Below, piece by piece: positions 1-64,000 of a stretch of DNA of 64,000 nucleotides. Every line of letters starts with the position of its first letter. Positions within the stretch are counted from its first letter, which is position 1. This DNA is from an uncultured Macellibacteroides sp. (GTDB lineage: Bacteria > Bacteroidota > Bacteroidia > Bacteroidales > Tannerellaceae): NCBI RefSeq assembly GCF_963667135.1, contig NZ_OY762974.1:3410001-3474000 (forward strand), in the 5' to 3' direction. The position numbers were made by a program, and so were the translations under genes. The notes beneath the pieces were generated by a model. It saw only the letters and a list, made by a program, of their open reading frames with translations, did no database searches and was not told the DNA's origin.

Positions 1-381
1 CAGGATGTATTTTATACGGATGCTCCCGATGGCGTAATAGGAAACGAAGACTGCGGACAGATGTCTGCATGGCATATTATGTCTGCCCTTGGATTCTATC
101 AGGTGAACCCTTCTAACGGCGTGTTTGTGTTTGGCAGTCCGTTGTTCGACAAAGTATCTGTGGCGCTGCCAGGCGGAAAACATTTTGAAGTGGTAGCCGA
201 AAATAATTCGAAAGAGAATGTCTATATCCAATCGGTAACCTTAAACGGAAAACCGTACGATAAGGCTTACATTCTGTACCAGGACATCATGAACGGAGGA
301 ACTCTGAAGTTTGTTATGGGCAACCAGCCTAACAAAAAATTCGGAGCCGATCCGGCTAGTCGTCCAGCTACAGCAATCTAA
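1..381 (+). CDS. GH92 alpha-1,2-mannosidase, C-terminal end (partial)
   Basis: Reading frame 1 is open from the first base, so the gene starts upstream of the window; 126 C-terminal residues are visible. They contain the GH92 signature GNEDCGQMSAW (about residues 14-24 of the visible part), whose acidic residues belong to the catalytic base/calcium site in characterised GH92 enzymes, followed by MSALGFYQVNPSNG and a C-terminal beta-sandwich. GH92 members are calcium-dependent exo-acting alpha-mannosidases, usually periplasmic or surface-located in Bacteroidales. It ends 27 bp before a second GH92 gene in the same direction, so the two are probably co-transcribed as the end of a mannan or N-glycan utilisation locus. 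Linkage specificity cannot be read from this fragment. Confidence 0.95.
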   Translation, partial: QDVFYTDAPDGVIGNEDCGQMSAWHIMSALGFYQVNPSNGVFVFGSPLFDKVSVALPGGKHFEVVAENNSKENVYIQSVTLNGKPYDKAYILYQDIMNGGTLKFVMGNQPNKKFGADPASRPATAI

Positions 382-408
382 AGTAAAAACACTCAAACGC
401 ATAGTATT

Positions 409-2694
409 ATGAACATTAATTTCGTAAAAACAGGCTGGAGTTTGCTCCTTACCGCTGCACTCGTTACCGGGTGTCAGACTAACGGGATTGGAAATATGTC
501 CGAGGACCTTTCCAAGGAGCCGGTGGACTTTGTGAATCCCTTTATGGGAAATATCAGCCACCTTCTTGTGCCTACTTATCCAACGGTGCATTTGCCCAAC
601 AGCATGCTGCGTGTTTATCCCGAACGGGGCGACTTTACAGGCGACCGTTTACAGGGTTTGCCCGTTATCGTAACCAGCCACCGGGGAAGTTCTGCCTTTA
701 ATCTTAGTCCTTATCAAGGCGACGAGGCAAATATCAAACCGGTGATAAGCTACAGTTACGACCTGGAAAAGATTGTACCGTACCGCTATTCTGTCTACCT
801 GGATGAAGCAAATATCAATGTTGATTACGCTCCTTCGTATCAGTCGGCTGTCTATTCCATCAATTTTGAGAAAAAGGCTTCGAACTACCTGATATTGAAT
901 ACCCGTAACGGCGAACTTACTTCCGAAGGAAACTGTATCAGCGGCTATCAATTTGTAGATGATAAAACAAAGATTTATCTCTATGCCGAAACCAACTTGT
1001 TTCCTGAGAAGAGTGGGGTACTTGCCGGCGACAGTCTTTCTTTTGGAAAGACTCAGGCTGCAGGACGCAATGCTGCACTTGTGCTAGCTTATGGCGACAA
1101 GGAACAGAAAATCGGACTCCGTTACGGAATTTCTTTTATCAGTACCGAGCAAGCCAAAAAGAACCTGCAACGCGAAATTAATGCTTACGATGTAGATGTG
1201 GTTGCCAAGGCAGGACGGACCGAATGGAATAAATCCTTAGGCAAAATTAAAGTGTTTGGGGGAACGGACGACGAGAGAACTATTTTTTATACCTCTCTTT
1301 ACCGTACCTACGAACGTATGATTTGCATCTCCGAGGATGGTAGTTACTACAGTGCAACCGACGGTAAAATTCACTCAGACGAAGGAATGCCTTTCTATAC
1401 CGACGACTGGATTTGGGACACTTACCGTGCCGTACATCCTTTACGTGTTTTAATTGAACCGCAGAAGGAACTTGCCATGGTTTCGTCGTATGTACGTATG
1501 GCGCAGCAATCGCCCGAAGGATGGATGCCAACCTTCCCCGAAGTAACAGGCGATAGTCACCGGATGAACGGAAACCATGCGGTAGCCGTAATTTGGGATG
1601 CCTATTGCAAGGGTCTTACAGGTTTTGATCTTGACAAGGCTTATAATGCCTGCAAGAGTGCAATAATGGATGAGACACTTGCCCCTTGGGTGCGTGCCAA
1701 AGCCGGAGATCTGGATGCTTTTTACAAAGAAAAAGGATATTTCCCTGCTTTGCACCCCAACGAAAAGGAAACAAGCAAGTTGGTGCATCCTTTCGAAAAC
1801 CGTCAGGTTATTGCTGTTACATTGGGAGCGAGTTTCGACGACTGGTGCTTGTCGCAGATTGCCAAAGCCCTTGGGAAGACAGACGATTATAACTATTTTC
1901 TGAAACGTTCGTACAACTACCGTAACGTGTTTAATAAAGAAACCGCGTTCTTCCATCCCAAAGATAATAAAGGAAAATTCATCATGCCCTTCGATTATGT
2001 ATTTTCCGGAGGACAAGGTGCCCGCGCATATTATGGCGAAAATAACGCCTGGGTATACCGCTGGGATGTACAACACAACGTGGGTGATTTGGTAACTCTG
2101 ATGGGCGGAAAGGATAGCTTCGCTACCAACCTCGACCAGATGTTTAATGAACCTCTTGGTAAAAGCAAGTTCGAATTTTACCGTGTGTTGCCCGATCATA
2201 CAGGAAATGTAGGTCAATTTTCCATGGCAAACGAACCCAGTCTTCATATTCCTTACCTGTACAACTATGCTGGTCAGCCCTGGAAAACCCAGAAGCGTAT
2301 CCGCAAACTGCTACAGGAATGGTTCCGCAACGACCTTATGGGCGTACCGGGTGATGAAGATGGCGGAGGAATGTCTGCATTCGTGGCTTTCTCGCAAATG
2401 GGATTTTATCCTGTAACTCCGGGATCTCCCACCTATAATATCGGCAGTCCTGTTTTCTCTGATGTGATCATAGATTTAGGAAACGGTAAAACTTTCGAAA
2501 TTAAAGCGGTGAATAGTTCGGAAGATAATAAATACATTCAGTCTGCCAAACTAAACGGCAAGGAGTGGAATCAACCTTGGTTTAGTCATAAAGATATTGT
2601 TAATGGAGGATTACTTGAATTAGAGATGGGTAATAAAGCGAACAAGGAATGGGGAGCAAAGCTACCTCCTCCTTCCGCCGAAAAAATCAACTAA
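409..2694 (+). CDS. GH92 family glycosidase lipoprotein (divergent branch)
   Basis: 761 residues. The N-terminus is a lipoprotein signal with lipobox LVTGC at about residues 18-22, so the protein is likely membrane-anchored. GH92 landmarks are present: WDTYRAVHPL near residue 340, the NEPSLHIPYLYNYAGQPWKT segment carrying the probable general acid Glu near 610, and PGDEDGGGMSAF near 648 with the acidic base/metal residues. It departs from typical family members in two places. The usual GNxDxGxMSAW is GDEDGGGMSAF, and the N-terminal segment that normally reads like GFSHxHLSGxG is TSHRGSSAFNLSP. The fold and key acids are kept, but substrate preference may differ from classical alpha-1,2-mannosidases. 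Second gene of the operon with the upstream GH92; a strong terminator follows. Confidence 0.92.
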   Translation: MNINFVKTGWSLLLTAALVTGCQTNGIGNMSEDLSKEPVDFVNPFMGNISHLLVPTYPTVHLPNSMLRVYPERGDFTGDRLQGLPVIVTSHRGSSAFNLSPYQGDEANIKPVISYSYDLEKIVPYRYSVYLDEANINVDYAPSYQSAVYSINFEKKASNYLILNTRNGELTSEGNCISGYQFVDDKTKIYLYAETNLFPEKSGVLAGDSLSFGKTQAAGRNAALVLAYGDKEQKIGLRYGISFISTEQAKKNLQREINAYDVDVVAKAGRTEWNKSLGKIKVFGGTDDERTIFYTSLYRTYERMICISEDGSYYSATDGKIHSDEGMPFYTDDWIWDTYRAVHPLRVLIEPQKELAMVSSYVRMAQQSPEGWMPTFPEVTGDSHRMNGNHAVAVIWDAYCKGLTGFDLDKAYNACKSAIMDETLAPWVRAKAGDLDAFYKEKGYFPALHPNEKETSKLVHPFENRQVIAVTLGASFDDWCLSQIAKALGKTDDYNYFLKRSYNYRNVFNKETAFFHPKDNKGKFIMPFDYVFSGGQGARAYYGENNAWVYRWDVQHNVGDLVTLMGGKDSFATNLDQMFNEPLGKSKFEFYRVLPDHTGNVGQFSMANEPSLHIPYLYNYAGQPWKTQKRIRKLLQEWFRNDLMGVPGDEDGGGMSAFVAFSQMGFYPVTPGSPTYNIGSPVFSDVIIDLGNGKTFEIKAVNSSEDNKYIQSAKLNGKEWNQPWFSHKDIVNGGLLELEMGNKANKEWGAKLPPPSAEKIN

Positions 2695-2711
2695 TAAAGT
2701 TATTACTATAT

Positions 2712-2750
2712 AAAGATCCCCCGTATCACCAGATACGGGGGATCTTTTTT
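2712..2750. terminator. Strong bidirectional intrinsic terminator
   Basis: A perfect 16-bp stem (2712-2727 with 2732-2747) encloses the tetraloop ACCA and is followed by a T run. It lies 17 bp after the GH92 stop and 15 bp from the stop of the convergent lipoprotein gene. Its A run on the other side lets it serve both strands. Confidence 0.93.
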
Positions 2751-2764
2751 GTTATGTTGGAAAC

Positions 2765-3757
2765 TTATTGATATTGAATATAAATGGGCTGAGGCTTTAG
2801 CTTTATCAGTTCCGGAGGAGTTAGCATGCGGTGAGGCGGACGTTTAAGGTCGTTTTTGTAAAACAGTTTGAATCCGGTAAACTGTACAGGCTCCTTAGAA
2901 ATATATTGACGGTAAGTGTCGTTTTTCAACACCGGAGGACCCCAGCCATCCATGTTCATCACAAGCTGTACTTCGGGATGCAACACAATATTACGGTAGT
3001 TTTTAACCATCCGTTGTGTAAACCTGTGTACAATAAGAATTTTCGGACTCAGGTTGTTCTCTCTTACTAATTTTGCCAGATATTCCGAGCAATAATTTAT
3101 ATCATCCGCTTCGTAAGATCCTATTTTAGTCCCCGGTCTGCTGCCGTCTTTCATGGAGAACTCCGGATCTATAGCCAGATGTACGTGAGGCATTTTAAGG
3201 TATTTCTCCAATAAAGGAACCTCTTCTTTTACGTTGCTAAGCGCTACCTGGATATCCAGAAAAACAATGGCATTTCCCATGCGGGCAATTGTTAAAGCTG
3301 AATCAATCTGGCTTTCCGGCATGCGCCTCCGGTATTTTCCGTCTTTCAGCGGACTACCTTGAGCCACCACGGCAATGTAATGAATAGCTGGTACCACCGG
3401 TGTGGATGGGTCTGCTTTTTCCCAGGCCTTCACTTCCGCTTTTAATTTTATCCACAACTCTTCCGGCGGGTATTCGCCCAAGACTCCCATCCTTTTTGAA
3501 TAAAGATTGCCATAAAACGCCACGATTCTGTTAAAAGGCAGAATGGCATTATCATTGGGGTAGGGCTGAGGTTTCACAGGCCATTGTCCGGTAGAGTCGC
3601 CATTGGCAAGGGCTCTAAGCTTTTTATTGTAAGCGAGGGTGTCGATTTTGCTCTTCGAATCTTCAGCACTTTTATTTTCAGGGTTCGAGCTTTGTACACA
3701 TCCGCCGGCAAAGATACAAACCACCGCAAGTGCTATGCAAATAAAATGCTTTTTCAT
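2765..3757 (-). CDS. Uncharacterised secreted lipoprotein
   Basis: 330 residues starting with a lipoprotein signal (MKKHFICIALAVVCIFAGGC, Cys at 20), then a charged linker. The mature part has recurring beta-strand/helix segments (IVAFYGNLYS, VPAIHYIAVVAQ, IVFLDIQVALSN, HVHLAIDPEFSM, KILIVHRFTQRMV, VQLVMNMDGWG), suggesting a TIM-barrel-like fold with aromatic and acidic residues at strand ends as in polysaccharide-active enzymes. No catalytic signature is recognised, so no function is assigned. It ends QPIYIQYQ. Convergent with the GH92 operon and separated from it by the shared terminator. The gene starts 34 bp before the end of thpR on the same strand, so the two may be co-transcribed. Confidence 0.85.
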   Translation of the reverse strand: MKKHFICIALAVVCIFAGGCVQSSNPENKSAEDSKSKIDTLAYNKKLRALANGDSTGQWPVKPQPYPNDNAILPFNRIVAFYGNLYSKRMGVLGEYPPEELWIKLKAEVKAWEKADPSTPVVPAIHYIAVVAQGSPLKDGKYRRRMPESQIDSALTIARMGNAIVFLDIQVALSNVKEEVPLLEKYLKMPHVHLAIDPEFSMKDGSRPGTKIGSYEADDINYCSEYLAKLVRENNLSPKILIVHRFTQRMVKNYRNIVLHPEVQLVMNMDGWGPPVLKNDTYRQYISKEPVQFTGFKLFYKNDLKRPPHRMLTPPELIKLKPQPIYIQYQ

Positions 3758-3800
3758 AATAAGGATGTTAACTGGTTATTTAGTGACAAAACAAAAACCC

Positions 3801-4367
3801 TTATACTAAAGTTGTGTTTTCTCCTGTTTTCAGTTTAGCACGATACAAAGCAGGATAGGCGCGTTTGCCCTCCACCACTTTGCTTTCGAATAGGATAACT
3901 TCGGATACGGTAAATTTAGTTGGCTTACCGAACGAAAACGAACTCAGATCCGCCTTACTATTTTTTAGCCTGGAAATTAAACTGATGTGAGGCTTGAATG
4001 GAAGCTTTTGCAACACGAATCCGTTTTTTATAAGTTTGGCATGGAGTTCCATCCATAGCTGATCCAACTTTTTTGTGCTTCCTCCAACACCTGCCCATAT
4101 CGTATGGGGTCTTTGAAAAGACGGAAAAGCGCCCAGCTCGTTCACGTGCAGTTTGAAAGCTTGCTTTTCAGAAATTACAGACTCCACAATCTCTGCCAAC
4201 GCGTGAATTGATTCGGGAAGTAATTCACCAAAGAATTCCAGTGTGATGTGAAAATACTCCGGCGATTTCCACGAACCCTCTATCCCCAGCTTTTCCAATC
4301 GCATCTGGGCTTCATAGAGTGAATGCTTTACTACAGCAGGCAGATCAATCCCAATGTATAGTCTCAT
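3801..4367 (-). CDS. thpR: RNA 2',3'-cyclic phosphodiesterase (2H family)
   Basis: 188 residues, the usual size for ThpR/LigT. Two HxT/Sx motifs that define 2H phosphoesterases are present: HITL in EYFHITLEFFGE (about residues 40-43) and HISL in LPFKPHISLISRL (about 126-129). The family hydrolyses 2',3'-cyclic phosphate RNA ends to 2'-phosphates in the cytoplasm and shows 2'-5' RNA ligase activity in vitro. The N-terminal MRLYIGIDLP is typical. A perfect AGGAGG Shine-Dalgarno sits a few bases before the ATG, which is unusual in Bacteroidetes and makes this start firm. Confidence 0.93.
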   Translation of the reverse strand: MRLYIGIDLPAVVKHSLYEAQMRLEKLGIEGSWKSPEYFHITLEFFGELLPESIHALAEIVESVISEKQAFKLHVNELGAFPSFQRPHTIWAGVGGSTKKLDQLWMELHAKLIKNGFVLQKLPFKPHISLISRLKNSKADLSSFSFGKPTKFTVSEVILFESKVVEGKRAYPALYRAKLKTGENTTLV

Positions 4368-4451
4368 GTAACCTCCTTATTTCTATCTCCAAAAATAAGA
4401 ATAAATAGGATATTTGCTATTATATTTCAATCAGGATTGCCCCCATTTTTG

Positions 4452-4510
4452 ACTTAAGGGAGAATTTACGGGGACTTAAGTCATATTTTTTTTTCACTTA
4501 AGTGAAAAAA
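4452..4510. repeat. Phased ACTTAAG word array, 22-bp period
   Basis: The heptamer ACTTAAG occurs at 4452, 4474 and 4496, exactly 22 bp apart. The second copy is the centre of the palindrome GACTTAAGTC (4473-4482) and the third of TTTTTTCACTTAAGTGAAAAAA split by its dyad at 4499/4500. The spacer sequences do not match one another. The array lies between thpR and the cas3 fragment. It may be a set of operator sites or a member of the phased-word arrays also seen at 13512, 34375 and 61840. Confidence 0.7.
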
Positions 4511-4553
4511 TGTCTCTACCTATTTCAATATAAGACACAGTATAAGACAAACT

Positions 4554-4694
4554 ATGAAAGAATATATTGCTCATGTAAGAGTTGATAACCATTGCCAATC
4601 CAATGAAGAGCACCTAATAGGAACTGCTGATTTAGCTTCTCAGTTTGCTGCTGATTTTCAATGTGAAAACTGGGTTACCTTATTAGGGCTTTTT
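4554..4694 (+). pseudogene. cas3 5' fragment (HD nuclease N-terminus), truncated
   Basis: The first 47 codons read like the start of a Cas3 HD domain: MKEYIAHVRVDN, then QSNEEHLIGTADLASQFAADF, then WVTLLGLF. In intact Cas3 of type I systems the EEHL His is a metal ligand and LLGLF is followed by HDxGK. Here the homology stops exactly before HD and the frame continues into sequence that is better read as an IS remnant on the other strand. The open frame runs to 4970 but residues after about 47 have no family character. No other cas gene or CRISPR array is visible in the window. I infer a dead relic of a type I CRISPR-Cas locus. Confidence 0.7.
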
Positions 4695-4793
4695 CTTGCA
4701 AGGCCGACATGGAGCTTTTGCGGAGGGTCGTTTATTTTAGCCTTTCAAGAATCGGAGAATACCTTTGCTTTGCATTTAAAAGAAAAGAACGCC

Positions 4794-4985
4794 TCAGGCA
4801 ACTTTTCTGTAAACGATCGCTGGAATTTTTCTTTCTATTCCCTGATGCACCCGGTTATAGTTGTAATACTCCATATATTACCGGATTCCCTTATAAAGTT
4901 CAAGACCGTCGTTGCAGGGATTCATATAAATATATTTCTGTTTAATTGTACGCCAGAAACGTTCTCTTAATTTAACATGTAATGA
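4794..4985 (-). pseudogene. IS3-family transposase (OrfB) C-terminal remnant
   Basis: Reading the minus strand from about 4985 to the stop at 4794 gives ERFWRTIKQKYIYMNP, then NDGLELYKGIR, an in-frame TAA, then YMEYYNYNRVHQGIERKIP and AIVYRKVA before the final stop. This is the end of an rve/DDE integrase domain of the IS3/IS150 type: ERFWRTIK carries the catalytic Glu region and YYNYNRVHQGI is the family's YN..RpH.gl motif. The internal stop and loss of everything upstream of the ERFW motif mark it as decayed. It abuts the cas3 fragment, so the insertion probably broke that gene. Confidence 0.85.
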
Positions 4986-5042
4986 ATTTTATCCATTATA
5001 GCATACCACAAAACACTGTATGATATTGTGAATCCTATGTGT

Positions 5043-5873
5043 TTAGCAAATGCTAACACTTTTTGCATTGCGATACTTCGCCGGTGACATTCCAAGGTGA
5101 GTACTTACATAGCGTCCAAAGAAAGAGGTGTTGGGAAAGTCAAGAGTATTAGAAATTTCTTTTATTGGCATTGTTGTATCTTTCAATAATCTTACAATTT
5201 CTTTTATTGTAAATTCTTGAATCCATTTAGAGGCACTTTTTCCGCTTATTTCTCTGCTGGTCAATGATAAATATTTGGTTGTTACACATAATTTATTGCT
5301 ATAGAAAAGAACTGTACGTTGTTCCTTAAAGTTTTTAGAAAGTAATTCCATAAAATTTTTAAACAATATATCCTTTCTACTTAATTTATTTTGTTCTAAT
5401 TTAACAAATTCAAAAAGTGAATTGGACATGTCGTAAAAGGAGGACATAAACAGAGAACAAACAAGTTCATATTTGTAATAATGATCTTTTTGATTGATTT
5501 TGCAATTTAAAAGCTCAAAATATTCATTAAATGTGGCAACATCTTTATCATTAAGATGGAGAATAGGATGTTTACTTAAATAAAAAGCTTTGTTCCATAT
5601 ATCCATATTGTTTGGGAATACATTTTTAATAAATTTCTCAGAAATGAGCATTGCTTTTCCTCTAAAATCAGGACTTAAAGTAGAGTTATCGAATATAGTG
5701 TTTGGTAAACAAATTATCAGATCATTTTTTACAATAAAAGACATCTTCCCGTCAATATTTGATTGAATACATCCTTCATTACATACCAATATAAAAGAGA
5801 ATTCTGATTTTACAGATTCTTCAATGATATCAATATCCATTACTTCGTCAATCATAATAATATCTCTTTCCAT
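5043..5873 (-). CDS. AraC family transcriptional regulator
   Basis: 276 residues. The C-terminal 100 carry two helix-turn-helix units of AraC type: KLCVTTKYLSLTSREISGKSASKWI (first HTH) and MPIKEISNTLDFPNTSFFGRYVSTHLGMSPAKYR (second HTH with the family signature). The N-terminal 150 are a probable cupin-like sensing domain. The gene is markedly AT-rich compared with its housekeeping neighbours. It is transcribed away from the RND efflux operon starting at 6128, and the 255-bp gap contains repeated ATTGTTC sites, so it most likely controls that operon and itself. The inducer cannot be predicted. Confidence 0.92.
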   Translation of the reverse strand: MERDIIMIDEVMDIDIIEESVKSEFSFILVCNEGCIQSNIDGKMSFIVKNDLIICLPNTIFDNSTLSPDFRGKAMLISEKFIKNVFPNNMDIWNKAFYLSKHPILHLNDKDVATFNEYFELLNCKINQKDHYYKYELVCSLFMSSFYDMSNSLFEFVKLEQNKLSRKDILFKNFMELLSKNFKEQRTVLFYSNKLCVTTKYLSLTSREISGKSASKWIQEFTIKEIVRLLKDTTMPIKEISNTLDFPNTSFFGRYVSTHLGMSPAKYRNAKSVSIC

Positions 5874-5974
5874 CTTGTTTGCAGTGTATATTTAAATCTT
5901 CTACGATGTAACAGTCAACCCTTTTATTCCTGTTTTTATTGGGTTGCAAAGGTCAGCATTTACAATAAATATTG

Positions 5975-6041
5975 ATTGTTCCAAAACGCTTCTTTATTGT
6001 TCAATATAGCCGTATAGAGTACGTCGAGGTAATATTGAACA
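5975..6041. promoter_or_regulatory. Putative AraC operator sites
   Basis: ATTGTTC occurs twice in direct orientation at 5975 and 5996, 21 bp apart, the spacing used by AraC dimers on tandem half-sites. The second copy extends to TGTTCAATAT (5998-6007), whose perfect inverted copy ATATTGAACA lies at 6032-6041. All three are in the gap between the divergent regulator and efflux operon. Confidence 0.55.
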
Positions 6042-6127
6042 TTTTACTGCCTTTATGAGGCTTTATTGATGTTTTAAAAGTTATCAACTTTGTGCCGATT
6101 ATAGAAATACAAAAATTAAAGATTAAA

Positions 6128-7150
6128 ATGAAAAAAAATCATTGTGCGGTAGTATTGTTACTGGCTTTAGTGATAACTAGCTGTGACAATCGTAAAAATG
6201 AGAATTTTATAAATTCTGTTAGAGTAAAGACTACTCAGGTTGCTATAGTTGCTACAGGAGGTTCTTGCCCGTATTCAGGCACAATAGAGGAGGTTACGTC
6301 GTCTTCGCTCAGTTTTGCTATACAGGGAACACTGGATAAACTTTCTGTTTGCGAAGGTCAGCACGTTAGTCAGGGACAGTTATTGGGTGTTCTGAACCAA
6401 TCATCTGTACAAAGTGCTTATGATGCTGCTGTTGCATCACTTAATCAAACTAATGATGCCTATGTGCGTATGAAGCAACTGCACGACAACGGAAGTTTGC
6501 CTGATATTAAATGGGTTGAAGCCGAAAGTCAGCTGCAACAAGCTCAGGCATTGGAGCGATTAAATCGTAAAAACTTGAATAACTGTAAACTATACGCACC
6601 TTTTGACGGAGTAATTGCCGAAAAAAACGCTGAAGTAGGGTACAATGTAATGCCCGGTGTGCAGGTAGTCCGTCTTGTTTCAGTAAAACAAGTAAAAGTA
6701 AAGATAGCTGTGCCCGAAAATGAAATATCATCTGTCAAGACAGGTCAAAGAGTGCAATTCAGAGTGGCTGCCCTAGACGAAAAGCAGTTTCACGGGGTTG
6801 TATCAGAAATAGGCATTGTCGCCAATTCTTTATCACGTTCATACGATGTAAAGATTTTGGTAGATAATTCCAATAGGGAACTGATGCCGGGAATGATTTG
6901 CAGTGCCAGATTTGTGAATGAATCCTCCGTATCAGGGATCATACTCCCTGCCGAAACTTTGCAGACCGATTCTCAGAATAAAACATTTGTATGGATATAT
7001 GCCAATGGAATCGCTAAACGTAGAATCGTAGAATGTGGTGGATTTACGGATCTAGGAGTGCTCATTTCAAGCGGATTGAAAGAGGGGGAAGAAGTAATTC
7101 TAGGTGGGCAACACAAAGTGAGTGAAGGTATGAAAATTGAAAAACTATGA
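6128..7150 (+). CDS. RND efflux periplasmic adaptor (HlyD/AcrA type) lipoprotein
   Basis: 340 residues from the ATG at 6128, chosen because it gives a lipoprotein signal (MKKNHCAVVLLLALVITSC, Cys at 19); a longer frame from 6092 would put 12 hydrophilic residues before it. The order is that of a membrane-fusion protein: barrel-sandwich half (LSFAIQGTLDKLSVCEGQHVSQGQLLG), alpha-helical hairpin (about 75-135), second lipoyl half (LYAPFDGVIAEKNAEVGYNV), beta-barrel (VKVKIAVPENEISSVKTGQ) and membrane-proximal domain ending VILGGQHKVSEGMKIEKL. It links the inner-membrane pump to the outer-membrane channel. The stop overlaps the pump's start codon (ATGA), indicating translational coupling. Confidence 0.95.
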   Translation: MKKNHCAVVLLLALVITSCDNRKNENFINSVRVKTTQVAIVATGGSCPYSGTIEEVTSSSLSFAIQGTLDKLSVCEGQHVSQGQLLGVLNQSSVQSAYDAAVASLNQTNDAYVRMKQLHDNGSLPDIKWVEAESQLQQAQALERLNRKNLNNCKLYAPFDGVIAEKNAEVGYNVMPGVQVVRLVSVKQVKVKIAVPENEISSVKTGQRVQFRVAALDEKQFHGVVSEIGIVANSLSRSYDVKILVDNSNRELMPGMICSARFVNESSVSGIILPAETLQTDSQNKTFVWIYANGIAKRRIVECGGFTDLGVLISSGLKEGEEVILGGQHKVSEGMKIEKL

Positions 7151-10100
7151 AAAAGAAAAAAGGAATAGTTGAATGGGCCATGCACTACCGTCAGATTATT
7201 ATTATGACGGTGAGTTGCTTAGTCGCTTTTGGCATCTACGGATTAAGAGAAATCCCCAAAAATGAATTTCCCGACTTTACCATTCGACAAGGAATAGTAG
7301 TGGCAGCATGTCCAGGAGCAACTGCCGCTGAAATTGAAGAACAAGTGACTAAACCTTTGGAAGACTATATTTTCAGTTACAAAGAGGTTCGTAAAGAAAA
7401 GACATTTTCCACTAGCCGGGATGGCTTAGTTTACATCCAGGTCGAGCTTAATCAAAATTTAACAGACAAAGATGCATTCTGGAGCAAATTTAAACATGGA
7501 GTTCAAGCTTTTAAGAGTGAACTCCCACAAAATGTGATGGCTTTACAGGTTGTAGACGACTTTGGAGATACTTCGGCTATGCTTATCACTATGGAGAGTG
7601 ATCAGAAGACTTACCGTGAAATGGAGAAATACATGGATGGTTTGAAAGATCAATTACGTAAGATATCCAGTGTTGGAACACTTCGGGTTTTAGGTATTCA
7701 AAAAGAACAAATATCGGTAAACCTTAATTATGAGAAACTGTCGCAATACGGTGTTAATGGACAAACAATGGCTTTTAATCTTTTCACAAAAGGTTTCACC
7801 ACAGTTAGCGGACAGGTCGATAATGCTGAATTTGTAGCTCCTATACATGTAGCTAAAACCTACAATTCAGTTCGGGATGTGCAAGAGCAAATTGTATATG
7901 CCGATCTTAAAGGCAACATTGTACGTTTGAAAGACGTTGCTGATGTGGTAAAAGAATACCCAACATCAGATTCATATATTCGAAACAATGGCAAAAAATG
8001 CATTTTGTTAAGCCTTGAAATGAAGAAAGGAAACAATATTGTTAAAATGGGACAGGCAGTCAATAATACCATTCAAGCCTATGAAAAAACTTTGCCTCAT
8101 GATGTGGTTCTTTATCGTATCACCGATCAAAGTGTTGTTGTAGACACCTCTGTTAGTAACTTTCTTGTCGAACTAGGCATAGCGGTGATGGCTGTTGTTC
8201 TTGTTGTATTACTACTTCTGCCGCTACGCGTGGCTTTAGTTGCATCATCCACTATTCCTATCAGTATTTTTATCGCGCTTGGACTGTTTTATGCTTTTGG
8301 TATCGAACTAAATACTGTAACTCTTGCTGCCCTTATTGTTACACTAGGAATGATAGTGGATAACTCCATCGTAATTATAGACAGCTATATTGAAAAAATA
8401 GGTGAAGGAACAAGTCGTTGGCACGCCTCCATTCAGAGTGCTACGCATTTCTTTAAGTCTATTTTTTCGGCCACATTAGCCATCAGTGTCACCTTTTTTC
8501 CTCTACTTCTTACAGTAAAAGGTATGACGCACGATTTCTTACTGAGCTTTCCATGGGCGGTAACCATAGTTCTTTTGGTATCGTTATTGGTGGCAGAAAT
8601 GCTGGTGCCTTTTATGCAGTTTATCTTTATCCGGAAACCAATAGTCTTAGAATCCCCCAAAAGCGGAAAAAAGAAATTTTCTTTTCTCGACTGGCTACAG
8701 CGTATTTATAATGTTTTATTAGATTGTTGTTTTGCCAATCCATATACAACTATTGCATTGGGAGTCGTTTTTGTAGTTGTAGGGATTGGTTTGTTTTCCA
8801 TAATACCTCAAAAACTTCTTCCCATTGCACAACGAAATCAATTTGCTGTAGAAATTTATACACCCGAAGGTATGGCTTCTGAGCGAACTGCTGTAGTAGC
8901 TGATTCCCTAGAACATATTTTGCGAAAAGACAAAAGGGTGGTATCGGTTACATCTTTTATTGGTAGTGCATCACCTCGTTTTCATACAACTTATGCTCCA
9001 CAAATGGCGGGGACTAATTTTGCCCAGTTTATTGTTAACACCAATGGGGAAAAGGAAACCGAAGAGATTCTAGATGAGTACACCCCCCGTTACTCAGAAT
9101 ATTTTCCTTATGCAGTTGTGCGTTTTAAACAGATGGATTATTCTGAGGCAACCTCCCCTATTGAAATCCGTTTAAGCGGTGATAGTATTGCCACTTTAAA
9201 ACAATATAGTGAACAGATAATGTCCATCATACGCAATATACCCGAATTATGTCTGGTGCGGACCAATTACAGAGAACAGACTCCAGGCGTAAGAGTTCAG
9301 TTGAAAGAAGATGAGGCTACTCGCATTGGTATCAACAATGCAGCACTTGAAGCGACCCTTGCTATGCGATACAGCAGCGGAGTGCAGGTGGCAACTATTT
9401 GGGAAGGCGACTATGACATCCCTGTGAAATTGAAAAACAAAAAATCAGACTCTACAGATTATAAGGATATTGCTAATGAACTAATCCCAGTGGCAATGGG
9501 ATTTACTACCATTCCATTGCGGCAGGTGGCGGAGATTGTTCCTGATTACTGTGAGGGGCAGATCGTTCGTCGCAATGGCGTACGTACTCTTACTGTGATG
9601 GCTGAAGTACAACGAGGTCAGAATGCCATCGCAGCAACAACAATAATAAAAGAAAAATTGAAAAACCTATGCATTCCGGCAGGAGTTACTATTGAATATG
9701 GAGGTGCACTGGAATCAGACAATGAATCACTTCCGGAAATTATGGCCGGCCTTGCAATAGCTATTGTAATAATCTTCTTTATTCTTGTCTGGCATTTCCA
9801 TCGGATAAATATGGCATTGCTAATTATGTCTTTAATTCCGCTTTGTCTTTTTGGAACAGCTATCGGACTTTTAGTGCAAGGAGTCGATTTTGGAGTTACT
9901 GCAAATCTTGGATTTATTTCCTTAATGGGTATTCTTGTCCGAAACGGAATTATAATGCTTGATTACGCAGAAGAACTTCGTGAAAACGAAAAGATGACCG
10001 TACATCAGGCTATCTACGAATCGGCCAAACGACGTATGCGCCCAATTTTTCTCACTTCTGCCGCTGCATCTATGGGGGTAGTGTCCATGATTCTAGGAGG

Positions 10101-10254
10101 TAGTTCGCTTTGGATGCCGATGGGAGCTGTTATTTTTTATGGCACGCTGATTACCATGTTTTTTATTCTAACTGTTTTGCCTGTTGGTTATTGGCTGATC
10201 TTTAGAGGAAGTACCAAGAAACGCCTCGCAGACAAAAAATTAGAATCAGAATAA
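7147..10254 (+). CDS. RND efflux pump inner-membrane permease (AcrB-like)
   Basis: 1035 residues, the normal RND length, with the tandem architecture: TM1 near 16-35, a large periplasmic loop, a TM2-6 block about 335-500, then a second half with TM segments from about 860 on. The proton-relay region in TM4 reads GMIVDNSIVIIDSY (near 400): the first Asp is kept, the second position is Asn as in many non-AcrB RND pumps. The TM10 counterpart GILVRNGIIMLDYAEELRE (near 930) is typical. It exports hydrophobic compounds using proton motive force. The substrate is unknown. It is coupled to the adaptor by a 4-bp overlap and followed 20 bp later by the TolC-like gene. Confidence 0.96.
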   Translation: MKKKKGIVEWAMHYRQIIIMTVSCLVAFGIYGLREIPKNEFPDFTIRQGIVVAACPGATAAEIEEQVTKPLEDYIFSYKEVRKEKTFSTSRDGLVYIQVELNQNLTDKDAFWSKFKHGVQAFKSELPQNVMALQVVDDFGDTSAMLITMESDQKTYREMEKYMDGLKDQLRKISSVGTLRVLGIQKEQISVNLNYEKLSQYGVNGQTMAFNLFTKGFTTVSGQVDNAEFVAPIHVAKTYNSVRDVQEQIVYADLKGNIVRLKDVADVVKEYPTSDSYIRNNGKKCILLSLEMKKGNNIVKMGQAVNNTIQAYEKTLPHDVVLYRITDQSVVVDTSVSNFLVELGIAVMAVVLVVLLLLPLRVALVASSTIPISIFIALGLFYAFGIELNTVTLAALIVTLGMIVDNSIVIIDSYIEKIGEGTSRWHASIQSATHFFKSIFSATLAISVTFFPLLLTVKGMTHDFLLSFPWAVTIVLLVSLLVAEMLVPFMQFIFIRKPIVLESPKSGKKKFSFLDWLQRIYNVLLDCCFANPYTTIALGVVFVVVGIGLFSIIPQKLLPIAQRNQFAVEIYTPEGMASERTAVVADSLEHILRKDKRVVSVTSFIGSASPRFHTTYAPQMAGTNFAQFIVNTNGEKETEEILDEYTPRYSEYFPYAVVRFKQMDYSEATSPIEIRLSGDSIATLKQYSEQIMSIIRNIPELCLVRTNYREQTPGVRVQLKEDEATRIGINNAALEATLAMRYSSGVQVATIWEGDYDIPVKLKNKKSDSTDYKDIANELIPVAMGFTTIPLRQVAEIVPDYCEGQIVRRNGVRTLTVMAEVQRGQNAIAATTIIKEKLKNLCIPAGVTIEYGGALESDNESLPEIMAGLAIAIVIIFFILVWHFHRINMALLIMSLIPLCLFGTAIGLLVQGVDFGVTANLGFISLMGILVRNGIIMLDYAEELRENEKMTVHQAIYESAKRRMRPIFLTSAAASMGVVSMILGGSSLWMPMGAVIFYGTLITMFFILTVLPVGYWLIFRGSTKKRLADKKLESE

Positions 10255-10274
10255 ATAGCTAATTTGAAATCAAA

Positions 10275-11543
10275 ATGAAAATATATAAATCAATTATTCT
10301 TTGTTTTTTAATTTCTCCGGTTATGGCATTTGCTCAACAGACTATAGATCTGGAACAATGCCAGTTGCTGGCATTAAAAAACAATGCGAAGTTAAAAGAA
10401 TCTGCTTTAAGAATCTCTCAATCGACAGAAAACAAGAAAGAAGCTTTAACAAAATTTTTTCCGACGATATCGGCAACTGGTACTGCGTTTAATGCAAACA
10501 AAAATCTGGTTCAATTGGGACAACTGGGTATGCTTAAAGATGGTTACATGGGAAGTGTTACAGTTATGCAGCCTATATTCGCAGGTGGTCAGATTGTTAA
10601 TGGGAATAAATTAGCAAAACTCGGAGAAGATGCTAGTCTTTTGCAGCAGAAGCTAAATGAGAAGGAGATTTATCTAATAGTGGAGAACTATTACTGGCAG
10701 CTTGTCTCTCTTTCAGAAAAAATAAAGACCATTGATTCGATGGATGCTTTTTTGTCAGTAATTCTGAAGGATGCAGAGGCGGCATATACTGCCGGAGTTG
10801 CAAACAGAAACGATGTGCTGCAGGTAAACCTAAAGAAAAACAGCTTAAACAGCACCAGGTTGCAAGTAGAGAATGGTATCAAACTAACCAAGATGCTTCT
10901 CGCTCAATATATCGGTTTGGAAGAGGAGGAGTTCTTGATTAAGAAAGAGAATTATGACAACATAAAACCTGCCGTGTACTATTTGACAGATCATAATGCC
11001 GTATTACAAACTACCAACGAGCATAAGCTGCTTGACAATAATGTTCAGGCACAAAAATTGGCAAAGAAGATAGAGATTGGTAAAATTCTACCATCGCTAG
11101 CTGTAGGTGGAGGCTGGGTATGGCAAAACTTGATGGGTGCCAATGATAATGCCGGAGTTGTTATGGCCACTGTTTCAATTCCTATATCAGGTTGGTGGGG
11201 TGGATCTCATAGTATAAAAAAACAACTGCAAGCTGTAAAAATAGCTGAAATACAAAAGCAGGATGCAGAAGAAATGTTAGTCATTGGTATGCAAAAAGGA
11301 TATAATGATTTGGAAGAAGCTTATAAACAAGTGTTTGTGGCAAATGAATCTATTATTCAAGCCAATGAAAACCTCCGGTTAAACTCGGATTATTACAAAG
11401 CAGGAACCATTTCAATGAGTGATTTACTTGAGGCAGAGTCTTTGTTACAGCAGAGTCTTGATCAATATACTGAAAACTGTACAAAATATTTTGTAAATCG
11501 TTGCCGATACTTACAATCAACAGGCAGAACAAATATAGAGTGA
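10275..11543 (+). CDS. TolC-family outer-membrane efflux protein
   Basis: 422 residues with a Sec signal (cleavage after MAFA, about residue 20). The mature protein begins TIDLEQCQLLALKNNAKLKESALR, the classic outer-membrane efflux protein start, and has two repeats of long amphipathic helices interrupted by short beta segments (IFAGGQIVNGNKLA and ISGWWGGSHSIKKQL). The trimer forms a channel across the outer membrane. Third gene of the efflux operon, completing an adaptor-pump-channel set controlled by the divergent AraC protein. A hairpin terminator follows. Confidence 0.95.
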   Translation: MKIYKSIILCFLISPVMAFAQQTIDLEQCQLLALKNNAKLKESALRISQSTENKKEALTKFFPTISATGTAFNANKNLVQLGQLGMLKDGYMGSVTVMQPIFAGGQIVNGNKLAKLGEDASLLQQKLNEKEIYLIVENYYWQLVSLSEKIKTIDSMDAFLSVILKDAEAAYTAGVANRNDVLQVNLKKNSLNSTRLQVENGIKLTKMLLAQYIGLEEEEFLIKKENYDNIKPAVYYLTDHNAVLQTTNEHKLLDNNVQAQKLAKKIEIGKILPSLAVGGGWVWQNLMGANDNAGVVMATVSIPISGWWGGSHSIKKQLQAVKIAEIQKQDAEEMLVIGMQKGYNDLEEAYKQVFVANESIIQANENLRLNSDYYKAGTISMSDLLEAESLLQQSLDQYTENCTKYFVNRCRYLQSTGRTNIE

Positions 11544-11575
11544 TTTGTTTTACATAGTAATTTTACTTTTTATAA

Positions 11576-11615
11576 GAGAAAGGTTTGGCTCGTGAGAGTC
11601 TGACCTTTCTTTATT
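11576..11615. terminator. Intrinsic terminator of the efflux operon
   Basis: AGAAAGGT (11577-11584) pairs with ACCTTTCT (11603-11610); an inner GGCTC/GAG..C helix around a GTGA loop strengthens it, and a T-rich tail follows. It sits between two convergent genes and can serve both. Confidence 0.75.
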
Positions 11616-11616
11616 A

Positions 11617-12000
11617 TTATATCAAAAGAAATGTTTTACTGGCAATTTTCTTTCCTTTGTAGCTGACGGAAACTGTCCAGGGTCCTTTCTTGTTTTCGAC
11701 AGGTTCCCATACCGTATCGCCAATAAAAAAACGGAAATCGTTGCTGCTTATGTAATAGGTGCCTTCAAAGGGAGGCACCTTAATTCCCATGTCGTCTGTA
11801 AAGGGTGGATGCTCAATGCAATATTCCAATACTTCTCCTTTTGCCTTTTTTACCGAAAGAATAAATCCGAACTCAACCCCAGGTTCAGCCTCTATTTCGA
11901 GTGTATGCTTTATAATCTTGGGAAGTAATTTAGACTCTCTGTCCCAGGCAGTGTACAAACCATAGCTGCAAATTTCAAATTCAGGTTTTAATCTAGGCAT
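11617..12000 (-). CDS. DUF3859 domain protein
   Basis: 127 residues from the ATG at 12000; a longer frame from 12030 adds ten residues of no clear character. The sequence (PEFEICSYGLYTAWDRES, then IEAEPGVEFGFILSVKKAKGEVLEYCIEHPP, then GPWTVSVSYKGKKIASKTFLL) matches my memory of DUF3859, a small all-beta family. There is no signal peptide, so it is likely cytoplasmic. The function is unknown. The gene stands alone between the efflux operon terminator and a split-barrel flavoprotein. Confidence 0.72.
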   Translation of the reverse strand: MPRLKPEFEICSYGLYTAWDRESKLLPKIIKHTLEIEAEPGVEFGFILSVKKAKGEVLEYCIEHPPFTDDMGIKVPPFEGTYYISSNDFRFFIGDTVWEPVENKKGPWTVSVSYKGKKIASKTFLLI

Positions 12001-12063
12001 ATAAATCGTGATGAAATGTTTTATATGCAAATATATACATAAATATTTGTTTGCATTAAAATG

Positions 12064-12102
12064 ACACAGTGCAGGTAGGAGACAATCATACCTGCACTGT
12101 GT
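12064..12102 (-). terminator. Hairpin terminator
   Basis: A perfect 14-bp stem, ACACAGTGCAGGTA (12064-12077) with its complement at 12089-12102, has an 11-nt loop. It lies just downstream of the minus-strand gene at 12113. The tail on that strand is only moderately T-rich (CATTTTAATG). Confidence 0.7.
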
Positions 12103-12112
12103 TACTTCTTAA

Positions 12113-12499
12113 TTATAGCATTTGTTTTGCAGAATCCACCGTGATTTCTAAAACTCTTGACAAAAAGGAGAATTTTTCCTTCATTTGGTTAAATTCGTCA
12201 CCCTCTCTTAAGTAACGTGCAGTCCCGTTTATTAAAAAACCGCTTCCCTGATAATCTTTGTAACCTAAAACTTCGCGGCTACCTAATGTTAATTTTACGT
12301 GATTATCGGCATTTATGTTCTTTTCAGTTTTACGGAATCCATAGGCCGGAATTAAAATACGTTCATCGTCGGTAACCACTAAGTACGAATTCCAGGTATT
12401 TACAACATGCGGCTCTACTCCCCAAGATACAATAGATACGACTCCTTCGTGTTGTAATACTTCATGAAATTTTGCTGATAACTTTTTTACTTCACTCAT
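12113..12499 (-). CDS. Pyridoxamine 5'-phosphate oxidase-like FMN-binding split-barrel protein
   Basis: 128 residues with the split-barrel pattern: FHEVLQHEGVVSIVSWGVEPHVVNTWNSYLVV, then DDERILIPAYGF, then NINADNHVKLTLGS and GSGFLINGTARYL. Such small proteins bind FMN or related cofactors as dimers and act as flavin reductases or electron-transfer proteins. The particular reaction cannot be deduced, and it is not PdxH (a real pdxH lies at 48954). Cytoplasmic, no signal. It lies next to a Crp/Fnr regulator on the same strand. Confidence 0.85.
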   Translation of the reverse strand: MSEVKKLSAKFHEVLQHEGVVSIVSWGVEPHVVNTWNSYLVVTDDERILIPAYGFRKTEKNINADNHVKLTLGSREVLGYKDYQGSGFLINGTARYLREGDEFNQMKEKFSFLSRVLEITVDSAKQML

Positions 12500-12588
12500 T
12501 GCTGATACTTGTTTTAAATTTTACACAGTGCAAAATTCGTCATTAGCAAGCAGATAAAAATTAAGCTGGTTTAAGAAATAAGATATGA

Positions 12589-13188
12589 TTACTTTTTTTT
12601 ACGTAATTCGCTCACATACTCGGGGGTAAGTCCGAGAAACGAAGCTATCATATATTGAGGTACCCGTTGATTAAATTCAGGAAAAGATGTGGCAAAATGC
12701 TGATAAAATTCCTCCTTCGACATCTCGTACATGTATTTAAGTCGTTGTTGTGAGGCTGCCAGGGCTCGTTGCATTACTATCCTAAAATAGTGTTCCATTA
12801 CTGGCAGTTTTGTCACTAATTCGTTGAAGGATTGATTGTCGATAGCTATTATCTCTGATTTTTCAATACTCTGAATAAAATATTCCGACGGTTTTTGATC
12901 CATGAAACTAAAGTAGTCGGCTATCCACCATTTTTCGATGGCAAATTGGGTGGTTTGTTCTGCAGCTTTGTTATTCAGAAAATACATTCGCAAACAACCC
13001 TTTTCAACAAAGAAAAGAGATTTGCAAATTTCTCCTGATGAAATTAAATGGGCTTTTCGTTTTAGACTAATCGGTTTTATATACTGAAACAATGTAGGTA
13101 ACTCGTCGTCGGAAAGGTGCACATATCGACGGATATGTTCTACCAGGTTCGATCCGGAATAAGTTGGAGTAGGAAAGGGGCTGCTCAT
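12589..13188 (-). CDS. Crp/Fnr family transcriptional regulator
   Basis: 199 residues. A cyclic-nucleotide-binding-like beta-barrel (about 30-120, KRKAHLISSGEICKSLFFVEKGCLRMYF) precedes a C-terminal DNA-binding region ending VPQYMIASFLGLTPEYVSELRKKK, the short HTH usual for Bacteroidetes members of this family. No Fnr-type cysteine cluster is seen, so oxygen sensing through an Fe-S cluster is unlikely; the effector is unknown. It starts 12 bp after a DUF4250 gene and shares its promoter. Confidence 0.92.
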   Translation of the reverse strand: MSSPFPTPTYSGSNLVEHIRRYVHLSDDELPTLFQYIKPISLKRKAHLISSGEICKSLFFVEKGCLRMYFLNNKAAEQTTQFAIEKWWIADYFSFMDQKPSEYFIQSIEKSEIIAIDNQSFNELVTKLPVMEHYFRIVMQRALAASQQRLKYMYEMSKEEFYQHFATSFPEFNQRVPQYMIASFLGLTPEYVSELRKKK

Positions 13189-13200
13189 CCTAGATTTATA

Positions 13201-13380
13201 TTACCAAAATTTATTTTGCGCTGGGTTGTATTCAAATCCGGCCGAAGCTAGCTTGGCAGTGAGATGCATTTTATCGATGGCCATGTCTTCGCAAAGTGCG
13301 TCTAATGAGGGGTAAAAATCGCGAAGTTTCATATTGATTGCGCTAAAAAGCATCATTGGATCCTCAGGAAGTTGTTGCAT
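13201..13380 (-). CDS. DUF4250 small protein
   Basis: 59 residues, MQQLPEDPMMLFSAINMKLR then DFYPSLDALCEDMAID and LTAKLASAGFEYNPAQNKFW. This matches the small DUF4250 family (P.DPxMLxSxxNxKLRD.y.sLdeLCedl.id...l...L...Gy.Yd...N.F). The function is unknown; the family is short, helical and cytoplasmic. It is the first gene of an operon with the Crp/Fnr regulator (12-bp gap), behind a promoter with a 45-bp leader. Confidence 0.85.
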   Translation of the reverse strand: MQQLPEDPMMLFSAINMKLRDFYPSLDALCEDMAIDKMHLTAKLASAGFEYNPAQNKFW

Positions 13381-13425
13381 GATCGTAAATACCGGTTAGT
13401 TGGATTATTTCTTATTGATTTTGTG

Positions 13426-13456
13426 CAAAAATACTTATTCTTATGATCGTGAGCAA
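13426..13456 (-). promoter_or_regulatory. Bacteroidetes-type promoter for DUF4250-crp
   Basis: On the minus strand TTG (13456-13454) is followed after 20 nt by TATTTTTG (13433-13426), matching the TAnnTTTG -7 box. Transcription would start near 13420, about 40 nt before the DUF4250 ATG. Confidence 0.75.
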
Positions 13457-13511
13457 TAGAAAAATGAATTTTACTCCTTCAAAAAGAGGATGTATTTTCA
13501 GTTTTTATCCA

Positions 13512-13639
13512 AAAAGTGAAGGCTATGATGGCAAAAGTGAAGGCTTTTTAGCGAAAAGTGAAGGCTGTAAAAGGCTAGCCTTCACTTTTAATTCGTTGAT
13601 ATTTAATTTTTTAAAGGTAAAAGTGAAGGAGTGAAGGCT
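13512..13639. repeat. AAAAGTGAAGGCT word array, 21-bp period
   Basis: AAAAGTGAAGGCT starts at 13512, 13533 and 13554, exactly 21 bp apart with unrelated 8-nt spacers. An inverted copy follows at 13576-13588, able to form a hairpin with the third copy, and a further copy (AAAAGTGAAGG plus GTGAAGGCT) lies at 13619-13639. There is no coding sense in the stretch. It lies in the 656-bp gap between the DUF4250 start and the umuC end. Confidence 0.85.
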
Positions 13640-13651
13640 ATTTTTTATATA

Positions 13652-13783
13652 AACTTTTCCGGGAAGAGAAAAAAAAGTACCGGGAAAGGCAAATTTTCCT
13701 CGGGACTTTTTGGTCAAAAAGTATATACTTTGAGTCGCCAAAGTATATACTTTTACAACTCAAAGTCCTATGTTTGAAAGATC
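13652..13783. repeat. CGGGA / AAAGTATATACTTT phased arrays, about 22-bp period
   Basis: CGGGA recurs at 13660, 13681 and 13701 (21 and 20 bp apart). Then the palindrome-like word AAAGTATATACTTT occurs at 13718 and 13740, 22 bp apart, each followed by a different 8-nt tail (GAGTCGCC, TACAACTC), and a third slot at 13762 begins AAAG again. The slot before (13696) carries ACTTT at the same offset. It continues directly from the GTGAAGGC array, so nearly 300 bp of this gap is phased repeat. Confidence 0.8.
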
Positions 13784-13860
13784 AAAATTATATTAAAATT
13801 TTTCACTCATCCGTTTTCATTTGATCCGGTTTATTGGGTAACGCAAAACCAAACGTCTAT

Positions 13861-13940
13861 AAACAATTAAAGGATATCTCACGACATCCCCTAACCAAAC
13901 TTTGTTAACCTTAAATCTAATACTATTATGAAAAAACCAC
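13861..13940 (-). ncRNA. Small RNA gene, copy 2 (promoter, conserved core, terminator)
   Basis: On the minus strand TTG (13974-13972), 19 nt, and TATCTTTG (13952-13945) form a consensus Bacteroidetes promoter. The predicted transcript starts near 13939, runs through TTTTTTCATAATAG and TATTAGATTTAAGGTTAACA, and ends in GGATGTC-GTGA-GATATCC (13889-13872), a 7-bp stem with one G-U pair and a GNRA loop followed by TTTAATTGTTT. The core from TTTTTTCAT to AAGGTTAACAA is nearly identical to a plus-strand copy at 26126-26197, whose terminator stem has different but complementary bases. It may belong to a known Bacteroidales non-coding RNA family such as Rfam Bacteroidales-1; I cannot confirm that. 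Confidence 0.75.
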
Positions 13941-14036
13941 GATGCAAAGATACGGGTTTAATTGGATTTGTCAAGATATTTTGCTATAAAACATGTTAAA
14001 CAACATGTAAAGCTGTTAAGCGTTTACGTAGGCTGA

Positions 14037-15293
14037 CTAAATCTTTACTCTGATTACGTCGTTTAAATTAGTTGTATAGGCGGGCGAAAGATGTTCTTGT
14101 TTCATCTTCCAGGTACGCAGATCCTGCGAGGCTAGCTTCAGCACATGGGTGCCAAATTTGTTATTTAGTTTGTCCACCGTTTGCATGAGCGACAGATGGC
14201 GAGGGTCGGAGTTAAAGAACAGGGATGGTTGTAAGTTGGTTTCGCTGATAAAATCCATCAGTACTACGCCGGCTCTTTTATAGTGATAGCCTTCTTTGAA
14301 TATCTTTTGTAGCCCCTGAACAGCCGATTGGACAATCTCGATGGTGGAAGAAGTAGCAAAAGGCAGCTTTACCATCAGGTTGTTACTGTATTGCTCGAAG
14401 GGTTCGCCAAAGCGATTGGTCTCTATGAATACCATCAACGAACGGCACAGGGAGTTTTGTTTCCTCAGACTCTCTGCACTGGATGCGGCAAAGGTTGTTA
14501 TCCGTTCGCGTAATTCGTCCAGCGATGTATAGGCTTTTTCGAAGGAGCGTGTGGTGGCAATGCTTTGCCTTTTTTCCACGGGGTTCATTTCCATGCAGGG
14601 AATCCCGTTTAGTTCGTCTTGCAGCTTTACTCCAACGATACTCATGTTTTTCCTTACCCATTCGCGGTCTGCTTTTGTAAAGTCGTATGCGGTGCGCATT
14701 CCTGCGGCTTTTAGTTTTACAGCCTGCCGCCTTCCAATACCCCATACATCTTCCAGAGGTAGCCACTTAAGGGCTTTTATTCTTTTTTCGTCGGTGTCGA
14801 TTACATAAGATCCGCCGGTGCGTTGGGTAAATTTCTTGGCTATGTGGTTGGCCGCTTTGGCAAGAGCTTTAGTGGGCGCTATGCCTACGCTTACCGGAAT
14901 ACCGGTCCACTTAAGCACATGGGTTCTCATTTTTAATCCGTAGGCGGTCAGATCTTCGTTGATGCCGGTCAGATTAAGAAAGCATTCGTCGATACTGTAT
15001 ATTTCCTGTTCTGGACTATATCCAGAGAGGATCGTCATCACCCGCCGGCTCATATCTCCATACAATGGAAAGTTGGCCGAGAAAACAGCCACCTCATTGC
15101 GCTCAACCAGCAATTGAATCTGAAAAGCAGGCGCTCCCATGAGAATACCGAGAGCTTTGGCTTCGTTGCTGCGTGCAATAACACAACCATCGTTGTTGGA
15201 TAGAACAACGACAGGCCGTCCGTTGAGCGATGGATTGAACATCCGTTCGCAGGAGGCGTAAAAATTATTGCAGTCAACAAGCGCAAACATCAT
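14037..15293 (-). CDS. umuC: Y-family DNA polymerase V catalytic subunit UmuC
   Basis: 418 residues. The N-terminus [19 protein letters not shown] holds the first catalytic Asp and the steric-gate region of Y-family polymerases; [12 protein letters not shown] (about 100) holds the catalytic Asp-Glu pair. A helix-hairpin-helix thumb ([22 protein letters not shown]) and a little-finger domain follow, and the C-terminus is of UmuC rather than DinB type. It performs translesion synthesis after DNA damage. It overlaps umuD (ATGATG/TGA), so the two are translationally coupled. The first two codons are both ATG (15293 or 15290). Confidence 0.96.
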
Positions 15294-15730
15294 ACTTTCT
15301 TTATTACATAAGTAACAATTCCCCAGATTACAAAGTTATTGTTTTTGTTAACTTCGATTACCGGAAAGGTTGGATTGGACGGCGTAAGTAAACATCTCTC
15401 TTTCTCAATTTTGATTTTTTTTACCGTAAATTCGCCATCAATATAGCAAACGGCAATTTTCCCATCCTGAGGATCCAGGCTGCGGTCTATCACCAGCAAA
15501 TCGCCTTCACTTAAATCTGTATCCATGGAGATTCCATTTACTACGGCAAAATAAGTGGCGGAAGGATGTTTGATGATATGCTTGTTTAGATCGATCGACT
15601 GTGCGATAAAGTCCTGTGCAGGCGAAGGAAAGCCTGCCCTCACATTACCTACCAGCGGAATTTCCGATTCCGATTCGCCGGAAGCGGAATAAATATCCAA
15701 GTTTCCGGATGAATGAAGTTTGGTAACCAT
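15290..15730 (-). CDS. umuD: UmuD-like S24 autoprotease, polymerase V accessory subunit
   Basis: 146 residues from the ATG at 15730. A longer frame would use a TTG inside the promoter -7 box, so it is rejected. Features of LexA/UmuD proteins: Ala-Gly cleavage site in [10 protein letters not shown], catalytic Ser in [10 protein letters not shown] and catalytic Lys in [10 protein letters not shown]. RecA-stimulated self-cleavage yields UmuD', which binds UmuC. The promoter TATCTTTG (15756-15749) lies about 19 bp ahead of the ATG, giving a very short leader. No clear LexA site was identified. Confidence 0.95.
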
Positions 15731-15748
15731 ACGTGTGTTTTGTTTGTG

Positions 15749-15785
15749 CAAAGATACAAAAAAGGTGCCCCAACCGGGACACCTT
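15749..15785 (-). terminator. Terminator of the S9 peptidase gene fused to the umuD promoter
   Basis: On the minus strand AAGGTGTCCC, loop GGTT, then GGGGCACCTT (10-bp stem with one G-U) runs straight into TTTTTTG and then TATCTTTG (15756-15749), the -7 box of umuDC. The T tract that ends the peptidase transcript is therefore also the upstream part of the next promoter. Confidence 0.8.
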
Positions 15786-15805
15786 GCTATAATTTGTTTG
15801 CTTTG

Positions 15806-17899
15806 TTACTTCTTAAGCCACTTATCTAACCAACGGAAGAATACACGTTGGAAAAGGATCCCGTTCTGTGGTTGGGCTACCCAGTGGTTCTCGTCGGGGA
15901 AGATCAGCATCTCAGACGGAATGCCTCTCAGCTGAGCCGCGTTGAATGCACTCATACCTTGTGAAGCAAGGATACGGTAGTCTTTTTCTCCGTGGGTAAT
16001 CAAGATAGGAGTGTCCCACTTTTCAACAAATTTATGAGGGGAATTGGCAAAGCTGCGTTGAGCGGTGGCATTGCTTTTATCCCAGTAAGGACCACCCAAA
16101 TCCCAGTTGGCAAACCATGACTCTTCGGTTTCGAGGTATTGCTGCTCGAGGTTGAATATTCCAGCGTGGGCGATAAAGGCCTTGAAACGTTTGTTGTGAT
16201 TTCCGGCCAGCCAATATACAGAGAATCCTCCGTAGCTTGCACCAACTGCTCCCAAATGGTCTTTGTCTACATACGGTTCTTTAGCCATTTCGTCGATGGC
16301 GGAAAAGTAATCTTTCATGTTTTGTCCGCCGTAATCGCCACTGATCTGCTCGTTCCACTCCTGACCAAATCCGGGAAGTCCGCGACGGTTAGGTGCTACC
16401 ACAATGTATCCCTGCGATGCCATAAGAGACAGGTTCCAGCGATACGACCAGAACTGACTTACAGTACTTTGAGGACCGCCCTGGCAGTAAAGAATGGCAG
16501 GGTATTTTTTTGCCGGATCAAAATGCGGAGGATATACAATCCAGGTAAGCATCTGCTTGTTGTCTGTTGTCTTTATCCAGCGGGCTTCAGCCTTGGCAGG
16601 TGTAAGCTGGTCTGTAATGGCTTTGTTGTCGAAGCTTATTTCTTTGGCTTCGCCACTCTGTGTGTTTACCGCAAATACTTCGGATGGCTCTACCATTGAC
16701 TGGCGGATAGCAATCATTTTGTCTGCCGCCGTATGCATACTTATGTAATCATATTGTCCGGTAGTAAGCTGACGGATCTGCTTGTCGAGACCAACCTGCC
16801 AGATGTGTGTTACCGCTTCTTTGCAGGCAATGATATAAAGCGATTTGTTATCAGGAAGCCACGTTAGCGCATCTGTATTATAGTCGAATGCCTCAGTAAG
16901 GTATTGCTTTTCGCCGGTTTCAAGATTGGCAACAAAAAGTCTTTTCTTGTCTGATTCGTATCCATCGCGTTCCTGACTTACCCAGGCGATGGATTTGCCG
17001 TCGGGCGAGAACTGAGGCATGATATCGTATCCCATCATTCCTTCGGTAAGGTTGCGGGTTGTCTTATCAGCCACTTTGTAGATGTAGATGTCCGAATTGG
17101 TAGAGAGGGCATATTCCTTTCCTGTTTTTTTACGACTGGCGTAAGCAATCTGCTTTCCGTCGGGGCTCCAGGAAAGATCTTCGATTCCGCTATTAGGCTT
17201 CATCGGACATTCAAAAGGTTCGCCTTCCATAATATCCAGCGTATCAGCAAGACCGGCTTCAGTAACAGAGGCAATAAAAGGGTGGGGTACAGTCTCTACC
17301 CATTCGTCCCAGTGTTTGTAAAGAAGATCGTCCACAATACGCCCTGTTGCCTTGGGCAGATCGGCGTAAACATCGACAGTACGCTTGCCCGATTGGATGT
17401 CGGCAATGTAAAGCACTTTCGATTCGTCGGGCGAGAAAGCAAAGGCGTTCATCCCCTTCTCGAGCTTACTTACCTGACGGCGGTTGCTTCCGTCGGCATT
17501 CATCACCCATAGTTGCGAGCTGCCGCTTTCGTTGGAAAGGAAAGCGATTTCGCTTCCTCCTTTAATCCACACTGCATTCTGTTCACTTTGAGTGGTTGCA
17601 GTAATTTGTTTTTTGTCAGTTCCATCGGCATTCATTACAAAGAGTTCACGGTTGCCTTTGTTCTGTTCAACACTAATAAAGGTTACGCCGTAAAGAACTT
17701 TCTTCCCGTCGGGCGACAATTGGGCATCGCTTACGCGGGCCATGCTGTAAAGCACTTCGGGGGTAAGAATACCGTTTTCTACTTTTACTTCGGCCCGTCC
17801 GATAAGTGGACCGGCTTCTTCCGTCTTTTTGGTTTCCTGAGCACAGGAACCAAGTAAAACGGATGTTGCTATTACCATTGTTCCGATTGATTTATTCAT
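15806..17899 (-). CDS. S9 family peptidase (prolyl oligopeptidase / DPP-like), lipoprotein
   Basis: 697 residues with lipoprotein signal (VLLGSC, Cys at 19). The first 400 residues form a WD40-like beta-propeller with repeated DG..(K/R)I/QL blades (MNADGTDKKQIT, MNADGSNRRQVS, WSPDGKQIAYASR, FSPDGKSIAWVSQ). The alpha/beta-hydrolase C-terminus has the nucleophile Ser in GASYGGFSVYW (near 556), Asp in HGEKDYRI and His in PDENHWV. The family cleaves short peptides, often releasing dipeptides from N-termini, in the periplasm. It matches the peptide-scavenging lifestyle of Bacteroidales. Single gene with its own terminator. Confidence 0.95.
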   Translation of the reverse strand: MNKSIGTMVIATSVLLGSCAQETKKTEEAGPLIGRAEVKVENGILTPEVLYSMARVSDAQLSPDGKKVLYGVTFISVEQNKGNRELFVMNADGTDKKQITATTQSEQNAVWIKGGSEIAFLSNESGSSQLWVMNADGSNRRQVSKLEKGMNAFAFSPDESKVLYIADIQSGKRTVDVYADLPKATGRIVDDLLYKHWDEWVETVPHPFIASVTEAGLADTLDIMEGEPFECPMKPNSGIEDLSWSPDGKQIAYASRKKTGKEYALSTNSDIYIYKVADKTTRNLTEGMMGYDIMPQFSPDGKSIAWVSQERDGYESDKKRLFVANLETGEKQYLTEAFDYNTDALTWLPDNKSLYIIACKEAVTHIWQVGLDKQIRQLTTGQYDYISMHTAADKMIAIRQSMVEPSEVFAVNTQSGEAKEISFDNKAITDQLTPAKAEARWIKTTDNKQMLTWIVYPPHFDPAKKYPAILYCQGGPQSTVSQFWSYRWNLSLMASQGYIVVAPNRRGLPGFGQEWNEQISGDYGGQNMKDYFSAIDEMAKEPYVDKDHLGAVGASYGGFSVYWLAGNHNKRFKAFIAHAGIFNLEQQYLETEESWFANWDLGGPYWDKSNATAQRSFANSPHKFVEKWDTPILITHGEKDYRILASQGMSAFNAAQLRGIPSEMLIFPDENHWVAQPQNGILFQRVFFRWLDKWLKK

Positions 17900-17949
17900 T
17901 TAATTATTATTATATTGTATTTTGAATGCGAAAGTACTAATTTAATTTA

Positions 17950-17957
17950 TATCTTTG
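17950..17957 (+). promoter_or_regulatory. Promoter -7 box for the SPOR lipoprotein gene
   Basis: TATCTTTG matches TAnnTTTG and lies 28 bp before the ATG at 17985. A clear -33 TTG at the usual distance was not found. Confidence 0.6.
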
Positions 17958-17984
17958 CATATCAAAATTTAAGAACTGACTAGT

Positions 17985-18461
17985 ATGAATAAGATTTGGT
18001 TATTTGGAGCCGCTATCGCTATGGTTTTGTCGTTCGGCTCATGTAAACCTAAACAGAGTGCTTACAAAGCTGCTTACGAACAAGCTAAAGAGAAAGAGAT
18101 AACTACTGCTCCCGCACAAGTTGAGGAAGAAGTGATTGCTCCGGTATCTAAGCCCAGAACATCAGGTGCTGCGGTTCGTCAGGAAAGAGTTACTGCTGTT
18201 TCAGGAGAAGATGCAAACGGTTTAAGACGCTATAGCGTTGTAATCGGTAGTTTTAAAAACAAAACAAATGCTTACGCGTTGAAAGAACGTATGCAGAATG
18301 ATGGTTACAAAGCAATGCTTGCTCAGAATGAAGAAGGTATGCTTCGTGTAATTGTTTCAAGTTTTGATGAAAAGGCTGATGCTGCTGATAGCCGTGATGC
18401 GATCAAAGCAAAATATGCTCCTAACTTCCAGGATGCCTGGTTGCTTGAAAGACAATTCTAA
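17985..18461 (+). CDS. SPOR-domain lipoprotein
   Basis: 158 residues with lipoprotein signal (LSFGSC, Cys at 20), an Ala/Glu/Lys-rich linker, then a SPOR domain (about 80-158: RRYSVVIGSFKNKTNAYALKERMQNDGYKAMLAQNEEGMLRVIVSSF). SPOR domains bind denuded peptidoglycan glycan strands at the division septum, so the protein is likely an envelope or cell-division accessory factor facing the periplasm. Monocistronic, convergent with nrdG across a shared hairpin terminator. Confidence 0.92.
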   Translation: MNKIWLFGAAIAMVLSFGSCKPKQSAYKAAYEQAKEKEITTAPAQVEEEVIAPVSKPRTSGAAVRQERVTAVSGEDANGLRRYSVVIGSFKNKTNAYALKERMQNDGYKAMLAQNEEGMLRVIVSSFDEKADAADSRDAIKAKYAPNFQDAWLLERQF

Positions 18462-18505
18462 TTTTGTATCTATTGCCTGAAATCTGATATTTCGGGTTTG
18501 TACAT

Positions 18506-18543
18506 AAAACAAGAGCGTTTCATTCGTGAATCGCTCTTGTTTT
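18506..18543. terminator. Bidirectional intrinsic terminator
   Basis: AAAACAAGAGCG (18506-18517) pairs perfectly with CGCTCTTGTTTT (18532-18543) around a 14-nt loop that contains a further TTCA/TGAA pairing. It separates the convergent SPOR lipoprotein and nrdG genes. Confidence 0.88.
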
Positions 18544-18547
18544 GTTT

Positions 18548-19042
18548 TTACTGATTTAAATGGATGATCCGCTGGTTGTTGCTTCCCCGGAAAGAGAGTG
18601 CCGGATTAAAAGCCGATTGCTCGAACCGTCCGTCTACCAGTACATCTATGTAGGGAAGGCAAGTCGATAGTTTTGCTGACTGCTCAATTTCTTCCAGCGT
18701 ATAGCCCGTATAGCACCAGACCGACAATCCCGTCTGTTTTTTTAATAGTTTAAGCAACAGACTGACTCCCTCCGGACGAAATAACGGATCTCCTCCGGAT
18801 AATGTAATCCCATCCAGCAGGGGATTGTTTTGTATTTCGGTTACTATCTGATTAAACATTTCTTCTGTTAGCAAACTTCCGCCATCGGGACGCCAGCTGT
18901 CCGGATTGTGACAACCCGGACAATGATGCGAACAACCAGCCAAATAAATGGCATACCTTATCCCCAAACCATCTGAGATAGTCTCTGGATAGATATTCAG
19001 CACCCGTAGCTGCTGAGATACCAGGTTATCAATATCCCCCAT
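18548..19042 (-). CDS. nrdG: Anaerobic ribonucleotide reductase activating protein
   Basis: 164 residues. The radical-SAM cluster motif CSHHCPGC (CxxxCxxC) is at about residues 36-43 within [18 protein letters not shown], the NrdG signature; SGGDPLF is the glycine-rich SAM-binding segment. It generates the glycyl radical on NrdD under anaerobic conditions. It follows nrdD by one base on the same strand, so it sits in the same riboswitch-controlled transcript. Confidence 0.97.
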
Positions 19043-19043
19043 A

Positions 19044-21428
19044 TTAGTGGTGCTTAGTTCTATCGCTCTCTTCGGCTTTCTTTGCAGAGTTCCAGCTTTC
19101 CAGGCTACCGGTAAGATATCCGGTTATTCTCCGCAGGCGAAGAATATATTCGCTGCTGCAAACCGGACATTTATCGTAAATCACGCCTTTATATCCACAC
19201 TGTTTGCAGGTATCCACCGGGTGATTGATCGATCCGTAACCGATATGCTGATCGTACATAACCTTCACAATCTTTAGAATGGCTGGAATATTCTTTTTTG
19301 CTTCGCCGTCGAGCTCAACATAGGTAATGTGTCCTCCTCCGGTAAGTGCATGGAAAGGAGCTTCTTTCTTGATTTTTTCCAGAATAGAAACGGGCTCTTT
19401 TACATCGATATGAAAGGAATTTACATAGTAGTCGCGGTCGTTCACTCCCGGAATAATTCCATATGCTTTACGGTCTATGCGGGTGAAGCGGCCTGAAAGA
19501 CCTTCGGCTGGAGTTGCCAGCACCGAATAATTCAGTTTGTATTTTTCTTTGTATTCGCTGGCCACACTGTTCATAACCTCCAGGGCTTTGCGCAAAGTTT
19601 CCCATGCTTCCTGGTTGTGGGCATGTCCTTCACCATGAATGGCTACCATGGCGTTATGACCCCCAATAAAGCCTATACCCAATGTGCCTGAATTTATTAC
19701 ATCACCCACTTCGTCGTTTGCATCCAATGCGCTTCCGCCTTTCCAAACATCGTTGCCCATCATGAATGGAAACTGACGGGCAAGTGCTGTGCGCTGGTAT
19801 TGGTACCTGTCGTAAAGCTGTTCTGCAATGAGAACAGACATTCCGCGAACAGATTCCAGAAAAAGCTGGCGCGCTTCTTTGCGTATTGTATGTTTGTCGC
19901 CATCCGGATTCAACTCTTCGGCTTCTCTTCTTGCTTTGATGGCCAGTCTGGGCATATTCAAGGAAGTAAAAGACAAATTGCCCCTCCCCAACGAACTTTT
20001 CTCGCCATGCATATTTTCGAATACACGGGTTCGACATCCCATAGAAGCTACTTCGTATCGGTATCGTTCAGGATCTTCAGCTTTCCATAGTGCGTTTTGA
20101 TTAAACGGTGCATCCAGAAAAATAAAGTTAGGAAAAAGTGCCACCGAGGTTGTTCGGCATGCTTCAAGCAATAAATCAAAGTTAGGTGTCTTGAAAGCAA
20201 TCTCGCCATGCATAGCTTTTTCGAAATCCGCCATCGCCAGTGCGTAATCTTCATCCGAATAGGAGATTCCCTCCTTAACTTTAAATATTTGGATAGGGAA
20301 TACCGGAACTTCGCCATGGCCCAGACCTTCGCTTGTTGCCGCTAGAAGTTCACGAATTAGCAAACGACCTTCGGCAGAGGTGTCAGTTCCATAATTGATG
20401 GAACTGAAAACAACCTGATTTCCACCCCGTGAATGCATGGTGTTGAGGTTGTGAATAAATCCTTCCATCGCCTGATGGGTATCCTTGCGGGTTGCTTTTA
20501 ATGCTCTGTCCCATATAGAAGTCAACTCTCCGGATTCTATGGAAATATTTTTTTCATTCAGCAGTGAAATAATACGGCTTGCCTGTTCATCCGAAAAATC
20601 GATGGATGCAATTATTTCCAATAAAAGCTGTCTGACATATTTTTCGTCGGTTTCGTTTCCGTTTTTCATGCTATTCAGAAAAGCCGTAAAGGATGCCAAA
20701 TGCTTCACGAAAGTCTTTCGAACGCCCTTTGCCATAAAAAAGTCGAACGCAGGAATGGATTGCCCGCCATGCTGTTCGTTTTGGTTTGTCTGAAATATGA
20801 TGGTTGCCAATGTGGCATAACTCTGAATTGACTGAGGCGTACGAATACTTCCGTTCTTTGTACGGAAACCCCGCTCGAACAGATCTTCCAGATCGTATTG
20901 TATACAGGTGGTGGTTTTGGTGGGATAGTAGTCAAGGTCATGGATGTGGATATCACCATTACGATGTGCACGCGCGTACTTAACTCCCAGCAAGTACTTG
21001 TTGGCGTAATCCTTGGTAACCTCCGATGCAAACGTCATCATTTGTCCGGCAGGAGTATGAGCGGACATATTAGCATTGCTCAGATTCACGTCGTTTTTTT
21101 CTATTGCTACAATGCCATCCATCACTTGTTTCATATGCGTTTTTTTATCACGCTCGATGGTTCTCCATTCTCTGTAAATGATATACTTTTTGGCGACATA
21201 CGGATTGCTTGCCATCAGCTCTTTTTCCACCAAATCCTGAATTTCTTCCACAGTGATCTGCTGACCGGTGATTGCTGATGCTACTTGTTCAGCCATACGG
21301 CCGATCGTATTATTGTCTTCCTGGATACCGCTGGCCCGGTAGGCTTTCGTTACGGCATTTCTGATCTTGTCGATAGAAAAAGCTTCGCTTTTACCATCGC
21401 GCTTGGTAATAAAAATGTTTGAATACAT
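19044..21428 (-). CDS. nrdD: Class III anaerobic ribonucleoside-triphosphate reductase
   Basis: 794 residues. An N-terminal ATP-cone (about 3-95, [24 protein letters not shown]) gives allosteric control. The body has the expected thiyl/formate-site region ([15 protein letters not shown]). The C-terminus holds a zinc site [14 protein letters not shown] and the glycyl-radical loop RRITGYL, with the radical Gly at about residue 770. It reduces NTPs to dNTPs without oxygen and without B12. It is preceded by a cobalamin riboswitch, so expression should fall when adenosylcobalamin is plentiful, and is followed by nrdG. Confidence 0.97.
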
Positions 21429-21464
21429 CTTGTATAACTAAATTACGAAAATGTTAATACTCCC

Positions 21465-21675
21465 CCGTTCCTCGCAGGGTGTAAAAATGTATGTAACGGC
21501 AGGTCTTCTGACTTACTTCCTGTTTGGACGCCTTCCCATTAAGAACCTGAATTCTAAAACAGTGGCAAAGATATGTCCGCACGTTTGGACGAAGTTCACA
21601 GCAGCGGGACTGTCCGGGATTTTCACCCGGTTCCCTATTAATCTCACCCTCGGAACGGAGGAAGAGAACCATTAC
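21465..21675 (-). promoter_or_regulatory. Cobalamin riboswitch in the nrdDG leader
   Basis: On the minus strand the leader shows the conserved cobalamin elements in order: AGGGAACCGGGTGAAAATCC, then CAGTCCCGCTGCTGTGA, then GCCACTG, then GGGAAGGCG, and the B12 box AAGTCAGAAGACCTGCC (ending near 21498). The promoter box TATCTTTG is at 21688-21681, just ahead of the aptamer. A closing helix can form between plus-strand 21646-21658 (ACCCTCGGAACGG) and 21465-21480 (CCGTTCCTCGCAGGGT). Its 3' arm is 36 bp from the nrdD start, making it part of a plausible expression platform. No plain intrinsic terminator is seen, so control may be at translation. Confidence 0.93.
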
Positions 21676-21680
21676 GGCAA

Positions 21681-21688
21681 CAAAGATA
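21681..21688 (-). promoter_or_regulatory. Promoter -7 box of the nrdDG transcript
   Basis: TATCTTTG on the minus strand matches TAnnTTTG and lies about 10 nt before the first riboswitch bases. The about 110 bp between this box and the end of upp holds no other recognised element. Confidence 0.7.
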
Positions 21689-21801
21689 TAAGAATACTTT
21701 CACGAAAAGACAAAAAAAAGACCCAAATATCCTTCGTTGTTGATAAATATTTTCAAACCAACAGCGGGATAGTTGAGTCTTTCTTTTATGTAAAAAAGGA
21801 G

Positions 21802-22452
21802 TTATAGTTTGGCTCCGTAGGCTAAATCGCCGGCATCACCCAATCCTGGAATAATGTAAGAGTGATCGTCGAGCCCTTCGTCAAGCGCGGCAATCCAGAT
21901 TGTTGTATTATCTGGCATTTTCTTCTTGAGGTATTCTAATGCAGGTCTGCTGCAGATTATGGATGCCACATGCACATGAGCAGGTTTCCCTTTTGTAAGC
22001 AGTGCCTGGTAAGCCAATTCCATGGAGCTGCCCGTAGCGAGCATCGGATCGGTTACGATAAGCGTTTTGTCTGCTAACGCGGGCGAAGCAATGTATTCGA
22101 TATGGATATCGAAATTTAGTCTGTCTTTGTACTTGCGGTAAGCAGAAACAAAGGCATTTTCGGCATTGTCCAGATAGCTTAAGAATCCGTGGTGGAATGG
22201 AAGACCGGCTCTAAGGATTGTACTGATAACAACTTGATTGTCCGGTGTGTACATTGGTGCAATACCCAGGGGAGTAGGGATGTTTTTTTCGCTGTAAGCG
22301 AAATCTTTACTGATTTCGTAAGCCATGATTTCGCCAATTCTTTCAATATTACGACGAAAACGAAGACTGTCGTGCTGGATATTCACGTCCCGCAACTCGG
22401 CAACAAACCGATTTAATACGGTGTTGGATTCTCCAAGATTCACTATTTTCAT
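21802..22452 (-). CDS. upp: Uracil phosphoribosyltransferase
   Basis: 216 residues. Type-I PRTase features: the PRPP-binding loop LIVTDPMLATGSSM (about 128-141) and the uracil-recognition C-terminal segment YIIPGLGDAGDLAYGAKL. It converts uracil and PRPP to UMP for pyrimidine salvage in the cytoplasm. A -7 box TACATTTG lies at 22496-22489 on the minus strand, about 37 nt before the ATG. Monocistronic by spacing. Confidence 0.96.
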   Translation of the reverse strand: MKIVNLGESNTVLNRFVAELRDVNIQHDSLRFRRNIERIGEIMAYEISKDFAYSEKNIPTPLGIAPMYTPDNQVVISTILRAGLPFHHGFLSYLDNAENAFVSAYRKYKDRLNFDIHIEYIASPALADKTLIVTDPMLATGSSMELAYQALLTKGKPAHVHVASIICSRPALEYLKKKMPDNTTIWIAALDEGLDDHSYIIPGLGDAGDLAYGAKL

Positions 22453-22570
22453 TCGGATATATAACTTTGTTAATTAAAATTCCGAACGCAAATGTACAAA
22501 TAAAAAATAAATAGAGAATAACTTGATTAAAAGTTACTCTCTATTAAGTATTTGTTAACTATATATTGAT

Positions 22571-24007
22571 TTAGTTTACATGTATGGAAACCTCCGATCG
22601 TACTGTTGGGCGAATCAGGTATTCTTGTTTCTCTTTTCCTCTTTTTATAAAGAATGAGCAAGCATTTACACCTATTGGATTTACGTAAGGTGTAAAATAA
22701 TACAAATATGAAAATGCTGTCAGGTTGGCTGGATTCTTAAATGCATCTGATACCTTTGGATATTCCAGCGCATTCCAGAACATGCAGCGCGTAAATCCAT
22801 TGGCATCGGTAAATATGGAGGACGGATCCCTGTAGTCCATAGTCAGGGTAATGAACTGCTTGTAGGCGGATGAGAACTCTTCGGACGAATAATCCATTTT
22901 CTGGTTTCCGATGCGTTCGATAATATCGCCTGCATTTATTCCGGCAGCAGCAGCGGGTGAGTTTTCATCGACGTCTGCAATCCTTTCGAGCTTGTTGATG
23001 TCGTAACTTATTCCGGTATAGTTGTAATTTTTCACCTCTGTCTTGAACGGAACATTGCGGCTGTATTTTACGAATGGATATTGCATACACATAAGAGGGA
23101 TATGTATGGCGGCATAGTCTTCCAGGCGGTAAGAGTCACTCAGCAATTCGTTGGCTTCGCATTCCCAAATAACTTGTCCGGGAATTATTTTCTGATCAAC
23201 AAATCTAAATCCGAACTGAAGCAAATAGGGTGCTTTAGATTCAACAGCACCTACAGGAAGGAATGGTAGATTCAGCATCTTGCCTGTAGCAATACTATAG
23301 CGAAATGTTTTTTCTTTGTCAGAAGAACTCATGACTCCTTCATTGTAATTAGGATTCTTGTCGAAGAAGTAAAACGTCTGAATCAACAGGTCTGGTTTTT
23401 CGGATGTCTTGACAAGTCCTTTTTTTGTCAACTCTTTTTCAATACTATTATTGATGTATGTTTCAAGTTTGCCATTGTTTTCATCGATTGCAGCGAAAGC
23501 AAAAGTTTTGAAAGAATCGAAGGATAGCTGGCTTTGAGTGGTTGTTGTCTTAAAAGGACAAATGAAGTCTCTTTCGGACGTACTTTCCAGACTATACATA
23601 TTAAAAGCCAATGCAAGCTGGTCTTCGGTAATAGCCTGGCTCTTTTTGCAATCTTTATGGATAAGCACTTGTTTTCCACTGGTTCCCAGGTTGCTGACCG
23701 TAAGAATCATTTCGTCTTTGGTTTCATTGTTTAGCAGCTGACTTATTTCCATTGATGATAAATCATTTACCTGAATACCATCAATACTTTCGATGATATC
23801 ATTCAACTTCAGACCGGAAGACTCTGCGGAAGAGTAAGGGATAAGCCCTGTAATCACTGGCTTGTTTAATCCCCAGTGAATACTGTTACTCAGTGCGTAT
23901 GTAAAGCCTGGCCGGCAAACGATACTGTTTCTTTTTTGGGCTGTTACGGACGTGATAAACAAAAGTAACAGCAAGGATAACATTGTCCTTTTTATCATAC
24001 TCAACAT
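22571..24007 (-). CDS. Secreted protein with two PDZ domains flanking a DUF4136 domain
   Basis: 478 residues. Signal peptide (about 1-23, LLLLFITSVTAQ). First PDZ about 45-110 (VITGLIPYSSAESSGLKLNDIIESIDGIQV). Middle part about 155-300 resembles DUF4136 (DSFKTFAFAAIDENN...LETYINNSIEKELTKKGLVKTSEKPDLLIQTFYFF). Second PDZ about 335-390 (IADVDENSPAAAAGINAGDIIERIGNQKM). No protease triad is visible, so it is more likely an envelope binding or scaffolding protein than an enzyme. Located in the periplasm or outer membrane. Monocistronic, divergent from grpE. Confidence 0.85.
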   Translation of the reverse strand: MLSMIKRTMLSLLLLLFITSVTAQKRNSIVCRPGFTYALSNSIHWGLNKPVITGLIPYSSAESSGLKLNDIIESIDGIQVNDLSSMEISQLLNNETKDEMILTVSNLGTSGKQVLIHKDCKKSQAITEDQLALAFNMYSLESTSERDFICPFKTTTTQSQLSFDSFKTFAFAAIDENNGKLETYINNSIEKELTKKGLVKTSEKPDLLIQTFYFFDKNPNYNEGVMSSSDKEKTFRYSIATGKMLNLPFLPVGAVESKAPYLLQFGFRFVDQKIIPGQVIWECEANELLSDSYRLEDYAAIHIPLMCMQYPFVKYSRNVPFKTEVKNYNYTGISYDINKLERIADVDENSPAAAAGINAGDIIERIGNQKMDYSSEEFSSAYKQFITLTMDYRDPSSIFTDANGFTRCMFWNALEYPKVSDAFKNPANLTAFSYLYYFTPYVNPIGVNACSFFIKRGKEKQEYLIRPTVRSEVSIHVN

Positions 24008-24211
24008 ATTTGTATACTTATTACATTATAATTGGTAAATAATAAGCAAAGGTAAAGAAAAATAAGAAGAAGCAGAATACTTGGCAACATATTTGTATCT
24101 GTTCTGATGAATAACAGTTTCGGCGTTTCGGAGTCAGTGTTGGTGTAACAATATTGGTTTTTATGTATATGTCTGAAAATTAGCTAGTAATTAAATAACA
24201 ATAGATAGATT

Positions 24212-24796
24212 ATGATGGGAAAGCATGCAAAGATGACAACTCAGACATCTGAAAAAAGTGACTTACTTTCGGAGCAAGATGCGACAAATCTGCAGGAGGA
24301 GCAAGTAAATGAGTCAGCAGAATCGGTTGGTGCGGACAATGTGTCAGACAAATTATGCGAGTTGCAAAAGAAATATGACGAGCTTAACGATTCTCATTTA
24401 CGCCTGATGGCAGAATATGACAATTATAGAAAACGTACATTAAGAGAAAAGGCTGATTTGATTAAAACCGGGGGAGAATCGGCTTTGACAAACCTGCTTC
24501 CTGTGATTGACGACATGGAGAGAGCCCTTAAAAACGTTCGTATTGCCGAAGAGATGTCTGCAGTAGTTGAAGGAATAGAGTTGATTTATTCTAAATTTAT
24601 CTCTTACCTGACTCAACAGGGTGTAAAGGCTATCGAAACAGAAATGAAAGACTTCGATACAGAACATTTTGAAGCAATAGCTACTATCCCGGCTCCTGCG
24701 CAAGAGATGAAAGGAAAAGTGCTGGACTGCGTTCAGACAGGATACGTCCTGTACGATAAAGTGATTCGTCACGCCAAAGTAGTAGTGGGAGAATAA
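24212..24796 (+). CDS. grpE: Nucleotide exchange factor GrpE
   Basis: 194 residues. Acidic disordered N-terminus, a long coiled coil (about 50-105, KLCELQKKYDELNDSHLRLMAEYDNYRKRTLREKADL), then the GrpE beta-wing domain ending GYVLYDKVIRHAKVVVGE, a textbook C-terminus. It releases ADP from DnaK. It is followed by dnaJ after 18 bp; dnaK itself is not adjacent. The start could be either ATG at 24212 or 24215. Confidence 0.97.
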   Translation: MMGKHAKMTTQTSEKSDLLSEQDATNLQEEQVNESAESVGADNVSDKLCELQKKYDELNDSHLRLMAEYDNYRKRTLREKADLIKTGGESALTNLLPVIDDMERALKNVRIAEEMSAVVEGIELIYSKFISYLTQQGVKAIETEMKDFDTEHFEAIATIPAPAQEMKGKVLDCVQTGYVLYDKVIRHAKVVVGE

Positions 24797-24814
24797 GCTA
24801 ATAACAACACAAAG

Positions 24815-25978
24815 ATGGCTAAAAGAGATTATTATGAAGTGCTGGGCCTCCAAAAGAATGCATCAGCCGACGAGATAAAAAAAGCTTACCGGAAGAAAGC
24901 AATCCAGTTTCATCCAGATAAGAATCCGGGAAATAAGGAAGCGGAAGAGAATTTTAAAGAAGCTGCAGAGGCTTACGATATTTTGAGTGATCCTCAGAAA
25001 CGTCAGCGCTATGATCAGTATGGTCATGCAGGCGTTGGTAGTTCTGCTGCTGGTGGTGGCTTTGGCGGAGCGGGAATGTCCATGGACGATATTTTCTCTC
25101 AGTTTGGCGACATCTTTGGTGGTCATTTTGGCGGATTTGGTGGTTTCGGAGGATTTAGTGGCGGAAGTTCACGTGGTGGACGCCGCGTGAATCGTGGCTC
25201 AGACCTTCGTGTGAAGGTTAAACTTAACCTGAAAGAGATAGCCAATGGTGTTGAAAAGAAGATTAAGGTTAAAAAATACGTTTCCTGTACGAAGTGTAAT
25301 GGAAGCGGAGCCGAGGATGAACATAGCAAATCTACTTGTACGACTTGTAACGGAAGTGGGGTGGTAACCCGTATTGCTAATACGATTTTGGGACAGATGC
25401 AAACTCAGTCTGCATGCCCTACATGTGGCGGTGAAGGTATGATTATTACTCATAAGTGTACTGCATGTAATGGTGAAGGAATTGTACGTGATGAAGAGGT
25501 AATCTCTATAAATATTCCGGCAGGAGTGGCAGAAGGTATGCAGTTATCAATGAGCGGCAAAGGGAATGCAGCCCGTCGCGGAGGCATAAACGGTGATTTG
25601 CTTATTCTGGTTGAAGAAGAACCTCATCCAGAATTAATTCGTGACGAAAACGATTTGATTTACAATTTGCTGCTTAGTTTTCCCCAGGCTGCTTTAGGAG
25701 GTACTGTTGAAGTACCCACAATTGAAGGAAAAGCAAAAGTGAAAATCGATCCGGGTACACAACCTGGCAAGGTTCTCAGACTACGGAACAAGGGACTTCC
25801 TTCTGTAAACAGTTATGGAACGGGCGATCTGCTGGTTAATGTAAGCATCTATATTCCGGAAACTCTCACCCCTTCCGAGAAGGAAATTCTTACAGGATTA
25901 GAAAATGCCCCTAATTTTCAGCCTAAAAAATCAGTAAAAGATAAGATATTCAGCAAATTTAGAAATATGTTTGATTGA
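24815..25978 (+). CDS. dnaJ: Chaperone DnaJ
   Basis: 387 residues in the full type-I order: J domain 1-70 with HPD at 33-35, a Gly/Phe-rich region about 75-130, four CxxCxGxG zinc repeats ([32 protein letters not shown], about 150-230), then the C-terminal substrate-binding domains. It delivers unfolded clients to DnaK and stimulates its ATPase. Second gene of the grpE-dnaJ operon. A hairpin terminator follows at about 25999-26036. Confidence 0.98.
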
Positions 25979-25998
25979 TCTGTACATTTTTTTATTTG

Positions 25999-26036
25999 AT
26001 AACGCCCTGCATTCCATTTGGATTACAGGGCGTTAT
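25999..26036 (+). terminator. Intrinsic terminator after dnaJ
   Basis: ATAACGCCCTG (25999-26009) pairs perfectly with CAGGGCGTTAT (26026-26036), followed by TGTTTGTTTTG. Confidence 0.8.
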
Positions 26037-26125
26037 TGTTTGTTTTGCAGTTAAACGATGTTAAATATTGAAATATACAAGTAAAATGTTATGCTGGATA
26101 ACATATAATGCGTATATTTGCACTG

Positions 26126-26197
26126 TGTTTTTCATGGTATTAGATTTAAGGTTAACAATGAGGTTGGGGTTGTCGGGAGACAACCTTTTCTTTTTTT
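26126..26197 (+). ncRNA. Small RNA gene, copy 1 (promoter, conserved core, terminator)
   Basis: TATATTTG (26113-26120) is a good -7 box; the -33 element is weak. The predicted transcript starts near 26126, contains TTTTTCATGG and TATTAGATTTAAGGTTAACA, and ends in GGTTGTC-GGGA-GACAACC (26168-26185) plus TTTTCTTTTTTT, a clean intrinsic terminator. No open reading frame of note. The core is shared almost base for base with the minus-strand copy at 13861-13940, while the terminator stem differs at paired positions in a compensated way, which supports a real structured RNA. It might be a known Bacteroidales RNA family (for example Rfam Bacteroidales-1). The function is unknown. Confidence 0.78.
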
Positions 26198-26259
26198 ATA
26201 TATTGGCTTAAAATGACTACCTTTGCAGCAAATAATTTAAAATATTCCTAACATAATAT

Positions 26260-26808
26260 ATGAAAAAAGTATTCTGTCCAAAGTGCGATAATCTTACAAC
26301 TTTTGATGAAACAAAGTATCCTGCAGAAAAACCCATCGCCTTGGTGTGTTCTCAATGCGGTTCCCAATTTAATGTAAAACTAGGGAAGAAGAAGATTCAA
26401 ATGCCCTCCGGAAAAGAAAAGGAAGTAAGCGATCAGGACTTTTCGAATGGTTACATTAGTGTAATAGCAAACTTTTTTGGAGACAAACAAGAATTTGCCT
26501 TGCAATTGGGAGATAATGTGATTGGAAGAAGAAACAGAGATACAGATGGTGTAGACATTGCCATTATAAATACCGATCCGAGTATGGGTAGAAAGCATTG
26601 TGTTATTAATGTAAAAAAGAACGCCAGCGGTAAATTCGTCTACACATTGAGAGATTTTCCCAGCCTTACCGGCACTTTTTTAAATAATGAATGTCTGGGA
26701 AAGAAAGAACAAGTTGTAGTTGGTCACGGTGCCGTGATTTCAATAGGAGCAACCACTTTTATTTTGCACTATCCGGAAGGTCAGGAAGAAGAAGAGATGA
26801 TGTATTAA
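26260..26808 (+). CDS. Zinc-ribbon and FHA domain protein
   Basis: 182 residues. The N-terminus has two CxxC knuckles (FCPKCDNL and VCSQCGSQF), a zinc ribbon. From about residue 80 an FHA domain follows: NVIGRRNRDT (Gly-Arg phosphopeptide-binding loop), DPSMGRKHCVI (Ser/His motif) and SLTGTFLNNECLG (Asn motif). FHA domains bind phosphothreonine, so it probably reads Ser/Thr phosphorylation or assembles a secretion or signalling complex. No partner kinase is in the window. Cytoplasmic. It begins 62 bp after the small RNA terminator. Confidence 0.9.
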   Translation: MKKVFCPKCDNLTTFDETKYPAEKPIALVCSQCGSQFNVKLGKKKIQMPSGKEKEVSDQDFSNGYISVIANFFGDKQEFALQLGDNVIGRRNRDTDGVDIAIINTDPSMGRKHCVINVKKNASGKFVYTLRDFPSLTGTFLNNECLGKKEQVVVGHGAVISIGATTFILHYPEGQEEEEMMY

Positions 26809-26850
26809 AATACACCATCTCTCTAAATTACTTATCGAATTAAATTTTTG

Positions 26851-27579
26851 TTACATGGCTGCCTTTACCTGATCAAGCATCTTTTTAGCTGCTTCTCTTT
26901 CAGGAGAAATAGCCAATGCTTGTTCAAGATAATCACTTGCTTTCTTAAAATCTTCGCTTGCCACAGCCTTTTGCTTGTCATACTGTCCTTTGTCTGTTGT
27001 AGCAAGCGGAGCAGCTTTCTGCAAAACAACGGCTCCGTTGTTAAACATCATAACGCCTAGGCTGTAAAGAGCATCTGTTTTTAATTTCTTGTCAGAAATG
27101 GTAAGAATGTTTTTGTAGCTTTCTTCTGCTTTGTCTAGATTGTTGGCTTTTTGGAATTTTTGCCCTTCCTTAAGATAATAGACAGCATAAAGTTTTTCGA
27201 GATTATTGTCGCCTGGTACTGCTTTCAAACCTTCCTGAATTGTTGCGAGCATTTCAGCATTTTTTCCAAGGTTCTTTAATGATTGAGCTTTACCTGCGTA
27301 AGACATGGGAAGCTGATAGTTGTTTTTTATGGAAACATCAAAGTACTTTGCTGCGCTGGCATAATTCTTTATATTTAATGCGCAAAGGCCGCAATTGTAA
27401 ACTGTAACCGAATCCTGATTGTTAGTAGCTGTTAGAAACTGGTCGTATTTAGCAAAAGCAACCGTGTAATTTTTAGCTTTTAAAGCATCGTCTCCTTCTT
27501 TTTTTGCGTTAGTTGCATCTTGAGCAAAAATAGTACCCACACATAGGCTGAAAGCCAAAAATAGAATCTGTTTTTTCAT
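26851..27579 (-). CDS. Periplasmic tetratricopeptide repeat protein
   Basis: 242 residues with Sec signal (MKKQILFLAFSLCVGTIFAQ). The mature part is built of TPR helices: GDDALKAKNYTVAFAKYDQFL, CALNIKNYASAAKYFDVSI, AGKAQSLKNLGKNAEMLATIQ, and a last pair DFKKASDYLEQALAISPEREAAKKML. TPR arrays mediate protein contacts; the partner is unknown. Monocistronic and convergent with the FHA gene. Confidence 0.9.
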   Translation of the reverse strand: MKKQILFLAFSLCVGTIFAQDATNAKKEGDDALKAKNYTVAFAKYDQFLTATNNQDSVTVYNCGLCALNIKNYASAAKYFDVSIKNNYQLPMSYAGKAQSLKNLGKNAEMLATIQEGLKAVPGDNNLEKLYAVYYLKEGQKFQKANNLDKAEESYKNILTISDKKLKTDALYSLGVMMFNNGAVVLQKAAPLATTDKGQYDKQKAVASEDFKKASDYLEQALAISPEREAAKKMLDQVKAAM

Positions 27580-27892
27580 GTCGATTTAAATGTTTATTTA
27601 GTAATTATAGGTGCAAATTACGCAAGCTATTGTATAAACAAAAATAATTTCAACAATATTAACAAATATATATTTATATTTGCGTTTGCGTATATTCGTT
27701 CTTAATTAAGCAAAAAATATAAATATTTAACAAAATTCACAGAATTTAGATATTTTAACATACGGATATGATTTATTGTAAAAAAAACACTTAATATTGC
27801 AAAGTCAAAACGAATCATTCATAGAGATGATATTGATTACTATAAAAGACTTTGTTCTCTTTATACTTTGTTTACCTATAATACTATAAGAC
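27580..27892. other. 313-bp AT-rich divergent intergenic region
   Basis: The gap separates the divergent TPR and nucleoside-permease genes and must hold both promoters. It is strongly AT-rich with runs of A and T. Near-matches to the -7 box (for example GTAATTTG on the minus strand near 27617, and TATACTTTG near 27864) differ from consensus by one position. No repeat array, RNA or small gene was recognised. Confidence 0.5.
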
Positions 27893-29137
27893 ATGATGGA
27901 TTTTTCTAAAGTAAAGTGCAAACTATCTTTTATGATGTTTGTTCAATTTTTTATCTGGGGGAGCTGGTATGTTACCATGGGTACGTACCTGGGACAAACA
28001 TTAAATTTTAGTGGTGTACAAATTGGTTTGGCTTACGGAACCGTTGCCATAGCATCTATGATTTCTCCTTTTATTGTTGGAATGATTGCCGACCGTTTTT
28101 TTTCAGCTAATCATGTAATGGCTTTTTTGAATATCATTGGTGCCGGATTACTTGTATGGCTTTCCACAATCGATAATTTTTCGCTTTTCTTTCCTGTGTT
28201 GATTATATATTCTATTTGTTATATGCCTACTACGGCTTTATGTAATTCGATTTCGTTTTCGAATTTAAAAGATCCCGGAAAAGAATTTTCCCGAATTCGA
28301 CTGTTAGGCTCATTGGGATGGATAGGTGCTTGTGTGATGGTAAGTGCCCTGAACATAGAACACCTATCATCTCCATTTCTAATCGCTGCATTTTCGTCAG
28401 TTGTAGGAGCAGGTATTGCTTTGTGGCTACCTCGCAATACGCCTGTAAAGAATGCAGAAAAGAAAACCATTTTGCAAACGCTGGGATTCGATGCTTTTAA
28501 ATTAACTAAGCAACGTTCGTTTACTATCTTGCTTATATTTTCGGCCTTAACCTGTATGCCTTTGGCTTTTTACGATTCATTTACCAATCTGTTTATGAAT
28601 AGTACCAATATAGACAATGCAGCGGCTGCAATGAGTTTAGGACAGGTTGCCGAAATTTGTTTTCTCTTTACTTTTCCCTTTTTCTTTAAAAAATTAAAAT
28701 ACAAAGGATGTATTGGCACAGCCATCTTCATTTGGATAATACTATACGGGCTTTTAGCTCTTTCTGCAGCAACTGGAATCAAAGCACTTGTCTATATTGC
28801 ATTGCCTTTGCATGGATTCTGTTTTACTTTCTTTTTTGTTGCGGGCCAGCTGTATGTAGACGAAAAGTCTCCGGAATATCTGCGCAACTCAGCCCAGGGA
28901 CTTATAACTTTTGCTACTTACGGTGCAGGTAAGTATTTTGGAACCTTGATAGCCGGAAGTGTTGTAGATCGTTATACAGTTGACGGAACCTATTCCTGGG
29001 ATATGATCTGGAGTTTTCCATGTATTTTCGCATGCCTGATTTTTGTGGGATTTATGCTGCTGTTTAAAGAACAGAATGCGAAAGTGGCTAATAATGTTGA
29101 AGAGAGTGAGTTAATTTTGAATTTACGAAGAGAGTGA
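27893..29137 (+). CDS. Nucleoside:H+ symporter (MFS, NupG/XapB type)
   Basis: 414 residues with 12 predicted membrane segments. The N-terminal LSFMMFVQFFIWGSWYVTMGTYL and the loop DPGKEFSRIRLLGSLGWI are characteristic of the nucleoside permease branch of the major facilitator superfamily. It imports nucleosides across the inner membrane using the proton gradient. Consistent with salvage functions such as upp, though not co-transcribed. The start may be either of two adjacent ATGs (27893 or 27896). Confidence 0.93.
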   Translation: MMDFSKVKCKLSFMMFVQFFIWGSWYVTMGTYLGQTLNFSGVQIGLAYGTVAIASMISPFIVGMIADRFFSANHVMAFLNIIGAGLLVWLSTIDNFSLFFPVLIIYSICYMPTTALCNSISFSNLKDPGKEFSRIRLLGSLGWIGACVMVSALNIEHLSSPFLIAAFSSVVGAGIALWLPRNTPVKNAEKKTILQTLGFDAFKLTKQRSFTILLIFSALTCMPLAFYDSFTNLFMNSTNIDNAAAAMSLGQVAEICFLFTFPFFFKKLKYKGCIGTAIFIWIILYGLLALSAATGIKALVYIALPLHGFCFTFFFVAGQLYVDEKSPEYLRNSAQGLITFATYGAGKYFGTLIAGSVVDRYTVDGTYSWDMIWSFPCIFACLIFVGFMLLFKEQNAKVANNVEESELILNLRRE

Positions 29138-29278
29138 CTTATATAGTATGTTAACCAATAAATTTTTTCGAGCCTATGGACTAGTATTTTAAATGAATAA
29201 AAAATGTACAGCTGATAGTCAGCAAAATGAATTACAAATTTTTTTAACCTTATTTTTTAATAAAGCAGAACGAAGAAT

Positions 29279-32200
29279 ATGAAACATCTTCTATTCCAGA
29301 AAAAAAGACATGGCTTGCCAGGGTGCATCCTATGTATGTTGTTTATGTTTCTGATAAGTACAGCCACTGCCTTTGCACAGAATATTACTGTGAAAGGTAA
29401 GGTTGTAGATACCAATGGCGAGGCTTTGATCGGTGTAAACGTTTCGGTTAAAGGAACCACAATCGGAACAATATCAGATCTTGATGGTAACTACACGTTA
29501 CAGGTGCCAAATACTAAATCTGTTATCGCGTTTTCATTTATTGGTTTTCAATCGGCAGAAGTTCCGGTTAATAACCAGACAACAATCAATCAAACGTTAA
29601 AAGAAGATACTCAAAATCTTGATGAAGTTGTGGTTGTAGGTTATGGTGTACAGAAAAAAGTAACTGTAACCGGTTCGGTAGCCAGCGTAAGTGGAGAAAT
29701 GCTTAAAGCCTCTCCAACTACAAACCTTACAAACGGTATGATCGGACGTATGCCTGGTGTTATCGGATTTAGCCGTGCTGACGAACCCGGTGGTGGTGGT
29801 ACTACTATTCGTATTCGCGGTACAAACACTCTTGGAAGCAAGGATCCACTTATCGTAATCGATGGAGTGCCAAGCCGTACAGGTGGATTAAACCGTTTGA
29901 ATCCTAACGAAATTGAAAGTATGTCTGTTCTTAAGGATGCCGCAGCAGCTATTTACGGATCTCGTGCTGCCAATGGTGTAATCCTTATTACCACAAAACG
30001 TGGTAAAGAAGGCAAGCCTACTGTATCATTCTCTGGAAACTATGGTTTCTCTAATCCTATTCGTCTGCCGGAAATGGCCGATGCGTTCGAATATGCAACC
30101 ATGATGAATGAAATCAGCCCGAATGCTAAACCATATTCAGATGAAGATTTGCAATTGTTTAAGGATGGAACTGATCCTTGGGGTCACCCAAATACCGATT
30201 GGTATGATGCAGCCATCAAGTCTTCTTCTCCTATGTACAGATCGGATGTTGGTGTAAACGGAGGATCAGACAAATTTAAATATTATCTTAACCTGGCAGC
30301 TAATGGTGAAGATGGTATTTATAAAAACAGTGCTAACCGTTACGACCAATACAGTATGCGTGCTAACCTGGATGCTAAAGTAAGCAACTATGTGGATATC
30401 AGCTTTGGAACATTAGCTCGTATGGAATACCGTCAGTATCCTACTAAGAGTGCTGGTTCTATTTTCTCTGCATTACGCAGAAGTAAACCAACCTTGCCGG
30501 CTTTCTGGCCATCGGGTGAAGCTGGTCCGGATATCGAGTATGGTGATAACCCCGTTGTAACAGGAACTGATGCCACTGGTTACGACCGTCAGAAAGACTA
30601 TTATATTCAGAACACACTTAAAGTTAACGTTGATATTCCTTGGGTACAAGGTTTACGTTTAACAGGTAGCGCTTCATACGACAAGTATTTCAAGATGGGT
30701 AAGAAATTTGATAAACCTTACTATTTGTATTCTTGGGACGGAGGAGACGATCATGTGGTAGTTCCGGGTAAACGTGGTTATGCAACACCTCAGTTAACAC
30801 AAGAACATACAGATCAGACTGCTTGGTTATTAAGTGCATTGGCAGATTATAACCGTACATTCGGAGATCATACTGTAGGTGTAACTGTAGGTATGGAAGC
30901 CGAAGAAAAACAACAGGATTTCCTGCGTGCTTTCCGTAAATACTTCCTTTCAGACAAGATTGATGAAATGAATGCCGGTGGTATGACTGACTTGACAAAT
31001 AACGGTAGCTCATGGAAAGAACGTCGTAAGAATTACTTTGGACGTGTTTCGTACAACTATTTGGAAAGATATCTTCTTGAGTTCGTTTGGCGTGTGGATG
31101 GATCTTACAGATTCCCGAAAGATAAACGTTACGGTTTCTTCCCTGGAGTATCTGCTGCATGGCGTGTTTCTGAAGAAGAATTCTGGAAAGAAAACATGAA
31201 CTTTGTTGAATATTTCAAATTACGTGGTTCTGTATCTCAGACCGGTAACGACGCATTGCTGGATGCAGACGGAAACTACGATCAGAGTGTTCAATACTTG
31301 AATACCTTTGGATTCACAGATAGCTATATCTTTGGAACCACAGAAAATACAAGACTTTACCCAACACGTACTCCTAACCCCAACATTACGTGGGAAAGAG
31401 GTACAACTTACAACTTAGGTTTCGACTTTAAGTTCCTGAATAGTAAATTAACATGGGAATCAGACTTGTTCTATCACAAACGTACCCACATGTTGATCAG
31501 CCGTAATGCATCTCTTCCAGAAATTTCAGGTATCACATTACCTCGTGAAAACCTGGGTGAAATGGAAAACAAAGGTTTCGAAACAATGATAGGCTATAGC
31601 GACAAAGTAGGCGATTTTGAATACGACCTTTCTGTTAATGGAACTTATGCTATCAACAAAATTTTATTCTGGGACGAAACTCCGGGTATTCCCGAATATA
31701 AGAAGTCTACAGATCGTCCGGTAGGATCAGCTCTTTATTATGTTGCCGACGGTGTATTTAATGATCAGGCAGAAATAGACGGTTACCCACATTGGTCGGG
31801 TGCTGTTCCTGGTGATATTAAATTCAAGGATATCAACAACGATGGTAAGATCAATGCAGACGACCAGATGAGACGCGATAAAAACGCTGAACCACGCTTT
31901 GTAGGTGGTTTCAATGTAAATCTACGTTACAAAAACTGGGATATGATGGCCCTTTTCCAGGGAGCTCTTGGTGCTGAAACCTATATCCAGACATGGTCTG
32001 GTACAGTAGGTAACTACCTGAAAGACTTCTACGACAAACGTTGGACAGCAGAAAATCCTACTGTAGAACATCCACGTGCTTACGAACGTGAAAACCAATA
32101 TTGGATTTCAAACCGCAGCACTTATTTCATCCGTTCTTGCGACTATGTTCGTTTGAAGAACCTTGAAGTTGGATATAATTTCACAGTTCCTGCTTTGAAA

Positions 32201-32356
32201 ACTGCCGGTATCTCAGCGCTTCGTATGTATGTAAACGCTAGCAATATCTTTACAATTGACAAGCTGAAAGTGGCAGATCCTGAAGCAGACAGCAAGGATA
32301 TTACTTCTTATCCGCAAAGACGCGTTGTGAACTTTGGAGTTTCATTAACATTCTAA
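29279..32356 (+). CDS. SusC-family TonB-dependent outer-membrane transporter
   Basis: 1025 residues. Signal peptide to about residue 34, then a carboxypeptidase-regulatory-like domain (KGKVVDTNGEALIGVNVSVKGT), the TonB-box-like DEVVVVGYG near 117, a plug domain with the SusC signature (LIVIDGVPSR, ESMSVLKDAAAAIYGSRAANGVILITTKRG), and a 22-strand barrel ending VVNFGVSLTF. It imports oligosaccharides bound by the partner SusD lipoprotein, energised by TonB. No FecR/sigma pair or hybrid two-component regulator is adjacent, so its regulator is elsewhere. The nearest glycosidase operon (GH20-GH92) begins 2.7 kb downstream. Confidence 0.97.
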   Translation: MKHLLFQKKRHGLPGCILCMLFMFLISTATAFAQNITVKGKVVDTNGEALIGVNVSVKGTTIGTISDLDGNYTLQVPNTKSVIAFSFIGFQSAEVPVNNQTTINQTLKEDTQNLDEVVVVGYGVQKKVTVTGSVASVSGEMLKASPTTNLTNGMIGRMPGVIGFSRADEPGGGGTTIRIRGTNTLGSKDPLIVIDGVPSRTGGLNRLNPNEIESMSVLKDAAAAIYGSRAANGVILITTKRGKEGKPTVSFSGNYGFSNPIRLPEMADAFEYATMMNEISPNAKPYSDEDLQLFKDGTDPWGHPNTDWYDAAIKSSSPMYRSDVGVNGGSDKFKYYLNLAANGEDGIYKNSANRYDQYSMRANLDAKVSNYVDISFGTLARMEYRQYPTKSAGSIFSALRRSKPTLPAFWPSGEAGPDIEYGDNPVVTGTDATGYDRQKDYYIQNTLKVNVDIPWVQGLRLTGSASYDKYFKMGKKFDKPYYLYSWDGGDDHVVVPGKRGYATPQLTQEHTDQTAWLLSALADYNRTFGDHTVGVTVGMEAEEKQQDFLRAFRKYFLSDKIDEMNAGGMTDLTNNGSSWKERRKNYFGRVSYNYLERYLLEFVWRVDGSYRFPKDKRYGFFPGVSAAWRVSEEEFWKENMNFVEYFKLRGSVSQTGNDALLDADGNYDQSVQYLNTFGFTDSYIFGTTENTRLYPTRTPNPNITWERGTTYNLGFDFKFLNSKLTWESDLFYHKRTHMLISRNASLPEISGITLPRENLGEMENKGFETMIGYSDKVGDFEYDLSVNGTYAINKILFWDETPGIPEYKKSTDRPVGSALYYVADGVFNDQAEIDGYPHWSGAVPGDIKFKDINNDGKINADDQMRRDKNAEPRFVGGFNVNLRYKNWDMMALFQGALGAETYIQTWSGTVGNYLKDFYDKRWTAENPTVEHPRAYERENQYWISNRSTYFIRSCDYVRLKNLEVGYNFTVPALKTAGISALRMYVNASNIFTIDKLKVADPEADSKDITSYPQRRVVNFGVSLTF

Positions 32357-32368
32357 TCGTATAACTGT

Positions 32369-34273
32369 ATGAAAACTATTTTAAAAAATATATTACTTGC
32401 GATGACTTTAGGTACGACTGTGTCGTTATCTTCATGTTCTTCGGATTTTATGGATGTTACACCTACCGATCAGTATTCTGAAGATGTGGTGTTTTCTGAT
32501 GCTGCATTAACGCAGTCTTTCATAAATACGATTTATGGTTATGTACGTCACGGAGCCGGCGAACATGCGATTTCCGCAGCTTCGGATGAGGCCTATTTTA
32601 CACATAACTACGGTATGAAAGCTGTAAACGAAACAGCAGTTTCCGAAAGTGACCTTCAGTGGTTTGATGATGGAAACTGTCCGTTCCGTTGGTATGATGC
32701 TTACAAAGGTATTCGTTATGCCAATCTTGCTCTTTCAAAAATCGACCAGGTTCCTGTAACATCGGGATACGACAATGGTCAGATGAAAGGTGAAGCTTAT
32801 TTTCTTCGTGCTTATATCTATACACAGCTTGTACGCGGATTTGGTGGTGTGCCAATCGTAACCAAAGTGTACGGATTGAACGATGTGGAAGAAATGAAGC
32901 AACCACGTAACAATGTTAAAGAGTGTGTCGATTTTATTCTTGCTGATTGCGAAGAAGCTATCAAATTACTTCCGGTAACAGTTAGCGATGCCAACCTTGG
33001 ACGCGCTACAAAAGGAGCTGCCATGGCTTTGAAGGCCAGAGTATTGTTGCAGATTGCCAGTCCGTTGTATTTCGACAGAACTGTAAATACCCTGGATGTA
33101 AACCAATATAATGGTGATCAGAAAGCACTTTACACATCTGCCCGCAAAGCTGCTTTGGATGTAATCAACAGCGGTACATATAAGCTTATAGATTGTAATG
33201 CTGGTACAGTAGAAGCAACAGCCGAGAAATTCCATAAGATTATTCTTGATGCGAATAATGAAGAGAAAATCTTTACCCGTCAGTTTGCACAAAAGGGATC
33301 AACCAACTGGTTGGTACTTCAACATGGTCCGAACGGTTACCACAACTGGTCTGGAGTAACACCAACTCAGGATTTGGTTCAGAACTTCGAAATGGCAGAT
33401 GGAACATTATTGTCTGGCTTTGATAAAGTAGGTGATACAAAAACAGTAAATCCTTATTTGAACAGAGAACCACGTTTCTATGCAACAATCGGTTTCGATG
33501 GTTGTGTATGGGGTCGTATACGTCCTGCAGATGCTTATCCTTTGGACCCAACTCCACTAGGTCAGTTGCAGACAGGTTATTACGAAGTAACTGGTGTTGA
33601 AAGTGAAGTGTCAATCAAATTGCCTCCATCCGATACAGAATTGAAATTTAAAGGATTGAACGGTATCGATACCCGTCAGGGACCAATCGAAGACTGGAAC
33701 GGATCATGGACAGGTTACTACGAACGTAAGTTGGTTGACACCTCTGTTGATGGCCAGAACTATTCTCAGAATGTACCTTGGACCTATTTCCGTCTTGCCG
33801 AGATGTATTTGATTGCCGCAGAAGCAAGCGTTGAATTGGATGAACTTGAAGATGCAGTCGATTATCTTGACGCATTACGTGCCCGTATCGGTATGCCGGA
33901 TACTAAAACAACACTTACACGTCGTGGTAAGGCATTCAATAAGGCAGAAATGCGTGAGTTTGTACGTCACGAACGTTTGGTTGAATTAGCTTTCGAAGAT
34001 CACCGTTACTTCGACGTACGTCGTTGGATGATTGCACCCGAAATCAATAAACGTCCGCTTACTGGTGTATTGGTATTTGGTCGTCTGAAACCAGGTATGA
34101 CTCAAGCTAAGCCATACATTCACAATGAAGAAAAGTACAACTACACTTACATTGTAAAGAGTCTTTCTTTCCGCGAAAACCGCGCATGGGACAACAAGAT
34201 GTATTTCGCTCCTATCAAACAGGCAGAAATCAGACGTAATCCTAGCTTGGTACAAAATCCGGGAATGGAATAA
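32369..34273 (+). CDS. SusD-family glycan-binding lipoprotein
   Basis: 634 residues with lipoprotein signal (SLSSCSSDFMDVTP). The RagB/SusD fold is shown by the helical N-terminal part (KGIRYANLALSKIDQVP, KGEAYFLRAYIYTQLVRGFGGVPIVTK) and the C-terminal FRLAEMYLIAAEASVELDELEDAVDYLDALRARIGMP and LVELAFEDHRYFDVRRWM. It is surface-exposed and captures glycans for the SusC barrel. The 12-bp gap after SusC indicates one operon; a strong hairpin terminator follows. Confidence 0.97.
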   Translation: MKTILKNILLAMTLGTTVSLSSCSSDFMDVTPTDQYSEDVVFSDAALTQSFINTIYGYVRHGAGEHAISAASDEAYFTHNYGMKAVNETAVSESDLQWFDDGNCPFRWYDAYKGIRYANLALSKIDQVPVTSGYDNGQMKGEAYFLRAYIYTQLVRGFGGVPIVTKVYGLNDVEEMKQPRNNVKECVDFILADCEEAIKLLPVTVSDANLGRATKGAAMALKARVLLQIASPLYFDRTVNTLDVNQYNGDQKALYTSARKAALDVINSGTYKLIDCNAGTVEATAEKFHKIILDANNEEKIFTRQFAQKGSTNWLVLQHGPNGYHNWSGVTPTQDLVQNFEMADGTLLSGFDKVGDTKTVNPYLNREPRFYATIGFDGCVWGRIRPADAYPLDPTPLGQLQTGYYEVTGVESEVSIKLPPSDTELKFKGLNGIDTRQGPIEDWNGSWTGYYERKLVDTSVDGQNYSQNVPWTYFRLAEMYLIAAEASVELDELEDAVDYLDALRARIGMPDTKTTLTRRGKAFNKAEMREFVRHERLVELAFEDHRYFDVRRWMIAPEINKRPLTGVLVFGRLKPGMTQAKPYIHNEEKYNYTYIVKSLSFRENRAWDNKMYFAPIKQAEIRRNPSLVQNPGME

Positions 34274-34296
34274 ATTCAGTATTCTGAAATAATTTT

Positions 34297-34345
34297 GGCG
34301 GTGCAGGAACTATCGTATAACGTAGTTTTTGCACCGCCTCTTTTA
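34297..34345 (+). terminator. Intrinsic terminator after susD
   Basis: A 16-bp stem (34297-34312 with 34323-34338; GGCGGTGCA pairs with TGCACCGCC, two G-U pairs inside) is followed by TCTTTTATATTT. Confidence 0.9.
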
Positions 34346-34373
34346 TATTTAAAACTAAGGACATTTGATTAAA

Positions 34374-34462
34374 AAAAGATATAACTTTGCGTCTTTAAAG
34401 ATATATTTTTAAAGACGCAAAGTTATATCTTTTGAAGACGAAAGATATATTAAATTTCTGAG
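34374..34462. repeat. Four phased 22-bp AAAG units with a 24-bp inverted repeat
   Basis: Consecutive 22-bp slots begin at 34375, 34397, 34419 and 34441, and every slot starts with AAAG. AAAGATATA is at slots 1, 2 and 4; slot 3 begins AAAGTTATATCTTTT and so carries the word inverted. In addition 34374-34397 is a perfect 24-bp inverted copy of 34410-34433, forming a long hairpin across slots 1-3. The stretch lies between the susD terminator and the convergent flavin oxidoreductase end and is not coding. Confidence 0.85.
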
Positions 34463-34482
34463 CCTTCAATGTTCGACGTTGG

Positions 34483-35427
34483 TTAAAACCGTACCGACGC
34501 TATTCTCTCTGCTGCTTGGTTGAATGATAAAATAAGCTGATGCATTACGTTTTCTACAGTAGGACATTCGTTAATGAGGGCCGCAATTTGACCAATTTCA
34601 AGTTCACCTTCAATCAAGTCACCTTCAAATATACCTTTCTTTGCACGACCCTTACCCAAAAGGTCTTTCATTTCTTCAACACTTGCACCTCTGTTTTCGG
34701 CTTCTTCAACTTCCGCGAAAAATTCATTTTTGGCTAATCGGGTAGGAGCCAGCTTTTTTAACATCAAGCGAGTCTCTCCTTCGTTTAATCCAAGGCAATA
34801 TTGTTTAAAAGAGCTGTGGGCCGAACTTTCATGTGTCAATGCGAAGCGGGTACCAATCTGTACACCGTCGGCACCGAGTGCCATAGCTGCCAACATGCCT
34901 TCGCCTGTAGCAATACCACCTGCTGCAAGCAAGGGTAACGATGTTGCTTTTCTAACCGATGGAATAAGACAGAGGGTGGTTGTTTCTTCACGGCCGTTAT
35001 GTCCCCCTGCTTCGAAGCCTTCGGCTACAATCGCATCAACACCTGCTTCTTCGCATTTGGCTGCGAAAAGGGCACTTGATACCACATGAATAACTGTTAT
35101 GCCATGTTTTTTTAGAAATCCGGTCCATTTTTTCGGACTACCTGCCGAAGTGAAAACAATCTTTACACCTTCTTCAACAATCAGGTTCATGATTACTTCT
35201 ATTTCCGGATACATCAATGGAACATTTACTCCGAATGGATTGTCGGTGGCTGCTTTACATTTGCGGATATGTTCGCGCAGTACTTCCGGATGCATAGATC
35301 CGGCTCCAATTAATCCCAATCCTCCGGCATTGCTTACAGCCGAAGCCAGCTTCCATCCACTGCACCAAACCATCCCTGCCTGAATAACAGGATATTCTAT
35401 TCCAAATAGATCACAAATACTGTTCAT
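34483..35427 (-). CDS. NAD(P)H-dependent flavin oxidoreductase (nitronate monooxygenase / FabK-like)
   Basis: 314 residues from the ATG at 35427. A frame from 35484 is rejected because its first codons lie in the terminator hairpin of the upstream operon. TIM-barrel flavoprotein of the NPD family: start LFGIEYPVIQAGMVWCSG, FMN-phosphate loop LLAAGGIATGEGMLAAMALGADGVQIGTRF, and GFEAGGHNGRE with the His found in both FabK-type enoyl-ACP reductases and nitronate monooxygenases. Which reaction it performs is not resolved by sequence reading. The FMN-binding glycines are intact. Cytoplasmic. Confidence 0.9.
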   Translation of the reverse strand: MNSICDLFGIEYPVIQAGMVWCSGWKLASAVSNAGGLGLIGAGSMHPEVLREHIRKCKAATDNPFGVNVPLMYPEIEVIMNLIVEEGVKIVFTSAGSPKKWTGFLKKHGITVIHVVSSALFAAKCEEAGVDAIVAEGFEAGGHNGREETTTLCLIPSVRKATSLPLLAAGGIATGEGMLAAMALGADGVQIGTRFALTHESSAHSSFKQYCLGLNEGETRLMLKKLAPTRLAKNEFFAEVEEAENRGASVEEMKDLLGKGRAKKGIFEGDLIEGELEIGQIAALINECPTVENVMHQLILSFNQAAERIASVRF

Positions 35428-35449
35428 ATTGTTGCTTTTACATGAAAAT

Positions 35450-35482
35450 GCCTGCAAGATAAAAATATTTTGTCTTGCAGGC
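35450..35482 (-). terminator. Terminator of the DUF2892-trx-DUF302 operon
   Basis: GCCTGCAAGA on the minus strand (35482-35473) pairs with TCTTGCAGGC (35459-35450), a perfect 10-bp stem with a 13-nt AT-rich loop, followed by ATTTTC. Confidence 0.8.
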
Positions 35483-35513
35483 ACAGATTGAATAAAAGTA
35501 ATTTTTCGTATGC

Positions 35514-35933
35514 TTACTTTTTAATCATCGATTTTAGGATTGCTTCGATGGATGAAAAAGCTTCTCCCATCACTTTCTCTACTAAACCTCCTATCTGAGA
35601 AGCCAATAATTGCGAATTCATTCTGGATATATGGGTTTTCCCGTCTGAAGTAAGATATACAGAGATCCTACAAGGCATAAGGGATGAATAGATTCGTTCT
35701 TTGTCTTCTTTAAGAAGCTGTACCGAATAATCGGGTTTGCATAGTTCTATAACTTTAACAGGAAGGACATCTTTTCCATTCTTTCGCAACGTATCCTGCA
35801 GATCATGCACAACCGATATTTTCCATCCAATTTCTGTGATCTTTGCAGACAACAGCTCGATGGTGTGTTCAAATCCATAAAGACTTTCATTCTCAATAAA
35901 GAACATTTGCGCGTTAGTACTGATAGTGTCCAT
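35514..35933 (-). CDS. DUF302 domain protein
   Basis: 139 residues, no signal peptide. The pattern FIENESLYGFEHTIELLSAKITEIGWKISVVHDLQDTLRKNGKDV, then VIELCKPDYSVQLLKEDKERIYSSLMPCRISVYLTSDGKTHISRMN matches DUF302, a small ligand-binding-like fold common near sulfur or redox genes. A Cys in ELCKP is present as in many members. The function is unknown. It is 12 bp after the thioredoxin gene and the last gene of a three-gene operon. Confidence 0.85.
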   Translation of the reverse strand: MDTISTNAQMFFIENESLYGFEHTIELLSAKITEIGWKISVVHDLQDTLRKNGKDVLPVKVIELCKPDYSVQLLKEDKERIYSSLMPCRISVYLTSDGKTHISRMNSQLLASQIGGLVEKVMGEAFSSIEAILKSMIKK

Positions 35934-35945
35934 TGTTTTAGTTTA

Positions 35946-36446
35946 TTACTTTTTCTTTAGCAAAACGCTTTCGATAGCCTCTTTAAAGGCCGACTTAGGC
36001 ATGGCTCCCTGAGCCATCTGCGGAGCTTCATCCATAGGAACGAACAAAAGTGATGGAATACTGCGAATGCCAAAAGCACTTGCCAACTCTTGTTCGGCCT
36101 CGGTATCTATTTTATATATATAAATTTCTCCTTCGTATTCGCCTGCCAGTTCTTCAAGTACAGGAGCAATAGATTTACACGGACCGCACCATTCTGCATA
36201 AAAATCTATGATGGCAGGCTTATCTCCAAGGTATTTCCACTCATTAGGACTTGTTTCAAAATTAGCTACTTTTGTTAAGAACTCTTCTTTTGTTAAATGA
36301 ATTGTTTTCATCTTACTTTTAGTTTTTAAATTTGTATTACTTTCTTTTTTTGTTTCTTTTTTAATTGCTTGTTCTCCTTGTCCATTCGCATTGCATGATA
36401 CAAGAACAAAGCTTACAAGCAGCATGAATAACGCCGTTTTTTTCAT
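35946..36446 (-). CDS. Exported thioredoxin-like lipoprotein
   Basis: 166 residues: lipoprotein signal (VLVSC, Cys at 18), a Lys-rich linker, then a full thioredoxin domain (about 50-166) with active site WCGPC (Cys 87 and 90) and the cis-Pro in IRSIPSLLFV. A periplasm-facing disulfide oxidoreductase. An internal ATG at residue 46 could give a cytoplasmic form without the signal. The start overlaps the upstream DUF2892 stop by 4 bp (ATGA). Its operon partners suggest a small envelope redox module. Confidence 0.93.
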   Translation of the reverse strand: MKKTALFMLLVSFVLVSCNANGQGEQAIKKETKKESNTNLKTKSKMKTIHLTKEEFLTKVANFETSPNEWKYLGDKPAIIDFYAEWCGPCKSIAPVLEELAGEYEGEIYIYKIDTEAEQELASAFGIRSIPSLLFVPMDEAPQMAQGAMPKSAFKEAIESVLLKKK

Positions 36447-36691
36447 CTTTTTGAAGGATTATAGTTTTTAATCTGATCTTTATATACTGTATTGTGCTTT
36501 GTTGTATCCGAATCGGATCCGCAACCAGCGGCACCGCAGCACGACATATTAAACGCAGCTTGTATTAATAAAACAGCTGCAAGCACCAAATAGATGTATT
36601 GAGTTGTATAAAAGGCATATATTCCTATACCTATTCCAGCTAAAAGCCTTATGATACGTGCGAATCCCCAGTTTGTAAATCCTTTTACCAT
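36443..36691 (-). CDS. DUF2892 small membrane protein
   Basis: 82 residues with two hydrophobic segments (IIRLLAGIGIGIYAFYT and YIYLVLAAVLLIQAAFN) joined by a short turn, then a cysteine-containing tail SCCGAAGCGSDSD. DUF2892 corresponds to the membrane part of YgaP-like rhodanese proteins. The CC...C tail could bind metal or sulfur. First gene of the operon, with a strong promoter upstream, and translationally coupled to the thioredoxin. Confidence 0.85.
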   Translation of the reverse strand: MVKGFTNWGFARIIRLLAGIGIGIYAFYTTQYIYLVLAAVLLIQAAFNMSCCGAAGCGSDSDTTKHNTVYKDQIKNYNPSKR

Positions 36692-36761
36692 TGTATCTGT
36701 TTATTTGTTTTTGGTTCTTAATTATTAACCATACCAACTATTGTCCATTAGAAATATATTG

Positions 36762-36791
36762 CAAATATACATCATATTTCTTTTAAAACAA
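36762..36791 (-). promoter_or_regulatory. Consensus promoter of the DUF2892-trx-DUF302 operon
   Basis: On the minus strand TTG (36791-36789), 19 nt, TATATTTG (36769-36762): an exact fit to the Bacteroidetes consensus, 70 bp before the first start codon. Confidence 0.8.
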
Positions 36792-36957
36792 ATTTCTAAA
36801 GGAAATAATTTAGATGTTTGATGTTTTTTATTCTTTTAGCTACTCTTTTTTGTTTTCTTAATTCTTAACAAAATGAATCGGTGGGATAGTTGTATCTTTA
36901 CGGCACTTTAAGCTATTTAAAGTATTCATTATTTACAAATCGTTAAACTAAACACCG

Positions 36958-39225
36958 ATGTTATTGTCAAAACTAATCTGTAAAAGGTTGATAGCTTTCG
37001 CTGCTGTTTGCTTTTTCCTGTTTTTACATGGTTTGCCTGTAAGTGCGCAACAGACTAATGTTATTCCTAAGCCAGCATCCTTAATTGTAAAAGATGGCTT
37101 TTTTAAAGTAAATAAATCTACAGTAATTGTATTGCCCGATAAAAGTAATGAATCCGGAATGTTGGCCGAAATGGTTCAGCAAGCTCTTCTTAATAATGTT
37201 GGCAAGAGTTTAAAGCTTGCAAAACCACGTGTAAAGAAGAATGCAATTCGTTTTGTTACAGATAAAGAAGTTTTTCTTGACTCACCAGAGGCTTACCTGT
37301 TGCTGGTAGATGAAAATGGTGTAACTGTGAAGGCCTCTTCCGGTAAAGGATTGTTCTACGGAACACAAACTTTATTGCAGTTAATTCGCCAGGAAGGGAT
37401 TCCGTTTGTTTCAATAAAAGATGAACCACGCTTTCCTTATCGTGGATTTCATTTAGATGTGTCACGTAACTTTTTTCCAAAAGAGTTTATTTTTAAGATG
37501 CTTGATTGGATGGCGTTCTATAAACTAAATACTTTTCACTGGCATCTTACAGATGGAGCGGGTTGGCGTATACAGATAGATGCGTATCCTAAGTTAACGA
37601 GCGAAGCTACATTCCGCCCGGTTGCCGACTGGAAAACATGGTGGAACGGCGATCGCAAGTTTGTGTCGGAAGGTACTCCAGGTTCATATGGTGGGTATTA
37701 TACTAAAAAAGATATACGTGAAGTCGTTGCGTATGCAGCTTCGAAGCACATTACAGTACTTCCCGAAATAGAAATGCCTGGTCATTCCGAAGAGGTGTTC
37801 GTAGCCTATCCGGAATTGTCGTGTTCCGGAGAATCATATAAGAACAGCGATTTCTGTATTGGAAATGATTCGACTTTTACATTTGTAGAGCAAGTTCTAA
37901 CCGAAGTAATGGATTTGTTCCCTTCAAAGCGTATTCATATTGGTGGCGACGAGGCGACAAAGAAAGCATGGGCTGATTGTCCAAAGTGCCAGCAACGAAT
38001 GAAAGAGGAAGGATTGGCTAATCTGGATGAGTTGCAAAGTTATATGATAAGACGGGTAGAGAAATTTTTGGTTTCGAAAGGTCGTCAGTTAGTTGGTTGG
38101 GATGAAATAATAGAAGGCGGACTGGCTCCCGAAGCTACTGTAATGTCGTGGCGTGGCATTGAAGGAGGCATTCAAGCTGCAAAGGAAGGTCATGATGTTG
38201 TGATGACTCCGGGTAATTATATGTATTTCGATTTCTATCAGGCAGATCCCAAAATGCAACCAGCTGCTATCGGAGGTTTTACCCCTGTAAAACAAGTGTA
38301 TCGTTATAACCCCATGCCCGAAGTTCTTACCCCGGAAGAGGGAAAACATATTTTGGGCGTGCAGGCAAATACGTGGACAGAATATATGCCCAATGCAAAG
38401 CATGTTGAATACATGGTTTTTCCTCGTTTGCTGGCTTTGGCAGAGGTAGCATGGACTCCTCAGAACCTGCGTGAATGGTCCGATTTTAAACCCAGAGTGA
38501 ACAATCATGTATCTTTATTAAAGGCAAAAGGGGTAAATGCCTTTACTCTTTCGGATGACATCGAGCTTACCATGTCTGTGGATACGTTGAAAAAACAGAT
38601 AAATGTTGTGTTCGATGCAGAAAAATATCCGGCAGAAATCAGGTATACTACTGATGGTTCAACGCCAACAATTGCTTCGGCTTTGTATACTGATACCATT
38701 GTTGTAACCGATTCTGCATATATCAAGGCTGCCATTTTCCGTGATGGACTGCTTCAGGGTACACCTTCGGAAAAGAAGGTGGATTATCATCGTGGAATAA
38801 ACAAACCTATTCACTATAATAGTAAGTTATATAATGGGTATATGGCAGGTGGCATGAATGCGCTGTTGGATGGTTACAGAGGTGGACTAACTTATCTTGA
38901 CGGCCGCTGGCAAGGTTATCTGAATGCCCTTGATTGTGTGGTTGATATGGGCGAAGTAACGGATTTACATAAAATTTCTACCCGATTTATGCAGCTTACG
39001 GGTCCGGGTGTTTTTCAACCGGGTGTTGTTACGTTGCTTACATCCGAAGATGGTGTAAACTATATTGAACAACAGGCGATTCCTACCTCAGTGCCGAAAG
39101 AGGAAACTAATCTTACTTTCCAGGAGTACACTTTCAATGGAAATTGGAAAGCCCGTTATGTGCGTGTAAAGGCATCTGAAGTAAATAAAGGATTTATTTT
39201 TGCAGACGAAATTGTGATTTGGTAA
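36958..39225 (+). CDS. GH20 beta-N-acetylhexosaminidase
   Basis: 755 residues with Sec signal (cleavage near PVSAQ, about 31). N-terminal GH20b domain (about 35-155), then the catalytic TIM barrel (RGFHLDVSRNFFPKEFI, FHWHLTDGAGWRIQID, PEIEMPGHSE) with the Asp-Glu catalytic pair in HIGGDEATKKAW near 330 and the aromatic pocket VMSWRGIEGG and QANTWTEYM. The C-terminus has a chitobiase-like domain (RYTTDGSTPT) and a discoidin-like carbohydrate-binding part. It removes terminal GlcNAc/GalNAc in the periplasm or at the surface. A putative -7 box TATCTTTA is at 36893-36900. Operon with the GH92 gene 18 bp downstream. Confidence 0.97.
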   Translation: MLLSKLICKRLIAFAAVCFFLFLHGLPVSAQQTNVIPKPASLIVKDGFFKVNKSTVIVLPDKSNESGMLAEMVQQALLNNVGKSLKLAKPRVKKNAIRFVTDKEVFLDSPEAYLLLVDENGVTVKASSGKGLFYGTQTLLQLIRQEGIPFVSIKDEPRFPYRGFHLDVSRNFFPKEFIFKMLDWMAFYKLNTFHWHLTDGAGWRIQIDAYPKLTSEATFRPVADWKTWWNGDRKFVSEGTPGSYGGYYTKKDIREVVAYAASKHITVLPEIEMPGHSEEVFVAYPELSCSGESYKNSDFCIGNDSTFTFVEQVLTEVMDLFPSKRIHIGGDEATKKAWADCPKCQQRMKEEGLANLDELQSYMIRRVEKFLVSKGRQLVGWDEIIEGGLAPEATVMSWRGIEGGIQAAKEGHDVVMTPGNYMYFDFYQADPKMQPAAIGGFTPVKQVYRYNPMPEVLTPEEGKHILGVQANTWTEYMPNAKHVEYMVFPRLLALAEVAWTPQNLREWSDFKPRVNNHVSLLKAKGVNAFTLSDDIELTMSVDTLKKQINVVFDAEKYPAEIRYTTDGSTPTIASALYTDTIVVTDSAYIKAAIFRDGLLQGTPSEKKVDYHRGINKPIHYNSKLYNGYMAGGMNALLDGYRGGLTYLDGRWQGYLNALDCVVDMGEVTDLHKISTRFMQLTGPGVFQPGVVTLLTSEDGVNYIEQQAIPTSVPKEETNLTFQEYTFNGNWKARYVRVKASEVNKGFIFADEIVIW

Positions 39226-39243
39226 TATAACAAATAGAATAAA

Positions 39244-41484
39244 ATGAAGAAAAAAGTAATTTCACTGTTGCTTTGTGGAAGTCTCTATGCTTCGGCACAA
39301 CAACCTGTAGATTATGTGAATCCATTTATTGGAACCAGCAATTACGGGACAACCAATCCCGGAGCAATTTGCCCTCAGGGTCTGATGAGTGTGACTCCCT
39401 TCAATGTGATGGGATCGGAGACAAACAAATTTGATAAGGATAGTCAGTGGTGGTCGGCCCCTTATTCGTCAGATAATAGTTTTTTTACTGGATTTGCTCA
39501 TGTGAATTTAAGTGGAGTGGGATGTCCGGAAATGGGAAGTCTACTACTTATGCCCACATCAGGCGAGCTTAATGTTGATTATTCGACCTATGGTAGTGCA
39601 TACACAGAAGAAGTAGCTACTCCGGGATACTACAGTAATAAACTTACAAAATATAGTATAAAGGCTGAAGCTACAGCCAGTATGCGTACAGGGTTAAGCC
39701 GGTTTACCTTTCCTGCCGGACAGGGAAATATTCTGCTAAATCTGGGTGAGGGACTTACTAACGAAACGGGTGCGACTGTTCGGATTGTAAATGAAACAGA
39801 AATAGAGGGAAGTAAGTTACTGGGCACCTTCTGTTATAATCCGCAGGCGGTTTTTCCAATTTACTTTGTGATGAAAGTAAGCAAGGCTCCCAAACAAATG
39901 GGATACTGGAAGAAACAACGCCCTATGAAGGGTGTAGAAGCAGAATGGGATGGCTTTTCAGGCAAAAATAAACTGTATACCAAGTATACCCGTGATATGA
40001 GTGGCGACGACGTTGGCGTATGGCTTACCTATGATACCAAAGCAGGCGAAGTAATTGAAGTAAAGATGGGAGTGTCGTTTGTAAGTATTGAAAACGCGCG
40101 CTTAAATATGAATACCGAACAACCTGGATTCGATTTTGATAAGGTGAAAATAGCTGCCAGAGAACAGTGGAATAACGACTTATCGCGTGTAATTGTAGAA
40201 GGAGGAACAAAGGATGAAAAGACAATCTTCTACACCGGTTTGTATCATTTGTTGATTCATCCGAATATTTTACAGGATGTGAATGGCGAATATCCGATGA
40301 TGGAGAGCCTTAAGATTGGTAAGACTACAGGTAACCGTTATACCGTTTTCTCTTTGTGGGATACTTACCGGAATGTAAACCAGTTGATGACGTTGCTTTT
40401 CCCCGAACGGCAGATTGAAATTATACATACCATGATTGATATGTATAAGGAAAGCGGATGGTTGCCTAAATGGGAATTGTTTGGTCGCGAAACGTTAACC
40501 ATGGAAGGAGATCCGTCTATTCCGGCTATTGTAGATACCTGGATGAGAGGCCTGCGGGACTTTGATGTGGAAACTGCCTATGAAGCAATGCGCAAGGGAG
40601 CAACAGCTCCGGGTGAGTTTAACCTGATGCGCCCAGACGTTAACGACTACTTCACAAAAGGATATGTTCCATTGCGTGAACAATATGATAACTCAGTTTC
40701 ACATGCGTTGGAGTACTATATAGCGGACTGGAACTTGTCTAAGTTTGCTGATGCACTTGGAAAGAAAGAGGATGCAAAGCTGTTTTACAATCGTTCAATG
40801 GGTTACAAACATTATTATAGTAAAGAATTCGGAACGCTTCGTCCAATTTTGCCCGATGGAACATTTTATTCGCCGTTCGATCCAAAACAAGGTGAGAACT
40901 TTGAACCAAGTCCCGGTTTTCATGAGGGCAATGCCTGGAATTATACTTTTTATGTTCCTCATGACATTAACGGTCTGGCAAAGCTTATGGGTGGTAAAAA
41001 GAAATTTGTGGATAGACTACAGATGGTGTTCGACAAGAAGTATTATGATATGGCGAACGAACCAGATATTGCATATCCATATTTGTTTAGTAATTTTAAG
41101 GGCGAAGAGTGGCGTACCCAGAAGATTGTCCGTCAGTTGTTAACCGACTATTATCACAATGCACCAAAGGGCATTCCCGGAAACGATGATACCGGCACCA
41201 TGTCTGCCTGGGCTGTATTTGCCATGATGGGATTCTATCCTGCTTGCCCCGGCGATGTAAATTATACGCTTACATCTCCATTGTTTGATAAAGTTACATT
41301 AAAACTGAACAAAAAGTATTATCCTAAGGGGGAACTGGTTATTGGTACCGACCGAAAACATGTGGATGAAATCTATATACATGAGGTTAAAGCTGGAAAC
41401 AAAGTATTAAAAAATAGTTTTATCAGTCACGACGAACTTGTAAATGCTGGGTTAATCCAATATAAACTAAAGGACACACATTAA
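39244..41484 (+). CDS. GH92 alpha-1,2-mannosidase
   Basis: 746 residues with Sec signal (LYASAQ). Classical GH92: VDYVNPFIGTSNYGTTNPGA at the mature N-terminus, the calcium/substrate motif GFAHVNLSGVGCPEMG (near 83), LWDTYRNVNQLMTLL near 375, the general-acid region MANEPDIAYPYLFS near 602, and PGNDDTGTMSAWAVFAMMGFYPACPG near 645 with the catalytic base residues. It is closer to characterised exo-mannosidases than the GH92 gene at 409. Together with the upstream GH20 it would trim GlcNAc and mannose from host or fungal glycans. A near-perfect palindromic terminator follows. Confidence 0.97.
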   Translation: MKKKVISLLLCGSLYASAQQPVDYVNPFIGTSNYGTTNPGAICPQGLMSVTPFNVMGSETNKFDKDSQWWSAPYSSDNSFFTGFAHVNLSGVGCPEMGSLLLMPTSGELNVDYSTYGSAYTEEVATPGYYSNKLTKYSIKAEATASMRTGLSRFTFPAGQGNILLNLGEGLTNETGATVRIVNETEIEGSKLLGTFCYNPQAVFPIYFVMKVSKAPKQMGYWKKQRPMKGVEAEWDGFSGKNKLYTKYTRDMSGDDVGVWLTYDTKAGEVIEVKMGVSFVSIENARLNMNTEQPGFDFDKVKIAAREQWNNDLSRVIVEGGTKDEKTIFYTGLYHLLIHPNILQDVNGEYPMMESLKIGKTTGNRYTVFSLWDTYRNVNQLMTLLFPERQIEIIHTMIDMYKESGWLPKWELFGRETLTMEGDPSIPAIVDTWMRGLRDFDVETAYEAMRKGATAPGEFNLMRPDVNDYFTKGYVPLREQYDNSVSHALEYYIADWNLSKFADALGKKEDAKLFYNRSMGYKHYYSKEFGTLRPILPDGTFYSPFDPKQGENFEPSPGFHEGNAWNYTFYVPHDINGLAKLMGGKKKFVDRLQMVFDKKYYDMANEPDIAYPYLFSNFKGEEWRTQKIVRQLLTDYYHNAPKGIPGNDDTGTMSAWAVFAMMGFYPACPGDVNYTLTSPLFDKVTLKLNKKYYPKGELVIGTDRKHVDEIYIHEVKAGNKVLKNSFISHDELVNAGLIQYKLKDTH

Positions 41485-41488
41485 GAAT

Positions 41489-41540
41489 TTGTATAAAAAA
41501 AGAGACCGTCAGTCAACTGACGGTCTCTTTTTTTATACAA
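41489..41540. terminator. 25-bp perfect inverted-repeat terminator, bidirectional
   Basis: 41489-41513 is the exact inverse complement of 41516-41540 with only CA between them. The GC-rich inner part (GAGACCGTCAGT) is flanked by A7/T7 tracts, so it ends both the GH20-GH92 operon and the convergent fhs gene. Confidence 0.95.
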
Positions 41541-41550
41541 ATATATAAGA

Positions 41551-43218
41551 CTAGCTTAGTCCTTCAACCTGTCCGTCAATTATGTCAATATATTTTGCCT
41601 GAGGTTCTTTTGGAAGTCCAGGCATACGCATAATATCACCCATAATTGCCACAATCATTTCTGCACCATTGTTTATGACAATGTCGCGCACTTTCATCTC
41701 GAAGTTTTCGGTAACGCCGTAAGCCTGAGGATCTGAAGAGAACGAATATTGTGTTTTGGCAATACATACCGGGTAATGACAAGCCCCTATACCCTCAATC
41801 TGTTTGATTTTCTTTTCAGCCGAAGTTGTATAGACAACCGATTTGGCACCATAAATTGTACGGCAGACTTTTTCTATTTTTGTGCGAATAGAATCAGTGT
41901 CTTTATAGGTAAGCAAAAGAGGTCCGGAAGGATGTCTTTCAATCGTATCGACAACTAGTTTTGCTAAATCGACAGCACCTTCACCTCCTTGGCTAAAGGC
42001 ATTGTTTACCGCAAAACCAACACCCATCTCCTTACAATGGGCAGACAATAATTCGATTTCATCGTCTGTGTCTGAAGCATATTTATTAAATGCGACTACT
42101 ATTTCCTGACCGAAGCTTTTGAGATTCTGAATATGTTTGTCCAAATTGGCAAATCCTTTCTGTAATCCTTCAATATTTGCTTCTTTAATTTTTGTTTCAG
42201 GGACACCACCATGCATTTTTAATCCCTGAGCCGTAGCAACAATAACTGTAAGCTTGGGGGAAAGACCTGCCTTACGACACTTAATATTGAAAAACTTTTC
42301 GGCACCTAAGTCTGCACCGAATCCAGCTTCTGTAACAACGAAATCGCCATAGGTAAGTGCCATTTTAGTGGCCAAAACAGAATTGCAGCCATGAGCAATA
42401 TTTGCAAATGGTCCCCCATGCACAAATGCCGGAGTATTTTCTGTAGTTTGTACAAGGTTAGGTAAGATTGCCTCTTTCAACAGGACGGTTATTGCACCTG
42501 CAACACCCATATCTTTTACAGTAAATGGCTTATCTTCGAAAGTATAACCAAGCAGGATGTCACCTATACGGCGTTTTAAATCTTCCAGATCAGAAGCAAG
42601 GCAAAGAATAGCCATTATTTCCGAAGCAGGTGTAATATCAAATCCAGTCTCTGCGGGAATTCCATTAGCCGAGCCACCAAGTCCGGAGACAATGTTTCGT
42701 AAGCTACGGTCATTTATATCAAGTACCCGTTTCCATTTAATTTCTTTCAATCCGTTGCCAGAGTGACGATTTTGGTACAGATAATTATCCAGCAAAGCTG
42801 TGATCATATTGTGAGCTGACGTAATAGCATGAAAATCGCCTGTAAAATGCAGGTTAATGTTTTCCATCGGGAGCACCTGTGCGTATCCACCTCCTGCGGC
42901 TCCACCTTTCATACCAAAACAAGGACCTAAAGACGGTTCTCGCAAAGCAACTACAGCTTTTTTCCCGATTTTATTAAGACCTAGAGTAAGTCCGATAGAA
43001 ACCGTTGTTTTTCCAACTCCTGCTTTTGTTGGAGTAATAGCGGTAACCAATATCAGATTGTGTTTTTTGATTGCCTCATCATCGATAAGATTTAAAGGAA
43101 TCTTGGCAATATACCTGCCATAATTATGAACTTCTTCGCGGGGGATACCTAACGATTCAGCAACATCTTTAATTTTGTGTAATGAGACTTCTCTTGCAAT
43201 TTCGATATCTGACTTCAT
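41551..43218 (-). CDS. fhs: Formate--tetrahydrofolate ligase
   Basis: 555 residues, the normal length. P-loop [16 protein letters not shown] (about 61-76), followed by [25 protein letters not shown], and the C-terminal [13 protein letters not shown]. It condenses formate with tetrahydrofolate using ATP to give 10-formyl-THF for purine and methionyl-tRNA synthesis. Single gene, convergent with the GH92 gene. It fits a formate-producing anaerobe that recycles formate into one-carbon units. Confidence 0.98.
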
Positions 43219-43360
43219 CTAGTTGTATTTAAGACTTTTACTAATAATGTATTATTTAACAATAACAATAGTATCTTACATAAGGTTTATCACTTTATTA
43301 TAAGTGAAATAACAAAAAATGGTTTAGGGAGTATCATTCCTGAATAATAGATTCTGAATT

Positions 43361-44206
43361 TTAAAAAGGAACCTCTTCCCATGAACCTGAAATTAACTCA
43401 CATGTAGCTTTGTAACCTGCCTGTTTGAGTAATCCAAAAGCTTCTTCTCTTCCGTCGTTCACTAAATCAGGGGTATGACAATCAGAGTTTACCATAACAG
43501 GAATATTCAATTCTTTCATTACTCTGAGATAATCGGCTTTAGGAAATGTTTGCTGTTTTTTTAGTAAATTTTTTGTGTTTACTTCAACAATAAGACCTTT
43601 CTCTGCAATTAGTGTAAGATATTCGTAAACTAATTGATGATACCATGAGGCACTGAAAGAAAAGTCTTTGCATTTGTGACCGTTCATGTAAATCTTATCC
43701 AAATGTCCTACTATGTCTATGCCACCTGCTGTAACCATTCTCATGGACGATTCGTAATACCGTTCTACTATCTTTTTTACATCTCCTTCGAAGTGAGTAT
43801 TTACAGCATTTTGAAAATCAGAAAAAGGACCATCAATGCATACCATGTTGGCCTCTGAGAGTTCTTTGGAAATAGGAAGAAAATGGACGGAACCAATCCG
43901 GTAGTCAAGAGGCAGATCTCGGAAGTAGGGGATCGATGCGTTATAACTTTCATCCAGGTAATCAATCTCCATTCCAGTGTAGATCTCCAGTAAATCACAG
44001 TATTTATTTTTAAGCCGATCTATTTCTGTAAGATACTCAGGCATATCGAAAGCGGACATATTCCAGAAAGTTTCGAATGGGAGAGGACCGTGCGAAGATA
44101 CACCATAGGCCCTGAATGATTTTGATACAGCGAACTTTACAAAATCCTCGGGTATACTTCGTCCGTCACAAAAAGAGCAATGGCTATGATAATTACTGAG
44201 ATGCAT
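43361..44206 (-). CDS. PHP-family histidinol-phosphatase
   Basis: 281 residues from the ATG at 44206; a longer TTG start at 44224 is less likely. PHP metal-site motifs: NYHSHCSFCDGRS (HxH), YGVSSHGPLPF, YTGMEIDYLD, GSVHFLP, DIVGHLDK and MVNSDCHTP. The set and length match HisK-type histidinol phosphate phosphatases of the PHP superfamily, which make L-histidinol in histidine biosynthesis; a related sugar-phosphate activity cannot be excluded. No his genes are adjacent. Confidence 0.9.
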   Translation of the reverse strand: MHLSNYHSHCSFCDGRSIPEDFVKFAVSKSFRAYGVSSHGPLPFETFWNMSAFDMPEYLTEIDRLKNKYCDLLEIYTGMEIDYLDESYNASIPYFRDLPLDYRIGSVHFLPISKELSEANMVCIDGPFSDFQNAVNTHFEGDVKKIVERYYESSMRMVTAGGIDIVGHLDKIYMNGHKCKDFSFSASWYHQLVYEYLTLIAEKGLIVEVNTKNLLKKQQTFPKADYLRVMKELNIPVMVNSDCHTPDLVNDGREEAFGLLKQAGYKATCELISGSWEEVPF

Positions 44207-44241
44207 ACTTTTTCTTTGTTTCAAAACGGCTTTTCAAAAAT

Positions 44242-44275
44242 AAGCAAGGAGGAATCAATAATTTCCCCCTTGCTT
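44242..44275 (-). terminator. Terminator after kbl
   Basis: On the minus strand AGCAAGGGGGAAA and TTCCTCCTTGCT form a stem with one bulged base around a short AT loop, followed by TATTTTTG. It lies just downstream of the kbl stop. Confidence 0.7.
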
Positions 44276-44291
44276 TTATGATGAACGGCTA

Positions 44292-45482
44292 TTATTTAAT
44301 AACACTCAGTTCTTTTCCAACCTTAATAAAAGCTGCAATTGCTTTATCAAGATGGGCTCTGTTGTGTCCGGCCGACAGCTGAACACGGATACGGTCTTGC
44401 CCTTTGGGAACTACGGGGTAGTAAAACCCTGTAACATAGATTCCTTCTTCCAGCATACGTGAGGCAAACTCCTGGGAAAGTTTGGCATCGTATAGCATTA
44501 AAGCACAAATAGCAGACTGAGTTGGTTTGATGTCGAATCCGGCAGCAACCATTTTTTCACGGAAATAGGCTACATTTTCGACCAACTTAGCGTGCAACTC
44601 GTCGCTTTCCTTAAGTATTTTAAATACTTCCAGTCCTGCACCAACTACTGCGGGAGGAATAGAGTTTGAAAATAAATAAGGACGAGAGCGCTGACGTAAC
44701 ATGTCAACGATTTCTTTTTTACCCGTTGTAAATCCACCGATCGCACCACCAAATGCTTTTCCAAGCGTTCCTGTATGGATGTCAATACGACCATATACAT
44801 TATATTTTTCTGCAACACCACGACCGGTTTCTCCTACAACACCTGCAGAGTGACATTCGTCAACCATTACCAGTGCATCGTATTTATCCGCTAAGTCACA
44901 TATTTTGTCCATAGGAGCCACATTGCCGTCCATTGAGAAAACACCGTCGGTTACAATAATGCGGTGACGTTGACCTTGCGCTTCGATAAGCACTTTTTCA
45001 AGATCGGCCATGTCTGCATTGGCGTAGCGGTAACGTTTTGCTTTGCATAAACGAACTCCGTCAATAATAGAAGCATGATTTAATGAATCCGAAATGATAG
45101 CATCTTGTTCGCCGAACAGAGGTTCAAATACACCCCCGTTAGCATCAAAACACGCAGCGTACAGAATTGTATCTTCTGTTTGGAAGTATTCAGAAATAGC
45201 AGCTTCGAGTTGTTTGTGAATATCTTGAGTACCGCAGATAAAACGAACTGATGACATACCAAACCCATGTGTGTCCATAGCGTCTTTGGCAGCTTGGATA
45301 AGTCGAGGATTGTTAGATAACCCTAGATAGTTATTGGCGCAAAAGTTAATAACCTCTTCACCGGCATTAACCTTAATGTCGGCTTTCTGTGATGTGGTAA
45401 TAATTCTTTCGGTCTTGTATAATCCAGCAGCTTTAATCTCTGCCAGTTCATTTGCCAAGAAATCTTTCATTTTTCCGTACAT
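44292..45482 (-). CDS. kbl: Glycine C-acetyltransferase (2-amino-3-ketobutyrate CoA ligase)
   Basis: 396 residues, a PLP-dependent alpha-oxoamine synthase. Key features: INFCANNYLGLSNNPRL near 45, DSLNHASIIDGVRLCKAKRYRY, the PLP-binding DECHSAGVVGETGRG, and the Schiff-base Lys in HTGTLGKAFGGAIGG (near 245). It cleaves 2-amino-3-oxobutanoate with CoA to glycine and acetyl-CoA. Its partner threonine dehydrogenase is divergent at 45659, so the two steps of threonine catabolism share one intergenic region. Confidence 0.97.
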   Translation of the reverse strand: MYGKMKDFLANELAEIKAAGLYKTERIITTSQKADIKVNAGEEVINFCANNYLGLSNNPRLIQAAKDAMDTHGFGMSSVRFICGTQDIHKQLEAAISEYFQTEDTILYAACFDANGGVFEPLFGEQDAIISDSLNHASIIDGVRLCKAKRYRYANADMADLEKVLIEAQGQRHRIIVTDGVFSMDGNVAPMDKICDLADKYDALVMVDECHSAGVVGETGRGVAEKYNVYGRIDIHTGTLGKAFGGAIGGFTTGKKEIVDMLRQRSRPYLFSNSIPPAVVGAGLEVFKILKESDELHAKLVENVAYFREKMVAAGFDIKPTQSAICALMLYDAKLSQEFASRMLEEGIYVTGFYYPVVPKGQDRIRVQLSAGHNRAHLDKAIAAFIKVGKELSVIK

Positions 45483-45617
45483 GACTTTTGTGTTTTGTTA
45501 GTTAAAACTTTTTTTGAGTTTTTTAATTTGTATTTTTGGAGTGACAAAGTTCTAAATAATTTCTCAATATTGAATTAAAATATTACCCGAAAATTATCTA
45601 AACTATTTTATTCTCCA

Positions 45618-45625
45618 TACATTTG
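45618..45625 (+). promoter_or_regulatory. Promoter -7 box of the threonine dehydrogenase gene
   Basis: TACATTTG matches TAnnTTTG and lies 34 bp before the ATG at 45659. An upstream TTG that would otherwise open the frame is inside this box. Confidence 0.7.
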
Positions 45626-45658
45626 CACCGGAAAAAACTTAAAACACATTTAAACGGA

Positions 45659-46612
45659 ATGAAAAATGTATTAATCATTGGTTCGACTGGTCAGATAGGA
45701 TCAGAACTAACCATGGAATTAAGGAAGCGTTACAATGGAAATATCGTTGCAGGATATATACCAGGTCAGGAACCCAAAGGGGATTTACTTGAATCAGGAC
45801 CTTCTGCTATTGTTGATATTACCAACGAACAACAGATTGCCGAAACAGTTTCAAAGTACGAGATCGACACTATTTACAATTTAGCAGCATTGCTTTCTGC
45901 TGTAGCTGAAGCAAAACCCCAACTTGCCTGGAAGATTGGTATGGGCGGTTTGTTCAATGTCCTTGAAGTAGCAAGGGAAATGAATTGTGCTGTATTTACT
46001 CCCAGCTCTATTGGAGTATTTGGAAACAATACTCCGAAAGATAAAACACCTCAGGATACAATCCGCAATCCGCGTACCATGTATGGGGTAACCAAAGTTT
46101 CCGGCGAATTGTTGAGCGATTATTATAATATTCGTTTTGGAGTGGATACTCGTTCGGTTCGTTTTCCGGGATTGATTTCAAATGTAACACCTCCGGGTGG
46201 TGGAACAACAGACTATGCGGTTGATATCTACTATGAAGCAGTAAAAACAGGTCATTTTGTATGTCCTATTGCAGCCGGAACATTCATGGATATGATGTAT
46301 ATGCCAGATGCATTGCGTGCAGCCATCGATATAATGGAAGCAGATCCTACTCGTTTAATTCACAGGAATTCTTTCAATATTGCAGCGATGAGCTTTGATC
46401 CTGAAATCATTGCAGCAAGCATTCGTAAGTACATTCCTGGTTTTACTATTGAATACAAAGTTGATCCGTTGCGCCAGAGTATAGCCGAATCATGGCCAAA
46501 CTCGCTGGACGATACTTGTGCACGTAAAGAATGGGATTGGGCACCAACATACGATCTCGATATGATGACACAGGATATGTTGAAAGTGTTGAAAGCTAAA
46601 TTCAACAAATAA
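45659..46612 (+). CDS. SDR-type L-threonine 3-dehydrogenase
   Basis: 317 residues from the ATG at 45659; the upstream in-frame TTG at 45623 is in the promoter. Rossmann motif VLIIGSTGQIGSEL at the N-terminus (GxxGxxG), and the YxxxK catalytic pair in TMYGVTKVSGELL near 145. Length and sequence (FPGLISNVTPPGGGTTDYAVDIYYEAV) match the short-chain dehydrogenase/epimerase-like threonine dehydrogenases of Bacteroidetes and vertebrates rather than the zinc-dependent E. coli type. It makes 2-amino-3-oxobutanoate with NAD+, the substrate of the divergent kbl product. Confidence 0.92.
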   Translation: MKNVLIIGSTGQIGSELTMELRKRYNGNIVAGYIPGQEPKGDLLESGPSAIVDITNEQQIAETVSKYEIDTIYNLAALLSAVAEAKPQLAWKIGMGGLFNVLEVAREMNCAVFTPSSIGVFGNNTPKDKTPQDTIRNPRTMYGVTKVSGELLSDYYNIRFGVDTRSVRFPGLISNVTPPGGGTTDYAVDIYYEAVKTGHFVCPIAAGTFMDMMYMPDALRAAIDIMEADPTRLIHRNSFNIAAMSFDPEIIAASIRKYIPGFTIEYKVDPLRQSIAESWPNSLDDTCARKEWDWAPTYDLDMMTQDMLKVLKAKFNK

Positions 46613-46630
46613 CATTCAACAAGTAGCATA

Positions 46631-46671
46631 AAGAGAGGGTGAATCACGATGTGATTTCACTCTCTTTTTTT
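46631..46671. terminator. Hairpin terminator between convergent genes
   Basis: AGAGAGGGTGAATCAC and GTGATTTCACTCTCT form a stem with one mismatch around a short loop, followed by a run of nine T. It follows the threonine dehydrogenase stop. Confidence 0.85.
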
Positions 46672-46687
46672 TTAGAATCAACGCAAT

Positions 46688-47536
46688 TTATTTAATTGAT
46701 GTGATTGCATCACGCAGCTTTGAGTAACTGAATGTGTATCCATTATTTAAAAGAACCTCAGGAAAGGCTTGTTGCCCCTTTGTGATCAGGATATGACTTT
46801 CCCCCAGGAGAAGTTTTAATACAAACGACGGAATAGAGAACCAGCAGGGTTTCCGTAATACTTGAGCAACTGTTTTACAGAATTGCTTATTTGTTGTAAT
46901 TTCTGGAGAAGTCAGATTTACAATCCCGCATATTGAGCTATTATCGATAATAAATGCAAAAGCATGTAGCAGATCTTCCATATGAATCCACGAAAAACCT
47001 TGTTTGCCACTTCCTAATGTACTGCCAAAATAAAAACGGAAAGGCGTCAGCATTATAGGAGCTGCCCCTCCATCTGCACCAAGTACAACTCCCAGTCTGG
47101 CTATCACTAAACGGGTCGTGGATTTTAACTGTGAAGCTTCATTCTCCCATGCTTTACAAACCTGCGCTAAAAAATCGGCACTCATAGATTGACTGGATTC
47201 ATTGTGAATTCCATTTGATGCATAGATCCCAACAGCAGAAACGGAAATAAATAAAGACGGAGCGTTACCGAGATTATTTATAGCGATAACAAGTTGCCTG
47301 GTCGTATCAACACGGCTATTCATTATTTCTTGTTTGTATGCTTTTGTCCATCGTCCGTTAATGGAAGCTCCGGCTAGATTAACAACTACATCGCACATTG
47401 CAAGTGAATTACTCAGCATAACAGGAGAGGAGAGAACCGCCCGTGTAAGTGGAATAACTTCATATCCTTTATTCCTAAAAAAGGATATTAAATGTTTTCC
47501 TATAAATCCAGAACTACCACTAATTGCAATTTTCAT
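46688..47536 (-). CDS. TIGR01777-type NAD-dependent epimerase family protein
   Basis: 282 residues from the ATG at 47536; a longer frame from 47566 adds ten unconserved residues. Rossmann motif MKIAISGSSGFIGKHLISFF (GxxGxxG) and the central VNLAGASINGRWT and SAVGIYA segments are hallmarks of this SDR subfamily; the C-terminal part has the DUF1731-like VLRKPCWFSIPSFVLKLLLGE. The natural substrate is unknown. Cytoplasmic. Confidence 0.9.
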   Translation of the reverse strand: MKIAISGSSGFIGKHLISFFRNKGYEVIPLTRAVLSSPVMLSNSLAMCDVVVNLAGASINGRWTKAYKQEIMNSRVDTTRQLVIAINNLGNAPSLFISVSAVGIYASNGIHNESSQSMSADFLAQVCKAWENEASQLKSTTRLVIARLGVVLGADGGAAPIMLTPFRFYFGSTLGSGKQGFSWIHMEDLLHAFAFIIDNSSICGIVNLTSPEITTNKQFCKTVAQVLRKPCWFSIPSFVLKLLLGESHILITKGQQAFPEVLLNNGYTFSYSKLRDAITSIK

Positions 47537-47635
47537 ATTTCGTAAATCTATTATGTCAATACCCAATAATAGTCATATTTATTAATACATATAAATGATA
47601 CATATTGTTCTGCAAATGAATATTTTTTGATGTCT

Positions 47636-48892
47636 TTACAAGAGAACAGCGACCGACCCACCCAAAGTGATAATATTGGTAAGACGTAATGAATTTCTAA
47701 AAGGAGACTGCATAACACTGTAATCTATAAAGAATCGGAATCCCAAGTTATGCTTAGCTAGGAAAGTCATTGAAACACCTGTGCCAACTGCAAGACTATG
47801 GGTATTACCAAAAGAAACAGACTTGAGGGTAGTCGCGGGAGTATAATTATACCCAACAAGTGCTTTAGATCCCAAAAGCCAGTATGAGGAAAGGGGGTAT
47901 GAAAAATAAGGTCCTGCATATATTGAAATCATATCTAACTGAGTCGTTTCCAAATCTCCCACAAATGAGACTGGCATATTTGCAACGGTAGTTCTGCATC
48001 CTATGCCAATATGCTTATTAAAAAAATAAGCTCCTTCAAATCCGGCATTACTTCCTGTATACATATCAAAATGAAGATTTTCATTTATTTCATGTTCCCC
48101 TGGCATTAAGTTGAATCCGAGGTAGAGGCCTGCAAATGAGGGCTTATTTTCTATGTTAAATGGTTTAAGGTCAATTGGTTTACGCAAAATTCCTTTGTTT
48201 TTGAATAATAAATCTGCAAAGTAATATCCTAGCTCTGTAGAAATTATTCCTATACCAGCCCCCACCATAACGTCAGACATCCAATGCTTATTATTAAGCT
48301 GTCTCGTTATACCTGTAACTGCAGCTAATGAATAAGCTCCAATGCTATATAATGGACTACGAGTGAGCCCATATTCTTTGTGCATCATTGTTGCAGTCAT
48401 AAATGCTGTTGCAGTATGACCTGATGGAAATGAGTGATTATTTGAACCATCAGGACGTTTTACCTGAGTTGTATTTTTTAACAAGTTAACTGTTGATGCC
48501 ATGATTGCCGCTGAAAAAGCATCCGAGACCAGCATTCGTCCCCATGAACTTCGTCCCTTTATCCCGGCGCTTTTTATTCCCAACATAGCCATCGCTGGAA
48601 AGTATTGCATTATATCATCATAATGGTAGCTAAACTTAGGTAAGTATGCATTTCTGAGATTACTAAAATGATCGTCTTCTTGTTTTACAATTATTCCCCC
48701 TAAAATTAGCGGGGCCCCGATAAATGTCATCTGATAACCTCTTGTTGAAGTTGCTTTATCTACTGATTTCATCATCTTTCCCCATGCAGACAAAGGCACA
48801 TACTGTGTAGAATCACGTTGTGCATGCATTTGTCGGCAAGTCGTAAACAAACAAATTATTATCAATAGCCTAATCGTAAATCTTTTCATCAA
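47636..48892 (-). CDS. PAP2-family phosphatase with C-terminal beta-rich extension
   Basis: 418 residues, N-terminal signal (LIIICLFTTCRQMHAQ). PAP2 motifs: KNTTQVKRPDGS (C1), SFPSGHTATAFM (C2) and GITRQLNNKHWMSDVMVG (C3) with the catalytic His pair and Asp, about 135-215. Such enzymes dephosphorylate lipid phosphates (lipid A, undecaprenyl-PP, phosphatidate) at the outer face of a membrane. The last 170 residues have alternating short beta segments with aromatic ends (FDMYTGSNAGFEGAYFF, DMISIYAGPYFSYPL, TNIITLGGSVAVLL), like an outer-membrane barrel, an uncommon but known arrangement. Confidence 0.9.
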   Translation of the reverse strand: MMKRFTIRLLIIICLFTTCRQMHAQRDSTQYVPLSAWGKMMKSVDKATSTRGYQMTFIGAPLILGGIIVKQEDDHFSNLRNAYLPKFSYHYDDIMQYFPAMAMLGIKSAGIKGRSSWGRMLVSDAFSAAIMASTVNLLKNTTQVKRPDGSNNHSFPSGHTATAFMTATMMHKEYGLTRSPLYSIGAYSLAAVTGITRQLNNKHWMSDVMVGAGIGIISTELGYYFADLLFKNKGILRKPIDLKPFNIENKPSFAGLYLGFNLMPGEHEINENLHFDMYTGSNAGFEGAYFFNKHIGIGCRTTVANMPVSFVGDLETTQLDMISIYAGPYFSYPLSSYWLLGSKALVGYNYTPATTLKSVSFGNTHSLAVGTGVSMTFLAKHNLGFRFFIDYSVMQSPFRNSLRLTNIITLGGSVAVLL

Positions 48893-48953
48893 GTCACCAA
48901 TTATACATTATATTTATAAATTGCCCAAAGTAAGCAATTATTATTGGTTTTAT

Positions 48954-49598
48954 TTATGGAGCCAACCTTTCTATTTTCCAGGTATTATCTTCCTGAAGAG
49001 TATATAGAAAGCGATCGTGCAGACGGCTTTCTCTTCCTTGCCAAAACTCAATCCGATAAGGTGTAACTGCATATCCTCCCCAATTTGATGGTCTTTCAAC
49101 ATCGCGTCCAAGGTAACGAAGGGATTCCTGCATAAACGCTTTTACAATAACGCCCCGGTTTGGAATAGGTCGGCTTTGTGGGGATATTCGGGCACCAATA
49201 CGACTTTTATAAGGTCTGGTTTTAAAGTAGGCATCGGATTCTTCGGACGATACTTTTTGAGCTATACCTTCAACATGAACTTGTCTTTCAAGCTGATGCC
49301 AAAGGAATGTTAGAGAAATATAGGGATTGTTTGCGAGATGTTGTCCTTTTCTACCTTCATAGTTTGTATAAAAAACAAATTGGCCATTACGCAGTTCTTT
49401 TAATAATACACAACGGGTGGAGGGCCTTCCCTCGGGCGACACAGTCCCTACCAATACCGCAGTCGGTTCGTCTACCTGCGAAGATATAGCTTCTTCGAGC
49501 CATTTATTAAATTGTTCTAGCGGATTCTCATTCAAATCTTTCCTTCGTAATCCTCCACGGGTATAATCTTTTCGTATATTCGCTATATTTGTTTTCAT
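48954..49598 (-). CDS. pdxH: Pyridoxamine 5'-phosphate oxidase
   Basis: 214 residues, full length. NIRKDYTRGGLRRKDLNENPLEQFNKWLEEA at the N-terminus, FMN-binding RPSTRCVLLKELRNGQFVFYTNYEGRKG, and the C-terminal substrate motif FWQGRESRLHDRFLYT with WKIERLAP. It oxidises PNP and PMP to pyridoxal 5'-phosphate with FMN and O2; in an anaerobe it points to oxygen tolerance or another electron acceptor. Monocistronic by spacing. Confidence 0.97.
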   Translation of the reverse strand: MKTNIANIRKDYTRGGLRRKDLNENPLEQFNKWLEEAISSQVDEPTAVLVGTVSPEGRPSTRCVLLKELRNGQFVFYTNYEGRKGQHLANNPYISLTFLWHQLERQVHVEGIAQKVSSEESDAYFKTRPYKSRIGARISPQSRPIPNRGVIVKAFMQESLRYLGRDVERPSNWGGYAVTPYRIEFWQGRESRLHDRFLYTLQEDNTWKIERLAP

Positions 49599-49676
49599 AC
49601 AGATGTTTACATTTATTAGTTAATCAACAAAATAATGCGGTAAATAGTTTCCGACGGGATGTAGCATCCCCCGGCT

Positions 49677-50945
49677 TCAGACAGACTTATGCGTATCAAC
49701 AATAGCAGCGACTGTAGCGTCTCCGGTAACATTTACAGCAGTCCGCAACATGTCAAGCGGTCTGTCTATACCTAATATCAGAGCTAAACCTTCGGCAGGT
49801 ATGCCAACTGAAGCAAGTACCATCGTTAGAATTACATAGCTGCCACCCGGAATACTTGGGGTACCTATCGAGGAAATGATTGTCATTACCAGTATCGTTA
49901 GTATCTGTATATAGGAGAGTTCAATACCTATTACCTGAGCAATAAATAAAACAGCTATGGCTTGATAACAACTTGTTCCATCCATATTAACTGTAGCTCC
50001 CACCGGAAGGACAAAGGATGTTACTTCGTTTGATACTCCCAGTTTTTTCTCGGTTGTTTCCATATTGAGGGGCAAGGTGGCAGCACTGGAACTGGTTGTA
50101 AAAGCAAATAATTGCACAGGATACATTGTCCGAATAAAGAAACCGGGTTTTAGTTTGGTGAAAAAGTAAATTAAAACCGGATAGAAACCCCACAATAAAA
50201 AAATAAGTCCTCCAATTACAGTAACAGCATAAACTGCAAGAGCCCCAAACATACTAAGATTACCAGAGAAATCGATGACAAGACCAGCCATTAATGCCGC
50301 CACTCCGTAAGGTGCAAACAAAATAACAAAATCGATAACCTTTAATAGTATATGGTATAAAGAGTCGAATAGTTGTTCAATTGGTACTATTTTAGTCCGC
50401 TCTATGCATAGAGCGGCAATACCAAACAGAATGGCAAAAAATATTACCTGCAACATTTTGCGATTATCACTGGTAGCTGCCACAATATTATCGGGCACTA
50501 CTTCTTCAAGAAACGAAAGGGGACCGCTGTCTTTCATGCTTTCTGCTTCGACTTTTTTTTGTTCTACAACCGCCTGATAGCTTTCCTGCATGGAAGTAAC
50601 GTATTCTCTGTCTACAAATTGACCTGGTTTTACAACTAATCCTAAAGATATCCCGACTGTAACAGCAAAGGCTGTAGTTAGGAGATAAAGCGAAATGGCT
50701 CTTAGTCCAATACGTGAAAATTTTCCAATATCGGATAGTCCGATAACACCCTTTACCAGCGAAACAAATACCAATGGAACAGCAATTAGCTGTAATAACC
50801 TGATAAAAACCTGTCCCCAGGGACGTACCCAGTCATTAACAAACTTGGTTACACCAAACGATAATGCTGCAACACCTATTAAAATACCAATAAGCATTCC
50901 TATCAATATCTTTGCGTATAGGGGGATGGAAATAGATCTTTTCAT
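49677..50945 (-). CDS. Dicarboxylate/amino acid:cation symporter (DAACS family)
   Basis: 422 residues, eight transmembrane segments plus two re-entrant loops. Diagnostic motifs are the Ser-rich hairpin FTTSSSAATLPLNMETTEKKLGV (about 285) and PVGATVNMDGTSCYQAIAVLFIAQ (the NMDGT sodium-site motif). It imports glutamate, aspartate or C4-dicarboxylates with Na+ or H+ across the inner membrane; which substrate is not decidable by reading. A periplasmic-loop insertion around 125-150 is hydrophilic. Confidence 0.95.
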   Translation of the reverse strand: MKRSISIPLYAKILIGMLIGILIGVAALSFGVTKFVNDWVRPWGQVFIRLLQLIAVPLVFVSLVKGVIGLSDIGKFSRIGLRAISLYLLTTAFAVTVGISLGLVVKPGQFVDREYVTSMQESYQAVVEQKKVEAESMKDSGPLSFLEEVVPDNIVAATSDNRKMLQVIFFAILFGIAALCIERTKIVPIEQLFDSLYHILLKVIDFVILFAPYGVAALMAGLVIDFSGNLSMFGALAVYAVTVIGGLIFLLWGFYPVLIYFFTKLKPGFFIRTMYPVQLFAFTTSSSAATLPLNMETTEKKLGVSNEVTSFVLPVGATVNMDGTSCYQAIAVLFIAQVIGIELSYIQILTILVMTIISSIGTPSIPGGSYVILTMVLASVGIPAEGLALILGIDRPLDMLRTAVNVTGDATVAAIVDTHKSV

Positions 50946-51077
50946 TTATCAGAATTTATTATTTGAATACAGCAAAAGTAGACGAAAGATATTCTTTATG
51001 CAAATTTATGTGTAAAATTGATTTTTATAATTGTATTGTGGTTTCATTATGAAGTTAAATGATTAAATACTGTGTCT

Positions 51078-51902
51078 TTATAAATCAATATGGCCTGGAA
51101 TCGAATCTAACTGAAAGTAATCAGATTCCACATGATCAGGGTAAACCTTAACAATACGGATACCCGATTTGTCTTTTCCTATTTGCATTCCCAAAGCGCT
51201 GGTTACATTCATTTTGAACAGACCAACCTGACCGGACGCATTGTGATGCAGATGACCGGCAAACATATTTCCAACGTTATATTTTTCAAATAGGCCAATA
51301 TATGTGTTCCGTTTTGCCGTTGGAAAATTTTCGTATTTGTCCGGTTCATCTATCGAATTGACAAACAACGGATGATGACCAAATACAATTCTATGATTGC
51401 ATTTTTGAGAATTCTCCAATACTTTATTCAGCCAGACAAATTGGGAATCTTCGCTATCTTTTGAACCGGCCCATATTACCTGCGTGTTTAGTCCGATAAA
51501 ACAAGTACCGTTTACCTGAAACGAAAAGCAATCGTATCCGTACTCATCAATATAATTTTTAAGAGATTCTTTTGTGGGTTGCTGTCCTACATCATGATTT
51601 CCGGGAGTAAGGTAGACAGGTATATTTTTTCTTATCAGGCTACAGATTCGTTTAAACTCTTTGATCTGTTCGGGATTATTCCCGTCATTAACCAAATCGC
51701 CTGTAACAACAACGAAACGGGGGGATAGTTTATTAATAGCACTAACAGCTTTTTCCATCAATGCTGTTTCTTTTACAAACTCTTTATTCCCTTCAAACAT
51801 TCCAAACTGAGGATCCGTAAGCTGAACAAAATAGAAAGGATCTTGCGCTGATACAAGTAATGGGAATAGTAAGTAAATTAAAAAGGTCAACGTCTTTTTC
51901 AT
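51078..51902 (-). CDS. Secreted metallophosphoesterase (CPPED1/CSTP1-like)
   Basis: 274 residues with Sec signal (LLFPLLVSAQ). Calcineurin-like motifs in order: FVQLTDPQFG (motif I, here DxQ where most members have DxH), VVTGDLVNDG, TPGNHDV, FGHHPLF and FAGHLHHN. The DPQ variant of motif I is the one I associate with the CPPED1/CSTP1 branch. It probably hydrolyses phosphoesters in the periplasm; the substrate is unknown. Divergent from the purine/pyrimidine permease. Confidence 0.92.
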   Translation of the reverse strand: MKKTLTFLIYLLFPLLVSAQDPFYFVQLTDPQFGMFEGNKEFVKETALMEKAVSAINKLSPRFVVVTGDLVNDGNNPEQIKEFKRICSLIRKNIPVYLTPGNHDVGQQPTKESLKNYIDEYGYDCFSFQVNGTCFIGLNTQVIWAGSKDSEDSQFVWLNKVLENSQKCNHRIVFGHHPLFVNSIDEPDKYENFPTAKRNTYIGLFEKYNVGNMFAGHLHHNASGQVGLFKMNVTSALGMQIGKDKSGIRIVKVYPDHVESDYFQLDSIPGHIDL

Positions 51903-51975
51903 ACTGGAACTGATATTTTAGGTATTTAGTCTGTAAAGATAAATTATTTTGGTAATAGAGTACATAGAAATTTAC

Positions 51976-51983
51976 TATCTTTA
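51976..51983 (+). promoter_or_regulatory. Putative -7 box of the NCS2 permease gene
   Basis: TATCTTTA, one base off TAnnTTTG, lies 31 bp before the ATG at 52015, which argues against the longer reading frame that would begin at 51949. Confidence 0.5.
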
Positions 51984-52014
51984 CACATATATATATAGAA
52001 CTAAATTACAGGAT

Positions 52015-53283
52015 ATGAAATATGGATTGAATGATAAACCTTCTTTATTTCCTATGTTGCTTTACGGGCTGCAGTGGTTTGTTATATCGGTCCCTTCAAT
52101 TATTATTCTGGGAGCGATAACAGCCGAAATGAACAATTCAGACATGTCTGCACAAATCCTTTATATGCAGAAACTATTTGCCCTAATTGGATTTGGATTG
52201 ATTGTTCAGGTTCTTTGGGGACACAGACTACCTTTGATTATAGGTCCGGCATCAGTCTTGCTTGTTGGCATAATAGCGGCAACATCCGAAAGAGCAGATG
52301 CTGTGAATACTTCGATTTTTCTGGGTGGCTGCTTTTTGTTTATTCTTGGTGCAAGTGGGTTGTTCGATAAAATACAAAGAATATTTACTCCACGTATAGT
52401 ATCTGTTATTTTAGCCCTGATTGCCTTTACTTTGGCTCCGGTTATTTTGCATCTTATTTTTGGTAGCAATGGGCCTATTCTTTTTAACTTTCTACTTGCT
52501 TTTTTTCTTTCTCTTTTTATGATTTATATGAATAATCGACTACAAGGAGTGTGGCGATCTACAGTTGTTCTTTTGGGACTTATACTAGGAATGTTTATCT
52601 ATTTTCTTTTTAATAATACATTCTCTTTAATTTGGGTAACCGAAGTTTCCTCTTTTACTCCATCTTCGTTGTTAAATTTTCATTTTAAAATAGATGGAGG
52701 CGTAATCTTGTCGTTTTTGTTCTGTTATGTAGCACTAATTGTAAATGAATTAGGCTCAATCCAGTCGGTAGGCCATCAAATAGGTGCTTCGGCCATGAAT
52801 AACAGAAGACGGCGGGGAATTTGTGCTACCGGATTGTTAAATTCCTTTTCCGGATTGTTAGGTGTGATAGGCCCCGTAGATTACTCATTAAGTCCGGGAG
52901 TTATCTCGGCAACAGGGTGTGCCTCCAGATATCCATTGATTCCCGCTGGAATTGGATTGATTATTTGCGCTTTTTTCCCGTCGTTAATAGGAATGATTAG
53001 CTCGATTCCGGATGTTGTTGTTGGAACCATCCTTCTTTATCTTATGGGATCACAACTCTCGGCGGCCCTGCAGATGATAGCCCGGGAAAAAGCTGTTGAA
53101 ACATTCAACAGCGGCCTCATTATAGGGTTTCCCCTGATGGTTGCATTGTTGGTTGCCTTTGCTCCCGAAGCAGCATTAGCACAGCTACCTTCTTTGCTAC
53201 GTCCCATCCTTGGTAATGGTTTTGTGATGGGCACAATTACAGTTTTATTTCTGGAACATATTGTTTTCAAAGAAGAAAAATAG
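52015..53283 (+). CDS. Xanthine/uracil permease family (NCS2) transporter
   Basis: 422 residues from the ATG at 52015 (preceded by AGGA); an upstream frame begins before the likely promoter. About 12-14 membrane segments. The N-terminal YGLNDKPSLFPMLLYGLQWFVISVPSIIILGAI is typical of the nucleobase-cation-symport-2 family, as are LPLIIGPASVL and the substrate-region Glu in CYVALIVNELGSIQSVGH (near 243). It imports purine or pyrimidine bases. Probably part of the salvage capacity with upp and the nucleoside permease. Confidence 0.92.
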   Translation: MKYGLNDKPSLFPMLLYGLQWFVISVPSIIILGAITAEMNNSDMSAQILYMQKLFALIGFGLIVQVLWGHRLPLIIGPASVLLVGIIAATSERADAVNTSIFLGGCFLFILGASGLFDKIQRIFTPRIVSVILALIAFTLAPVILHLIFGSNGPILFNFLLAFFLSLFMIYMNNRLQGVWRSTVVLLGLILGMFIYFLFNNTFSLIWVTEVSSFTPSSLLNFHFKIDGGVILSFLFCYVALIVNELGSIQSVGHQIGASAMNNRRRRGICATGLLNSFSGLLGVIGPVDYSLSPGVISATGCASRYPLIPAGIGLIICAFFPSLIGMISSIPDVVVGTILLYLMGSQLSAALQMIAREKAVETFNSGLIIGFPLMVALLVAFAPEAALAQLPSLLRPILGNGFVMGTITVLFLEHIVFKEEK

Positions 53284-53517
53284 CCGTAACGTAAGCCCAT
53301 TAAGTATGCACGAAAAATAATTGATGCTAGTTTTTTGCAAATTCCAAAATATTTGGTTAGGTTTGCAAAGGTATACGAGTTAACCATTATTCTGCCATTG
53401 GTGCAGATTGGTCTATTATAACAATTTCCTTCCCCTATTTGAATCCTATTATTATTTTGACGGGCAAGCTGTGTTTTGCTATGCGTGTATTTATTCCTTA
53501 GATTTAAAATAAATAAT

Positions 53518-55242
53518 ATGGATCGTAGAAATTTTATTGAACGTTTAACCGTGGGAGGAGGAGCTCTTGCCTCTACTTCATTAATGGGATTTGCTATCCC
53601 CGAAAATCAGAAAACCAAGCGTATTAACCTGCAGGATAGTTCGGAAGAATTAGCTGCGGATGTAGTAGTTATTGGTGGCGGTTTAGGAGGTTGCGCCACA
53701 GCTTTTGCCGCTCTTCGAAATAATCTGACTGTAATTCTTACTGAAGAGACAGATTGGATTGGTGGACAGCTAACGCAACAAGGGGTTCCGCCCGACGAAC
53801 ATAACTGGATTGAAACACATGGTGCCCCTCAGTTGTACCGTGATTTCCGCACATCAATCCGTGAATACTATAAAAAAAATTATCCGTTGACTGATGCTGC
53901 AAAGGCGGTTCAATACCTGAATCCGGGAGCTGGATCTGTTTCTAAATTATGTCATGAACCAAAAGTAGCTGTTAGTGTACTTCAGGATATGATGGCTCCA
54001 TACATTAGTGCAGGCAAACTGGTTTTATTGCTTGAACATAAAGTAGTTGATGCAAGCGTTAAAAGCGATGTAGTTAATTCTGTAACCGTGAAAAATCTTC
54101 GTTCCAATAAATTGATAAAATTCAAGGCTCCCTATTTTGTAGATGCCACAGAGTTGGGCGAACTGTTGCCCATTACTGGAACAGAATATGTAACCGGTGC
54201 CGAATCTAAATCTCAGACAGGAGAACTGCATGCCACAGAAAAGGCCAATCTTAAAAACAATCAGGCCTTTACCATGTGCTTTGCTATAGATTATGTGCCA
54301 GGTGAGGACTGGACTATTCCAAAGCCTGCCGAGTACGATTTCTGGAAAGAATTCGTACCTAAGATGAAAAAGCCCTGGTCCGGTAAAATGATAGGATTGC
54401 ATTATTCAAATCCCAGTACATTGGAACCAAAAGAGCTTGGCTTCAATCCTGATGGAAGTCCCACTGGTAATTTGCTGAACTTATGGAATTACAGACGAAT
54501 CATCAATAAAGACAATTTTGTTCCGGGTTTCTACAAAGGAGATATTACGATTGTTAACTGGCCACAGAACGATTACGTATTGGGAGATATCGTTGAGGCA
54601 AGCGAAGAAGAATTTAAAAAACATGTGGAAAGAGCTAAACAACAAAGTCTTTCGCTTCTGTACTGGTTGCAAACTGAAGCTCCCCGGCCAGATGGAGGTA
54701 AAGGATGGCCGGGCGTTCGTTTACGCAAGGATGTGATGGGTACAGAGGATGGCCTGGCAAAATATCCGTATATACGTGAAGCCAGACGTATCAAAGCTTT
54801 GTTTACCGTGTTGGAGGAACATGTTGGTACCGATAACAGGGCGATAGTAACAGGCCAGAAAGAGAATCTTAAAGCTGCTGAGTTTTATGATAGCGTGGGT
54901 ATTGGTTATTATCACATAGACCTTCATCCAAGTAGTGATGGCGATAATTATTTGGATTTTAGATCTTTGCCTTTTCAGATTCCTTTGGGGGCATTAATCC
55001 CGGTTAAGACTAAAAACCTGTTGCCTGCCAATAAGAATATCGGGACGACTCACATAACTAATGGCTGTTACCGCTTGCATCCGGTAGAATGGAGTATCGG
55101 AGAAGCTGTTGGTATGTTGGTTGCCTTTGCCGGGGGCAAAAAAGTTACACCAAAAGAAGTCCGCGAAGATAAAGCCATGCTGGCAGAATTTCAGGATTTT
55201 ATCCGTAAGCAAGGTGTTGAAACAGAATGGAAGCAGAATTAA
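53518..55242 (+). CDS. Tat-exported FAD-dependent oxidoreductase
   Basis: 574 residues from the ATG at 53518. The start MDRRNFIERLTVGGGALAST is a twin-arginine-like signal followed by a hydrophobic segment, so a folded flavoprotein is probably exported. The dinucleotide-binding VVVIGGGLGGCATAFAALRN lies near 50-70, followed by ETDWIGGQLTQQGVPPDEHNWIE, the pattern of the FAD-dependent oxidoreductase family common in Bacteroidetes. The C-terminal TTHITNGCYRLHPVEWSIGEAVG is the conserved FAD-contact end. The substrate is unknown. Operon with a DUF4127 gene 6 bp downstream. Confidence 0.9.
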   Translation: MDRRNFIERLTVGGGALASTSLMGFAIPENQKTKRINLQDSSEELAADVVVIGGGLGGCATAFAALRNNLTVILTEETDWIGGQLTQQGVPPDEHNWIETHGAPQLYRDFRTSIREYYKKNYPLTDAAKAVQYLNPGAGSVSKLCHEPKVAVSVLQDMMAPYISAGKLVLLLEHKVVDASVKSDVVNSVTVKNLRSNKLIKFKAPYFVDATELGELLPITGTEYVTGAESKSQTGELHATEKANLKNNQAFTMCFAIDYVPGEDWTIPKPAEYDFWKEFVPKMKKPWSGKMIGLHYSNPSTLEPKELGFNPDGSPTGNLLNLWNYRRIINKDNFVPGFYKGDITIVNWPQNDYVLGDIVEASEEEFKKHVERAKQQSLSLLYWLQTEAPRPDGGKGWPGVRLRKDVMGTEDGLAKYPYIREARRIKALFTVLEEHVGTDNRAIVTGQKENLKAAEFYDSVGIGYYHIDLHPSSDGDNYLDFRSLPFQIPLGALIPVKTKNLLPANKNIGTTHITNGCYRLHPVEWSIGEAVGMLVAFAGGKKVTPKEVREDKAMLAEFQDFIRKQGVETEWKQN

Positions 55243-55248
55243 TATGAA

Positions 55249-56838
55249 ATGAAAAAGATATTCTTATTGCTAGTATTAATGGCTCTGTGCCTGTCTGATT
55301 TATTTGTTTTGAACGCTGCAAACAAGCAATCGAAAGTACTTCTGATACCGCTTGACAGCAGACCACCGTGTTTGCAGTTTGTGCAAAAAATAGGGCAGAT
55401 AGGGCAGGCACAGGTTGTGGCGCCTCCCGATGATTTATTGGGGAAATTTACTATACCTGGTCAGTGCTATAAAATCATAGAATGGATAAACTCTCTTAAT
55501 CTAAAGGAGTATGATGCTATGATTGTTTCCATGGATATGATTACCTATGGGAGTCTCGTAGAATCGCGGGTGCTTCATGTTGGTGCAGAAAAAGCCTTGC
55601 AACGGTTGGAGGTACTCCGTTATATAAAAAAGAAAGCGCCCAATCTTCCTATTTATGTTGAGAGTATAGTGATGAGGCTGGCTCCCACTGCTGATGGGAA
55701 AAACGAATCCTATCGCGTACAATTGGCAGAATGGGCTGAGATTTCGGCAGAAACAGACGACTCATCAAAAGCTCGTACCGCTGAGCTGGAGAAAATGATT
55801 CCGGCAAATGTTCTTGCAGATTATAAGATGACAAGAGAGCGAGATTTACTGATTAATCTGAAATCTATCGATTTGGTTCAGGAAGGTGTGATTGACTATT
55901 TAATTCTTGGGCAGGACGACTCCGCCCCTAGAGGTGTTCATCTGGCAGACAGAACAAAATTGCATGATAAAGTAAGCCAGCTCAACTTATCTTCCCGGGT
56001 ATCTATTCAGTCAGGAACAGACGATGTGTCCATGCTTCTGTTGGCAAAAGCTATAACCGACCATCATCAATACGTACCGGGAATAAAAGTCGTGTATGAT
56101 TCTGAATCCATTATTCAGCGTGTTATGCCGTTTGAAGATGAACCTCTGTGCAAAATAGTATCAGACGATATCAAATCCTCTGGAGCAAAAGAAGTATCTG
56201 AAGAATCTGACGCCGATTTGATTTTATATGTTTTTGCCTCTCGTCATGAAAAAGGGGCTGCAGATGCTTTTGCCACCCGTATTGCAAAAGCTGTAGATAA
56301 AGGACTTCCGGTACTTGTTGCAGATATTGATCCGAAAGGGGATGTTCAGGGAAGTGATTCTGCATTCTCTGAGGCTTTGATGGATCATCAGGTATTTCCT
56401 CGTCTTTATGGCTATGCTTCATGGAATACAGCTAGTAATACTTTGGGGACAGTTATTCCGCAGGGCACTGTATATGCTGTGGCAAAGAAAAGTTTATCTA
56501 ATAAAGATAAACAAGCAGAAAAACGGATAGAGATTGCAAATCATTGGTTTAAAATTCACAGGGTATTAGACGATTTCTATTTTCATAATCTGGTAAGAGC
56601 TCAGGTAAATCAGAAGTATTGTAAATCTGGTTTGAGTTCCATAATCCTTTCTGATGAAGATAGAGCAAAAGCGGAATCCTTCGCTTTGCAATTGATGCAA
56701 TCGCATTTAGATGTATTCTCAAGTAATTACTTTAACGGAGAGTTTGGTAAATCGTTTAACTTAAGGCCAAATAATCTGATGATTACGCTGCCGTGGAATC
56801 GAACCTTCGAAGCCTTTGTTGATTTTCAGTTGAAGTGA
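55249..56838 (+). CDS. DUF4127 family secreted protein
   Basis: 529 residues with Sec signal (MALCLSDLFVLNA). The N-terminal VLLIPLDSRPPCLQFVQKIGQ and PPDDLLGKF, the YDAMIVSMDMITYGSLVESR segment, LILGQDDSAPRGVH and DGTDDVSMLLLAKA-like stretch (SGTDDVSMLLLAKAI) agree with DUF4127. Conserved Asp/Arg in LDSRP and DDSAP suggest an enzyme, perhaps acting on carbohydrate, but the activity is not known to me. Co-transcribed with the Tat flavoprotein, so the two probably act on the same compound. Confidence 0.88.
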   Translation: MKKIFLLLVLMALCLSDLFVLNAANKQSKVLLIPLDSRPPCLQFVQKIGQIGQAQVVAPPDDLLGKFTIPGQCYKIIEWINSLNLKEYDAMIVSMDMITYGSLVESRVLHVGAEKALQRLEVLRYIKKKAPNLPIYVESIVMRLAPTADGKNESYRVQLAEWAEISAETDDSSKARTAELEKMIPANVLADYKMTRERDLLINLKSIDLVQEGVIDYLILGQDDSAPRGVHLADRTKLHDKVSQLNLSSRVSIQSGTDDVSMLLLAKAITDHHQYVPGIKVVYDSESIIQRVMPFEDEPLCKIVSDDIKSSGAKEVSEESDADLILYVFASRHEKGAADAFATRIAKAVDKGLPVLVADIDPKGDVQGSDSAFSEALMDHQVFPRLYGYASWNTASNTLGTVIPQGTVYAVAKKSLSNKDKQAEKRIEIANHWFKIHRVLDDFYFHNLVRAQVNQKYCKSGLSSIILSDEDRAKAESFALQLMQSHLDVFSSNYFNGEFGKSFNLRPNNLMITLPWNRTFEAFVDFQLK

Positions 56839-56845
56839 GGGAAAG

Positions 56846-56875
56846 TTGGGCTCAATGATTTTTTTATTAATTTTG
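56846..56875 (+). promoter_or_regulatory. Consensus promoter of the EamA-rarD operon
   Basis: TTG (56846-56848), 19 nt, TAATTTTG (56868-56875): exact Bacteroidetes consensus, 33 bp before the ATG at 56909. A possible TTG start codon at 56846 is the -33 element itself. Confidence 0.8.
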
Positions 56876-56908
56876 CAGGATTCTGAAAATAAGAATCCTG
56901 TAAAATTA

Positions 56909-57814
56909 ATGAATAAAGAAATCAAATTATCCCATCTGATGGCTGGTATTACCTCTGTTGTATGGGGAACAACCCTTGTTTCGACCAAAGTTCTATTACA
57001 GTATGGCATTACGCCGGCACAGATTATGCTCTATCGTTTTATTATCGCTTATTTATTTTTATGGGTACTATATCCACGCACTCACCGGATAAAAAGCCTT
57101 AAAGACGAATTTTCCTTTCTCGGGATTGGATTCTTTGGCGGTACGCTCTATTTTTTACTGGAGAATACGGCTTTGGAATTTACACAAGCAACCAACGTAG
57201 GTCTGATTTGTGCAACGGTTCCGTTACTCACAGCCATGTTAGGCCATATTTTTATAAAGGGAGTGAGGTTGAGCCGATACATACTTATAGGAGCTATTAT
57301 TTCGTTAATGGGTGTTGCGCTTGTAATTTTGAATGGTAATTTCATACTTAAACTAAATCCGCTGGGCGATTTCCTGACCTTTGGAGCAGCATTTAGCTGG
57401 GCGGTTTATTCCATATTAATACGCCAGATAAGCGGAAAATATAACGTTTTATTTATTACCCGTAAGCTGTTTTTCTATGGAATGATATCGCTTTCTCCCT
57501 ATTTTTTCTTTCAACCTTTCGGAGCTCCGCTGCAGACAGTATTGATTCCTGAGGTAGCTGCCAATCTTTTGTTTTTAGGTCTGATAGCCTCCTCACTTTG
57601 TTATGTAATGTGGAGTACGGCCATTAGAAACCTGGGCCCAATTACCACCAATAATTACATCTATCTGTTACCTCTCATAACAATGATAACCGCAGCAATT
57701 GTGTTAGACGAAAAAATTACCATCTATATTTTATTGGGAGCATTGTTGATTATATCGGGTGTTTGGTTTGCCGAAAATGGGAGTAAGTTAACAGGTAAAG
57801 AACGTGTAAAATAA
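56909..57814 (+). CDS. EamA (DMT superfamily) transporter
   Basis: 301 residues from the ATG at 56909. Ten membrane segments in two EamA repeats: GITSVVWGTTLVSTKVLLQYGITP and GDFLTFGAAFSWAVYSILIRQISG start the halves, each ending with a typical EamA helix pair (ATVPLLTAMLGHIFIKGVRLS, PLITMITAAIVLDEKIT). Exporters of this superfamily move amino acids or metabolites; the substrate is unknown. It ends 2 bp before rarD, so the two are co-transcribed. Confidence 0.92.
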   Translation: MNKEIKLSHLMAGITSVVWGTTLVSTKVLLQYGITPAQIMLYRFIIAYLFLWVLYPRTHRIKSLKDEFSFLGIGFFGGTLYFLLENTALEFTQATNVGLICATVPLLTAMLGHIFIKGVRLSRYILIGAIISLMGVALVILNGNFILKLNPLGDFLTFGAAFSWAVYSILIRQISGKYNVLFITRKLFFYGMISLSPYFFFQPFGAPLQTVLIPEVAANLLFLGLIASSLCYVMWSTAIRNLGPITTNNYIYLLPLITMITAAIVLDEKITIYILLGALLIISGVWFAENGSKLTGKERVK

Positions 57815-57816
57815 AT

Positions 57817-58731
57817 ATGACCAAAAAAATGGCTACGATAAAAGGAACAAAGGGTGTATTGTTTGCCTTTGTTTGTTATATTACCTGGGGCATGTTTCCT
57901 TTGTATTGGAATCTGCTAGCAGGTCTGCCGTCCCTTACAATTCTTGCAAACCGTATGCTTTGGTCTGCTGTATTTATGATTATTCTGGTTCTTATTTCCA
58001 ATCGCAAAGAATTTCTTCGAGTTCTTGGTAAAGGAAAAAATATTCTGCTGATGTCAGTAACAGGTATTCTCATAACTGTAAACTGGGGAACATACATATA
58101 TGCAGTCAATAACGGTCATATTATTGAAGCAAGTCTCGGCTATTATATAAATCCATTGATAAATGTTCTGCTGGGAGTAATCGTAATGGGCGAAAAATTG
58201 ACAAAACCCCAGCGAATAGCAACATTTCTCGCGTTAATAGGAGTGTCTTATTTCACATGGGATTTTGGATCCTTTCCCTGGATTTCAATTATACTGGCTG
58301 GTTCCATGGGATTGTATGGCATGGTCAAGAAAAAGGCAAATCTTCCACCCATTTCCGCACTTACAATCGAAACATTGCTGATAGCGCCTATCGCACTGAT
58401 CTATCTTTTCTTCGCCATAAATAAGGGAGAGTTTGTTTTGTCAAACCTTTCGGCGGAAATCTCAATATTGCTTGTTTTGAGTGGAATTGTAACAGCACTT
58501 CCACTTTATTGGTTTGCCAAAGCGGCCAATGTTGTTCCTTTGTCCACAATGGGTTTTATTCAGTACATATCTCCCACACTTCAGCTTTTACTGGGTATCT
58601 TCGTCTTTGGCGAAAAATTTACGCTGGCTCACTTTGTTTGCTTTGCTTTTATCTGGACTGGACTGTTTTTATTAATGGGTGGTATGATCCGAAATAAAAT
58701 AAAAGAGAGAAATAAAACACTGAACGCTTGA
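57817..58731 (+). CDS. rarD: RarD-type EamA transporter
   Basis: 304 residues, ten membrane segments. GVLFAFVCYITWGMFPLYWNLLAGLPSLTILANRMLWS is the characteristic RarD N-terminus (E.L..R..WS), with GTYIYAVNNGHIIEASLGYYINPLINVLLG in the middle. RarD is an inner-membrane permease of the DMT superfamily, linked by name to chloramphenicol sensitivity, natural substrate uncertain. Second gene of the operon. Confidence 0.92.
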   Translation: MTKKMATIKGTKGVLFAFVCYITWGMFPLYWNLLAGLPSLTILANRMLWSAVFMIILVLISNRKEFLRVLGKGKNILLMSVTGILITVNWGTYIYAVNNGHIIEASLGYYINPLINVLLGVIVMGEKLTKPQRIATFLALIGVSYFTWDFGSFPWISIILAGSMGLYGMVKKKANLPPISALTIETLLIAPIALIYLFFAINKGEFVLSNLSAEISILLVLSGIVTALPLYWFAKAANVVPLSTMGFIQYISPTLQLLLGIFVFGEKFTLAHFVCFAFIWTGLFLLMGGMIRNKIKERNKTLNA

Positions 58732-58763
58732 TTGTTGTTAATTAGTATACAAATTAAGTGCAA

Positions 58764-59324
58764 ATGAAGCTCTATATTCGAAATATGGTATGTAACCGCT
58801 GTAAAATGGTTGTGAAGTCTGAACTTGAAAAGATTGGATTCCATCCGTTGACTGTGGATTTAGGAGAAGTGGATATTAAAGAAGAACTAACAATCGACGA
58901 AAAGCAAAAGGTGAATGCCGCATTGGCCGACGTTGGCTTTTCTTTGATCGATGATAAAAAGAGTCGTATTATTGAGAAAACAAAAAATCTGATAACAGAA
59001 TTGGTGCATCAGAATAACAATGAACTGAATACAAACCTTTCCGATTTCCTGGCAAATTCCCTGCGTATTGATTATTCTTATCTGAGTAACCTGTTTACCC
59101 AGATAGAGAATGCAACAATCGAACATTACTTTATTTCCCAGAAGATTGAACGTGTAAAAGAGTTACTTGTTTATGACGAATTAAACCTGAGCGAAATTGC
59201 CGACCTTCTTCATTATAGTAGTGTGTCTCATCTGAGTAAACAGTTTAAAAAGGTAACAGGAATGTCGCCAACCTATTACAAACTCTTAAAGGATAAAAAG
59301 CGGAAGCCTCTGGATGAACTTTAA
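58764..59324 (+). CDS. HMA-like domain fused to AraC DNA-binding domain
   Basis: 186 residues from the ATG at 58764 (a GTG two codons earlier is possible). The first 65 residues look like a heavy-metal-associated ferredoxin fold: MKLYIRNMVCNRCKMVVKSEL has the CxxC metal site in the same place as copper chaperones, followed by VDLGEVDIKEEL. From about 95 an AraC HTH domain follows (SDFLANSLRIDYSYLSNLFTQ, LSEIADLLHYSSVSHLSKQFKKVTGMSPTYYK). The metal site fused directly to a DNA-binding domain implies a one-component metal sensor. It lies 80 bp ahead of the copper ATPase, its likely target. Confidence 0.9.
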   Translation: MKLYIRNMVCNRCKMVVKSELEKIGFHPLTVDLGEVDIKEELTIDEKQKVNAALADVGFSLIDDKKSRIIEKTKNLITELVHQNNNELNTNLSDFLANSLRIDYSYLSNLFTQIENATIEHYFISQKIERVKELLVYDELNLSEIADLLHYSSVSHLSKQFKKVTGMSPTYYKLLKDKKRKPLDEL

Positions 59325-59404
59325 ACTGTACAAATCGTTTCCATAATTGTATAACGCCTGCAATCCATTTTGTAGTGATATTTGTAAATTAAAATTAAGC
59401 AAAA

Positions 59405-61822
59405 ATGAAACACACTTATCAAATAACTGGAATGAGTTGCAATGGGTGCCGGACAAGAGTGGAAAAGGTCCTTAATACAATAGAAGGAGTATCTGCCGAA
59501 GTAACGCTTGATCCGCCTGTTGCTTCCATTACGATGGAAACACATGTTCCTACCGAACAATTGCAACGAGCTTTGAGTGCCGCAGGAAATTATACCATCA
59601 CAGATGCAGCAGATGGAATCATTCTTTTACAGCCATCCAAAACAGGTAGTACTGCGCATACGCATCCTCCTAAAACTATTTCAGATAGCAGTAAAGGAAC
59701 GTATTATTGCCCAATGCAATGTGAAGGAGACAAGATGTACAATGAACCGGGAAGCTGCCCGGAATGTGGAATGGATCTGATTGCTGCAGTTACTGTAGAT
59801 GACGAGGATGATACGACTTATTTACAGTTAAAGAAGAAATTCAAGATAGCCATTCTTTTCACATTGCCTGTGTTTATTCTTTCCATGGGAGGAATGATAC
59901 CCGGAAATCCGCTTTCGTTGCTGATTCCTCATCATGTGGCTGACTGGATACAGTTTGCTTTTACACTTCCCGTGGTTTTTTATGCAGCCTGGATGTTCTT
60001 TGAACGAGCCTGGATTTCCATCCGGACCTGGAAGCTGAATATGTTTACTTTAATAGGATTAGGATCTGGTGCAGCCTTTTTATTCAGTGTTGTGGCGCTT
60101 CTATTCCCTGATATATTTCCCGAACAATTTAAAGGACACAATGGAATGGTTCACCTTTATTTTGAAGCGACAACGGTTATCTTAACGTTGGTTTTATTAG
60201 GACAATTGCTTGAAGCCCGGGCTCATAAACAAACGAGTGGTGCTATTAAAGCTTTGCTTAAACTTACACCTACGGAAGCAACTGTGATTGATGAAAAAGG
60301 AGACAGGGTTATTGCGATTGATTCAATTATAAAAGGTGATTTGCTTCGGGTAAAACCAGGTGATAAAATCCCTGTCGACGGAGTTATTGTGGACGGAGGA
60401 TCGAGCGTTGACGAATCGATGATTTCCGGAGAGCCTGTTCCTGTGGATAAAGAGGAGGGAAGCAAGGTTACTGCAGGGACTATAAACGGTACTGGTTCCT
60501 TTGTGATGCGGGCCGAGAAAGTGGGATCCGAGACGTTGCTTTCTCAAATAATTGAACTGGTCAATACAGCCAGCCGATCCAGAGCTCCAATCCAAAATCT
60601 GGCTGATAAAATTGCCGGCTATTTTGTTCCTGTTGTGTTTGCTGTTTCAGTAATTACATTTATTGTTTGGGCAATCTTTGGTCCCGAGCCAGCTTATGTT
60701 TACGGATTTGTAAATGCGCTTGCAGTTCTTATTATTGCTTGTCCTTGTGCTCTTGGACTTGCCACTCCGATGGCTGTAATGGTGGGAGTAGGTAAAGGAG
60801 CTCAGGGCGGTGTGTTGATTAAAAATGCGGAAGCGCTCGAAAACATGAATCGCATAAATGCATTGATTATAGATAAAACCGGAACAATAACAGAGGGAAA
60901 GCCTTCCGTCGAAAAAGTAGCAGGTTTTGATGGTTCCGATGTAAAAGAGTTGATTCAATATGCTGCTTCGCTGAATAATTACAGCGAACATCCTTTGGCT
61001 CAGGCGGTGGTCGGTTATGCTAAAAAGAACAGTGTGGAGATTCGAATTGTGTCCGATTTTAATGCTGTTGCCGGGAAAGGAGTAACTGGTGTCATTGATG
61101 GCAGAAAAGTGAGCGTAGGTAATAAATTACTGATGACCGAAACGCAGATTGTTCTTTCTGATAAGATCGAAAACCTTGTTAAGCAAGAACAGCTTTCTGG
61201 TAAAACAGTTTCATATATTGCCATGGATGGGATGGTAAGAGGATATATTTCCATTTCGGATCCAATTAAGAAAACAAGTAAAAGGGCTGTTGGTGTACTC
61301 CTCAAAAAAGGAATTGAGGTAATAATGCTTACCGGAGACAATTACAATACGGCTCAGTCGGTTGCTAATGACTTACATTTAACTTCTTTCAAAGCGGAAT
61401 GTTTGCCAGAAGATAAATTGAACTTTATAAAACAATTGCAGGCTGAAGGAAAGATTGTGGCTATGGCTGGCGACGGCATTAATGATGCTCCGGCTCTGGC
61501 ACAGGCAAACATCGGTATTGCGATGGGTACTGGTACGGATGTGGCTATCGAAAGCGCTGAAATTACCCTTTTGAAAGGGGATTTAGTTGGCATAGTAAAG
61601 GCTATGAATTTAAGTGCTATGGTTATGAAGAACATCAGACAGAACCTTTTCTTTGCCTTTTTTTATAACGCCTTGGGTATACCTCTTGCTGCAGGTATCT
61701 TATTCCCGGTTTTCGGCGTGTTACTTTCGCCCATGATTGCAGCGGCTGCAATGAGTTTTAGTTCGGTTTCAGTAATTTCTAACTCGCTAAGATTAAGAAA
61801 TAGTAAGTTTATGCTGGAGTAA
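59405..61822 (+). CDS. copA: Copper-translocating P1B-type ATPase
   Basis: 805 residues. HMA domain with GMSCNGC at 9-15; a second metal-binding module about 100-130 (YYCPMQCEGDKMYNEPGSCPECGMDL); eight membrane segments; actuator loop with SGEP (DESMISGEPVPVDKE); membrane CPC in IIACPCALGLATPMAVMVG near 446; phosphorylation site DKTGTITEGKP near 490; SEHPLAQAV with the HP motif; and the hinge GDGINDAPALAQA. It exports Cu+ from the cytoplasm with ATP. The downstream neighbour is unrelated; the upstream HMA-AraC gene probably regulates it. Confidence 0.96.
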   Translation: MKHTYQITGMSCNGCRTRVEKVLNTIEGVSAEVTLDPPVASITMETHVPTEQLQRALSAAGNYTITDAADGIILLQPSKTGSTAHTHPPKTISDSSKGTYYCPMQCEGDKMYNEPGSCPECGMDLIAAVTVDDEDDTTYLQLKKKFKIAILFTLPVFILSMGGMIPGNPLSLLIPHHVADWIQFAFTLPVVFYAAWMFFERAWISIRTWKLNMFTLIGLGSGAAFLFSVVALLFPDIFPEQFKGHNGMVHLYFEATTVILTLVLLGQLLEARAHKQTSGAIKALLKLTPTEATVIDEKGDRVIAIDSIIKGDLLRVKPGDKIPVDGVIVDGGSSVDESMISGEPVPVDKEEGSKVTAGTINGTGSFVMRAEKVGSETLLSQIIELVNTASRSRAPIQNLADKIAGYFVPVVFAVSVITFIVWAIFGPEPAYVYGFVNALAVLIIACPCALGLATPMAVMVGVGKGAQGGVLIKNAEALENMNRINALIIDKTGTITEGKPSVEKVAGFDGSDVKELIQYAASLNNYSEHPLAQAVVGYAKKNSVEIRIVSDFNAVAGKGVTGVIDGRKVSVGNKLLMTETQIVLSDKIENLVKQEQLSGKTVSYIAMDGMVRGYISISDPIKKTSKRAVGVLLKKGIEVIMLTGDNYNTAQSVANDLHLTSFKAECLPEDKLNFIKQLQAEGKIVAMAGDGINDAPALAQANIGIAMGTGTDVAIESAEITLLKGDLVGIVKAMNLSAMVMKNIRQNLFFAFFYNALGIPLAAGILFPVFGVLLSPMIAAAAMSFSSVSVISNSLRLRNSKFMLE

Positions 61823-61839
61823 ATCAAGTACTGGCAAAA

Positions 61840-61971
61840 ATGTTAGTACTTTTTGCCCGAAATGTTAGTACTTGTTGGGCGAAATGTTAGTACTTCTTTC
61901 GGCCAATCATATAACTTTGAGATGCCGGTTATATATCTTTGAAAGTTCAAAGATATAATTATTTTTTTTGA
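61840..61971. repeat. Phased 22-bp word array (ATGTTAGTACTT, then ATATNACTTT-like)
   Basis: ATGTTAGTACTT starts at 61840, 61862 and 61884, exactly 22 bp apart with unrelated 10-nt tails. The next slots in the same phase (61906, 61928) carry ATCATATAACTT and GTTATATATCTT, so the CTT stays in register while the word changes. TATATCTTTGAA (61932-61943) then meets its perfect inverse at 61946-61957 with a 2-nt loop. Non-coding, between copA and hppA. Confidence 0.85.
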
Positions 61972-62062
61972 TGTCATCTATTGATCGTATGGGTTATGTC
62001 TTACTTTCTGATCAGAGTGGACTCAATAATTAAAAACATTTGTAATTTTTCTTATAAATGTT

Positions 62063-62091
62063 TTTGTTAAATTCTTTTTTATCTACATTTA
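62063..62091 (+). promoter_or_regulatory. Putative promoter of hppA
   Basis: TTTG (62063-62066), 17 nt, TACATTTA (62084-62091), one base off the -7 consensus, 27 bp before the ATG. An inverted repeat AAAAACATTT / AAATGTTTTT lies just upstream (62032-62041 with 62056-62065). Confidence 0.55.
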
Positions 62092-62118
62092 CGGAGTTAA
62101 ACTTTAATTCTGATAAAT

Positions 62119-64000
62119 ATGATTACACCTATCTTTATGATCGTGCCCATCGCCTCTATTTTGGCGCTTGCTCTTGCTTTTTATTTCTACAAACAGATGA
62201 TGAAAGAAAGTGAAGGAACAGAAATGATGGCTAAAATTGCTTCGCATGTACGTGCAGGAGCAATGTCTTATTTAAAACAACAATATAAGGTTGTTGCATT
62301 GGTATTTCTGGTATTGGTTATTTTGTTTTCTATCATGGCATTTGGTTTCGGCGTACAAAACGAATGGGTACCTGTAGCTTTTCTTACCGGAGGTTTCTTT
62401 TCCGGGCTTGCAGGTTTTTTGGGAATGAAAACCGCTACATACGCTTCTGCAAGAACTGCAAATGCAGCCCGTACTTCATTAAATAAAGGTCTTCAAATTG
62501 CATTTCGAAGTGGTGCTGTAATGGGTTTGGTGGTTGTAGGATTAGGATTGCTGGATATCTCTTTCTGGTACTTCCTGCTTAATTCACTGATTCCGGATAA
62601 TGCAATGGATCCGACTCATAAACTTTCAATTATTACTACGACCATGCTAACCTTTGGTATGGGGGCTTCAACGCAGGCTCTTTTTGCTCGTGTTGGTGGA
62701 GGTATCTATACCAAAGCAGCCGATGTGGGTGCCGACCTGGTTGGTAAGGTTGAAGCTGGTATTCCTGAGGATGATCCCCGCAACCCTGCGACTATCGCCG
62801 ATAATGTGGGTGATAATGTGGGAGATGTAGCTGGAATGGGTGCCGACTTATATGAATCTTACTGTGGATCTATATTGGCAACCGCAGCTCTTGGAGCTGC
62901 TGCTTTTGTGGCTACAGGTGATGTGGAGATGCAGTATAAGGCCGTTATCGCACCTATGTTGATTGCTGCTGTAGGTATTGTTCTGTCAATTATAGGTATT
63001 TTTGCTGTACGTACCAACGAGAATGCAACTATTAAAAATCTGTTACGTTCGCTGGCTGTTGGAACGAACCTTAGCTCAGTTCTTATCGCCATTTCTACTT
63101 TTGGTATACTATATATGTTACAAATAGAAAATTGGGCATGGATTTCTGGATCTGTTATCACAGGTTTGGTGGTTGGTATTATTATTGGCCAGTCTACCGA
63201 ATATTATACATCCCAATCGTATCGTCCTACACAACGGATTTCTGAAGCAGGAAAAACAGGTCCTGCCACTGTTATTATTTCAGGTATAGGTCTTGGTATG
63301 ATATCTACAGCTATTCCTGTAATAGCAGTGGCTACAGGTATTATTTTATCCTTCCTTTTTGCTTCCGGATTTGACTTTTCCAATGTATCCATGGGGCTTT
63401 ATGGTATTGGTATTGCTGCTGTGGGAATGCTTTCTACACTAGGTATAACCTTGGCTACGGATGCTTATGGTCCAATCGCCGACAATGCAGGAGGTAATGC
63501 CGAAATGTGTTCGTTAGGTGCCGAAGTTCGCAAACGTACGGATGCGTTGGATTCTTTAGGTAATACAACCGCTGCAACAGGCAAAGGATTTGCTATTGGC
63601 TCGGCCGCTCTTACAGGTTTGGCTTTGCTGGCTTCCTATATTGAAGAAATTAAAATTGGCCTGATCCGTCTTGGGCAAACCGTGCTAACGTTTACCGACG
63701 GCAGAGAAATCCCGATTCACAAGGCAACCTTTACCGATTTTATGTATTATTACGATGTTACACTTATGAATCCGAAAGTGTTGGCAGGTATGTTCCTGGG
63801 TTCCATGATGGCATTTTTATTCTGTGGTCTTACGATGAATGCTGTTGGTCGTGCTGCAGGGCATATGGTTGAAGAAGTAAGAAGACAGTTCCGCGAAATA
63901 AAAGGAATTCTTACCGGTGAGGGAGAGCCTGATTATTCCCGTTGTGTTGAAATCGCAACAAAAGGAGCTCAGCATGAAATGGTTTTCCCTTCCTTGCTGG
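62119..64000 (+). CDS. hppA: Membrane-bound K+-dependent pyrophosphatase, probably Na+-pumping (3' end outside window)
   Basis: 627 codons are visible, open at the right edge; family members are about 670-740. Start ATG at 62119 ([21 protein letters not shown]). The pyrophosphate-binding loop [44 protein letters not shown] is intact at about 193-236. The residue after GNTT in [18 protein letters not shown] is Ala where K+-independent enzymes have Lys, so it should be K+-dependent. [11 protein letters not shown] has the Glu placement seen in Na+-transporting members. It hydrolyses PPi and pumps Na+ (possibly also H+) out of the cytoplasm. Confidence 0.96.

Follow-up and report, generated by a model that had tools for sequence, protein, structure and literature searches.

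In the gap at 34374-34462 four successive 22-bp slots all begin with AAAG, and the locus raises the question of whether such phased words are peculiar to single gaps or belong to a wider class, and what keeps their period. We analyzed the window, i.e. the whole stretch of 64,000 nt (bases 3,410,001-3,474,000 on a single 4.46-Mb contig), and compared its source genome (the 'own genome' in the following) with a genome of the same species (G002), one of the same genus (G001) and the relatives G010, G021, G031 and G048. A record of Parabacteroides sp. isolate Gw_SlPrim_bin_25 aligns to the window over 8 kb at 97%, and Tannerellaceae includes Parabacteroides. The features discussed are collected in Table 1.

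Table 1. Features of the window that bear on the phased arrays
Feature	Position	Strand	Remarks
ACTTAAG array	4447..4508	+	82% identity to a segment of a longer array, L029:3571-3632
Element E1, dispersed, palindrome-rich, 344 bp	13460..13803		full copy; holds the 13512 and 13718 arrays
AAAAGTGAAGGCT array, period 21, then inverted copy	13512..13566	+	9-mer lags, TRF
Palindrome AAAGTATATACTTT, two copies 22 bp apart	13718..13753
GC-rich terminator-like hairpin, separate	34297..34338	+	after SusD-family gene 32369-34273(+)
Left hairpin arm, 26 bp	34374..34399	+	slot 1 (AAAGATATAACTTT + tail GCGTCTTT); sequence, fold, G002
Four 22-bp slots	34375..34451		AAAGATATAACTTT / AAAGATATATTTTT / AAAGTTATATCTTT / AAAGATATATTA
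Right hairpin arm, 26 bp	34408..34433	-	slot 3, word inverted; loop between arms 8 nt
Nitronate monooxygenase family gene (PF03060)	34483..35484	-	3' end toward array
AAATGTTAGTACTT, three copies at 22 bp	61838..61895	+	upstream of hppA (H+-pyrophosphatase, start 62119)
AAAGATATA-type words beyond the AAATGTTAGTACTT array	61906..61955		nearly the same 22-bp register

The anatomy of the locus largely agreed with the original prediction. The AAAG slots start exactly at 34375, 34397, 34419 and 34441, the slot with the inverted word is slot 3 within the right hairpin arm, and the inverted repeat described over the array is present, with arms of 26 bp and not 24 bp. The array consists mostly of the two arms of this one hairpin, to which an extra unit is added. 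When the minus strand is read, the end of the stem and the following bases read TCTTTTTTT, where four of the last seven T still belong to the stem and three lie beyond it. The hairpin is found about 50 nt past the nitronate monooxygenase stop codon, the flanking genes are convergent, and the minus strand of a 123-nt stretch folds with -40.6 kcal/mol (z -10.9). A stem-loop followed by a T run downstream of a gene is thus in place, as in an intrinsic terminator, from which the locus differs in its AT-rich stem made of array words and in having only three T past the full stem. Given the T run at its minus-strand end, we read the hairpin as the probable terminator for nitronate monooxygenase; for this locus a terminator would be the most economical reading, short of proof. 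In G002 one stem pair is changed on both sides from G-C to A-T, one T-A pair is broken to A.A, and one C-G pair has become T.G, which is an A.C mismatch on the minus-strand RNA; the stem still folds, more weakly (minus strand -25.0 versus -33.0 kcal/mol). No such array was seen by eye in G001 in the 430 nt past the orthologous gene.

We analyzed the periodicity by counting exact 9-mer repeats in non-coding DNA at lags of 3-60, with five dinucleotide shuffles as control, in an own-genome sample of 864 kb composed of the window and 40 stretches (383 gaps, 74,563 nt non-coding). At lag 22 the count was 104 compared to 0.4 in the shuffles, and at lag 44 it was 37 compared to 1.0; lags 21 and 20 gave 36 and 17, and all remaining lags 10 or fewer. 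The predicted non-coding excess over shuffled sequence was therefore borne out in the own genome. Within the non-coding DNA of the window (6,563 nt) such repeats occurred over the same range at lags 12, 21, 22, 42 and 44 only. The 9-mer lags recovered the arrays predicted at 13512, 13718 and 61838, and TRF reported the same places with periods of 21-22; the array predicted at 4452, which is too short for the 9-mer test, has ACTTAAG at 4452, 4474 and 4496, exactly 22 apart. That the arrays lie only in non-coding gaps is correct insofar as the coding DNA of the first 400 kb of the own genome contained no 9-mer match at lag 22 (lag 44: three), but TRF placed one period-22 row, 43538-43580, inside an ORF.

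The expected excess in relatives was found in G001, G010 and G021 and more weakly in G048, as judged in genome samples without shuffles. A lag-22 pair was present in 21 of 383 gaps of the own genome, 26 of 165 in G010, 4 of 181 in G001, 8 of 204 in G021 and 8 of 189 in G048, and the median gap count over lags 10-50 in these five genomes was 0 or 1. The excess in G048 is mixed with 7-bp microsatellites (lag 21, 12 gaps; lag 14, 10 gaps), and in G021 lags 41 and 42 reached 18 and 16 gaps. G021 (L263-L282) carries a second repeat class of period 41-42 (lag 41 count 861), equal in length to the 41-nt repeats mentioned for the PgRS elements of Porphyromonas gingivalis (PMC4596501). A 41-bp tandem unit with the palindrome AAAGTAATTACTTT was also seen in the Bacteroidaceae MAG RGIG858 (L082:7694-7953 and L087:3125-3466). 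In 8-kb control loci, which were picked by an AT-rich pattern and classed by title and are hence not a random sample, lag-22 pairs remained after masking of the pattern in 1 of 18 gaps of Parabacteroides-labelled loci, 1 of 96 of other Bacteroidota-labelled loci and 1 of 217 of the rest. A small sample of other families (5 × 20 kb) contained lag-22 pairs in L292 and L294 and none in L290, L291 and L293.

Each locus had been thought to use its own word, which did not hold: words recur across loci, and AAAGTATATACTTT alone has 21 occurrences in the own genome (reversed control 0). In 78 other genomes of the order, sampled at one per family except for the own family, the same word was found 0 or 1 times each. 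Further words of the own genome are AAAGATATATCTTT, AAATGTTAGTACTT, ACTTAAG, GACAGTTGTC and AAAGTGAAGG, the latter with period 21. Among the arrays listed, a lower bound for G010 and G048, the words of G010 include GAGGTACCTC and CTACCGGTAG, those of G001 and G021 are different again, and AAAGATATA is common to the own genome and G001; the 22-bp arrays of G021 are long and fairly uniform. The repeats occur in several genera of the family, with other words and the same period. A scan of genome contigs for the word-pair pattern gave 118 stretches, and among the 80 listed were nine loci with an 8-nt spacer: four in records of the MAG of the same species, one in Prevotella brunnea (L107) and four in unrelated taxa (L068, L098, L115 and L120), from which it follows that an 8-nt spacer of this AT-rich word alone is no mark of the family. 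We rejected an origin from phages or plasmids: the composite array L029:3560-3860 had no match in phages or plasmids, window positions 13440-13830 had none in plasmids, AAAGTATATACTTT-N8-AAAGTATATACTTT gave 0 hits in viral contigs, and GAGGTACSTC pairs in four viral stretches showed spacings, taken from the match lengths, of 20, 23, 24 and 20. The Bacteroides -7 box is TAnnTTTG, which the complement of AAAGATATA resembles; a promoter reading of this word would not extend to the other words, which do not fit by eye.

For the register between words we used W1 AAAGATATA, W2 AAGTATATACTT, W2b GTTAGTACTT, W2c GTTAGGACTT, W4 ACTTAAG and W5 GACAGTTGTC, omitting the period-21 word AAAGTGAAGG; the words were first spotted among lag-22 hits, and the counts are therefore partly pre-selected. 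Centre distances of 8-115 bp between copies of the same word in the own genome were 22 (28 pairs), 44 (14), 66 (5) and 27 (1), so that 47 of 48 agree with the lattice. For pairs of unlike words, which are not independent, 22 of 27 distances equalled a multiple of 22 or exceeded one by up to 3 bp, over separations as large as 113 bp. Adjacent steps of at most 70 bp measured 22 or 44 in 31 of 32 cases in the own genome, 44 of 44 in G010 and 9 of 10 in G001, and after removal of near-identical steps in 24 of 25 (own) and 12 of 12 (G010). A less selected test took the direct distances of all 10-mers found in at least three gaps; among the top distances listed, 24 of 62 in the own genome, 12 of 14 in G001 and 97 of 152 in G010 were 22, 44, 66 or 88, and the corresponding figures for G048 and G021 were 1 of 7 and about 11 of 60. 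The spacings of AAAGTATATACTTT in a related genome (L086, L132) were 23, 23 and 22. Perfect palindromes were spaced by 22 (20 pairs), 44 (8) and 41 (3) when of the same word, and by 11 (9), 33 (6), 55 (5) and 44 (3) when of different words, mostly in G010; we put little weight on palindrome axes at 11, because these partly follow from period 22 combined with palindromy. The counts suggest that the spacing along the helix, rather than the word, is the kept trait. An almost exception-free register fits sites for a putative binder on one helix face, and the predicted protein sites on one face of the helix are accordingly in line with the register (47 of 48 and 31 of 32), while the binder itself is putative.

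The tails between the words had been called unrelated, which did not survive measurement: tail centres at lag 22 are on average 42% identical in the own genome and 64% in G010, compared to a background of 27.5%. The argument that tandem duplication would keep tails similar can therefore not serve to exclude it, since this residual identity permits tandem duplication. Conserved runs were palindromic in 19 of 32 cases in the own genome (7.4 expected from shuffled words) and in 35 of 61 in G010 (9.9 expected), and did not exceed expectation in G001 (1 of 10, 2.2 expected), G048 (1 of 8, 0.8 expected) and G021 (0 of 24, 4.0 expected). The inverted identity of tails around palindromic words was 0.50 versus 0.36 in the control in the own genome and 0.45 versus 0.40 in G010. 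Large palindromes made of smaller ones, about 60-105 bp long, were noted at L010:14557-14661, L031:7544-7652, L011:6475-6578, L030:2909-3012 and L047:16450-16510, with a partner match in both orientations or a self-fold over most of their length.

The region 13512-13783, described as one of the array loci, turned out to be part of one copy of the dispersed element E1, which has fixed ends. The own genome holds five full copies, the one at 13460 included, and six partial loci; G002 holds six full copies with ends identical to these, and no full copy was found in G001. E1 is thus a multi-copy non-coding element with fixed ends, as MITEs are. The ends read AAAAAT...AATTTT...CTTTC, with an imperfect AAAAAT..AATTTTnnnCYTTCAAA at both ends by eye, and no target-site duplication was visible by eye beside the full copies. 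We compared five of the six full G002 copies with the own genome, leaving out G002:C27, and at each of these sites the own genome holds E1 or a remnant, so that no new insertion was seen among the five. Two sites are full in both genomes, one has lost about 96 bp internally in the own genome (L300 versus L332 in G002), and two are reduced to a part in the own genome, with orthology judged by one flank. At the G002 site corresponding to the copy in the window, the contig begins within the adjacent repeat. One own copy (L296) forms a long perfect hairpin where the orthologous G002 copy (L326) is a two-word array, which implies that arrays and hairpins interconvert at one site; the appearance of the L296 palindrome suggests that one arm served as template for its partner, possibly by template switching. 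Adjoining E1, a 78%-identical reverse copy (~13861-13954) of a match to the FopS sRNA family (RF04319; window 26125-26197) was observed, and about 160 bp around it match several places in G001 and G002. A cobalamin riboswitch (RF00174, 103 bits) is found at 21481-21688 on the minus strand of the window.

Upstream of hppA the spacing is 22 bp throughout while the words differ: the own genome has three copies of AAATGTTAGTACTT, G010 has four near copies of TATGAGGTACCTCA, and in G031 the word is another one. A lag-22 9-mer pair was present upstream of hppA in 4 of 30 loci (own, G010, G031 and L189, the last with a single pair) and absent from the other 26, including those of G001 and G002; the G002 array is visible, yet drifted beyond exact-9-mer detection. 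Comparing the own genome with G002 over 61836-61955, we found 20 of 120 sites substituted and 0 indels, and in the remainder of the gap 33 of 162 sites differed with one indel, a comparison that covers this single array, where array and rest of the gap are both indel-poor. The third word is AAATGTTAGTACTT in the own genome and AAAAGTATATACTT in G002. Overall, three kinds of change separate the arrays of the own genome from those of G002: substitutions, the loss of blocks, and the conversion of an array into a long hairpin or the reverse.

The orientation of the gaps was evaluated in five genomes with simple ORF calls, and arrays were present in 11 of 155 gaps between convergent genes, in 33 of 539 between tandem genes and in 19 of 216 between divergent ones. 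Divergent gaps carry arrays roughly as often as convergent gaps do, which speaks against termination, and against promoter control as well, as what the arrays do in general. In the 11 array-bearing tandem gaps of the own genome, the array always keeps at least 87 bp from the downstream start, and in 6 of them it is within 71 bp of the upstream gene end; some G010 arrays are found at 1-37 bp from a downstream start called in the same simple way.

A register that persists as words and tails turn over would be explained most simply by protein binding on a single helix face. We therefore tentatively, and with less than even confidence, regard the arrays as the functional units of palindrome-rich repeats dispersed outside genes, in which putative proteins on one face of the helix would maintain the 22-bp phase. 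The words, often palindromic, would be bound by dimeric DNA-binding proteins side by side, an indel would break the array, a changed word would merely change the binding partner, and at 34374 the 26-bp hairpin of such words would double as an intrinsic terminator on the minus strand. It is conceivable, though we think it unlikely, that in a lineage of Bacteroidales the arrays are landing lattices, spread along the chromosome, for fast-changing DNA-binding proteins, with a conserved 22-bp register and words that co-evolve with their binders by species, in the manner of centromere or hotspot sequences. Plain minisatellites, i.e. functionless 22-bp units that arise by tandem duplication and drift and owe their period to the mutational mechanism, are a serious possibility, albeit a doubtful one. 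The residual tail identity (0.42 in the own genome, 0.64 in G010, background 0.275) argues for them, as do the long and fairly uniform 22-bp arrays of G021, the loss of about 96 bp within a repeat array in L300 versus L332 and the scarcity of indels also outside the array in the hppA gap (1 in 162). However, a single unit length is shared by unrelated words in several genera, different words within one array keep a common register, and we know of no slippage process with, or tied to, a 22-bp unit.

That the arrays in general are intrinsic terminators or RNA hairpins, i.e. 3'-end stem-loops of transcripts, appears improbable to us. The hairpin at 34374 suits this idea in its position between convergent genes, its T run and its fold, and so does the two-sided change of one stem pair in G002, but two further stem pairs are hit there and the fold is weaker, divergent gaps hold arrays about as often as convergent ones, and hairpins do not require a 22-bp register across different words. 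Dimeric regulators typically bind palindromic words of 10-14 bp that are two turns apart, and this general pattern, together with the G010 arrays near called starts, would favor a role as promoter-located operator arrays for ordinary local regulators; we consider this quite improbable, as convergent gaps such as that of 34374 hold arrays too and the tandem-gap arrays of the own genome keep at least 87 bp from the downstream start and often lie near the upstream gene end. Least probable by our estimate are REP/BIME repeats that owe their spread to a REP-associated tyrosine transposase. The arrays resemble these as clustered multi-copy extragenic palindromes, and Y1_Tnp (PF01797) matches were found in G010 (two) and G021 (one), but unit and period are unlike those of REPs, and the own genome gave 0 matches where 5 of 14 control genomes were positive, for which reason RAYT/REP was rejected for the own genome unless its transposase has been lost. 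No Y1_Tnp match was found in G001, G002, G031 and G048 either, with G002 and G031 being incomplete.

Short bacterial repeats are usually classed by sequence, whereas here the sequence turns over and the spacing persists; programs that search for repeats by sequence would list unrelated minisatellites and overlook the 22-bp class. We found no description of such a class in Bacteroidales in the literature searched, a collection which omits many journals and which yielded papers on BrickBuilt and REP elements. If a protein holds the register, the arrays would be a chromosome-wide binding system; if none does, a period fixed at 22 bp suggests that the mutational mechanism itself contains a ruler. 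Iterons and phased protein-site arrays consist of direct repeats near 22 bp on one helix face. The arrays studied here differ from iterons in being chromosomal, at many loci and with many words, and of two composite arrays neither had a plasmid match, and the one compared with phages had no match there either. CRISPR, which the original prediction had already set aside, is excluded: its repeats are 24-48 bp long (PMC3733652) with regularly sized unique spacers, and here word and tail together measure 22 bp, of which the tail takes up about 8 nt. With REP/BIME repeats of the GTAG and CGTC families (PMC3733652), the arrays share extragenic palindromes that are multi-copy, clustered and in both orientations, and differ from them in having no RAYT match, a conserved word of 10-14 bp and a fixed 22-bp lattice. 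BrickBuilt of P. gingivalis (PMC4596501) is a minisatellite-MITE with one unit sequence of 23 nt, a leader and a tail and IS5-like TIRs, reported there by its authors from P. gingivalis and P. gulae only. The predicted loose likeness to BrickBuilt is right in kind for 13460-13803, which is dispersed, has fixed ends and contains short-period arrays, but the element is not BrickBuilt: the periods are 22 (or 21, 20) with a lag-23 count of 1, and the E1 ends AAAAAT...AATTTT...CTTTC do not correspond to the TIRs GAGACCTTTGCA / TGCAAAGGTCTC (Table 2 of PMC4596501). BrickBuilt and the arrays of the own genome are both intergenic and dispersed, with short tandem imperfect units in a larger element of Bacteroidales, whereas the latter are distinguished by many words per genome, a period of 22, other ends and word sets that vary between species.
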